Assembly (NCBI RefSeq): GCF_003403295.1
Contig: NZ_QUWV01000059.1
Span: forward strand, 1 to 42,742
Reading direction: 5' to 3'
DNA: 42,742 nt
Origin: Komagataeibacter melaceti
GTDB lineage: Bacteria; Pseudomonadota; Alphaproteobacteria; Acetobacterales; Acetobacteraceae
The notes under the pieces were generated by a model. It ran no database searches. It was given only the letters and a program-made list of their open reading frames with translations, and was not told the origin of the DNA. A program made the translations under genes and the position numbers. The first letter of the stretch is position 1, and each line of letters starts with the position of its first letter. Of this stretch, positions 1-42,742 are shown piece after piece.

Positions 1-2
1 CG

Positions 3-437
3 CCCAATCCTGCCTCCACCCCCGCTGGCGCGCGCCCCGGCGTGCCCGGCGCACAGGCCGCGAAGAAGGAATCCGACCGCCGCACACTGGTGGTGGGCCG
101 TGGCATAAGCGTGCAGGGCACCATCCAGGACGCCGAGCGGCTGGTTGTTGAGGGCACGGTCGAATCCTCCCTCATCAACGCCTCCGAGCTCCAGATCGCG
201 CAGGGCGGCGTGTTCAAAGGTGAAGTCGAGGTTGAGGATGCGGAACTGGCCGGCACCATCGACGGCACGCTGACGGTGCGCGGCAGCCTGACCATCCGCG
301 CGACGGGCCGCCTGCTGGGCAAGGCCAAGTGCCGCCGACTGAAGGTGGAAGATGGCGGCCAGATCACCGGCCAGCTTGAAATGATCACCACCCCGGCCGC
401 GTCGGACGCCCCGGCCGCACAGTCCGCCGCTGAATAA
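3..437 (+). CDS. Bactofilin family protein (5' partial)
   Basis: Bactofilins polymerise into cytoskeletal filaments that localise cell-wall or stalk enzymes. The visible protein has a short polar N-terminal segment, then a core of repeated hydrophobic/glycine strands such as LVVGRGISVQGTIQDAE and VEGTVESS, the right-handed beta-helix pattern of the DUF583/bactofilin domain, and an Ala/Pro-rich tail. A GTG at 42 could start it, but the frame stays open to the left edge (PNPASTPAGARPG), a typical disordered bactofilin N-terminus, so the true start is probably outside the window. It converges on gcrA and ends at a shared terminator. Family assignment is secure; the specific role is not visible. 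Confidence 0.85.
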   Translation, partial: PNPASTPAGARPGVPGAQAAKKESDRRTLVVGRGISVQGTIQDAERLVVEGTVESSLINASELQIAQGGVFKGEVEVEDAELAGTIDGTLTVRGSLTIRATGRLLGKAKCRRLKVEDGGQITGQLEMITTPAASDAPAAQSAAE

Positions 438-457
438 GCGCCGGATCAGGCCATGTG

Positions 458-520
458 ATCCGCCCATCCTGCGGGCGGATACAAAAAACGCCAGTGGCCG
501 CGAGGCCCTGGCGTTTTTTT
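458..520. terminator. Bidirectional rho-independent terminator
   Basis: Two hairpins lie between the convergent bactofilin and gcrA genes. The first (458-480) pairs ATCCGCCC with GGGCGGAT. The second (483-520) pairs AAAAAACGCCAG with CTGGCGTTTTTTT, giving a T-tract on both strands, so it can end transcription from both sides. Confidence 0.85.
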
Positions 521-557
521 ACATAATGAATGTTCCGCGAACGCGAAAAGGCAGCCT

Positions 558-1178
558 TCAGGCCACGTTGTCGCGCCGGTCACGCAGCTTGACATAGGCA
601 AGCTGGGCATGTTCGGCGCAGTACGGCTTGCCCGGCAGCGGTGTGGCACCACAGAAATGAAAGCCCGGCGTGCCCGGGTCACCCAGCGGCCAGCAGCAGG
701 ACTGGCTGCTGCGGCGGCGCGGCTCACTGACGGGACGCAGCGCCGCGCGCGTGGCACGCGGCTGCGCACGGGTGGCGCGCGGGGCGGGTGCAGGCTCCGA
801 CTCGGCTGCGGGCGGTGCTGCGGGTTCCGGCTTTGCCTCGGTCACGGCGGTTGCGGGCGCGGGGGGCGCTTCCGGTTCCGGCGTGGCTATGGGGGCGGCT
901 GCAGGCACGGCCTGCGCTACCGGCGGCTCGGCTACGGCGGGAGCCGCTGTTTCCGGGCTGGTGGTGGCTGGTGCGGCCTGCGCTGCCGGTTCGGCCGGGG
1001 CCGCAGCCTTGGCGCGACGGATGGGCGACGGACGGGGCTTGAGACCCAGACGATGTGCCTTACCCACCACCGCGTTCTTGGTAACGGATAACTGACGCCC
1101 GATTTCTGCGGTCGACAGGCCCTGCTGCCACAGATCACGCAGGCGCGCGATCGTCTCCTCGGTCCATTCCATCGCCAT
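558..1178 (-). CDS. gcrA: GcrA cell-cycle regulator
   Basis: GcrA is an alphaproteobacterial coactivator that binds the housekeeping sigma factor and stimulates promoters carrying GANTC sites methylated by CcrM. The N-terminus (about residues 3-50) has the GcrA DNA-binding pattern: WTEETIARLRDLW, then GLSTAEIGRQL and TKNAVVGKAHRLGL. The C-terminus holds the conserved CCWPLGDPG, FHFCG and KPYCAEH motifs (sigma-binding, Cys/His-rich). Between them lies a long Ala/Pro/Glu linker that makes this 206-aa protein longer than the usual 170-180 aa. The ATG at 1178 is preceded by AAGGAGTG at good spacing. It is a monocistronic gene with a candidate promoter and a GANTC site upstream (1209-1255). Confidence 0.93.
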   Translation of the reverse strand: MAMEWTEETIARLRDLWQQGLSTAEIGRQLSVTKNAVVGKAHRLGLKPRPSPIRRAKAAAPAEPAAQAAPATTSPETAAPAVAEPPVAQAVPAAAPIATPEPEAPPAPATAVTEAKPEPAAPPAAESEPAPAPRATRAQPRATRAALRPVSEPRRRSSQSCCWPLGDPGTPGFHFCGATPLPGKPYCAEHAQLAYVKLRDRRDNVA

Positions 1179-1208
1179 CGTTCTGCACTCCTTACGCGGA
1201 ATGGAGCG

Positions 1209-1255
1209 AAACTAGGCGTATCCCGTGTCCGGCTCAACCGCCGGGGCACAGAATC
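1209..1255 (-). promoter_or_regulatory. Candidate gcrA promoter with upstream GANTC site
   Basis: Read on the minus strand: GATTC (1255-1251), then TTGAGC as -35 (1237-1232), a 17-nt spacer and TAGTTT as -10 (1214-1209), about 30 nt before the gcrA start. The hexamers match the sigma-70 consensus only partly. GANTC is the CcrM methylation target used by GcrA itself, so autoregulation is possible but inferred. Confidence 0.4.
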
Positions 1256-1321
1256 TTGTGGACAGTTCTGCGCATAACCTGTTCGCAACCCCGGTAAAAC
1301 CATACCGGAACAGTAAACGGC

Positions 1322-2509
1322 TCAGTCGTGGATCAGTTTTATCTTGCCCCCATCAACGCCCATTATCAGCCTGCCCGCCTTGAGTTCCCGCGCCAGCTTG
1401 CCAAACACCGTATTGCGCCAGCCGTGAAAAGCGGGGATGTCCGCCGTGTCATCCAGCGCGAAACGGTCAAGATCCTCGGATGAGGCGACCAGCTTGGGGG
1501 CCACGCGATGGGTCTCGCAACAGGCCGCGAGCAGGACCTTGAGCAGTGCAATCAGCGCAGGGGATGGGCGCTGCGCCTCCTTGCTCCGACCTTTGGGCAG
1601 GCGGGGCAGGTCCGCTTCCGGCTCGGCCATGGCCGCGGCCACGGTTTCCAGCAGGGACTGGCCGCTGCGCCCTTCGGCAAAACCGCGTGAGACGCCACGC
1701 ACCCGGGCCAGGGTCTCGGTCGTGGTGGGTGTGGTCGCCGCGATTTCCATCAGGCTCTCATCCTTGAGCAGACGCTGGCGCGGCACGTTCACCCGCTGCG
1801 CCTCCCCTTCCCGCCATGCCGTTATGGCCCGCAGGATGCCCAGCATGCGCCGGTTGTTCGTGCGGGGGCGCATCTTCTCCCACAGGGTCAGCGGATCGGG
1901 GCGGAAGGTGGCGGGCGTGTTCAGGATGTCCAGCTCGGCCGCCACCCAGTCCAGACGGCCTTCCGCCTCAAGCTGCTGCAACAGCTTCTGATAGACAAGG
2001 CGCAGATAGGTGACATCAGCCGCCGCATACCCGATCTGGGCAGGGGAAAGCGGGCGGGCCGACCAGTCGGAAAAACGATGTGACTTGTCGATCTGCACGC
2101 CAAGCAGGGATGAGACGAGGTTGTCATACCCGACCTGATCGCCATACCCCGCCACCATGGCCGCAACCTGCGTATCGAACAGGGCCGCGGGCAGGCGGTC
2201 GAACAGGTGCAGGAAAATTTCCAGGTCCTGCCGTGCGGCATGGAAGACCTTGACCACGGTGGCGTCATCCAGCAGCGCGCCAAGGGATGACAGGTCGATA
2301 CCCGGCGCGATCGTGTCAATCACCACGACCTCGTTCTCACCGGCAAGCTGCACCAGGCACAGCTCGGGCCAGTACGTGCGCTCACGCACGAACTCGGTGT
2401 CGATTGTCACAAACGGCTCACTGCGCAGTCGCGCGGTTACAGCCTCAAGCTCCGCCGTGGTGGTCACCAGTACGGGCGCAGGGAATTCAGGTCGGGATAC
2501 ACGTGCCAT
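1322..2509 (-). CDS. rnd: Ribonuclease D
   Basis: A 3'-to-5' exoribonuclease of the DEDDy class that trims tRNA and other stable RNA 3' ends. The exonuclease domain covers about residues 15-190, with the five expected active-site residues: D37 and E39 in TIDTEF, D95 in HAARQDLEIF, and Y161 and D165 in IGYAAADVTYL. The rest (about 205-380) contains HRDC-type helical regions (NNRRMLGILRAITAWRE). The 395-aa length is normal for the family. It lies downstream of nothing obvious on its strand and is divergent from queF, whose start is 137 bp away. The product is well recognised; a separate physiological role cannot be read from the sequence. Confidence 0.93.
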   Translation of the reverse strand: MARVSRPEFPAPVLVTTTAELEAVTARLRSEPFVTIDTEFVRERTYWPELCLVQLAGENEVVVIDTIAPGIDLSSLGALLDDATVVKVFHAARQDLEIFLHLFDRLPAALFDTQVAAMVAGYGDQVGYDNLVSSLLGVQIDKSHRFSDWSARPLSPAQIGYAAADVTYLRLVYQKLLQQLEAEGRLDWVAAELDILNTPATFRPDPLTLWEKMRPRTNNRRMLGILRAITAWREGEAQRVNVPRQRLLKDESLMEIAATTPTTTETLARVRGVSRGFAEGRSGQSLLETVAAAMAEPEADLPRLPKGRSKEAQRPSPALIALLKVLLAACCETHRVAPKLVASSEDLDRFALDDTADIPAFHGWRNTVFGKLARELKAGRLIMGVDGGKIKLIHD

Positions 2510-2645
2510 GCCATGCAGTTATCATGCCTGCCCCCGGTTGCGAAAGCAGTGAAAACCGCATGCCGGTTGCCTGCATTTCCATTGACGCTGGCGCGGCGCT
2601 TACGGCATCACCACATATCCCATTTCCATTCCTGACGGACCCCGC

Positions 2646-3125
2646 ATGAACACCCGCCCCACATCCGATGACGGCAGCCAGTTCCTGACCCAGCTTGGCC
2701 AGCACACCGCCCAGCCCGCCAGCCCGGAGGAAGCCCGGCTGGAACGTGTTCCCGCCCCCGAGCGCGGGCGCAATTATGTCGTGCGCTTTACCGCGCCCGA
2801 GTTCACATCGCTCTGCCCCGTGACCGGCCAGCCGGATTTTGCCCATATCGTCATCGACTACATTCCCGATGAATGGATTGTGGAGAGCAAGTCCCTCAAG
2901 CTGTTCCTGACCAGCTTCCGCAACCATGGCGCCTTTCACGAAAAATGCTCCGTGCAGATCGCCACCACGCTGGTGGACCTGCTGAAGCCGGTCTGGCTGC
3001 GGATCGGGGCCTACTGGTACCCCCGTGGCGGCATGCCGATTGATGTTTTCTGGCAGACCGGCGCACCGCCGGAAGGCGTATGGATACCCGCGCAGGACGT
3101 GCCAGGCTATCGCGGCCGTGGCTGA
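2646..3125 (+). CDS. queF: NADPH-dependent preQ0 reductase (7-cyano-7-deazaguanine reductase)
   Basis: QueF reduces the nitrile of preQ0 to the amine of preQ1 in queuosine tRNA modification. This 159-aa protein has the short, unimodular (YkvM-like) architecture. Visible landmarks are the nucleophilic C57 in [11 protein letters not shown] with D64 just after, the QueF motif ESKSLKLF (80-87) for NADPH binding, and E99 in NHGAFHEK, which helps bind the substrate. The ATG at 2646 has only a weak purine stretch upstream (GACGGA). It is a single gene, convergent with atpC; no other queuosine gene and no preQ1 riboswitch were seen next to it. Confidence 0.93.
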
Positions 3126-3169
3126 ATGGCAGGCAGGAAACCGCCTGAAGAACATTCCATAAGTCAGCA

Positions 3170-3253
3170 GGAAGTTGCCGGGGAGGCTCTACTCAAAAAG
3201 CTGCCCAAAACGCCGCCTGTTTTCAAACAGGCGGCCCCCGGAAACATCTCCTG
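3170..3253. repeat. Cloverleaf-like palindromic repeat, diverged copy
   Basis: This stretch aligns without gaps, for its first 47 nt, to the reverse complement of the element at 33458-33543. It keeps an internal perfect hairpin (GCCGCCTGTTT with AAACAGGCGGC, 3212-3236) and an outer stem pairing GAAGTTGCCGGGG with CCCCGGAAACATC apart from two mismatches. The second small hairpin (around CTCAAAAAGCT) is degenerate. It lies between the convergent queF and atpC genes, next to a terminator. The stem sequences differ from the other copy while pairing is kept. Confidence 0.6.
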
Positions 3254-3258
3254 AACAC

Positions 3259-3291
3259 AAAAAAAGCGCCCCGTTACAGGGCGCTTTTTTT
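3259..3291. terminator. Bidirectional terminator for queF and the atp operon
   Basis: AAAAAAGCGCCC and GGGCGCTTTTTTT form a short GC-rich stem flanked by A- and T-tracts on each side, so the hairpin works for both the plus-strand queF and the minus-strand atpHAGDC operon. Confidence 0.85.
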
Positions 3292-3336
3292 ATAAGCCAG
3301 CCAGCCCACCCCATTGGCGGGGTGGAACAGAAAGCG

Positions 3337-3762
3337 TCAGAGCGACATGGCCGGAATGGCCGACTGCGCCGCATCAATCTCGGCACGGGCCGACTGGATC
3401 TTGTTCATGAGGATATCAAGCGCGGGCACGTTCATCTTGTCCGCATCCTCATAGGATTTTTCCAGCCCCGCCAGACGTTCTTCCGCCGCATCAACCGACA
3501 GCTCGGCCACCGGTGTCGCCCGGTCGGCAAGGATGGTGCAGTGGGTCGGCGCGATATCGGCAAACCCACCCGCCACGAAGAAGCGATGCGTCACCACACC
3601 GCCTTCATAGACATCGGCCACGCCACCGCGCAGTGTCAGCATGAGCGGTGCATGGTCCGGCATGGCCGCGATGTCACCTTCCGATCCCGGCATGACCAGC
3701 ATATCGGCGTCATGCGCGAACAGCACCTTCTCCGGACTGACAATCTTGACCTTAATGGACAT
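3337..3762 (-). CDS. atpC: F1F0 ATP synthase subunit epsilon
   Basis: The epsilon subunit joins gamma to the c-ring in the central stalk and inhibits ATP hydrolysis. The N-terminal beta-sandwich is clear (VKIVSPEKVLF, MPGSEGDIAAMPDHAPLM, then FFVAGGFADI), followed by the C-terminal helical hairpin rich in Ala and Glu (VDAAEERLAGLEKS). The 141-aa length is normal. It is the last gene of atpHAGDC, 29 bp after atpD, and is followed by the terminator at 3259-3291. Confidence 0.95.
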   Translation of the reverse strand: MSIKVKIVSPEKVLFAHDADMLVMPGSEGDIAAMPDHAPLMLTLRGGVADVYEGGVVTHRFFVAGGFADIAPTHCTILADRATPVAELSVDAAEERLAGLEKSYEDADKMNVPALDILMNKIQSARAEIDAAQSAIPAMSL

Positions 3763-3791
3763 GGTCTATCTTCCTTGCGTCAGGGGTCGGA

Positions 3792-6181
<2,390 letters not shown>

Positions 6182-6197
6182 GGTTGCCCGATCTTCC

Positions 6198-7735
<1,538 letters not shown>

Positions 7736-7736
<1 letters not shown>

Positions 7737-8317
7737 CACGCGGCTCCCTTCATGGCATGGTGCAGGCGGGTAAGGCGGGATCTGAGACTGGTATCGTACA
7801 GGCGGGCGCCAACGCGCACGACCAGACCGCCCAGCAGGCCCGCGTCAACACGCTCCTGGATATTGACTTTGGAATAGCCGGCCTCGGCAAGGCGGCTGCG
7901 AAGCTGGACACGCTGCAGGTCGGTCAGGGGATGGGCGGACACGACATCGGCCACCACTTCCCCGCGCCTTCCGGCAGCGATAGCCGCCAGCGCGGCAAGA
8001 ATGTCACGCAGGCGCGGGAGGCGGCGGTTGTTCGCCACCACGCCAACAAAATCACGCATAAGGGGACTGAAGCCTTCGGCGGCCAGCACGGCATCCACCG
8101 CGCGGCCGCTGGCGCGGATGTCCAGCGTCCGGTCCGTCAGCACGGTCTGCAGGTCAGCACTGCCGTCGATCATCTCGACAAGGCGGGCAGCCTGCTCCAG
8201 AACGGGGTCAAGCTCCCGGCGTTCCGCCGCAAGCTCATAAAGCGCCGTCGCATAACGACCGGGAAGGCCATTGGCAATGGAGGCGATCGGTATTGAGGTC
8301 GTTCCACCCGAATCCAC
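7736..8317 (-). CDS. atpH: F1F0 ATP synthase subunit delta
   Basis: The delta subunit (OSCP equivalent) ties the peripheral stalk to the top of F1. The N-terminal helical domain starts at [19 protein letters not shown], and the C-terminal part has [19 protein letters not shown], the family signature. The frame is open further upstream, but the homologous part begins just after a GTG at 8317 preceded by GGAAAAG; this start gives 193 aa, a normal length. It is the first gene of the F1 operon. Three GANTC sites lie at or just before this start. Confidence 0.93.
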
Positions 8318-8348
8318 TGTCCGCTTTTCCAATCCAGAATCTTGATTC
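8310..8348 (-). promoter_or_regulatory. Cluster of three GANTC methylation sites at the atp operon start
   Basis: GANTC sites occur at 8310-8314, 8337-8341 and 8344-8348. The last two form the palindrome GAATCTTGATTC. The first lies inside codons 2-3 of atpH and the others 20-31 nt before its start. GANTC is the CcrM target in alphaproteobacteria. At this base composition about one site per 300 bp is expected, so three in 39 bp is uncommon. A regulatory role is inferred. Confidence 0.5.
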
Positions 8349-8641
8349 AAAACAACAAGCCGCCTGCCCGGAAACCCTGGTTCCGTGCGCTGCTGGCGCG
8401 GCTCTAGCACGCGGCGGGAGCGCACGCAACAGACCACGTGCCCGGCCAGCCCCGACCGGCGGGGCCGCACCGCCGGTTTTGATCCACATACAATCCGCCC
8501 CCTTGGGGGCCAGCGGCATCATACATGGGCAATGCCAATTCGGAAAAGGGTTAAAGCCCGGTTTTTGCTGCGTGTCGGAATTATAGCCGGACCGGAATGA
8601 TACAGATTATTGATATGCATTATTCGCATATCGTTTATGCA
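8318..8641. other. Intergenic region between atpH and the MFS gene
   Basis: About 320 bp without a convincing gene. It must hold the atp promoter (minus strand), but no clean pair of sigma-70 hexamers stands out; a TATAAT on the minus strand at 8586-8581 lacks a good -35. Other visible structures are a GCCCCCTTGGGGGC palindrome near 8497-8511 and an inverted repeat at 8612-8632. The TATAAT and repeat sit close to the MFS stop codon. Confidence 0.5.
8612..8632. other. Inverted repeat just downstream of the MFS gene
   Basis: GATATGC and GCATATC pair perfectly around a 7-nt loop, 9 nt past the MFS stop codon on the minus strand. There is no good T-tract, so it is either a weak terminator or mRNA-stabilising hairpin, or a protein-binding site. 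The sequence is clearly more AT-rich than its surroundings. Confidence 0.4.
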
Positions 8642-10072
8642 TCAATTCGGATCAAGCAGCGCCGCGACCGCCCTTGCGCTCTGCCGCGCCCGGGCACCGG
8701 TTGAAACAAACCCGAGAATCGCAATCGCGATCGCCGCCACGACCATGCTCCACCACACCGCATGGGTCGCCTGTGAAAAACCTGCCCACTGCACCACACC
8801 CGTATGGATGCAGGTGGCGGTCAGCGCGCCGCCCAGCGCGATGCCCAGCAGCGCCCCCACCTGCCGGCTGGCCGAGGCAATGGCCGCGGCCACGCCAGCC
8901 TGCGCGCGCGGCATGCCCGCAATGGCCGAATTGGTGATGGGCGCGTTGCACAGGCCAAACCCGCAGCCGCACAGCCCATAGGACACCAGCAGCAGGGAAA
9001 GCGGCGTGGTGGCGTCCAGCCCGGTCAGCATTACGGCGCTCAACCCGAATCCGACCGCCGAGAGCAAAAGCGGCAGCCGCGCGCCATACCACCCGGTCAG
9101 CCGCCCCGAGATGGGGGCGCACAGCATGCTGCCAAAGGCGAAGGGCAGCGTGCACAGCCCGGCCTGCAGGGCAGGCAGGCCACGCACATCCTGCAGATAA
9201 AGCGTGTTGAGGAACAGGAAGGCGCTGAAAATGGCAAAGGCCAGAACGGCGGTCACGATCGCGCCGGAAAATGGCCAGGCACGGAAAAACCGCAGGTCGA
9301 TCAGGGGGGAGGCCGCGCGCTGCTCGACAATGATGAACCCCGCGATGGACAGCAGCCCGAAGCCGAGGAACCCGGAAATGGTGGGGGAGGACCAGCCGTA
9401 ATTATGCGCCTCGATCAGGCCGGATGTAATCATGGCCAGCGCCACGATGGCCAGTAGCTGCCCCGGCGCATCAATGCTGCGCCCCTGCCCGCCACTGGAT
9501 TCGGGCACGAAGCGCAGCGTCAGCGCGATGGCGATCATCCCGATGGGCACATTGACCCAGAACACGGCCTGCCAGCCCACCCAGTGCACCAGAATACCGC
9601 CGACAACCGGCCCCAGCGCCAGCGCCACGCCGGAGGTCGCACCCCACAGGCCGATCGCCTGGGCGCGGGCACGGGGTTCGACATACACATTGGTCAGGAT
9701 GGACAGGGCGACCGGGTTGAGCATGGAGCCGCCGATTCCCTGCACCGCACGGGCAAGGACCAGCATGTTCACGCTCCACGCCAGCCCGCACAGCGCAGAC
9801 CCCGCGCAGAAAAGGGAGATGCCCAGCAGGAACATCCGCCGCCGCCCGAAACGGTCCGCCAGCGAACCGACCAGCAGCATGAGGCTGGCCACCATGAGGG
9901 TATAGGCATCCACCACCCACTGCAGGGTGGAGAAACTGCCATGAAGCTGCGCCCGAATGGAGGGGAGGACCACATTGACAACCGTCACGTCCATCATGAC
10001 CAACAGCAGACTGAGGCAGCACGTGCCCAGCACGATACGCGGATGAACCGATGAAGGAGTGGCTGTTACCAT
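8642..10072 (-). CDS. MFS drug exporter, DHA2 (14-helix) family
   Basis: A proton-driven multidrug or toxic-compound exporter of the inner membrane. Motifs seen are D1-type LLLVMMDVTVVNVVLPSI in helix 1, motif A GSLADRFGRRRM after helix 2, and the antiporter motif C in GVALALGPVVGGIL. Hydrophobic segments are consistent with 14 membrane helices, the EmrB/QacA-type arrangement. An ATG at 10072 is preferred (476 aa); a GTG 10 codons earlier is also in frame. No HlyD/EmrA partner lies next to it, so it may act alone in the inner membrane. A GAATC site lies about 45 bp upstream (10117-10121). Substrate unknown. Confidence 0.88.
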   Translation of the reverse strand: MVTATPSSVHPRIVLGTCCLSLLLVMMDVTVVNVVLPSIRAQLHGSFSTLQWVVDAYTLMVASLMLLVGSLADRFGRRRMFLLGISLFCAGSALCGLAWSVNMLVLARAVQGIGGSMLNPVALSILTNVYVEPRARAQAIGLWGATSGVALALGPVVGGILVHWVGWQAVFWVNVPIGMIAIALTLRFVPESSGGQGRSIDAPGQLLAIVALAMITSGLIEAHNYGWSSPTISGFLGFGLLSIAGFIIVEQRAASPLIDLRFFRAWPFSGAIVTAVLAFAIFSAFLFLNTLYLQDVRGLPALQAGLCTLPFAFGSMLCAPISGRLTGWYGARLPLLLSAVGFGLSAVMLTGLDATTPLSLLLVSYGLCGCGFGLCNAPITNSAIAGMPRAQAGVAAAIASASRQVGALLGIALGGALTATCIHTGVVQWAGFSQATHAVWWSMVVAAIAIAILGFVSTGARARQSARAVAALLDPN

Positions 10073-10166
10073 GCGAGATCGCCCCTGACCGTGCCGGACC
10101 ACCGCACCGATACGGGGAATCCGAAATTCCAGTTACGCCTGGAAAAGTTTTTGATGAAGGGCGATA

Positions 10167-10240
10167 TGGAGCGGGCGAAGGGAATCGAACCCTCCTCAGA
10201 AGCTTGGAAGGCTACTGCATTACCACTATGCTACGCCCGC
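10167..10240 (-). tRNA. tRNA-Gly (anticodon TCC)
   Basis: Acceptor arms GCGGGCG/CGCCCGC, a D-arm, anticodon loop CTTCCAA with TCC, and a T-arm with GGTTCGATTCC are all present on the minus strand. The 3' CCA is encoded (10169-10167). The anticodon stem has one T-T mismatch, common enough in tRNA-Gly. It reads GGA codons. Confidence 0.95.
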
Positions 10241-10405
10241 CCATAAGGTAGCCCGACCTATACCGTTTCAGCCCGGCGTGTTGCAAGCCCATAAACCGTG
10301 GCCTGCGATCAAACGTGTAAAACTTGCATTTTTATGTCCTGCCCCCTTGACTTTGGACGCGAGTCATACTTTTTTCCGCTTCCTGTGCCGGGTTCGCATG
10401 GAGGC

Positions 10406-10445
10406 CCCGAAACGGCGTGACACTGTTCACGCCATGGGTTTCGGG
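10406..10445. other. Long bulged palindrome upstream of tRNA-Trp
   Basis: CCCGAAAC GGCGTGA and TCACGCC (ATGG bulge) GTTTCGGG form a 15-bp stem with a 6-nt loop and a 4-nt one-sided bulge. It ends 19 nt before tRNA-Trp. No T-tract follows, so it is unlikely to be a terminator. It could be an operator or a processing structure in the precursor transcript. Confidence 0.5.
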
Positions 10446-10464
10446 TATTCGCAGGCGGCTTTGC

Positions 10465-10541
10465 AGGGGTGTAGCTCAATTGGCTAGAGCGCCGGTCTCC
10501 AAAACCGGAGGTTGCGGGTTCGAGACCCTCCACCCCTGCCA
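10465..10541 (+). tRNA. tRNA-Trp (anticodon CCA)
   Basis: A complete cloverleaf: acceptor AGGGGTG/CACCCCT, D-arm GCTCAATTGGCTAGAGC, anticodon loop CTCCAAA with CCA, T-arm with GGTTCGAGACC, and encoded CCA end. It precedes secE-nusG, the order found in many bacteria (tRNA-Trp, secE, nusG). Confidence 0.97.
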
Positions 10542-10674
10542 TTCTCCGGTCGGGCATTCCCCTTCCGGCCTGGCACCCGATGGGTCGGGCCACAATGGTC
10601 CGCACCGGTTCTAAGGCCCCGCGCCGGCTGGATTTTCCGGTTGGCGCGCCGCGGCGTTGCAGGAAGGGTATTTC

Positions 10675-10869
10675 GTGTCGGTCGGTCCCGCGAAATTTGT
10701 TGAAGATGTCCGTGCAGAGGCCAGAAAGATTACCTGGCCAACGCGACGCGCCACCCTCATGACAACGGGTGCGGTGCTGGCCATGGCCGGTTTTGCCTCG
10801 ATTTTCTTCTTCCTCGTCGACGAGGTGATCGGCCTTGGCGTACGGAAACTCTTCGGACTGGGAGGCTGA
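10675..10869 (+). CDS. secE: Preprotein translocase subunit SecE
   Basis: SecE clamps the SecY channel for protein export. The 64-aa protein has the short cytosolic amphipathic helix with [19 protein letters not shown] (the conserved ITWP motif) and one membrane helix ([20 protein letters not shown]). GTG at 10675 is chosen because it follows AGGAAGGG at good spacing; an in-frame TTG at 10657 would add six residues that are not typical. It is 8 bp upstream of nusG, forming the usual secE-nusG pair. Confidence 0.93.
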
Positions 10870-10877
10870 GTTCAGCC

Positions 10878-11408
10878 ATGGCCAAGCGGTGGTATGTCAT
10901 CCACGTCTATTCGGGCTTCGAGAAAAAGATAGCCCAGCACATCAAGGAACAGGCGGCCCAGAAGGGGCTGGCCGACCATTTTGGTGAAATCCTCGTCCCT
11001 TCGGAAGAAGTGACGGAAGTGCGACGGGGCCAGAAGGTCAATTCCGAGCGCAAGTTCTTCCCCGGCTACGTGCTGGTCAACATGGAACTGACGGACGAAG
11101 CCTGGCATCTGGTCAAGGATACGCCCAAGGTCACCGGCTTCCTGGGCACCAAGACCCGTCCTTCCCCCATCCCCAAGGTGGAAGCCGAACGGATCATGAA
11201 GCAGGCGCAGGAAGGCGTGGAACGGGTCCGTCCCTCCGTCACCTTCGAGGTCGGCGAGCAGATCCGCGTGGCCGACGGGCCGTTCACATCCTTCAACGGC
11301 ACGATCGAGGAAGTGGATGAGGAACGTGGCCGCCTGAAGGTCAGCGTCTCCATCTTCGGCCGCTCCACGCCGGTTGATCTGGAATACAATCAGGTCGAGA
11401 AGGTCTGA
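10878..11408 (+). CDS. nusG: Transcription termination/antitermination factor NusG
   Basis: NusG binds RNA polymerase and links it to Rho or to the ribosome. The NGN domain (about residues 4-110) begins [19 protein letters not shown] and contains [12 protein letters not shown]; the KOW domain (about 125-176) contains [20 protein letters not shown] and ends [11 protein letters not shown]. The 176-aa length is standard. It follows secE but is closed off by a strong terminator, whereas in most bacteria rplK-rplA follow directly. Confidence 0.97.
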
Positions 11409-11430
11409 ACCTTCCGCCCTGCGGCTACAA

Positions 11431-11454
11431 AGGCACCTTCGGGTGCCTTTTTTA
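11431..11454 (+). terminator. Rho-independent terminator after nusG
   Basis: AGGCACC TTCG GGTGCCTTTTTT: a tight stem with a stable TTCG tetraloop and six T residues, 23 bp after the nusG stop. Confidence 0.92.
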
Positions 11455-11512
11455 TTGCCTGCTTTTTGCCCCGGCCCACGCCACGGGCAGGCCCCGCCTG
11501 CCCGTGCGCCGT

Positions 11513-12187
11513 TCAGCCGTGATGGGGTTCCGGCGCGGGTGGCAGCATGCCAAGCTGCCGGGCCGCCATGTCCGCCACCTGCCCCGTCAACTGGCTGAGT
11601 GCGGCCACCATGGCGCGCGTGCCCGAGCCCGTGGCCGGGGCGGTCAGGTCCAGTGGCGTGGACAGGTCGTGCTCAGGGTCACCGGCCCGGTGGACCGACA
11701 GGCTGCCCGCCAGATGCACAAGCCCCGCCCCGTCCCGCGCGAAGCGGGTGATCTCGACCTCCACAAACGCCTGCGCCGGAACGGTTGTGGCGTCGTTCTG
11801 GGCAAATACGGTCCGCCCCGGCAGGCGCTGCTGCAGGTCGGTGGACAGGACATGGCCGAGCATGGGGGCCAGCGGTTCGCTCCACGCGGCGGCGGACAGG
11901 GTGGACAGGCTGTAATCGTCCTGCACGCCCACGATGTTCTGCCGGTCCAGCGAGGGGGGAACGCCCGGCATCCGTACCTCGATCACGGCAGGCACCTGCG
12001 TATCGACCGTGACGGCCTGCGTGGCGGGCACGGGGGCAAGGGAATACAGCGCCGGGTCGGATGACCCGCACCCCCCCAGCGCGAGCAGGCCCGCCGCCAC
12101 GGCCACAGGCGCGGAGATGGCGCGTGCCGGGTTAAGGGAAGCGGAGCCTGTCAGGCAGTCTCGAAGATACCGTAGGGGGCGGTGCAT
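11513..12187 (-). CDS. pqiC: PqiC-like outer-membrane lipoprotein (ABC-type auxiliary component)
   Basis: A lipoprotein of the DUF330/PqiC family that anchors the PqiB tunnel to the outer membrane. The N-terminus has a long basic region, then a hydrophobic stretch and a lipobox LGGC (Cys about residue 40). Downstream come the characteristic DPALYSLAPV, VIEVRMPGVPPSLDRQNIV and WSEPLAPMLGHVLSTDL segments. The stop is followed by nusG on the opposite strand. It starts 4 bp after pqiB ends, so it is the last gene of pqiABC. The N-terminal extension before the lipobox is somewhat long, but no later start is convincing. Confidence 0.85.
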   Translation of the reverse strand: MHRPLRYLRDCLTGSASLNPARAISAPVAVAAGLLALGGCGSSDPALYSLAPVPATQAVTVDTQVPAVIEVRMPGVPPSLDRQNIVGVQDDYSLSTLSAAAWSEPLAPMLGHVLSTDLQQRLPGRTVFAQNDATTVPAQAFVEVEITRFARDGAGLVHLAGSLSVHRAGDPEHDLSTPLDLTAPATGSGTRAMVAALSQLTGQVADMAARQLGMLPPAPEPHHG

Positions 12188-12191
12188 GGTC

Positions 12192-13856
12192 TTATCGTCC
12201 CGTAATCAGAGCCGAGGGGTGATGGGTCAGGAAGTCCGACAGGAAGCGCAGTGAGCGCGCCGCATCGTTAAGCTGCAGCATCATCTGCTGGAGGTTGCGC
12301 TGGAAATCGGTGTCCCCGCCATAGCTGGACAGGACCGAATTCGCGTTCTTCAGCGTCTTGTCCATCCCGGTCAGCAACTGGGGCATCTCGGTGCGGGCAT
12401 CGCGCGAGATGACCTGCAGGTTCTGGAGCGAACTGCGCAGCGCGGTCAGCGCCTGCTTCGTGTCGGGGCTGTTGATCCGCGCATCGGCATGGGCCAGCAG
12501 GCTGTTCAGGTTTTCGCCCACCTGTGTCAGCGGCATGGCGGCGATCTTGTCGCTTATGACAGACAGCGAATCCATGATGCCGGACATGCCCCCGCCCTGC
12601 CCCGGCAGCACAAGGGCGTTGTCTTCCATCGTCACCTCGGCCGGTTTCGCGTTCTTGACGAAAAGCAGCGCGATCTCGGATTCGCCGGTCAGCATGCTCG
12701 TGCTCTGCACGGCGGCCCGCAGCCCCGACGCCACCTGCTTGTGCAGCAGTTCGGTCAGGGCATCGGGCGGGACCTCGCGGTTGTCCAGCACCCGTTCGGG
12801 CTGGAGTTCCATGGCCACGCGCACATGGGCCTTGCCCGTCGCCGGATCGACCTGCAGCCTGACGTCATCAATCATGCCGACCTGGATGCCGAACATGGTC
12901 AGCCGCCCGCCGCGCGTCAGCCCGGAGACCGAACTGGTCAGGTAGGTGACAAGCGGGATGCGCTGGCGGTAGCCCGCGCTGTTGGCTTCCTCCGCGCTGT
13001 CATACAGGCGGAAGGTCGTCTCCGCCCCGGCATCGGGGGGCAGGATGTTCTTCTCGTTACGGGCATCGGGCGGGTCGAACGCCACGCCACCGGACAGCAG
13101 GGCCTGAAGCGACTGGAGCTTCACCTTCAGCCCGCCGGGGCCAAGCCCCACCTGCACGCCCGATACGTTCCAGAACCGCGTATCGGTGCGCAGGTAATGG
13201 TCGTAGGGGGCCTGCACGAAAATCTGCACCCGGATCGGGCCGCGCCCTTCGGGCGGCATGGTGTAGCCCAGCACTTCCCCCACCACCACGTCACGGAAGA
13301 AGATCGGCGCCCCCTGCCCCAGCGAGCCAAGGGAATCCGTAACCAGCGTATAGGTATGGCCCGGCTGGTCCGAACGCACGCCGGGCGGGGCTTCCAGCCC
13401 GGTGAAGTGCGTTGTGTACCGCCCGCCCGGCTCACCCGCATCCATGGCGATGTACGCGCCGGACATGACGGTTTCCAGCCCGGTCACGCTGGCGCCGTTG
13501 ATGCGCGGGCGCACCACCCAGAAACGGGCATGGTCGGTCAGCATGTGCCCTGATGTGGATGTCATGCGCACGCGCACCTCCACATGGTGCAGGTCGTCGC
13601 TCAGCCGGATGGAATCGACCGTGCCCAACGGCACCGCCTTGTTCTTCACCGCGGTCTGGCCACTGACCAGCCCGTCCGCCGTGTCAAAGGTGATAACGAT
13701 CAGCGGCCCGCGCCCCGTCAGCCCGCGCCAGCCCAGGTAACCCGCGATCAGGATGGCGACGATGGGCACCAGCCACACAACCGAGAAACGGTACCGTCGC
13801 GTCCGGGCCAGTGGCGGAACACCCTGCGGGTCGTTGGAAAGAGAATCGTCATTCAC
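12192..13856 (-). CDS. pqiB: PqiB, MCE (MlaD) domain tunnel protein
   Basis: PqiB forms stacked hexameric MCE rings with a long helical needle that bridges the periplasm for lipid transport. It has one N-terminal membrane helix (about 24-43, SVVWLVPIVAILIAGYLGW), then MCE repeats starting at GPLIVITFDTADGLVSGQTA and again at TTHFTGLEAPPGV and RIPLVTYLTSSVSGLTRGG, and a C-terminal coiled region (TDTKQALTALRSSLQNL-like, seen as DTKQALTALRSSLQ). GTG at 13856 is chosen because it overlaps the pqiA stop by four bases (GTGA); the frame is open upstream but inside pqiA. Length 554 aa, typical of three-MCE PqiB. Confidence 0.9.
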   Translation of the reverse strand: MNDDSLSNDPQGVPPLARTRRYRFSVVWLVPIVAILIAGYLGWRGLTGRGPLIVITFDTADGLVSGQTAVKNKAVPLGTVDSIRLSDDLHHVEVRVRMTSTSGHMLTDHARFWVVRPRINGASVTGLETVMSGAYIAMDAGEPGGRYTTHFTGLEAPPGVRSDQPGHTYTLVTDSLGSLGQGAPIFFRDVVVGEVLGYTMPPEGRGPIRVQIFVQAPYDHYLRTDTRFWNVSGVQVGLGPGGLKVKLQSLQALLSGGVAFDPPDARNEKNILPPDAGAETTFRLYDSAEEANSAGYRQRIPLVTYLTSSVSGLTRGGRLTMFGIQVGMIDDVRLQVDPATGKAHVRVAMELQPERVLDNREVPPDALTELLHKQVASGLRAAVQSTSMLTGESEIALLFVKNAKPAEVTMEDNALVLPGQGGGMSGIMDSLSVISDKIAAMPLTQVGENLNSLLAHADARINSPDTKQALTALRSSLQNLQVISRDARTEMPQLLTGMDKTLKNANSVLSSYGGDTDFQRNLQQMMLQLNDAARSLRFLSDFLTHHPSALITGR

Positions 13857-15316
13857 GCCTGGTCTGGCTCCATGCTGGCCGGGGAAAGGGAAGACGGGAC
13901 GGCCGGGTCCGCCCGTGCGCGCAGCACGGCGGGCGGCAGGCCATCGGGAACGGGGCCGTTGCGGCCCGCCGCGTCCCACATGATGCGGGGGTCAAAGCTC
14001 CATGCCGCCAGCAGCGTCAGCACCACGACGGCAGCGAACGCCACCATCCCGGCATTGGCCGTGACACTGGCCATGGCGTTGAAGCGTACGACCGCGACAA
14101 GAATGGAAATCATGAATACGTCGATCATGGACCACCGCCCCACCATATCGACCACCCGGAATAGCCGCGTGCGCATGACCAGATGCCCGCGCGCGCCCCG
14201 CCATGTCTGCAGGATCATCCACGCAAGGCTGAGGATCTTGAGCATCGGCACAGTAATGGAGGCGAAGAACACCAGCAGCGAGAGCGGGATCATGCCATCC
14301 ATCCACAGTTCGATGGCCCCTTCGACAATGGTGTGCCCACCACCGCCCCCCATGCGCAGGAATGTCATGACCGGGTAGAGATTGGCGGGGATGTAGAACA
14401 CGATCGCCGCGATCAGGAAGGCGGTGGTGCGTGAGAGTGTCTGCGGCAGGCGTCGCCAGACTTTGTGTTCACAGCGCGGGCATATGCCCACACAGCTCAG
14501 GTTCGAGACGGGATGCGACAGCTCGCCTACCAGCCCGCATGCGCTGCACGCCACCAGATGGTCCACCGGCGGCATCTCGATCTCATCAATATGCACATAC
14601 GCGACGGCGGCGGTCTCACCCCCTTCGCTGCGGGTGAGGGAATCAATCCGCCGGTGCCGCCAGATCATATCGGTATCGAGCGTGGAATCGGTGGCCGCCA
14701 TGGTCAGCATCAGCGCGCCGATCAGGTACACGGCCGGCCCCACATCCACATGCGCCATGTCCGTCAGCTTGGTGTAGGCGACGAAGATGCCAAGGATATA
14801 GACCTCAACCATCGACCACGGCCGCAGCTTGTCATACCAGACCAGGATGCGCGGTCCCCAGTCGGGCAGTTGCGGGCGGGAGCCTGCATACAGGATGGCG
14901 AACATGAACCCGATGGCCACCGCCGGGGCCAGCACCGTCACCGCGCCGACAAGTATCCCGGCTTCCCCCCACCCTTCGTGCATGAGTTCCATCGGCCCGG
15001 TCAGCAGGTCCACCGTGCGCTGCCTGCCGTACACATCCAGCGTCATGAGCGATGAGGCGAGTGCTGCGAAATAGAACGCCGCCGAACTGATGCAGAACGC
15101 CAGCGGCGCGGCCAGCGGGGCCGTACGCCGCCTGCGCGCCATTTTCTGCCCGCAGCGCACGCACAGGGCCTGCTGGCCCGGCTCAAGGTCTGGCAGGCGC
15201 TGGTACAGCCCGCAGCCGGGACATTCCGACAGCCCGCCAATAACGCGCACATGCCGCACGGGCCCCAGGCCAAGGTCATCGCAGCGCAGGCGCGCGGGGG
15301 GAGAGGACATGCTCAT
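13853..15316 (-). CDS. pqiA: PqiA inner-membrane protein
   Basis: The polytopic inner-membrane partner of PqiB. It has two tandem PqiA domains, each with a Cys pair zinc-ribbon-like N-terminus (C32-x2-C35 and C52-x2-C55; then CSACG and CPRCEHKVWRR before the second half) followed by four or so membrane helices (for example FYIPANLYPVMTFL). The 487-aa length fits. The first ATG (15316) is used; a second two codons later is equally possible. It is the first gene of pqiABC. No pqiABC inducer is visible in the sequence. Confidence 0.9.
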   Translation of the reverse strand: MSMSSPPARLRCDDLGLGPVRHVRVIGGLSECPGCGLYQRLPDLEPGQQALCVRCGQKMARRRRTAPLAAPLAFCISSAAFYFAALASSLMTLDVYGRQRTVDLLTGPMELMHEGWGEAGILVGAVTVLAPAVAIGFMFAILYAGSRPQLPDWGPRILVWYDKLRPWSMVEVYILGIFVAYTKLTDMAHVDVGPAVYLIGALMLTMAATDSTLDTDMIWRHRRIDSLTRSEGGETAAVAYVHIDEIEMPPVDHLVACSACGLVGELSHPVSNLSCVGICPRCEHKVWRRLPQTLSRTTAFLIAAIVFYIPANLYPVMTFLRMGGGGGHTIVEGAIELWMDGMIPLSLLVFFASITVPMLKILSLAWMILQTWRGARGHLVMRTRLFRVVDMVGRWSMIDVFMISILVAVVRFNAMASVTANAGMVAFAAVVVLTLLAAWSFDPRIMWDAAGRNGPVPDGLPPAVLRARADPAVPSSLSPASMEPDQA

Positions 15317-15411
15317 ACCCCGCCTAACATATAGACCAAATTAAAATGGGGAATGCCGCATTTGAGATATTGCATCATTTCAGCCCATCGTTTATCAGAC
15401 GCCATAGGTTT

Positions 15412-15486
15412 GCCGACATAGCTCAGGGGTAGAGCAACTGATTCGTAATCAGTAGGCCCTCGGTTCAATTCCGAGTGTCGGCACCA
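15412..15486 (+). tRNA. tRNA-Thr (anticodon CGT)
   Basis: Acceptor GCCGACA/TGTCGGC, D-arm GCTCAGGGGTAGAGC, anticodon stem CTGAT/ATCAG around TTCGTAA (CGT), T-arm with GGTTCAATTCC, and an encoded CCA. It reads ACG codons. Confidence 0.96.
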
Positions 15487-15560
15487 CCTTTCTCCCCTTA
15501 TATCCAGTGTTTCACCGGCTGGCGCCTTCAGGCGCCGGGGGCTGAAGAATGCGCGCGCCA

Positions 15561-16910
15561 TTACAGCCCGCACCAGCCCAGCAGCAGGCACATCCCCAGC
15601 CCGGTCAGGCCGATCAGCGTCTCGATCACGGACCATGTCCATGCCGTCTGCGGCACGCTCAGCCCCAGCGTGTCGCGCACCTGCCAGAACCCGGAATCGT
15701 TCATCGGCCCGAACATGACCGCCCCCGCCCCCGTGGCCAGCACCAGCAGCTCGGGCGAGACACCATGCCCATGCGCCATGATCGGGGCCACGATGCCCGC
15801 CGTGGTGCTCATGGCCACAGTGGCCGAGCCCACCGCCACCCGCATGCCCGCGGCCAGCCCCCATGCCAGCAGCAGCAGCGGCACATGCATCTCCACCGCC
15901 GCATGCGCGATCGCGTCCGAAATGCCGCTGGCCATCAGTTCCGCGCCAAAGCCGCCACCCGCCCCGATCATGAGCAGCAGGCTGGCCAGCGGGCCAAGAC
16001 ATTCGTTGGAACAGGCCAGTATCTTTTCCTTCGTCAGCCCCCGCCGCAGCCCCAGGGTCCAGAAGGACAGCAGGGCCGCCAGCCCCAGCCCCACATTCGC
16101 ATCCCCCACAAAACGCAGGGCGGCGGCCCATCCATCCCCGATCGGCCCCATGAACCGCACGGCCGACCCCGCCAGCATCAGCACCATGGGGGCAAGGATG
16201 GTGAACAGCGTAATCCCGAAACCTGGCAGCGCGGCAGGGTCGCGCGGCGTATCACGCCCGTGCTGGCTGGCGGCGGCGGCCCCCGCATCCGCCGGCAGGC
16301 GCGGCACGATGAAGCGGGTGTAAAGCGGGCCGGAAATGATCGCAGCCGGCACGCTCACCACCGCCCCCATCCAGATCAGGCGCCCGACATCGGCATGATA
16401 GGCCGCAAGGGCGAACATCGCGCCCGGATGCGGCGGCATATACCCCTGCACCACCGACAGGGCGGCCGTAACCGGCAGCGCCACGTGCAGCAGGGGCATA
16501 CGGGTCTGGCGTGCGATGGAAAAGGCCAGCGGCACCAGAATGACAAACCCGACCGTAAAGAAAACCGACAGCCCGACCAGCAGCCCGATCAGCATCATGG
16601 CCCAGTCCACCCGCCGCGCGCCCGCCACCGACACCACGGTCATGGCGATGCGGTCCGCCCCGCCGGAAACCTCCAGCATCTTGCCCATCATCGTGCCCAG
16701 CGCGATGACGGAGGCGATCTGCCCCAGCACGTCGCCCGCCCCGGTCTCGAACGCGCTCACCACCCTTGTCGCAGGCATGCCAGCGGCAAAGCCCAGCAGC
16801 ACGGAGGCGATGAACAGCGAAAGGAAGGGGTTGAGCTTGACCCGCTCGATCAGGAAAACAACGACGCCTATGGCCACAACAGCCAGTAACAGGGCCATTC
16901 CGACCGACAT
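15561..16910 (-). CDS. gntP: Gluconate permease family (GntP) transporter
   Basis: An inner-membrane proton symporter of the GntP family, which takes up gluconate and related sugar acids. The protein is almost entirely hydrophobic, with more than ten membrane segments; family-like stretches are KLNPFLSLFIASVLLGFAAG, YMPPHPGAMFALAAYHAD and GPMNDSGFWQVRDTLGLS. The ATG at 16910 has AGGGAG upstream and gives 449 aa, close to the E. coli GntT length; an upstream in-frame extension is non-homologous. It lies 16 bp after the outer-membrane factor gene and is probably the last gene of the marR operon, an unexpected partner for an exporter. Gluconate itself is an inferred substrate. Confidence 0.87.
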   Translation of the reverse strand: MSVGMALLLAVVAIGVVVFLIERVKLNPFLSLFIASVLLGFAAGMPATRVVSAFETGAGDVLGQIASVIALGTMMGKMLEVSGGADRIAMTVVSVAGARRVDWAMMLIGLLVGLSVFFTVGFVILVPLAFSIARQTRMPLLHVALPVTAALSVVQGYMPPHPGAMFALAAYHADVGRLIWMGAVVSVPAAIISGPLYTRFIVPRLPADAGAAAASQHGRDTPRDPAALPGFGITLFTILAPMVLMLAGSAVRFMGPIGDGWAAALRFVGDANVGLGLAALLSFWTLGLRRGLTKEKILACSNECLGPLASLLLMIGAGGGFGAELMASGISDAIAHAAVEMHVPLLLLAWGLAAGMRVAVGSATVAMSTTAGIVAPIMAHGHGVSPELLVLATGAGAVMFGPMNDSGFWQVRDTLGLSVPQTAWTWSVIETLIGLTGLGMCLLLGWCGL

Positions 16911-16926
16911 CCACACGTCTCCCTGA

Positions 16927-18369
16927 TTACGGCCCGGACCCGCGCAGCACCGGTGTCGCCTGTTCCCACCCGCCCCCCAGGGCGCGGGCAAGCTGTATGG
17001 TGGCCAGCGTGCGGGCGTCCTGGTTGGCCAGCACATCTGCCTGCGCGTCCAGCACCTGCATGCGGGCGTGCAGCACATCACCCAGATTGCGCTGCCCACC
17101 GGCATACAGTCCGGCCATATCCCGCGCAACCTGCCGTGCCTGTTCCATCGCGCGGGTCAGTTCCACATCACGGCTGTCCAGCCCGAGGCGGTTTTCATAC
17201 CCATCCTCCACCTCCGCCAGCGCGCGCAGTATGCTCTGGTCATATCCGGCCACGGCGGCGTCCAGCCGGGCATCGGCGGCGTGAATACGCGCCTGTATGC
17301 GGTTGGCGGTGAAAATGGGCAGGTAGCTGGTCAGCGCGATCAGCCCGCCCGTGCCGGACAGGCCGGGAATCCCGTCAAAGCGCAGCCGCCCGTTGCCACC
17401 AAAAAATTCCAGCCCGAAACGCGGCAGCAGGTCGGTCTTGGCGCTTTTCAGCCGGTTCAGCGCCGCATCCACCTGATCGCGCCGGGCGCGGACATCGGGC
17501 CTGCGCTCCAGCACCTCATCAGGCATCTCGCCTGCGGGTGCCGGGGGCAGGTAGTAAGCGGGCGGCGGCACGGGGTCCGGCAGCCCCTCGGGCACCTGGC
17601 CGGACAGGACCGCCAGCCGCCTGCGCATAAGATCAAGCTGGGCCACAAGCATGGGCCTGCGCGCCCGCAGGCCGGACAGCTTCTGGTCAATGCCGGTGAC
17701 ATCCGCCGCATTCGCCTGCCCCGATGCGAAGCGGGCCTGACCATAGGCATGCAACTGTTCCAGCGTGGCGATGCCCTGATCGGTCAGCGCGATCTGGCGT
17801 TGCAGCCCCTGGGCCTGCAGGTAGTCATCCGCCGCATCGGCGGCGATGACCATCTGCACGCCATGGAAATATTCCTCCTCCGCCGCGACACCGGCCTTCG
17901 CGGCCTTTACATCGGCATGGCGGCCACCGAACAGGTCCGGCTCCCACGATGCACCGACCCCGGCCAGATGCGCGTCCGTTCCGGGGTCATTGCCGGGCAC
18001 GAGGCTGGTGGGGTTGCGCCAGTCCATGCCCCCACCCAGCATGCTGCCCGTGGCCCCCACGGTGGGATACAGCGCCGAACGCGCGACCGTGTGCAGCGCA
18101 CGCGCCTCACGCACGCGGTCGCGCGCCATGCGCAGGTCGGGGCTGGCGGCCAACGCCGTCTCGACCGCATGTGTCAGCCCCGGGTCATGCCAGGCCTCCC
18201 ACCAGCGGGTCAGGTCCGTCCGTGGCGTATCGGCAGCCGGTACCTGCGTGAACTGCCGCGGCACCACCACGCGGGAGGCCGGGGCGCGTGTGTGAAAGGG
18301 CGAACACCCCGCCACCAGCCCCATGGCCACCACCATGCACGCCATCCGTGCCCATCCGTTCCCCATCAT
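16927..18369 (-). CDS. NodT-type outer-membrane efflux lipoprotein
   Basis: An outer-membrane channel of the TolC/OMF superfamily. The N-terminus is a lipoprotein signal ending in a VAGC lipobox (Cys 22). Two OEP repeats follow: LTRWWEAWHDPGLTHAVETA with LRMARDRVREARAL, and, in the second half, PDVRARRDQVDAALNRLKSA; the tail has LARALGGGWEQ. Length 480 aa. The ATG at 18369 overlaps the upstream permease stop (ATGA); an ATG at 18366 has better spacing to the AGGA. Together with the HlyD-like adaptor and the ABC components upstream it completes a tripartite exporter. Confidence 0.9.
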   Translation of the reverse strand: MMGNGWARMACMVVAMGLVAGCSPFHTRAPASRVVVPRQFTQVPAADTPRTDLTRWWEAWHDPGLTHAVETALAASPDLRMARDRVREARALHTVARSALYPTVGATGSMLGGGMDWRNPTSLVPGNDPGTDAHLAGVGASWEPDLFGGRHADVKAAKAGVAAEEEYFHGVQMVIAADAADDYLQAQGLQRQIALTDQGIATLEQLHAYGQARFASGQANAADVTGIDQKLSGLRARRPMLVAQLDLMRRRLAVLSGQVPEGLPDPVPPPAYYLPPAPAGEMPDEVLERRPDVRARRDQVDAALNRLKSAKTDLLPRFGLEFFGGNGRLRFDGIPGLSGTGGLIALTSYLPIFTANRIQARIHAADARLDAAVAGYDQSILRALAEVEDGYENRLGLDSRDVELTRAMEQARQVARDMAGLYAGGQRNLGDVLHARMQVLDAQADVLANQDARTLATIQLARALGGGWEQATPVLRGSGP

Positions 18370-19493
18370 TCCTGCCTTGCCAACATGGATCTGAACCGCG
18401 CGAGCGCGCACATAAGAAATACGATACCCGTCAGGCTTACGGTCAGCAGCGGCAGCATGATCGCATCCAGCCCCGCGCCCCGGTACAGGATGGCCTGTGA
18501 CAGGTTGACGAACTGCGTGGTGGGCAGGAACCGCACCACCACCTGCATGGCGGCGGGCATGCTCTCCACCGGGGTTGCAGCACCCGACAGCAGGTACGCC
18601 ACCGCATAGACCGGCACCACCAGCAGCCCGAACTGCGGCATGGTGGGGGCGACGGTGGCCAGCATGATGCCCAGCGCCGTGGCGGAAAACAGGTACAGCA
18701 GCGCGCACGCCGCAAACAGCGTGACCGACCCCGCCAGCGGCACCCCCAGCCACACATGCACCACCAGCCATAGTGACAGCATGGCACCCACGAATATGAC
18801 CAGCCCGTTGGTCACGATTTTCGCAATCGCGATCTCGCTGGCCGTGACCGGCATGACCAGCAGGTGCTCCAGCGTGCCGTGCTCGCGTTCACGGATCACC
18901 GCCGCCCCCACCAGCACGATGGAAAGAATGGTGATGTTGGTCACGATCTGCATGACCGAGGTGAACCACTTCGATTCGTTATTGGGGTTGAAGCGGATGC
19001 GGCTCTGCACGCTGAAGGGCACCTGCTGCGCCAGCGCGGGCGTGTGCAGCACGTCACTGACCGCGCCCAGCATGATCTCGTTCAGGTAGGCCGTGCCCAG
19101 CCCCGCCTGCGTCATGGCCGTGGCGTCCACACGTATCTGCACCGCGGGCGTGCGGCCCGCCAGTATGTCGGCCTCGAAACGCGGGGGGATATCGACCACG
19201 AATATGTAGTCCCCCTCGTCCATGCCACGCAGGGCCTCCGCACGGTCCACCATGACGGGGGGCTTGAAATAGGGCGGCAGCACCGCATCGCGCATGCGGC
19301 GCGACAGGGTGGTGTTGTCCTCATCCATAAAGGCGATGGTCGCGTTCGAGACCTCGACCTTCACGCCACTGGCCACCAGCAGCACGCCCGCGCTGAAGGC
19401 GAACACGATCAGCCCCAGCAGCACGCGGTCGTGCACAAGGCTGCGCAGCTCCTTGCCACACAGCAGCCCGACATTGACCAGCCAGCGCATCAT
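18366..19493 (-). CDS. yhhJ: ABC-2 type permease (YhhJ/YbhR-like)
   Basis: An inner-membrane export permease. One N-terminal helix (LIVFAFSAGVLLVASGVKVE) is followed by a large periplasmic domain (about 45-175) and five C-terminal helices, the ABC2_membrane_3 layout. The segment REREHGTLEHLLVMPVTASE is the usual coupling-helix motif of this family. Length 375 aa. It has a short gap to rbbA upstream (4 bp) and a 4-bp overlap with the outer-membrane factor. The order hlyD-rbbA-yhhJ matches the E. coli yhiI-rbbA-yhhJ cluster. Confidence 0.9.
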   Translation of the reverse strand: MMRWLVNVGLLCGKELRSLVHDRVLLGLIVFAFSAGVLLVASGVKVEVSNATIAFMDEDNTTLSRRMRDAVLPPYFKPPVMVDRAEALRGMDEGDYIFVVDIPPRFEADILAGRTPAVQIRVDATAMTQAGLGTAYLNEIMLGAVSDVLHTPALAQQVPFSVQSRIRFNPNNESKWFTSVMQIVTNITILSIVLVGAAVIREREHGTLEHLLVMPVTASEIAIAKIVTNGLVIFVGAMLSLWLVVHVWLGVPLAGSVTLFAACALLYLFSATALGIMLATVAPTMPQFGLLVVPVYAVAYLLSGAATPVESMPAAMQVVVRFLPTTQFVNLSQAILYRGAGLDAIMLPLLTVSLTGIVFLMCALARFRSMLARQE

Positions 19494-19497
19494 GCGC

Positions 19498-22275
19498 TCA
19501 GGCTTCCTGTTTTTTCAGCAGCAGCCGCGCGGCCAGCATGTAAACGCTGGCAAAGCCGCCCAGCGCCAGATAGATGCGCCAGAAACTGCCCAGACCCAGC
19601 CCCTTGGTAAAACAGCCCAGGCTGATGATCTGGTACCACGCCGCCGGAAAGCCCAGCCCCACGATGCGGCTCAGCCCCGTAAGCGTCGAGGCCGGATAGA
19701 GCAGGCCAGAGAAGTTGACCGCCGGGATCAGGCAGATGATGGACGTGCCGAAAATGGCCGCCACCTGCGAGCCGACAAAGGTCGAGATCAGCAGCCCCAG
19801 CCCCGTGGCCGACAGCACGAACAGCACGCCGCCGATGCTGAGCGCCAGCAGGGACCCCTTGAGCGGCACCCCCATCACCACCACCGCCACAATGACCAGC
19901 ATGGCGTAGCTGATGGTGGCCAGCGCCGCATAGGGCGCCTGCTTGCCCATGAGATACTGCCCCACCGACGCGGGCGAGGCATACAGGTTGACGATGGAGC
20001 CCACCTCCTTCTCCCGCACCACGCCGAGGGCGGTCAGCATGCTCGGGATCAGGATCAGCGCCAGCATGATCACGCCCGGTGTCATGGCGTAGATGCTGCG
20101 GAATTCCTGGTTATAGGCGAAACGTGGCTCCACATTGATCGGAACCGTTACCCCCTGCGGCATCTCGCGCCCCAGCGTGGCCGCGTACCCCGCCAGCACG
20201 CCCGTCACGTAGGCCCGGACATTGGCCGCAAGGAACGGCACCGCGCCATCAATGATCACCCCGACCTCCGGCCTGCGCCCGGCTTCCATGTCACGGGCGA
20301 AGCCCGCTGGAATATCCAGCGCCATCTGCGCGCGGCCATTGCGTATGGTCCGGTCCAGCGCATCGGCATCGGTTACGGGCGGCAGTTCATGGAAATAGGC
20401 GGAGCCACGGAAGCTGTCGATCAGTTCACGGCTGATGGTGGTCCGGTCATGGTCACTGACGGTAAAGCCCACCCCCTCCACATCGAACGAGATGCTTGAT
20501 GCCGCCACCACCAGCAGGATCAGCGGCCCGACCAGCGCGAACATGAGTCGCAGCCGGTCGCGCAGCAGTTCCACCGCCTCGCGCCGGGCAAAGGCCCATG
20601 CGCGCGGCAGCCACGCCCCGCCAAGGCGGCCCAGCCGCATCTCCCACCGTGTCGCCATGTCCTGCCACCACGCGCGGCCACGGCTGGCGGGTTTTGCGGC
20701 GGGCGCGGCCTGCGCGGTGTCCATCGCACCTTCCGCATCTTCCAGATAGGCGATGAAGGCGGCCTCAAGATCGGGGGCCGCGCGTCTTTTCACCAGTTCG
20801 GCGGGTGTGCCGACCGCCAGCACGTGCCCGCGATGCATGAGCGAGATCCGGTCGCACCGCGCCGCCTCGTTCATGAAATGGGTGGAGACAAAAATGGTGA
20901 CATGATCCGTGCGGGACAGGCGGATCAGGTGCCGCCAGAACATGTCGCGCGCGGCGGGGTCCACGCCGGAGGTCGGTTCGTCAAGGATCAGGATTTCGGG
21001 GTTGTTGATGCACGCTGCCGCAAGCTGCAGGCGCTGGCGTATGCCCAGCGGCAGGGCGGCGGGGCTGACATCGGCGCAGTTACGCAGCTCGAACGAATCA
21101 AGCGCCTGCTCCACCCGCTGCGCCGCCTGTGCGGCGGGAATACGGTAAAGCCGCGCCTGCAGCATAAGGTTCTGGCGCACGGTCAGTTCCTCATAAAGCG
21201 AGAACGCCTGCGACATGTAGCCAATGCGCATGCGGGTTTTCATGTCACCCGCCGTGATCTGCTCGCCAAACAGCCGGGCCGTGCCGCTGGTCACGTCCAG
21301 CAGGCCGGTCAGCATTTTCATGGTGGTGGACTTGCCGCAGCCATTGGAGCCGAGGAAGCCAAAAATCTCGCCACGGCTGATGGTGAAGCTCACGTCACTG
21401 ACCGCCGTGAAACTGCCAAAGCGGCGGGTCAGGTGTTCGGCCTCGATGGCGGGGGGGCCGCCGGGATTGGCATAGGGCGGGATGACGAAGCCGCTGGCCT
21501 GCTGGCGCTTGCCTTCGGGCAGGAGCGAGATATACGCCGCCTCCAGCGATGTGGTGTTGGTGCGCTCCAGCACGCGGTGCGTCCGGTCGCTGATCAGCAC
21601 CTTGCCGTCATCCATCGCCACCAGCCACGAAAAGCGTTCCGCCTCCTCCATGTAGGCGGTGGAGACGATGACCGTCATGGACGGGCGCTCACGCCGCAAC
21701 TGGTCCACCAGCGTCCAGAACTGCTGGCGCGAGAGCGGATCGACCCCGGTGGTCGGTTCATCAAGTATCAGCAGGTCGGGATCATGCACCAGCGCACAGC
21801 ACAGGCTGACCTTCTGCTTCATGCCCCCCGACAGGTGCCCCGCCGCCCGGTCGGGAAAGGGCGCAAGCCCCGTGGCGTCCAGCAGGCGGTGGATGCGCGC
21901 GTCACGCGCACGGGCGTCCATGCCGAACAGGCGGGCGAAAAAATCAATGTTCTCCCATACCGACAGGGTCGGGTACAGGTTGCGCCCCAGCCCCTGCGGC
22001 ATGAAGGCGACCCGGGGCAGGAACGCCTCACGCGCGCGGCGCGATCCCATATCCGCCCCCAGCACCATGACCTTACCGGACTGGAGCCGCCGCACCCCCG
22101 CAATCAGCCCCAGCAGGGTGGACTTGCCCACCCCGTCCGGCCCGACAAGGCCGATGGTGGTTCCGGCAGGCAGGCTGAGTGTCACGTCATTGACCGCCGT
22201 GACCGCGCCATAGCGGTGCGTCACCCCGGTAATGGTGATGCCGGGCGGGCTATCGTGCGGCGTATCCGCGTTCAT
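19498..22275 (-). CDS. rbbA: Fused double-ATPase/permease ABC exporter (RbbA/YhiH-like)
   Basis: A 925-aa fusion of two ABC ATPase domains and an ABC-2 permease. Domain 1 (about 10-250) has Walker A GPDGVGKST and signature LSGGMKQKVSL with LLILDEPTTGVD. Its H-loop position reads STAYMEEAE, so the histidine is missing. Domain 2 (about 280-510) has GSNGCGKSTT, a degenerate signature LPLGIRQRLQL, LILDEPTSGVD and an intact switch histidine in VSTHFMNEA. The permease part (about 560-925) begins AFARREAVELLRDRLRLM and has six helices. RbbA in E. coli is described as ribosome-associated, but the operon here points to export. It overlaps the hlyD stop by four bases. Confidence 0.9.
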   Translation of the reverse strand: MNADTPHDSPPGITITGVTHRYGAVTAVNDVTLSLPAGTTIGLVGPDGVGKSTLLGLIAGVRRLQSGKVMVLGADMGSRRAREAFLPRVAFMPQGLGRNLYPTLSVWENIDFFARLFGMDARARDARIHRLLDATGLAPFPDRAAGHLSGGMKQKVSLCCALVHDPDLLILDEPTTGVDPLSRQQFWTLVDQLRRERPSMTVIVSTAYMEEAERFSWLVAMDDGKVLISDRTHRVLERTNTTSLEAAYISLLPEGKRQQASGFVIPPYANPGGPPAIEAEHLTRRFGSFTAVSDVSFTISRGEIFGFLGSNGCGKSTTMKMLTGLLDVTSGTARLFGEQITAGDMKTRMRIGYMSQAFSLYEELTVRQNLMLQARLYRIPAAQAAQRVEQALDSFELRNCADVSPAALPLGIRQRLQLAAACINNPEILILDEPTSGVDPAARDMFWRHLIRLSRTDHVTIFVSTHFMNEAARCDRISLMHRGHVLAVGTPAELVKRRAAPDLEAAFIAYLEDAEGAMDTAQAAPAAKPASRGRAWWQDMATRWEMRLGRLGGAWLPRAWAFARREAVELLRDRLRLMFALVGPLILLVVAASSISFDVEGVGFTVSDHDRTTISRELIDSFRGSAYFHELPPVTDADALDRTIRNGRAQMALDIPAGFARDMEAGRRPEVGVIIDGAVPFLAANVRAYVTGVLAGYAATLGREMPQGVTVPINVEPRFAYNQEFRSIYAMTPGVIMLALILIPSMLTALGVVREKEVGSIVNLYASPASVGQYLMGKQAPYAALATISYAMLVIVAVVVMGVPLKGSLLALSIGGVLFVLSATGLGLLISTFVGSQVAAIFGTSIICLIPAVNFSGLLYPASTLTGLSRIVGLGFPAAWYQIISLGCFTKGLGLGSFWRIYLALGGFASVYMLAARLLLKKQEA

Positions 22276-23258
22276 TGCGGGGCATCGGCCACGTCAAGGG
22301 CCGCGGGCCACGGGGTGGCGGGGTCGGTGCGCACGTAGCCATCGCCCGTCATGCCCGCCTTGAGCACGCTGCCGTAACGCCGCGCCGTTTCGGGTGCGAT
22401 CCGCAGCTTGACGCGATAGACCAGCTTGTCACGCTCGGTCGTGGTCTCGACATATTTGGGGGTGAACTGGGCCTCGGGCGAGACGAAGGAGATCGTGGCC
22501 GGAATGACCTGCTGGTGCAGGGCATCAAGGGCGATGCGCGCCTGATCGCCCACGCGCAGCCTGCCCGCCTGCGGGGAGGGGTAGAATACGGTCAGGTACA
22601 TATCCGCCGGGTTCAGCAGAGAGGCCACCCGCCCCCCGCCGGGCAGGACCGCCCCCATTTCCACAATGCGGTATTCGATCCGGCCCGCCACAGGCGCGCG
22701 GATGATCATGTCATCAACCGCCGACTGCGCTTCGGCCACCTGCGCCTGCGCGCCATCGACCATGGCCCGTGCGCCATCAACCGCGCGGCTGGCGGCCTCG
22801 GCGGCGGCGGTGGCCGTGTCCAGGTTCGTCTGGTGCTGCGCGAGTTCCATGTCCGAGACGAGATGCTGGCGGAACATGCCGCGCGCATGCTCCATGTCCA
22901 GTTCCGCCAGATGCCGCGCCGCCTGCCGTGCGTCCCGCTCGGCCCCGACGCGCGCACTATCCGCCCGGGCGGCGTCAAGATGGGCGCGTGCGGCGTCAAG
23001 GCGGGCGCGCGCCGTCACGTCATCCTCACGCGCCAGCACCTGCCCCGCTGCGACGGTGTCGCCCTCGTTGAAATCAAGTCCGGTAATGCGGCCGGGATAT
23101 TTCACCGCCACGTCAATACGCGCCAGCTCCAGCCGCCCGTTGGCCCGCGCCAGCCCGCGCGGCAGGTCGCCACGGTGCTGGACCACATACCACCCGGCCC
23201 CCACCGCCATGACCACAACGGCCAGACCGGCGCCAATCATACCCTCCCGCCACTTCAT
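22272..23258 (-). CDS. HlyD/MFP-family periplasmic adaptor
   Basis: A membrane-fusion protein that joins the ABC permease to the outer-membrane channel. One N-terminal membrane helix (GLAVVVMAVGAGWYVV) is followed by a biotinyl-lipoyl-like half-motif (GRITGLDFNEGDTVAAGQVLA), a long alpha-helical hairpin rich in Ala/Arg/Glu (about 85-190) and the second lipoyl half IIRAPVAGRIEYRIVEMGAVL. The ATG at 23258 is preceded by AAGGAGA and gives 328 aa; upstream in-frame sequence is not homologous. It resembles YhiI/YbhG. It lies about 150 bp after marR and its stop overlaps the rbbA start. Confidence 0.9.
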   Translation of the reverse strand: MKWREGMIGAGLAVVVMAVGAGWYVVQHRGDLPRGLARANGRLELARIDVAVKYPGRITGLDFNEGDTVAAGQVLAREDDVTARARLDAARAHLDAARADSARVGAERDARQAARHLAELDMEHARGMFRQHLVSDMELAQHQTNLDTATAAAEAASRAVDGARAMVDGAQAQVAEAQSAVDDMIIRAPVAGRIEYRIVEMGAVLPGGGRVASLLNPADMYLTVFYPSPQAGRLRVGDQARIALDALHQQVIPATISFVSPEAQFTPKYVETTTERDKLVYRVKLRIAPETARRYGSVLKAGMTGDGYVRTDPATPWPAALDVADAPQ

Positions 23259-23406
23259 ACCGGCAGCATCTCCTTGCCATACGCGCGAAGTGGTACCTGC
23301 GGGAAAGGGAGCGCCCCCTTCATGCGCGTGCGTACCCGGCCCGCGCGGGAATCCTGTCATAACGTCTCATATCACCCCGTCCCATGCAATCGCACGCGGG
23401 CCGTGA

Positions 23407-23916
23407 TTACGCCGCGCCGTCGCTGCAGGGGGTGGCGCCGTCTTCCTTCATCACGTCCTCCGCCCGGTGCAGTACCTGCGCCAGCATGTCCATCATCGCC
23501 TGCGTGCCGCCGTGCGGAAGCCCGTCCAGCACGCGCGATTCCATGGCCGCGCAGATATGATGGAGTGCGGCGCATTTCCGCCGGCCACGCGGGGTCAGGA
23601 CAAGGCACTTGGCCCGCCTGTCATCCTGATCGGGGCGGCGTTCGACCAGCCCTTCATCCTCCAGCAGGTCGAGCACGCGCACCAGCGCGGAACTATCGGT
23701 ATTCATCGCATCGGCCAGCGTGCGCTGGCTTATGCCGGCGGGCAGCATCATGAGGTAGGCCAGCGGGCGCATCATGGCCAGACTCATGCCCTCCGTGCGC
23801 AGGGCGCGGTCAAGCAGCAGGCGCCACGTGTTGGACAGCCGCATGGTGAGGAACGTCATCCTCATGTCCTGAAAACCGGTACCCTCGATATCGGGCAATG
23901 GTGAACGACCCGGCAT
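23407..23916 (-). CDS. MarR family transcriptional regulator
   Basis: A winged-helix repressor. The DNA-binding part is recognisable: ISQRTLADAMNTDSSALVR (helix-turn-helix, about 62-80), then VLDLLEDEGLVERRPDQDDR with the wing RRAKCLVLTPRGRRK. The flanking helices form the dimer interface. The ATG at 23916 has AGGAGG at optimal spacing. Length 169 aa. It is the first gene of the exporter operon and is divergent from the FUSC gene, so it probably controls both; a candidate operator lies at 24046-24066. Ligands of related regulators are often phenolic compounds, but none can be read here. Confidence 0.9.
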   Translation of the reverse strand: MPGRSPLPDIEGTGFQDMRMTFLTMRLSNTWRLLLDRALRTEGMSLAMMRPLAYLMMLPAGISQRTLADAMNTDSSALVRVLDLLEDEGLVERRPDQDDRRAKCLVLTPRGRRKCAALHHICAAMESRVLDGLPHGGTQAMMDMLAQVLHRAEDVMKEDGATPCSDGAA

Positions 23917-24045
23917 GTGAACCTCCTGCGGGTGAACGACCCGGCGACGGGGCCTTCATGCGCCCGATAGCATGCCGGACGCGGCGGATCATGACCCATT
24001 TACGCGATACCAGACCGGCGGCGGAAACGGGTTGGGCCGATATAA

Positions 24046-24072
24046 TTGACATGGCACTAATTGTCATACAAT
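24046..24072. promoter_or_regulatory. Candidate marR/FUSC divergent promoter and operator
   Basis: An AT-rich stretch in an otherwise GC-rich gap. TTGACA (24046-24051) and TACAAT (24067-24072), with a 15-nt spacer, could serve the FUSC gene; the opposite strand also has -10-like TTATAT. TGACA (24047-24051) and TGTCA (24062-24066) form an inverted repeat with a 10-nt spacer that overlaps this promoter, as expected for a MarR operator. The spacer is short, so the promoter call is moderate. Confidence 0.5.
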
Positions 24073-24155
24073 AAATACCCGGCTCCGTATCCTTTATCTT
24101 CCCGTGGCATGCGTTATCAGGTGGTCCGCATGTCGCAGCCGGGAGTCCGCCCCAG

Positions 24156-26312
24156 ATGTTGTCCAGCATTACGCGCACCTTTTCCATCGATGCCCGATGG
24201 GCCGCCACGTGCACCACGGCGGCCTACAGTGCGCGTGCGCTCCTGTCTGTCGGGATCGCGCTGTTCCTGGCGTTCAGCTTCCAGCTCCAGTCCCCCATGA
24301 GTTCGGTCACCACCGTCATGATCGTGGCCAACCCCACGGTGGGGGCGCTGGTGTCCAAAAGCGTGTGGCGTGTGATCGGCACCATCATTGGCGCGTCCAT
24401 AAGCGTGGGGCTTATGGCGGTGTTCGTGCAGTCGCCGGTACTATATTTTATGGGGCTGTCACTGACGGTGGGGCTGGCCTGCATGGCCGCGACCTTCCTG
24501 CGGCTGTTCCGTGCCTATGCCGCCGTGCTGACGGGCTATACGATCGTCATCATCTCCGCCCCCGCGTTTGATGACCCTGACGGGATCTTCCTCAGCGCCA
24601 TGTCGCGCCTTGCTGCGGTGGTGGTGGGCATCGTGACCACGGCGGCGGTGTTCATGGTCACCTCGCCGCGCCGTTCGGACACGCTGTTCATCCAGATCCA
24701 TGACCTGTTCCGTGACACGGTCAGCTACATCCTGTCGTTCCATCAGGGCTACAGCAACGTGCCCGCGCCGAACCCGACCGCCACGCCCGCCAGCACCTTC
24801 CGCACCCTGCCCCCCACGTTTCATGACAGCCGCGCCGCCATGCTCAGCCGGATCGGGCGGCTGTCGGATGCGGTGGAATACGCCGCGACGGACAATTACG
24901 ACATAAGCGTGCGCCAGCGTGAAATCCGCGCGGGGCTGGCACGGCTTTCGGGCATTGTCGCCTCATACCATCCCCATACCGTCACCGCCTCCAATACGGA
25001 GGAAGACCGCATGGTGCATGGCGAGATCGTGTCCATGCTCCAGTACCTCATGGACATTACCGCCAACCAGACGCTGGAAAGCACATGGACCAGCGGCTGC
25101 GCACGCATAAGCCAGACCCGCGCCATCATGATCGCGCATGCGCGTGACAGCCACTCCCCGCAGTCGCTGCTGTTTCTGGACGATATCCAGGACCTGCTGG
25201 GCCAGATCGAGACGGCGTTGCAGGATCTGGCCCGCCGTGGCAGCGCGGGGCGGCGGCTGCGGCTGCAACCCTATCTGGAATGGCCCACGGCGCTGCGCAA
25301 CGGCGCGCGCGGAGCAACGATCACGATGCTGACGGCGCTGGTCTGGTACGTCCTGCACTGGACGGCGGGGCCGACGATGATGCTGTACGTGGTGGCCGCC
25401 GCCAGCCTGCTGTCCACCCTGCCCTCCGCCTCACGCGCGTCAGGGCTTATGGCGGCGGGCACGGCGCTGGGAATCCCGGCGGGGCTGTTATGCCATATCT
25501 ACCTGCTGCCGCAGGTGGATGGGTATCCGCTGCTCTGGCTTTCGCTGTGCATCATGCTGCTGCCGGGGGTGTGGCTGCAGTTCCACCCGCAGGTGGGGGT
25601 CGGGGCATTTGGCTACTGCGTGTTTTCCACGGTCATGCTGCAAGTCAACAACCCCATCCATTATTATAATGACATAAGCCTGTTCAACGGCTGGCTGGCG
25701 CTGTTTCTGGGCTGCTGCATGCTGGTCCTGTCCTTCCGCGTGATCCTGCCGCCCAACCACCGGGTGGATGCGGCGCGCCTTGTCACGTCGCTTACGCGCA
25801 GCCTGCGCAGGCTGGCGCTGTCAGGCCGCAGGCAGGGCAAGGAATGGCTGGTGTGGGAGAACCTGCAACTGCAGAAGGTCCTGCGGCTGGCGATGCGCCT
25901 GTCGTTCTTCGCGCGGCCGGGGGTGATCCACCAGTATATTGACGCGGCACTGGCCACGCTCTCGCTGGGGCGGCTGGTGGAACGCATCCGCACCATTGCG
26001 GAAAGCCCCGAGATTACCGGTGGCCAGCAGGTGGCCATCTATGATGCGCTCGACGCCTTTGCCGAGCTGGCGCACAACCCGCTGCTGACCGCAAAGGCGC
26101 TGCGGCACGCGGCGTACATCCTGTGCCCGCCCGATGCGATCACCCTGCGCCCGGCGGCCCAGGTCGAGGCCATGGCCTGCCTGGAACAGGCCGCGCAGAT
26201 CATCCAGGATATTCCCGGCTTCCTTGACCGGCGCGGCCCGCTGCAATGGGGCGAGGACTATCCCGCCGCCCACCGGCCGCCGCTTGCCGCCGTCAGGCCG
26301 GAAGTCGGCTGA
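24156..26312 (+). CDS. FUSC family exporter (aromatic-acid or similar, AaeB-like)
   Basis: An inner-membrane exporter of the FUSC (fusaric acid resistance) family, which includes AaeB for p-hydroxybenzoate. Two similar blocks of about five to six membrane helices are seen (about residues 25-180 and 380-540), each followed by a soluble helical part; the N-terminal block begins LSVGIALFLAFSFQLQSPMS. Length 718 aa is normal. ATG at 24156 is preceded by GGGAG. The gene stands alone but is divergent from marR. Members usually need a separate HlyD-type adaptor (AaeA); none is adjacent, so it may borrow the one at 22272 or act alone. Its last 20 bp overlap the next gene on the other strand. Confidence 0.85.
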   Translation: MLSSITRTFSIDARWAATCTTAAYSARALLSVGIALFLAFSFQLQSPMSSVTTVMIVANPTVGALVSKSVWRVIGTIIGASISVGLMAVFVQSPVLYFMGLSLTVGLACMAATFLRLFRAYAAVLTGYTIVIISAPAFDDPDGIFLSAMSRLAAVVVGIVTTAAVFMVTSPRRSDTLFIQIHDLFRDTVSYILSFHQGYSNVPAPNPTATPASTFRTLPPTFHDSRAAMLSRIGRLSDAVEYAATDNYDISVRQREIRAGLARLSGIVASYHPHTVTASNTEEDRMVHGEIVSMLQYLMDITANQTLESTWTSGCARISQTRAIMIAHARDSHSPQSLLFLDDIQDLLGQIETALQDLARRGSAGRRLRLQPYLEWPTALRNGARGATITMLTALVWYVLHWTAGPTMMLYVVAAASLLSTLPSASRASGLMAAGTALGIPAGLLCHIYLLPQVDGYPLLWLSLCIMLLPGVWLQFHPQVGVGAFGYCVFSTVMLQVNNPIHYYNDISLFNGWLALFLGCCMLVLSFRVILPPNHRVDAARLVTSLTRSLRRLALSGRRQGKEWLVWENLQLQKVLRLAMRLSFFARPGVIHQYIDAALATLSLGRLVERIRTIAESPEITGGQQVAIYDALDAFAELAHNPLLTAKALRHAAYILCPPDAITLRPAAQVEAMACLEQAAQIIQDIPGFLDRRGPLQWGEDYPAAHRPPLAAVRPEVG

Positions 26313-26886
26313 GGACGGAGAACGACACGGCGTCCATGACGGTCGTGTCCACTTCGTCACCGACCTTGAGGGTCTTGAGGAACTCCTGCATCGGCTTCTG
26401 GCGCACCAGCACGACGCGGGTGATGTCATCGGGATCGACAAAGGTGACCTGATTGCGGGTCGTATCGAGACCCGTCACCTTGACGCGCTCACGCTTGAAG
26501 GAAACCATCATGCCGTGCGGATGCTGGCCGGTGCGGGTGCCGGCGGCGTTCTCGGTCGATTCAGGCATGGGGGAGCCGGGGGCGGCGATCGTGGCGTCAA
26601 TGGTGCGCACGATGCGCAGGCCGATCTTGTCGCCCGCATGCAGCACCGGCAGCTTGGCGCGGATGTCCGGGTCCACGCGCACGGTGTCCAGATTGCCCGC
26701 CCTGTCACGCAGCAGGATCATGCCCGCATCGTGGTCCACGCTCTCGACGGTCGCGACACCCAGCTGATTGCCCACGATGACCGGGGCCTGCGCCATCGCG
26801 GAAGTCCCGCACAGTCCCGCAACACCCTCGATGGTTGCCGCCAGCGCCCATGCGACCGGGCGGGATGCAAACAGTTTTTTGTTCAT
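26293..26886 (-). CDS. Predicted periplasmic protein of unknown function
   Basis: I do not recognise a characterised family. The 197-aa protein has a signal peptide (basic MNKKLFASRP, hydrophobic WALAATIEGVAGL, likely cut after SAMA) and then a beta-rich soluble part with repeated patterns such as VESVDHDAGMILLRDRAG, VTGLDTTRNQVTFVD and VGDEVDTTVMD, consistent with small barrel or OB-like folds. The ATG at 26886 is followed directly by the basic n-region. Its last 20 bp overlap the 3' end of the FUSC gene on the opposite strand. It lies on the same strand as the GST gene but about 130 bp away, so may have its own promoter. Confidence 0.7.
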   Translation of the reverse strand: MNKKLFASRPVAWALAATIEGVAGLCGTSAMAQAPVIVGNQLGVATVESVDHDAGMILLRDRAGNLDTVRVDPDIRAKLPVLHAGDKIGLRIVRTIDATIAAPGSPMPESTENAAGTRTGQHPHGMMVSFKRERVKVTGLDTTRNQVTFVDPDDITRVVLVRQKPMQEFLKTLKVGDEVDTTVMDAVSFSVLSRLPA

Positions 26887-27017
26887 ATATGTGTCTTCCC
26901 TGAGTGGTTTTTTATGAATGCTGGTCCCTGCTGGCGGCCCTACACATGGGCCACCAGTTTCCTCCATAACCCTAACAGGGGATCATGTATGCCAAAGATG
27001 TAGATGTGATGAATATG

Positions 27018-27629
27018 TCAGGCGTAATCCGGCACGCCGGGCATGACCGCAAAACCGGGCAGCGCGCGCATCCTGCGCGCCCAGCGCCGCAGGGCGGGGC
27101 AGGTATCACGTTCCACCCCCACATCGGCCGACAGCGCGAACACCACGAACAGCACCACATCGGCAATGCTGGCGGCAGGGGCCGCGAACCAGTCATGGCC
27201 TTCAAGCGCGCGGGCGCTCATGTGGTCTTCCATCCGCCGCAGCATCACTTCCAGCGCGCCGGTGGCGGGCACGACCGGCATGGTGGTGCCAAGTGCTCCC
27301 CCACGGCTGGCCGCCAGCGCATCGAGCGCACCGCCCCCGAAATCCAGCCAGTCCAGAATGACCCATTCACAGGCGGGGTCGAGCCATGCCCGCGCCACAT
27401 CGGGCCTGCGGGCGATGAAATGCAGGATGTTGGCAGGCCGTGACAGCCGCAGGCCACCATGCTCCAGCACCGGCGGACACCGCCCCGTGGCGAATACCGG
27501 CAGGCGCCGGGTGCCGGGCAGGTCCATGTCCACCGCTTCCGTGCGGTACTCCACGCCCATGAGCGACAGGCCAAGACGCACGGCGTAGCAGCGCACATCC
27601 GGCGTCCAGTCATACAGGATCATATCCAT
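27018..27629 (-). CDS. Glutathione S-transferase family protein
   Basis: A 203-aa protein with a thioredoxin-like N-terminal half (MILYDWTPDVRCYAVRLGL; cis-Pro region RCPPVLEHGG) and an all-helical C-terminal half ending ALRRWARRMRALPGF. The usual catalytic Ser/Tyr/Cys position near the first strand is not clear (YDWTPDVRC), so catalytic activity is uncertain. The ATG at 27629 lies 2 bp after the Rieske gene stop, so these two are certainly co-transcribed. GST-fold proteins occur next to ring-cleavage or demethylation enzymes, where they take glutathione conjugates or isomerise products; that role here is inference. Confidence 0.75.
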   Translation of the reverse strand: MDMILYDWTPDVRCYAVRLGLSLMGVEYRTEAVDMDLPGTRRLPVFATGRCPPVLEHGGLRLSRPANILHFIARRPDVARAWLDPACEWVILDWLDFGGGALDALAASRGGALGTTMPVVPATGALEVMLRRMEDHMSARALEGHDWFAAPAASIADVVLFVVFALSADVGVERDTCPALRRWARRMRALPGFAVMPGVPDYA

Positions 27630-27631
27630 CG

Positions 27632-28285
27632 TCACGCCAGTTCCTCCATGACCGCGGCGGTATCGCCACCACATTCCACCGCATCGCGCAGCCGCGCGGC
27701 CCAGTGCGACAGGAAGGGTGCGGACGGTGCGCCATCCCCTTCCGCCCGGACCACATGCAGCATGGCCTGCCCCGCGACCGGCTCATGCACCGCAAGGCCT
27801 ACACGACCAGTCCACAGCACGGGCGTATCATCATCCATCCCGATCGCCTGGCGCAGCGGTGCGATTCCTGCATGGACATGCACGCTGCGCACGGGCTGGA
27901 CCCCATCCACGCCCTGTGCCGCCTGCGGGGCGAAATCCGCCGCCGCATCCAGGCTGACCCACGCAAGCCCGGCCCATTCACGCACGCCATAGGCGCCCAC
28001 ATGAATCGAGGCGGGCGCACGCACCTGCGGGTGGGCCGGGATCAGTTTGCACCGCGCGCCCGCACCGAACTGCCAGCCATGATACAGGCAGCCCAGGCCA
28101 TCACCGCGCACGAACCCGAAACTGAGCCGCATGCCGCGATGCGGGCAGCGGTCCTCCCACGCATGGAGGGTGGATGTGGCGCTGTCCTCGCGCCATAGCA
28201 CGATCTCATGCCCGCCAATCCGCACGCCCGCGACCTCGCCACGGTGTATGTCGGACAGGACACTGACCGGATGCCATCTGTGCAT
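27632..28285 (-). CDS. Rieske [2Fe-2S] protein lacking an oxygenase catalytic domain
   Basis: The N-terminal 110 residues are a Rieske domain of the ring-hydroxylating-oxygenase type: C47-P-H49 in RCPHRG and C66-x2-H69 in CLYHGW, spaced by 16 residues, all four cluster ligands present. The start MHRWHPVSVLSD matches the N-terminus of oxygenase alpha subunits. After about residue 115 there is only about 100 aa of unrecognised sequence; no D-x2-H-x4-H mononuclear-iron motif is present. ATG at 28285 has GGAAGAG upstream (217 aa). It is divergent from the gene at 28453, which encodes a catalytic domain without Rieske ligands, and the two look like the two halves of one enzyme. Confidence 0.82.
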   Translation of the reverse strand: MHRWHPVSVLSDIHRGEVAGVRIGGHEIVLWREDSATSTLHAWEDRCPHRGMRLSFGFVRGDGLGCLYHGWQFGAGARCKLIPAHPQVRAPASIHVGAYGVREWAGLAWVSLDAAADFAPQAAQGVDGVQPVRSVHVHAGIAPLRQAIGMDDDTPVLWTGRVGLAVHEPVAGQAMLHVVRAEGDGAPSAPFLSHWAARLRDAVECGGDTAAVMEELA

Positions 28286-28452
28286 ATGCTCTTCCGCTCC
28301 CTTCCGCCGGCACGGACAGGGCCTGCCTGTCCGTCCGGCCATTCCTTCACGCCATGGGATGGCGTGCCGTCCTGAATGGAGCTAACATTGCAAAACCGTT
28401 ACGGCAATCCATGCGCGTGATGGATGACATACTGAAAACACAGGACCGGGCC

Positions 28453-29307
28453 ATGACACTGACCACCCCAGCCGCTGAAACCGTTCTGTCCGAATGGCAT
28501 GTGATCAGCCCCCTGTCACACCTGCGCACCACGCCAACCGACACCATGCTGCTCGACCGGCACATCACCTTTGGCCACGATGCCGATGGCGCGCCCTTTG
28601 CGTGTGACGTGGCGGAGCGGCGCAGCCTGCCCGTGCAGGCGCGCCATGGCTGCCTGTGGACATGCCTCGGCACGCCCAGAGGTGACATTCCCGCCATTAC
28701 CGAAACCATGGAACCCGACCGCAGGGTCGTGGATTGCGGCGTGATCACGGTGCGCACATCCGCCCCGCGCATTGTCGAGAACTTCCTCGACATGGCGCAT
28801 TTCCCCTTCGTGCACACCAACATCCTCGGCGCCGAACCGGATACGGAAGTGGCGCGCTACAACATAGAACTGCGTGAGGACGGCAACGAGGTCTGGGCCA
28901 CGGACTGCCATTTCTACCAGCCGCAGGCCGCCCTTTCGGCCGCCGGTGGAATCGAGACGGAATACCTGTACCGCGTGGCCAGCCCGTTCGTGACGCTGCT
29001 GTACAAGACCTGCCCCACCCAGCCCGAACGCTTTGACATCATCACCCTGTTCGTCCAGCCGATGACACAGGAAACCAGCCGCGCGCACCCGGTCATGTTC
29101 CTGATTGACGATGTCTCGCCCCAGGCCGACCTGATCCAGTTCCAGCAGACCATCTTCCTGCAGGACCGGATCATACTGGAAAACCAGCGCCCGCGCCGCC
29201 TGCCGCTGTCCAGCGGGGCGGAAATACCCACCATGGCCGACCGCATGTCGGTGGCGTACCGCCGCTGGCTGCGTGACCGTGGGGTGCAGTACGGCACCAC
29301 GGCCTGA
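28453..29307 (+). CDS. Rieske-oxygenase catalytic (VanA_C-like) protein without Rieske cluster ligands
   Basis: The main part matches the catalytic domain of VanA-type aromatic oxygenases/demethylases. The mononuclear-iron motif is intact: D113, H116 and H121 in NFLDMAHFPFVH. The N-terminal 75 residues recall a Rieske-domain scaffold (SEWHVISPLS at the start, VQARHGCLWTCLGTP at the end) but the piece of about 50 residues with CxH and CxxH is absent. The protein therefore cannot hold a [2Fe-2S] cluster itself. ATG at 28453 is chosen for the upstream AGGA at 7 nt; ATGs at 28354, 28411 and 28420 are in frame but poorly supported. Length 284 aa, against 330-350 in VanA. Electrons could come from the divergent Rieske protein. 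Confidence 0.8.
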   Translation: MTLTTPAAETVLSEWHVISPLSHLRTTPTDTMLLDRHITFGHDADGAPFACDVAERRSLPVQARHGCLWTCLGTPRGDIPAITETMEPDRRVVDCGVITVRTSAPRIVENFLDMAHFPFVHTNILGAEPDTEVARYNIELREDGNEVWATDCHFYQPQAALSAAGGIETEYLYRVASPFVTLLYKTCPTQPERFDIITLFVQPMTQETSRAHPVMFLIDDVSPQADLIQFQQTIFLQDRIILENQRPRRLPLSSGAEIPTMADRMSVAYRRWLRDRGVQYGTTA

Positions 29308-29421
29308 CCGCCACACCTGCGCGCGCTGCATTACCCCCCTTCACCCCATGGGGCTGCGCGGGGGGTGGGCATGGTGTACGTTCGCGCCATTGCAGACGGA
29401 TCAAGCCGGAAAGAGCATTGC

Positions 29422-29598
29422 ATGACCGAACAGAACACACAGGACGCCTTCGCGCAGGGCAAGGCCGCCGCCACGAAGGGTGAGCCGCTGATCGAAAACC
29501 CGTTTGACGAAACCCTGCCCGCCTATGAGGAATGGAATAAGGGCTGGTGGAGCGTGCGCGAAAACGACGGGGATTTCGACCCGTTTGCCGAAAAATGA
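29422..29598 (+). CDS. Small Rmf/CrpP-like protein
   Basis: A 58-aa protein with the pattern AFAQGKAAATKGE, ENPFD and EEWNKGWW, resembling the ribosome modulation factor (Rmf) fold, in which G-x-A-A, a small-residue turn and W-x-x-GW are conserved. Rmf dimerises ribosomes in stationary phase; for alphaproteobacterial relatives the role is not established. The ATG at 29422 is preceded by GGAAAGAG. It ends at a good terminator (29733). It is a single gene between the oxygenase gene and the ClC gene. Confidence 0.6.
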   Translation: MTEQNTQDAFAQGKAAATKGEPLIENPFDETLPAYEEWNKGWWSVRENDGDFDPFAEK

Positions 29599-29732
29599 TC
29601 CGTGCCTCCACGATAGCGTGAGGTCATGGAAACGTGAGCGCACGCATATTGTGCGCGGATCATATCCTGTGAAATGAATGCGGAGGCGGCGCGCCCGAAA
29701 CGTGAAATACGGCGCCTGTCCTCAGAAAACAG

Positions 29733-29762
29733 GGCGGTACCGGCAACGGTGCCGCCTTTTTT
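29733..29762 (+). terminator. Rho-independent terminator
   Basis: GGCGGTACC and GGTGCCGCC pair around GGCAAC, followed by six T residues. It follows the small Rmf-like gene by about 135 bp and stands just before the ClC stop, so it ends plus-strand transcription. Confidence 0.8.
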
Positions 29763-29778
29763 CATCAGGTGCCGCGGA

Positions 29779-31116
29779 TCACGACCGGGCCGACATGCTG
29801 CCCGGCGCATGCGGCTGCGACTGGACGACCCGCACCCTGTCCGCACGCGCGCAGATGCGAAAGGCCATGAGCGCCCCGGCGGAAGTCAGGAAAATGGGCA
29901 CCCACATGTCGTGCCCCACATGCGTGAACTCGATGCCCAGCGCGATGGCCGTAAGCGGCATGGCCATGAACGTGCCCAGAAAGGCGATCCCGCCCAGCAG
30001 CGCGGTCGTGCCCACATCCACACCGGGCAGCGGCAGCCACAGGTTCCACGCCGTGGCCAGCACGGTCGCCAGCAGTCCGCCCATGGTCAGGCTGGGGGTC
30101 AGCAGCCCGCCCGCCGCACCGGCGCGCAACGCCCCCATGATGACGATGATCTTGAGCACCAGCAGGGTCGCCGCCAGCTCCATGCCCAGTTGCGCCGAAA
30201 GCGCAAGCTGCATGGGGCCGCGCCCGTTACCCGGCAGTTGCGGGTAGAAGCATGTCAGCACCCCCATGAGGGGAAACACCACAAGGCACCACCCGATGCG
30301 CCCCACGCCGCGTGCCGCGCGGTTCTGCGCCAGCCCCGCCAACCGCTTGGCCCCATGCGCGCCAATGCCGATGACCGGCCCCGCGCACAGCGCCCACACC
30401 ATGACGGCGGGTGTGACCACCATCGGCCCGATTTCGTACTGGTGCACATTGCCCAGCACAGCCCAGGGCACGAACGCCCCAATGGCCGATGCGCCCACGG
30501 CGCACAGCACGGCACGCTGCCCGACCTGGGCCAGCAGCACCTCCAGTATGAACAGCGCGCCACCCAGCGGCACGTTATAGACGGCGGCAAGCCCCGCCCC
30601 CGCGCCACAGGCGATGATGATGCGCCGGTCATCCGCCGCAAGCCGCAGCACGCGCCCCGTGGCGGTGGCCAGCACGGCGCCCAGTTCCCGTGGCGCGACC
30701 TCACGCCCCAGCGGTGAGCCGAGCGCCACCGTCACGATCTGGAGCAGTACATGCACCAGCGTGGAAAAAGGTGGCATGGGCTTGCCCGGCCCGGTCTTGC
30801 CCACGCTTGCGGCAATGCTGATGAGCGGCCTGCCAAAGCGCCCCAGCGCCCACCAGCCCACGCCCGCGACCACACCGGCCGCGCACAGCGCCGCAAACCG
30901 CCGCCATGCGGGCGCGGCGCTGACGCCCTGCAGGAAATTATGCGGCCCCCCCGGCTGCCCGTAGCCATAGGCCAGATGCTGGATCATGTGCAGCAGCAGC
31001 GACAGCGCCGTGCCCCCCAGCCCGGACAGGACACCCGTGCCCAAGACCGCGATGGCCATGACCGGCCATGCGGAGGTTGTGCTGGAGGAAGGCGGGGGGG
31101 AAACGGGTGCGTTCAT
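29779..31116 (-). CDS. ClC-type chloride channel/antiporter (ClcB-like)
   Basis: An inner-membrane ClC protein that moves chloride (and in some members protons or fluoride). The hydrophobic profile fits the 18-helix ClC fold. The second selectivity motif is GREVAP in GSPLGREVAPRELG, whose Glu is the gating glutamate; the C-terminal motif GGLLTPSLTMGG corresponds to GxFxP. The first motif GSGIP is altered (GKTGPGKPMPP). Length 445 aa. No regulator or partner is nearby. Substrate cannot be separated between chloride and fluoride from these motifs alone. Confidence 0.87.
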   Translation of the reverse strand: MNAPVSPPPSSSTTSAWPVMAIAVLGTGVLSGLGGTALSLLLHMIQHLAYGYGQPGGPHNFLQGVSAAPAWRRFAALCAAGVVAGVGWWALGRFGRPLISIAASVGKTGPGKPMPPFSTLVHVLLQIVTVALGSPLGREVAPRELGAVLATATGRVLRLAADDRRIIIACGAGAGLAAVYNVPLGGALFILEVLLAQVGQRAVLCAVGASAIGAFVPWAVLGNVHQYEIGPMVVTPAVMVWALCAGPVIGIGAHGAKRLAGLAQNRAARGVGRIGWCLVVFPLMGVLTCFYPQLPGNGRGPMQLALSAQLGMELAATLLVLKIIVIMGALRAGAAGGLLTPSLTMGGLLATVLATAWNLWLPLPGVDVGTTALLGGIAFLGTFMAMPLTAIALGIEFTHVGHDMWVPIFLTSAGALMAFRICARADRVRVVQSQPHAPGSMSARS

Positions 31117-31663
31117 GGGGCAATGAGGTATGCCGGATCAGGGTCCGTGCGCAAGGCGGGTTTCGGCAATAAAGGGCAGTTCTCCACCACATGCAGGCCC
31201 CGTGCCCGATTCGGCGCGCGCGGGGCATGGAACCCCTCCGGCATGCCGCCCCGGTTCGTGTTTCCGCGCGCGGCCGGGAGTGCTCTCGACTTCGTTACTT
31301 CTGGCCATTGCCGCGTTTTTACTTCCGCAGTTCATGCGCGTGGCCGCCATGACCGGACAGGAGAAGTAAGGAAGCGGCCTTTTTCATGCGGTCTGTCGCA
31401 TCTTCACTTCCGCCGCCACCGGCGGGCCTGCGCCGTATGGCGGGGTGAAACGGACGTTTCCATTGCGGAACTTTTGGCCCGTACACCGGCTCATATGGGG
31501 GGTATGAACGGGGCTGGCGGGTGTGCATAACGGCAACACATCGGCACCGTAATGACCGCTTGGAAATCCGATAGCAAGTTCATATTGCTTCTAGATATAG
31601 TTGCCTGTACGGAACTAGAGGCAGCAGAATGAAATTGCAGGGGCAAGGCAGGAAGGGAACAAG
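31117..31663. other. Intergenic region between the ClC gene and glnK
   Basis: About 550 bp with no convincing gene. It should hold the clc promoter (minus strand) and the glnK-amtB promoter (plus strand). Near glnK, AGCAA-N7-TTGCT forms an inverted repeat within an AT-rich stretch around 31572-31590, and TTGGAA with a TATTGC 17 nt later is a weak sigma-70 candidate. I found no match to the sigma-54 consensus TGGCAC-N5-TTGC. Confidence 0.4.
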
Positions 31664-32002
31664 ATGAAATTCGTTATTGCCATCATCAAGCCGTTCAAGC
31701 TCGATGAGGTACGCGAAGGGTTGCACTCCATCGGTGTCGATGCACTGACCGCAACCGAAGTGAAAGGATATGGCCGCCAGAAAGGCCAGACCGAGATCTA
31801 TCGCGGTGCCGAATACAACATTCAGTTTCTGCCCAAGATCAAGCTTGAGATCGCGGTGCCTGATGCCCTGTGCGAAAAGGTGGTGGACGTGATCCAGACC
31901 GCCGCATGCACCGGCAAGATTGGCGATGGAAAGATTTTTGTTCTCGATCTTGAACAGGCAATACGGATCAGAACACAGGAAACCGGAGAAAACGCACTGT
32001 GA
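31664..32002 (+). CDS. glnK: Nitrogen regulatory protein PII (GlnK type)
   Basis: A trimeric signal protein that senses 2-oxoglutarate, ATP/ADP and glutamine, and here most likely blocks AmtB. The T-loop carries the uridylylation site Y51 in [12 protein letters not shown]; the B-loop/C-loop segments [11 protein letters not shown] and the start [20 protein letters not shown] are typical. Length 112 aa. Its stop overlaps the amtB GTG start by four bases, so translation is coupled. Adjacency to amtB supports the glnK name over glnB. Confidence 0.95.
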
Positions 32003-33369
32003 TCACGAAGATTGGCAAGAAAGCAGCGCTGGCGGGGGTAATGGGCGCGGCGGCCATGACCAGCCTGCCCGCCATGGCGGCTGACGCGGCCCCCCCGGCC
32101 ATCGACACCGGCGATACCGCATGGATGCTGGTCAGCACCGCGCTCGTGCTGATGATGACCATCCCCGGCCTGGGCCTGTTCTATGCCGGCATGGTCCGCA
32201 AGAAGAACGTGCTCGCCACCCTCATGCAGTCGTTCGCGATCTGCTGCATCATGACCGTGGTGTGGATGGTGCTGGGCTACAGCCTTGCCTTCACTTCGGG
32301 CAACGCATTCATCGGTGGCCTGTCGCGGGTCATGCTTAACGGCCTGGGGGCCGGCATCTCCAAGGGTTCCGACGTGGCGTTCACCATGGCGGCGGGCACG
32401 CCCGCGGCCACGGCCATGACCATCCCCGAGAGCGTGTTCATGACGTTCCAGATGACGTTCGCCATCATCACCCCGGCCCTGATTACCGGTGCGTTTGCCG
32501 AGCGGATGAAATTCAGCGCCCTGTGCGTGTTCACCATTGTATGGTCCCTGCTGGTTTACGTGCCCATCGCCCACTGGGTGTGGGGTCCGGACGGATGGGT
32601 CGCGGGCAGGATCGGGGCCATTGACTTCGCCGGTGGCACGGTCGTGCACATCAATGCCGGTATTGCCGGTCTTGTCGCCGCACTGGTGATCGGGCGCCGC
32701 AAGGGTTTTGGTGTTGATGACCTGTCTCCCTACAACCTGACCTATGCCGTGATCGGTGCATCCCTGCTGTGGGTTGGCTGGTTCGGCTTCAACGCCGGTT
32801 CCGCCGCTGGCGCGAACGGCCGTGCGGGCATGGCCATGGCGACGACCCAGATCGCAACCGCCGCCGCCGGTGTGGCGTGGATGTGCGCCGAGTGGATGAA
32901 GACCGGCAAGCCCACGGTGCTTGGCATCATTTCCGGCGCGGTGGCGGGCCTTGTGGCCATTACGCCCGCGGCGGGCTTCGTGCTGCCCGGTGGCGCGCTG
33001 ATGATCGGTCTCGTGGCCGGTGTGGTCTGCTTCTGGGGTGCGACAACGCTGAAGCACCTGATGGGCTATGATGACAGCCTCGACGCCTTTGGCGTGCATG
33101 GCATTGGCGGTATCGTTGGCGCGCTGCTGACGGGCATCTTCGCCTATGGCCCGCTTTCCGCCACCGATGCCAGCCCCGATGGCGTCAGCGGGTCGTTCGC
33201 GCAGTTCCTGGCGCAGGCGGAATCCGTGGGCATCACCATCGTATGGTGCGGCGTGCTGACCTTCGTGATCCTGAAGATCATAGACCTGACGATTGGCCTG
33301 CGTGTCTCGCCGGATGAGGAAATGGAAGGCCTTGACATGGCCCTGCATGGCGAACGGATCAATTCCTGA
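31999..33369 (+). CDS. amtB: Ammonium transporter AmtB
   Basis: A trimeric ammonium channel of the inner membrane. A signal peptide ([20 protein letters not shown], with AMAADA cleavage) precedes 11 membrane helices. The twin pore histidines are present, in [10 protein letters not shown] and in [16 protein letters not shown], and the cytosolic tail [13 protein letters not shown] is conserved; this tail binds GlnK. Length 456 aa with the GTG start. Terminates at 33395-33422. Confidence 0.96.
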
Positions 33370-33394
33370 TCCCTTCCCTGCCGGAAAAAAACGA

Positions 33395-33422
33395 GGGCGG
33401 TCCCATGGGGCCGCCCTTTTTT
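33395..33422 (+). terminator. Rho-independent terminator after amtB
   Basis: GGGCGGTCCC, loop ATG, GGGCCGCCC, then TTTTTT, 25 bp after the amtB stop codon. Confidence 0.9.
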
Positions 33423-33457
33423 CATGCTCGACCCGAACGGTAAGGGGATGAAACCCT

Positions 33458-33543
33458 GATAGAAGTTTTTGGGTGCCGCCTTTTTTCAAAAAGGCGGCGT
33501 TCTTCGAAGCTTTTTGAAAAAAGCTTCACCAAAAACTTCTATC
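33458..33543. repeat. Cloverleaf-like palindromic repeat element
   Basis: An 86-bp structure with an outer stem (GATAGAAGTTTTTGG at 33458-33472 with CCAAAAACTTCTATC at 33529-33543) that encloses two perfect hairpins: GCCGCCTTTTTTCAAAAAGGCGGC-type (33475-33498) and GAAGCTTTTTGAAAAAAGCTTC-type (33506-33527). Folded, it is a three-way junction, or as DNA a cruciform. It lies between the convergent amtB and TonB-receptor genes. A diverged copy in reverse orientation is at 3170-3253. Confidence 0.8.
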
Positions 33544-33546
33544 CGT

Positions 33547-35760
33547 TCAGAAGTCCTGCGATATCCCCGTCAGGATCGTGCGGCGCAGGCCGTATTGCGG
33601 CGCACCCACCCCGATGCCGGTACCACTACGCAGCATGTAAGGGTGATCGAACAGGTTGGTCACATCCAGCCGCAACTGCGTGGTGCGCAGGAACCGGGAA
33701 TGGAACAGGTCGCGGAAGGACTGCACCAGCGACATGTTGAAGGTGGCGTATTGCGGGATCACGCCGCCATTGGGCACATCGCTGTCCTGCCGCAGGCCGC
33801 TGCCATACACCATGGTGGCTGACAGGCGGGTGGGATGCCCGGTGTGGTGGAAGAACGTGTAGGCCCCGCCAACGGACGCGGTCCAGCGCTGGTCATGGTC
33901 CAGATGCACCCAGTGGTGGCTGATATAGGCCAGGTCATCAGACGCGAAATTGAACTGCGCGCTGGTAATGTCCTTCCCGATCGCACGGGACCACGCCATG
34001 TTGCCGTAAAGCGAGAGCGGCCCGTGGTCGTAGGACGTGGCGAACTCGTACCCGTTGACCTGCCCGCGCCGGTAATTGAAGCCGGACAGGATGATGGGCG
34101 CGCCGAACTGCCCTTCATCAATCAGGTTATGGGCCAGCTTGTAATAGGCATCGAACGACACATGCCAGCCGGGCAGGATGCTCTGGTCAATCCCGGCATC
34201 GAAATAATGGTCCCGCTCGGCCCTGACCGTACTATTGCCCGTCGAGGCCGCGGCCCCCGATGTGCCCACGAAGCGTTGCAGGTCGGCCCCGCCCACCACC
34301 TCGAAGGGCGGCGGCGTGAAGTAGCGCGAATAGCCCGCATGCAGCGCGGCCCCCCGCCATGCACGCCAGACCACGTTGACGCGCGGGCTGAGCTGGTGCT
34401 GGTCCGTATATTCCCCCACGCCATCAAACCGCAGGCCGTAATTGACCGTGACATTGCGCAGGGGCCGCCATTCATCCTGCACGTACAGGCCATAGATGTC
34501 GCCCGTGCGGCCATTGCCCGTATGGATGTTGACGAACTGGCCGGTTGCCGTGTCCTGAACCAGCGCATCGGCCTTGGTGATGTTGCGCTCGGCAAAGACC
34601 TGGAAGCCAAAGCGGATGGTATGGTCAGGCCGCACGCGCCATGTCACATCGCTCTGGGCGCCGGTGGACATGACCGAACGCTGGGCACGCTGGCTTACCC
34701 CCATATAGGCAAGGTCGCCAAGGTTGGGGTCAGGGCTGTAGCCAAGGCTGCTGTAGCGCGAGAAAACCGATGTCTGGAGCGAGAAGGCCCCGATTTCCTT
34801 CTGCAGTGACAGGATGCCGAAATCGGTAATCTGCCTCTGGCGTTCGTTCAGGTTGGACGCATTCGGCGCACCGGGCACCGCCACGCAGGCCGCGTCATCC
34901 CCCGCGCAGGGAAAGGTCTGCCCGCCGATATTGGGAAGCTGGTACTCGGCGTTCGATACCCCCGCAATCAGGCTCAGCCGCGTGTTCTCATCCACCGTGT
35001 ACCGCAGGTGACCCAGAAAATGGTACTGGTTGCTCAAGTCATGCGGCGCGTTGAAGGAGGGGGTCGTATTCTCGATCCCGACCCGGTCATGCACGTAATC
35101 GGCAGTCAGGAAGTAATCCCATTTGCCGTACTGCCCCCCATACTGCGCGGAGGGAAAGAAGTAATCCCGCGCACCGCCGTAAATCGACACATTGCCGCCC
35201 TTGTTGGTCGCGCCATTCTTGGTGGTGATGTCCACCACGCCCGCCTGCAGGAAGCCGTATTCAACCGGCAGCGCCCCGGTGGTGAGGGAGAGGTTGTCGG
35301 CAAAACGGGTCATGAGCGTCTGGCCGAACACGTTCATGCCCTCGGGCAACTGCACGCCGTCCAGCCGGAACTGCACCTCGTTATGGTCGCCACGCACATG
35401 GATCTGCCCGTAGCTGTCCTGCGCCACACCGGGGGCCTGCAGGAGCACGCTGTTCAGGCCTGCGTTATCGCCACCGGGAATGGTCTCGATCGCCTTGCGG
35501 CTGAAGGCATGGACCGTGGCCCCCGTCGAGGGCTGCAACTGCACGCGCGCCCGGTCCAGCCGGGCCGTGACGGTTATGGTCTCGGGCGCGGATGATGCCC
35601 GCGTCACTGTCTGTCCCGTTGCCTGCGTGGTGGTGGACGCGGCGGGCGGGGCATCGGTCGCCACGCTCTGGGCCATGGCCACCGTAAGCGGGGTCAGGCA
35701 CGTCACCGCCGCCAGCGCGGCGGGCGAGAGGGGATGGGGGAAAAACCTTGAACGCAGCAT
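33547..35760 (-). CDS. TonB-dependent outer-membrane receptor
   Basis: An outer-membrane beta-barrel for uptake of an iron chelate, vitamin or carbohydrate. A signal peptide (about 1-30, TPLTVAMAQS) precedes the plug domain (about 70-180, with GLNSVLLQAPGVAQD and HVRGDHNEVQFRLDG), then a barrel ending in LRRTILTGISQDF with the C-terminal Phe expected of outer-membrane proteins. Length 737 aa. The TonB-box region near the mature N-terminus (SAPETITVTA) is normal. It is followed by the palindromic repeat and lies downstream of tetR on the same strand. Ligand unknown; there is no siderophore gene nearby. Confidence 0.92.
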   Translation of the reverse strand: MLRSRFFPHPLSPAALAAVTCLTPLTVAMAQSVATDAPPAASTTTQATGQTVTRASSAPETITVTARLDRARVQLQPSTGATVHAFSRKAIETIPGGDNAGLNSVLLQAPGVAQDSYGQIHVRGDHNEVQFRLDGVQLPEGMNVFGQTLMTRFADNLSLTTGALPVEYGFLQAGVVDITTKNGATNKGGNVSIYGGARDYFFPSAQYGGQYGKWDYFLTADYVHDRVGIENTTPSFNAPHDLSNQYHFLGHLRYTVDENTRLSLIAGVSNAEYQLPNIGGQTFPCAGDDAACVAVPGAPNASNLNERQRQITDFGILSLQKEIGAFSLQTSVFSRYSSLGYSPDPNLGDLAYMGVSQRAQRSVMSTGAQSDVTWRVRPDHTIRFGFQVFAERNITKADALVQDTATGQFVNIHTGNGRTGDIYGLYVQDEWRPLRNVTVNYGLRFDGVGEYTDQHQLSPRVNVVWRAWRGAALHAGYSRYFTPPPFEVVGGADLQRFVGTSGAAASTGNSTVRAERDHYFDAGIDQSILPGWHVSFDAYYKLAHNLIDEGQFGAPIILSGFNYRRGQVNGYEFATSYDHGPLSLYGNMAWSRAIGKDITSAQFNFASDDLAYISHHWVHLDHDQRWTASVGGAYTFFHHTGHPTRLSATMVYGSGLRQDSDVPNGGVIPQYATFNMSLVQSFRDLFHSRFLRTTQLRLDVTNLFDHPYMLRSGTGIGVGAPQYGLRRTILTGISQDF

Positions 35761-35865
35761 GGCGCAGCAGCCTCACATCCGGTCTGGAGATTTCGGGAGG
35801 CGCAGCTTTATTTGGTACAATATAACATAACAACATGAAAAAACGGCGCGGCCACTCCGGGCCGG

Positions 35866-35891
35866 AATATGTTGTATATATGCAACATATT
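35866..35891. promoter_or_regulatory. 9-bp inverted repeat upstream of the TonB receptor
   Basis: AATATGTTG, 8-nt spacer, CAACATATT. It lies 106 bp before the receptor start and 113 bp after the tetR stop, in an AT-rich stretch. A related half-site (ATGTTGTTATG) lies closer to the gene on the minus strand near a TATATT -10-like box. It may be an operator for the receptor. No known Fur-box pattern was recognised. Confidence 0.45.
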
Positions 35892-36003
35892 TCAGGCGTG
35901 CCGCCACGCCCCGCCCTGCCATCAGGGCACGGGAAACATGACCGCGCGGGAACGTGCGGAACGGATTGGAATGGTTGGCGGAATCAGGAGATGGCGCGCG
36001 CCA

Positions 36004-36717
36004 TCAGCCCCTGTCGCGTTCAGGGTCCATGACCAGCGGCGGCAGGTGAGCCCCATCGCGCTGGTAGTTGTTGAGGAACATGCGCACGGCGGAGCGTGCA
36101 ATGAACTCGATATGCGCCTGATCCGTATTGACCGGCAGTTGCAGCCGCACCCGCGCGGCAATGCGGGTCTGGCACAGGGCGTAGAACTGTTCGGCCGCGA
36201 AAACGGGGTCGGGAATGTTCAGCACGCCCGCATCGTTATGCTGCGTAAGCCATGCGGCAAAGATGTCGATGGACTTCTGCGGGCCATGGACCCAGAACGT
36301 CTCGGCCAGTGTCGGGAACTTGGCGGCCTCGGAAATGATGATCCGGTTGAGCATGAGCGACAGCGGTGATGTCAGCAGTCCGATCATGGCCATGGCCAGA
36401 TGCTCGAGCGATTCCGTAAGGTTCGCCCCCTCGTCTATCCGCCGGAACAGCAGGGGCAGTTTCTCGCACGCGCACTGCTCGACAAAGGCGGCGAACAGCG
36501 TGGCCTTGCTGTCGAAATAATTATACAGCGTTCCCTTGGACACCCCGGCATCACGCGCGATGCTGGACATGGAAGCGCCCTCGTACCCCTTTTCAGCAAA
36601 AACACGCGCGGCCCCGGCCAGTATCTGCTGGCGCTTGGCAGCGGAGGCACCGGAAAGCGGACAGCCTTCCGCCTGTGTCCTGCCTGAATGGTCTGCCATG
36701 GTGCCCATTGAAATCAT
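36004..36717 (-). CDS. TetR/AcrR family transcriptional repressor
   Basis: A ligand-controlled repressor. The HTH is recognisable at about residues 29-75: KRQQILAGAARVFAEKGYEG, then MSSIARDAGVSKGTLYNYF and SKATLFAAFVE. The remaining helices form the ligand-binding domain (TetR_C-type). Length 237 aa from the first ATG; ATGs 3 and 6 codons later are also possible, and the N-terminal 25 residues are not conserved in the family. It is divergent from the second outer-membrane factor and has a 19-bp operator between them (36783-36801), so it likely represses that gene and itself. Confidence 0.9.
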   Translation of the reverse strand: MISMGTMADHSGRTQAEGCPLSGASAAKRQQILAGAARVFAEKGYEGASMSSIARDAGVSKGTLYNYFDSKATLFAAFVEQCACEKLPLLFRRIDEGANLTESLEHLAMAMIGLLTSPLSLMLNRIIISEAAKFPTLAETFWVHGPQKSIDIFAAWLTQHNDAGVLNIPDPVFAAEQFYALCQTRIAARVRLQLPVNTDQAHIEFIARSAVRMFLNNYQRDGAHLPPLVMDPERDRG

Positions 36718-36747
36718 CCTGCTCCCGCGGTCGGTGCGTACTTTCGA

Positions 36748-36801
36748 TTGACCCCGTGTGGAAAGCCGATAGGCTAGGGGACTGACCGAACTGATCGGTC
36801 A
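36748..36801 (+). promoter_or_regulatory. Promoter and TetR operator of the outer-membrane factor gene
   Basis: TTGACC (36748-36753), 16-nt spacer, TAGGCT (36770-36775), then the perfect palindrome TGACCGA-ACTGA-TCGGTCA (36783-36801) around the expected transcription start. The palindrome matches the general TetR/AcrR operator shape. It lies 66 bp from the tetR start and 76 bp from the outer-membrane factor start, in the right place to control both. Confidence 0.7.
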
Positions 36802-36877
36802 TTTATGCCATGGTAGCGAAACCATGCCATGGAAGACAGATTTATATTAACTGTTTCAGGGACAACAGGGGGCCGGG

Positions 36878-38518
36878 TTGGTAGGCAGGGGAATTTCATG
36901 GCGAACGGCAGTGGTCGGGTTGTCGGTCGTGACCGCCGGATGTGCGGTTGGCCCGAATTTCCACAAACCCACCCCGTGGACGCCCAAGCAGTACGGCGGC
37001 CCGGACCGGATTCAGGCCGCAACCGGCACCACCGCCAGCCCTGCGCAGGTTGCAAGCCAGACCACCCCCGATGACCCCGACACCGCATGGTGGAACGTGT
37101 TCCATGATGCGGAGCTGACAAAGCTCGAGCAGCGCGTCGCAACCGATAACCTTGATGTCCGGCGCTATGCCTACCGCATGGCCCAGAGCCGCGCGGAACT
37201 GCGCATAGCGGGCGCTGAACGCTACCCCGCCATGTCGGCCTCCGGCTCCTATGCCCGCCAGCAGTACAGCACCAAGATGCTCCAGCGCATCGTGACCGAT
37301 GTGGAGAGCGACCCGCAACTGAGCACCAACCCCGTATTTTCCCAGTACGCCCCCTCTCCGGGCCAGGCCAAGATCCCGCTGTTCAACCAGTGGCGCGACA
37401 GCATTGACGCGACATGGGAAATCGACCTGTGGGGCCGCGTACGCCGCCAGTATGAAGCTGCCGCCGCCGATACGCAGGCCGTGAACGAAGCCCGCCGGGG
37501 CATCCTGATCTCGCGCCAGTCGGAAGTGGCGCGGGATTACATGGAACTGCGCAACACGCAGGAACAGATTCGCATCGTCATGGAAAACCGTGACGTGGCA
37601 AAAACCATGCTGGACCTGAACCAGCAGCGTTACGCCAAGGGCCTGTCCAGCAACCTGGAGGTGGAACAGGCCCGCGCGCAGTATGAAAACACGCTGGCGC
37701 AACTGCCCCAGCTTGAGCAGCGGCTGGTCGCGCAGGTCAATGCGCTCAGCCTGCTCATGGGCGAGCCGCCGCGCGCACTGTCCGATGAGCTGCTGAATGC
37801 ATCCGCCATTCCCCCCGTGCCGCCGCGCGTGCCGGTGGGCGTGCCATCGGAACTGGCCCGCCGCCGCCCCGACATCCGCCGCGCGGAAGCCAACCTGCAC
37901 GCGGCGACGGCACAGGTGGGCGAGGCCGTGGCCGAGTTCTACCCGCGTGTCACGATCAATGCGGGCTTCGGGTTTGAATCCCTGTCGTTCCGTGACCTTG
38001 GTTTCTGGAACGCCAAGGCGTGGAATGTCGGGCCGTCCATCACCCTGCCCATCTTCCAGGGCGGGCGGCTGCGCGGGCAGCTTGAACTACGCAAGGCCGC
38101 GCAGAAGGAAGCCGCCATTTCCTACCAGCAGACCGTGCTGGGCGCATGGCATGACGTGGATAACGCCCTGACCGCCTATACCGATGAACAGATACGCCAT
38201 GATGAGCTGAGCGCGCGCGCCGACGCCAGCCACCACGCGCTGCAACTGGCGCAGGACCAGTACCGCCAGGGCATGGTCACCTACCTGACCGTGCTGGATG
38301 CGCAGCGCCAGTACCTGGGCGCGCAATCCGACCTGACCACAAGCACCGCCACGATATCGGGCAACCTGGTGCGCCTGTACAACGCGCTGGGCGGTGGATG
38401 GGAGACGACCTACCCCGAACCACAGCCGCGCCATGCGAAGCAGGCCGCAGCCCAGCCCGCCCCGGCAGCCATCACACCGGGCGGAACTGCCACGCCCGCA
38501 GCAGGCAAACCCGCCTGA
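36878..38518 (+). CDS. Outer-membrane factor lipoprotein (NodT/OprM-like)
   Basis: An outer-membrane channel protein of the RND-type efflux family. TTG at 36878 is chosen since no in-frame ATG exists in this region and it gives a fair lipoprotein signal (R4, R9, hydrophobic core, lipobox VTAGC with Cys 22). Two OEP repeats follow, with TAWWNVFHDAELTKLEQRV, ELARRRPDIRRAEANLHAA and, near the end, VTYLTVLDAQRQYLGA. The C-terminal about 45 residues are Pro/Ala-rich. Length 546 aa. It is not followed by an RND pump or adaptor (dksA comes next), so it must partner with components elsewhere. A TetR operator precedes it. Confidence 0.88.
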   Translation: MVGRGISWRTAVVGLSVVTAGCAVGPNFHKPTPWTPKQYGGPDRIQAATGTTASPAQVASQTTPDDPDTAWWNVFHDAELTKLEQRVATDNLDVRRYAYRMAQSRAELRIAGAERYPAMSASGSYARQQYSTKMLQRIVTDVESDPQLSTNPVFSQYAPSPGQAKIPLFNQWRDSIDATWEIDLWGRVRRQYEAAAADTQAVNEARRGILISRQSEVARDYMELRNTQEQIRIVMENRDVAKTMLDLNQQRYAKGLSSNLEVEQARAQYENTLAQLPQLEQRLVAQVNALSLLMGEPPRALSDELLNASAIPPVPPRVPVGVPSELARRRPDIRRAEANLHAATAQVGEAVAEFYPRVTINAGFGFESLSFRDLGFWNAKAWNVGPSITLPIFQGGRLRGQLELRKAAQKEAAISYQQTVLGAWHDVDNALTAYTDEQIRHDELSARADASHHALQLAQDQYRQGMVTYLTVLDAQRQYLGAQSDLTTSTATISGNLVRLYNALGGGWETTYPEPQPRHAKQAAAQPAPAAITPGGTATPAAGKPA

Positions 38519-38628
38519 AACTGCGTTAAAGGCTTGGCGCAGGCGCGCCTTGCTAGTATAAGCCGCCCCGTTCCCGACTGGCTGGTCCATAGCCGCCATA
38601 CGGAACCACGGCGCAGGGATATGTCATA

Positions 38629-39042
38629 ATGATTACATTGCCCCCCGATTATCGCCCTTCGGAGGATGAGGAATTCATGAATCCGCAGCAGGTGGAATAT
38701 TTCCGCCTCAAGCTGCTGAAATGGCGAACGGATCTGCTCAAGGAAGCGGATGAAACTCTTGCCAGCCTGTCCGAGGGCGGCATCCACGAAGCTGATATTA
38801 CCGACCGGGCCAGCGTCGAGACCGACCGCGCGCTGGAACTGCGCACACGTGACCGCGCGCGCAAGCTGATTTCAAAAATCAATCAGGCCCTTCAGCGCAT
38901 CGAAGCCGGAACCTACGGTTATTGCGAGGAAACGGGCGAGCCCATCGGCCTGAAGCGGCTGGAAGCCCGCCCCATCGCCACCCTGTCGATCGAGGCGCAG
39001 GAACGTCACGAGCGCATGGAACGCATCCACCGCGACGACTGA
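38629..39042 (+). CDS. dksA: DksA/TraR family transcription factor, zinc-ligand-poor type
   Basis: A 137-aa DksA-type protein that inserts into the RNA polymerase secondary channel and works with ppGpp. The coiled-coil region (about 20-95) includes FRLKLLKWRTDLLKEADE and, at its tip, the acidic residues in EADITDRASVETDR. In the zinc-finger region, only the first of the four ligands in E. coli DksA is kept (YCEETGEPIGLKRLEARP, then ATLSIEAQERHE), as in the DksA2-type proteins that work without zinc. ATG at 38629 with AGGGAT upstream. It is transcribed alone, about 100 bp before tRNA-Thr. Confidence 0.9.
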   Translation: MITLPPDYRPSEDEEFMNPQQVEYFRLKLLKWRTDLLKEADETLASLSEGGIHEADITDRASVETDRALELRTRDRARKLISKINQALQRIEAGTYGYCEETGEPIGLKRLEARPIATLSIEAQERHERMERIHRDD

Positions 39043-39140
39043 TGCCGCTTTCTCCCCCTGGTTACCCCCGATTTGTCGAAACACGGTAAATTAAGGGGTT
39101 GCCAGCCGGGGCAGGAAAAGTTAGGAAGCGCGCATACAGT

Positions 39141-39215
<75 letters not shown>

Positions 39216-39223
39216 TGATTTAC

Positions 39224-40306
39224 CTAGACTTTGTTGTTTCGCATTTCTGTGTTGTCTGGTCCACGTGGACCAGAGAATACCGATAGAGCATCGGTGGCCT
39301 TTTTCAGCCAGTCCGGGCTGTGGTGCCCGTAGACCCGCTCGATCATCTCGACACTGTTTCCCAAGAACTTGGCGACCATCTCAAATGGTACACCCGCCAT
39401 CACCATCCATGTGGCACAGGTATGCCGCAGGGTATGAGGGGTCACGTCATCCAAGCCCGCTTTTGCGGCACGCTTGTTGAACGCCGTCTTGATCTTGTGA
39501 ATCCGCTGCCCTCGATACTCGATCACCCAATCCGTGGTGCGACCTTCTGCTGCCTGTATCAGGGCCTCGTATAGCTGGGGCACCATTGGCACGATCGAAC
39601 GCCCCTTGTTTCCTGTGCCCTGTCCAAAGCTGATGATACGCTGCTCCAGATTGACCTGGTCCCACTGGAGTTCGAATATCGCACCGGATCTGGCACCCGT
39701 GTAGAGAGCCAGCAGGATGAACAGGCGGACGTGCGGAGTCGTGGTGACGGCGATCAGGCGATTCGCCTCCTGATGCGTCAGCCACCTTTCTCGCGATTTT
39801 GGTGCACGTGGCACCTCGATTGCAGGGGCACTGTCGATCCATTTTTCCCTGACTGCCCAGCGCAGGGCAGTTCGTAGCGTTACCAGTTCCTTGATGATCG
39901 TACCATCGCTCAAGGGTCGCCACTGTCCTGGTGGAAGGCCCCGCCTTCCCTGTTCATGGCGTGTCTTGGCATAGGCGCGACAGACCTGCGTGGTCAGGTT
40001 ATCAGGCTGTAAATAGCCCAGGTGCTCACATATGGCTGACGATGCATGCTCAAGGCTGGCGAAGCTGGCGACTCGGGGGCGACGGTCCTCCAGATATCCC
40101 TGCATAATCCTATCGATCGACGGCCGAGCTGGAGGCTCAGGCGATGCCAGCCCGGCCATCAGCTGACCTAGGGCGCGCTTTGCTGTTGCCCGATCCTTTG
40201 TCCCAAGCGAAACGCGTCTCTTGCCCTTCTGGGGGTCCCACCACTGCGCGTAGAAATAACCGTTCCGGACTGCGAGGCTGTAGGTGCGGGGGGAGCTTTC
40301 TGACAT
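39224..40306 (-). CDS. Tyrosine recombinase (phage-type integrase)
   Basis: A 360-aa site-specific recombinase. The N-terminal arm-binding domain contains GYFYAQWWDPQKGKRRVSLG, the core-binding domain covers about 60-165, and the catalytic domain follows. Catalytic residues seen are R206 (YTGARSGAIF), H291 and R294 in PHTLRHTCATW, and nucleophile Y326 in IERVYGHHSP. The second catalytic histidine, usually in LGH, is replaced by N316 (FLGNSVEM). Its 5' end overlaps the excisionase-like gene by 139 bp in another frame. It ends next to the tRNA-Thr, the presumed integration target. Confidence 0.93.
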   Translation of the reverse strand: MSESSPRTYSLAVRNGYFYAQWWDPQKGKRRVSLGTKDRATAKRALGQLMAGLASPEPPARPSIDRIMQGYLEDRRPRVASFASLEHASSAICEHLGYLQPDNLTTQVCRAYAKTRHEQGRRGLPPGQWRPLSDGTIIKELVTLRTALRWAVREKWIDSAPAIEVPRAPKSRERWLTHQEANRLIAVTTTPHVRLFILLALYTGARSGAIFELQWDQVNLEQRIISFGQGTGNKGRSIVPMVPQLYEALIQAAEGRTTDWVIEYRGQRIHKIKTAFNKRAAKAGLDDVTPHTLRHTCATWMVMAGVPFEMVAKFLGNSVEMIERVYGHHSPDWLKKATDALSVFSGPRGPDNTEMRNNKV

Positions 40307-40479
40307 TCTTCTCTGTTTTCATAGGCTTCGACATCATCCGGACGAATCCGGAATAGTGATCCGATGCGGATGGCTGGTAGCTCGCCGCGCTTGATCAGGT
40401 TACGCACGTGCTGATGGGAACAGCCCCATGCGGAAGCTACATCGGCAATCCGCAGGCGCTTGGAAGGCAATTCAGCCAT
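40168..40479 (-). CDS. Excisionase-like helix-turn-helix protein
   Basis: A 103-aa protein with an AlpA/Xis-type MerR-like HTH at the N-terminus (RIADVASAWGCSHQHVRNLI, then RGELPAIRIGSLFRIRPDDVEAY), which in this family binds att DNA and directs excision. The last 45 residues are low-complexity Ser/Thr/Pro/Arg-rich. It overlaps the start of the integrase gene by 139 bp, and its own start overlaps the preceding gene by 8 bp. The unusual tail may simply reflect the overlap; a shorter integrase is conceivable. Confidence 0.75.
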   Translation of the reverse strand: MAELPSKRLRIADVASAWGCSHQHVRNLIKRGELPAIRIGSLFRIRPDDVEAYENREECQKAPPAPTASQSGTVISTRSGGTPRRARDAFRLGQRIGQQQSAP

Positions 40480-40918
40480 GAGCTGTGTTTCCTTTCATTT
40501 CTTCACCCGCCTTTGTCCACGCCTGCACACCACGCGCGCGGATCAGCTTCACATTCCCTTCCCTGACCAGCGGCCCACGGAAAACGATCCGGCAGGGGCT
40601 GCCGCTTTCGACCACCTGGCCAAGGTACTGACCGGTCCCATCGCCATAGATCTCCACGTCATAGATCTCCTGACCGAACTGGAGGCCGCGCAGGCACGGA
40701 TGCGCCTGATCGTTCAGGGCGTAAGGTTTCAGTCCTTTGGATGCGTACGCGGCCGCGATCAGGACATTGGCGGCAGCCCGGCGATAGTTCTGCCAGTTGG
40801 GCACCAATGCGCCGCCACGGATGGTCTCGACCATGGCGTCGGGACCATGCGGGTCATTGTATGATTCGCACAGCGCACGCGCGCCGGCTTCCACTACCGC
40901 GCTGGGAATAGTGCTCAT
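40472..40918 (-). CDS. Hypothetical protein of the mobile element
   Basis: 148 aa, not recognised in detail. It begins STIPSAVVEAGARALCESYN and has PNWQNYRRAAANVLIAAAYA in the first half, a layout common in short phage proteins that are annotated only as hypothetical. No membrane segment or signal is seen. Its start overlaps the previous gene by four bases (ATGA) and its end overlaps the excisionase-like gene, so it is translated with them. Confidence 0.65.
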   Translation of the reverse strand: MSTIPSAVVEAGARALCESYNDPHGPDAMVETIRGGALVPNWQNYRRAAANVLIAAAYASKGLKPYALNDQAHPCLRGLQFGQEIYDVEIYGDGTGQYLGQVVESGSPCRIVFRGPLVREGNVKLIRARGVQAWTKAGEEMKGNTAHG

Positions 40919-41598
40919 GCGATCTCTCCCGCGATTGCCAGCCGCTGTGCGCCGGTCATGGGGGCATGCAGTCGGGCGTTACGCCCTTCCCTGTGACCAG
41001 CAACGAATGACTGATCGGATCTGCGCGATGATGGCGCAGCGCGTCCCTTCATCTCATGCAGATCCTCATATGCTTTGCCTTTGTAGCGGAGCAGCAGTTG
41101 TTCTTCCTCTGGTGAGATCGCAAGGCGCTGTGCCTTGCTGCGCACGGCAAGGATCCAGCCCTCGGCAAAATTGTCTGCCCGACTGATCTTGGTAGTGCGC
41201 TTGATGCGTTTGTTCTGCGAACGCAGGAAATCGGCGCGCGCCTGGCGCAGCTGGCGACTAAGAACCTCGCATGTGTAGGCAGCCATTTCGGCGCGGTCTG
41301 AAAGACCGTAGAACCGGATCTGGCCAGTGCCTTCCACAAAGACCGACTTTACCCCGAAGACGCCATTGATCATTGACCAGAGACGGGTCTGGTATCTGGT
41401 CGGCCGGGTCTTCGCGCCCCACGTAAAGCGGCACGCAAATTCCCCCACATTCGACAGGACCAAATCATCCTCGGTGATCTGGTGTTCGTGCATGAGCTGC
41501 TGCGCGCGTGCCAGTGCGGCAGCGGCTTCGTGCGCGTTGCTTGACCTGGACAGCGCCATCAGCTTCTTGAGGCGTTCCATGACTGATTTCTGGCTCAT
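40915..41598 (-). CDS. DUF2786-domain phage protein
   Basis: A 227-aa protein. The first about 40 residues (ERLKKLMALSRSSNAHEAAA then ARAQQLMHEHQITEDDL) form the DUF2786 pattern, known from many phages and mobile elements; the middle resembles the DUF7168 domain that usually follows it. The C-terminal part is basic and polar (SRRSDQSFVAGHREGRNARL). Function unknown. It overlaps both neighbours by four bases (ATGA). Confidence 0.8.
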   Translation of the reverse strand: MSQKSVMERLKKLMALSRSSNAHEAAAALARAQQLMHEHQITEDDLVLSNVGEFACRFTWGAKTRPTRYQTRLWSMINGVFGVKSVFVEGTGQIRFYGLSDRAEMAAYTCEVLSRQLRQARADFLRSQNKRIKRTTKISRADNFAEGWILAVRSKAQRLAISPEEEQLLLRYKGKAYEDLHEMKGRAAPSSRRSDQSFVAGHREGRNARLHAPMTGAQRLAIAGEIA

Positions 41599-42479
41599 GG
41601 CACCTGCACCGTCATATCGACCAGACCGGCCTCAATGATCTTGCGGCAGGCGAACTGGATGGCCTCGAACTGGTATTTCTGTGCATATGTCCAGCTGTAG
41701 ACGTGCTCTACGCTGCCGTTGAAAAGGCAGTCGAGACCCCTGCTGCTAGTTTTATCCAGGCGACGTTCCAGTTCATCCTTGATCCGCCAGCGCCCATCAT
41801 GCGTGGCGACTATTGCAGGCGTGTTGACCGAGCCACGGGGATCCCAGTCAGATCCAAGGGTATCCCGCCAAAGGTTCAGCCAATTCTCCCAGCATGGGTC
41901 GAAATCATAGAAGTCGGTGAATACAGGACAGGCCATATCCAGATATTCGGTGCCGGTTTCGCGGCGCGTGATTGGACGCGGATCCATGTCTTCCACGTCA
42001 CCCCAGAAATCATCCTGCATGCCTCTGGCTACAGCCCTACGGTATTCCTGACATATCTGGCGATAACCGCCTGCCCGCTCTAAGTGCACAACACGGTATC
42101 GCCGTTGGCCGTCCACTTCGTAAGGGGTGATTCTTTCACCGACTGTGCCATTCAGGGCCTCGATCACCGGGGCGTTTGCCCACTGGATGATGGCCTGCAA
42201 GGTGGCATCTGCGTCATACTCTTCCCGCTGATCCGCCTTGCGCAGCAGGTAATCCATCTCCGATTCTGATGCCCACTTGATGGCCGCATCGAAAGATGAA
42301 CACGCCTGGTAGTGGGTGAATGTCATGTCGCAGCCGTCGCCAGTCAGGATCAGCTTTCCCCGGATCCACATCAGGTTGAACCAGTAGGCCGAGCTGTTGG
42401 GCCGGCTGAAATGGAAGGACCGGCACGGTGCTTCCTTCATGACGTGATCGGTCAGGCGGGATGCGTGGCCGTAGCTCAT
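41595..42479 (-). CDS. Hypothetical protein of the mobile element
   Basis: A 294-aa protein that I do not recognise. It is soluble and Trp/Tyr-rich with many acidic residues (NAPVIEALNGTVGERITPYE, FYDFDPCWENWLNLWRDTLG). No signal or membrane helix. It overlaps both neighbours by four bases, continuing the coupled chain of early phage-type genes. Function unknown. Confidence 0.7.
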   Translation of the reverse strand: MSYGHASRLTDHVMKEAPCRSFHFSRPNSSAYWFNLMWIRGKLILTGDGCDMTFTHYQACSSFDAAIKWASESEMDYLLRKADQREEYDADATLQAIIQWANAPVIEALNGTVGERITPYEVDGQRRYRVVHLERAGGYRQICQEYRRAVARGMQDDFWGDVEDMDPRPITRRETGTEYLDMACPVFTDFYDFDPCWENWLNLWRDTLGSDWDPRGSVNTPAIVATHDGRWRIKDELERRLDKTSSRGLDCLFNGSVEHVYSWTYAQKYQFEAIQFACRKIIEAGLVDMTVQVP

Positions 42480-42670
42480 CTCGCCACCTTCCTGCTCATA
42501 GCGGCATCAATGGCAGCACGTGCCGTCGGCTGACCATTCGACCTGCAGACCTGATCAGTCGCCATGGTGAATCCATCATCCGTTTTCGTCAGCCATGGGA
42601 ACGATTGTGCCTCAAGCCAATCCAGCCGTGTGGAATCCTGCTGGCTTTCGTGCAAGGTGTTGATTTTCAC
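42476..42670 (-). CDS. Small hypothetical protein, 5' end reshaped by an insertion sequence
   Basis: The frame encodes 64 aa from GTG at 42670, with STRLDWLEAQSFPW as its most phage-like segment. The first four codons (MKIN) lie within the repeat of the IS21-like end, so the original N-terminus appears to have been cut off by the insertion and replaced. A start further downstream is possible (the next Met, in GFTMATDQV, is internal). Its end overlaps the next gene by four bases. Confidence 0.5.
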   Translation of the reverse strand: MKINTLHESQQDSTRLDWLEAQSFPWLTKTDDGFTMATDQVCRSNGQPTARAAIDAAMSRKVAR

Positions 42671-42742
42671 TGAGAACTGACCCGGGTAGGGCGGAAATTT
42701 TCATCGAGATTTGACCCATGCCTCCACACTCCCCGGCATCAT
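42658..42742. mobile_element. Terminal region of an IS21-family-like insertion sequence
   Basis: Two copies of a 22-bp direct repeat occur at 42662-42683 and 42696-42717, sharing 17 of 22 positions including TTTTCA, GAGA and TGACCC. Multiple terminal repeats of this kind mark the ends of IS21-type elements, whose tips start with TG; TG at 42658 is a candidate tip. The istA/istB genes would lie beyond the right edge. The family name is a recollection of this repeat type, not a database result. Confidence 0.6.

Follow-up and report, generated by a model that had tools for sequence, protein, structure and literature searches.

Three genes within a 42,742-bp stretch of Komagataeibacter melaceti DNA (contig NZ_QUWV01000059.1; the whole stretch is referred to below as the window) very probably encode one split Rieske non-heme-iron oxygenase, a reading to which we assign a probability of about 0.85 from the sequences. 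One protein carries the ligands of the Rieske cluster and another those of the mononuclear iron; the two genes occur together, mostly in linkage, and a gene for a GST-like protein usually accompanies them. The locus comprises the following features:

27018..27629, minus strand: GST-like (NdmE-type) gene, 203 aa if translated from the ATG at 27629 (longest possible frame from 27674)
27632..28285, minus strand: Rieske-only gene, 217 aa; Pfam Rieske, E 2.2e-20
28286..28452, no strand: intergenic stretch separating the two divergent genes (Rieske and catalytic), as read from the sequence
28453..29307, plus strand: cluster-less catalytic gene, 284 aa; VanA_C, E 6.4e-21; the frame is open from 28354

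Structure of the locus and of the two putative half-enzymes

The GST-like gene is located directly downstream of the Rieske-only gene on the minus strand, and the catalytic gene is transcribed divergently from the plus strand; the intergenic stretch 28286..28452 is presumed to contain putative promoters for both divergent genes. Alignment with the paralogue and with related proteins favors 28453 over 28354 as the start of the catalytic gene. The GST-like gene probably starts at position 27629 (MDMILYDW...), two bases past the stop codon of the Rieske gene; a Met at this position is missing in four Komagataeibacter relatives. Between the trio and a gene for a FUSC-type transporter (24156-26312) there is a 224-aa frame (26293-26967, minus strand) for which Pfam gave nothing significant (YajC, at E 0.086, scored best).

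Inspection of the minus-strand protein bore out the claim of an earlier note that it has the full set of four Rieske ligands but lacks an iron motif. Its Rieske domain spans residues about 2-110 and contains C47, H49, C66 and H69, which are invariant in all 46 aligned rows (the window protein and 45 of 72 frames, retained after thinning and length filtering). Only Rieske-type Pfam matches were obtained for this protein, with no match to a catalytic domain. Among solved structures, its residues 2-120 align to residues 10-128 of SxtT, and its best PDB match is the N-terminal domain of an oxygenase (E 4.8e-26), the best ferredoxin reaching 1.6e-6. Its identification as a Rieske ferredoxin was rejected on the basis of this far weaker match and of its length (217 aa versus about 105 aa). 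A C-terminal region of some 100 residues follows, which can be aligned to the linker part of NdmD (NdmD residues about 115-255), and for this reason NdmD resembles a free Rieske protein joined to a reductase. Comparison of the same region with the catalytic domain gave a weak match (hhalign E 0.0046, probability 7.6%), so that complementary decay of two gene copies, with this region as a degenerate catalytic domain, is a weak candidate for the origin of the split.

The plus-strand protein matched the Pfam families VanA_C and KshA_C, and no Pfam Rieske match was found up to an E-value of 1. Alignment with full-length oxygenases confirmed the earlier observation that this VanA-like chain has lost the approximately 50 residues that bear the cluster loops, and showed that it retains the initial and final strands of a Rieske domain. 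Its N-terminal strands align with the N-terminus of the Rieske protein (hhalign, 38 columns, E 1.6e-5, probability 79%), and its residues 87-315 (numbered from 28354) align to residues 102-333 of SxtT. The two window proteins thus match the same full-length oxygenase structures with complementary stretches, and neither carries both the iron site and the Rieske site, which in an ordinary alpha subunit lie on one chain.

The iron site was assigned by comparison with CntA. According to the part of the CntA paper available to us (PMC7948474), this enzyme has Rieske ligands Cys86, His88, Cys106 and His109, a triad of His208, His213 and Asp323, and a bridging Glu205; its two centers are 44 Å apart within one chain and 12.2 Å apart across subunits. 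By position, H116 and H121 of the window protein are the predicted equivalents of the two histidine ligands, and D113, three residues ahead of the first of them like Glu205 in CntA, is the predicted bridging carboxylate. The iron motif proposed earlier (D113, H116, H121) consequently stands as regards the two histidines and not as regards D113; the third ligand is most likely D238, whose counterpart in the alignment with SxtT and NdmA is the Asp of the equivalent motif. Both D113 and D238 are invariant in all 36 rows of the catalytic alignment (the window protein and the 35 frames left from 81 by thinning and length filtering).

Recurrence and co-occurrence of the split

Relatives of the catalytic chain are numerous in the species-genome collection: at least 550 were confirmed, the closest being those of Komagataeibacter (83-87% identity), and the best 80 loci were examined. 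Among these best 80 of at least 550 loci, 72 have a separate Rieske frame (67 of these frames stop inside the fetched stretch and 5 are cut by its edge), and 67 have a GST-like gene, in agreement with the previously proposed coupling of a GST-fold gene to the Rieske gene. For the other eight loci, each genome holds a full-length Rieske-only match (224-305 bits), which in five of these genomes lies at the edge of the stretch or within 1 kb of it, if the contigs are the same. We also looked for catalytic homologs with a Rieske motif of their own, as the earlier note had suggested, and found none among 81 frames. Both iron-site patterns were matched in 79 of the 81, and the corresponding residues of the other two, read by eye, are kept. 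All four cluster ligands are present in 71 of the 72 Rieske frames (the remaining one is cut by the locus end), none of which contains the iron motif. Because Rieske ligands are missing from all 81 catalytic frames and complete in 71 of 72 Rieske frames, the split is not a matter of chance. A single gene disrupted by a frameshift or by misassembly was considered and rejected, since the genes lie on opposite strands and the split recurs in related loci.

A second trio was identified in the genome of the window, on contig C199, where the GST, catalytic and Rieske genes are co-directional. Its catalytic and Rieske proteins are respectively 51% and 39% identical to those of the window, and both halves are split in the same manner. 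An amidohydrolase gene is located beside this trio and a xanthine-dehydrogenase-like gene adjoins it; nearby genes were assigned by eye to a BMP-type binding protein and an aldehyde dehydrogenase. In this cluster, one 1062-aa frame (L011:5367-8555) combines the FAD-binding and molybdopterin-binding parts of a xanthine-dehydrogenase-type enzyme.

The absence from each half of the parts found in the other, together with the few glutathione-site residues kept by the GST-like partner, could be taken to mean that one ancestral oxygenase gene was broken into two non-working pieces. We consider this highly improbable. All three genes are under purifying selection, with dN/dS values against four Komagataeibacter species of 0.17-0.19 (catalytic), 0.27-0.40 (Rieske) and 0.27-0.39 (GST-like); moreover, the split is maintained with intact ligands across Acetobacteraceae, Rhizobiales and Rhodobacterales, and the second trio is intact.

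The co-occurrence of the two genes in Acetobacteraceae, a check proposed at the outset, was analyzed in 90 genomes (catalytic cut-off E up to 1e-30). The catalytic protein was found in eight of them, and a full-length Rieske-only protein (at least 140.7 bits) in the same eight and in no other; the next Rieske match, of 112.4 bits, was to a 369-aa frame of which only the Rieske domain was covered. At most 27 catalytic and 32 Rieske candidates were scored per genome, and in genomes with more candidates a weak match could therefore be missed. Random placement would yield the same 8 of 90 genomes with a probability of 1.3e-11 (1 in 7.8e10), kinship being ignored. All ten places in these eight genomes are linked on one contig, seven of them divergent and three co-directional. 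The divergent arrangement described earlier therefore holds for 7 of 10 Acetobacteraceae places; the C199 copy and that of R. etli are co-directional.

These data bear on the possibility that the two proteins act independently, with the Rieske protein as a ferredoxin-like carrier for other oxygenases and with another donor for the catalytic protein. Rieske sequences occur at seven places in the genome of the window, three of which lie in frames of 378-417 aa, and NdmD, as stated in the consulted part of PMC4408171, serves several oxygenases, so promiscuity is conceivable. In addition, two plasmid stretches, from Roseicitreum (L104:8001-8867) and Lichenihabitans (L094:3180-4070), contain the catalytic gene with no Rieske or GST frame within the stretch read. 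Set against this are the co-occurrence and linkage of the halves, the top PDB matches of the Rieske protein, which are to N-terminal domains of oxygenases and not to Rieske ferredoxins, and its size, twice that of a ferredoxin; we regard independence as improbable. The split-enzyme reading is supported by the linkage, the co-occurrence, the second copy and the predicted bridging residue on the catalytic chain. The Roseicitreum catalytic gene is annotated as (2Fe-2S)-binding, although its family has no cluster site.

Relationship to NdmCDE and other Rieske oxygenases

The earlier note knew of no described enzyme with a split arrangement, which proved incorrect: NdmCDE, the 7-methylxanthine N7-demethylase of the caffeine-degrading strain Pseudomonas putida CBB5, has been published. 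As described in the consulted portions of two reports (PMC4408171, PMC10380055), (i) NdmC has no Rieske cluster, (ii) NdmD contains an extra Rieske domain fused to a reductase, and (iii) NdmE is a GST-like protein required for formation of the NdmCDE complex. The latter is of 360 kDa and contains three of each subunit (PMC10380055, in part), and 18 further organisms, mainly of the genera Sinorhizobium and Mesorhizobium, are mentioned in the available part of a review (PMC4408171). NdmCDE is the characterized precedent for a large set of split oxygenases that includes the window trio. As in NdmCDE, its catalytic chain is cluster-less, of about the same size and within the same clade, the Rieske domain and linker are on a separate protein, and the third protein is GST-like. 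In contrast to NdmD, in which the Rieske domain is fused to an FMN/NADH/plant-type ferredoxin reductase, the Rieske protein of the window is free (217 aa). This free subunit and the lack of a reductase gene beside it distinguish the window form from NdmCDE. In the literature searched (titles and beginnings of abstracts, and the accessible parts of PMC4408171, PMC10380055 and PMC8055839), we found neither a description of the free-Rieske form nor a function assigned to it.

The NdmC-, NdmD- and NdmE-type sequences used for comparison originate from a Klebsiella plasmid, Paraburkholderia caffeinilytica and plasmid pSymA of Sinorhizobium meliloti, not from CBB5; the NdmD-type proteins of Klebsiella and S. 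meliloti contain Rieske, NAD-binding and Fer2 domains. In a tree of 45 catalytic chains, from which four long-branch rows and eleven others had been left out, the cluster-less chains, including those of NdmC type, form one clade versus 10 full-length oxygenases (support 100/100), and the free-Rieske chains constitute their own branch (99/87) apart from four NdmC-type chains. A quick tree of 60 chains, for which the 81 catalytic frames were thinned to 37, agrees in its main split (SH-aLRT 99) but places one divergent chain, from K. nataicola, outside the branch of free-Rieske chains. The catalytic-chain trees thus place NdmC-type chains beside free-Rieske chains. In the tree of Rieske domains, split and full-length forms are set apart with low support (68), and the two NdmD domains are nested among free Rieske proteins (fork support 83), in contrast to the catalytic tree. 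The abstract of the primary NdmCDE paper, Summers et al. 2013 (J Bacteriol), reportedly says that split clusters occur more broadly, and part of the present family may already have been seen there.

It is conceivable, if rather unlikely, that the trio is a true NdmCDE ortholog, i.e. a 7-methylxanthine N7-demethylase differing only in its unfused Rieske protein. Such orthology would account for the shared cluster-less clade, GST-like partner and Rieske-plus-linker layout, as well as for the position of the NdmD domains in the Rieske-domain tree; it would also fit genome G017, in which a free Rieske protein (220 aa) is part of a trio otherwise nearest to NdmC- and NdmE-type chains. The separate branch of the free-Rieske chains argues against it. 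Furthermore, in the best 80 of at least 550 loci, of whose 72 Rieske frames 5 are cut, no frame gave its top match, above 45 bits, to an NdmD- or VanB-type reductase, and the neighbors in relatives of the window trio are deaminase and importer genes, pointing to purine import and deamination, and not NdmA or NdmB.

The third protein gave GST_N and GST_C Pfam matches below the cut-offs, and matched the PDB GST structure 3m8n with an E-value of 3.8e-10. The position of NdmE Ser10 is occupied by Asp in 70 of 75 aligned GST-like rows, that of the window included, and the [ED]S motif keeps its Ser in 4 of 75 rows and lacks it also in two of the three NdmE-type rows. We take both to be glutathione-binding positions of ordinary GSTs; the residues usual at these positions are not kept, and an ordinary catalytic glutathione transferase was rejected. 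A structural rather than catalytic role, as proposed for NdmE, would suit the GST-like protein by analogy.

Several other systems may be compared with the trio. SxtT/SxtDIOX, NdmA/NdmB and HpxD are full-length relatives, to a single chain of which the Rieske and catalytic proteins can be aligned in complementary parts; in those enzymes both centers lie on one polypeptide. The annotated plasmid pKNA08 of K. nataicola, like the window, has adjacent genes for a free Rieske protein, a cluster-less chain and a GST, and differs in having a separate VanB-type reductase gene inside the cluster. One of the two Rieske proteins of pKNA08 (L099:4140-5491) is without the second Cys ligand (GVYHGW versus CLYHGW) and its gene adjoins that of a very divergent catalytic chain, so this module is possibly degenerating or altered. 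In S. meliloti pSymA (L098:8971-10782), two different cluster-less chains are encoded in tandem ahead of a single NdmD-type gene and a single GST-like gene, which they would seem to share. The annotated start of the P. caffeinilytica NdmD-type gene (L096:13231-14625) is apparently too late, the Rieske part being located just upstream in the same reading frame.

Putative substrate, reaction and electron supply

The gene neighborhoods of related loci suggest a purine-type substrate as likely for the split oxygenase, because relatives usually adjoin BMP-type importer genes and often deaminase-like genes, and because HpxD (annotated as a xanthine hydroxylase) and NdmA/B are full-length relatives. 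Among the best 80 of at least 550 loci, 62 have a BMP-type gene, and 50 have a guaD-type (41) or other amidohydrolase (36) gene. One representative guaD product exceeds the cut-off of the guanine deaminase family TIGR02967 (419.9 versus 375.4), and another amidohydrolase is nearest to 8-oxoguanine deaminase but falls under the cut-off of that family. No importer or deaminase gene was found beside the window copy or in the Komagataeibacter loci L013-L019, and the substrate of the window enzyme is therefore deduced from its relatives. A guaD relative (52%) with a BMP-type gene nearby is present elsewhere in the genome of the window, on contig C167.

In the proposed enzyme, the Rieske, catalytic and GST-like proteins would form a complex, following the NdmCDE precedent. 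The free Rieske cluster would dock at the place occupied by the cluster of the neighboring subunit in an ordinary alpha3 oxygenase, and the GST-like protein would probably hold both halves together, as has been proposed for NdmE. Electrons would pass from the H49/H69 side via the bridging D113 to the iron held by H116, H121 and D238, which would activate O2. To judge from the neighborhoods of relatives, the substrate would most likely be an N-methylated base or an aminopurine base, brought in by the BMP-type ABC importer and also handled by the guanine-deaminase-like enzyme, and the reaction would be an N-demethylation or a ring hydroxylation. The electron donor would be encoded away from the trio, and a general ferredoxin may serve in some relatives.

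A more specific version of this scheme, which we put forward as a doubtful conjecture, is a widespread alphaproteobacterial purine-salvage oxygenase in which the free Rieske subunit, independent of any reductase and fed by a housekeeping ferredoxin, would be docked by a dead GST onto the cluster-less iron subunit. Such an enzyme would remove the methyl group from methylated guanine or xanthine (e.g. the 7-methylguanine of RNA turnover) after import and deamination.

Electron transfer between subunits is usual in Rieske oxygenases and is hard to isolate because both centers are on one chain. In a naturally divided enzyme with a free Rieske subunit, each center can be mutated, exchanged or reduced independently of the other. 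With at least 550 relatives of the catalytic chain, the best 80 of which were examined for the split, this large family would be a concrete starting point in the search for methylpurine catabolism among plant-associated and acetic acid bacteria.

The electron donor of the trio may differ between species. The sole VanB-type reductase found in the genome of the window is encoded on contig C6, beside a full-length oxygenase, and is 39% identical to that of K. nataicola. Of the other trio genomes, G017 and G044 have clear VanB-type reductases, G038 has one of 29% identity, and G001 contains a 717-aa frame with FNR-type and Fer2 matches. In three of the eight trio genomes (G055, G007 and G076), we found no VanB-type reductase and no frame with both reductase and Fer2 matches; partial reductase matches were to frames of 404-425 aa with no Fer2 match, the predicted products of which look like flavohemoproteins. 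Fer2 frames of 299 and 575 aa are present in G007 and of 191 and 554 aa in G076, and in both genomes the shorter one matches in the manner of the short ferredoxin of other genomes.
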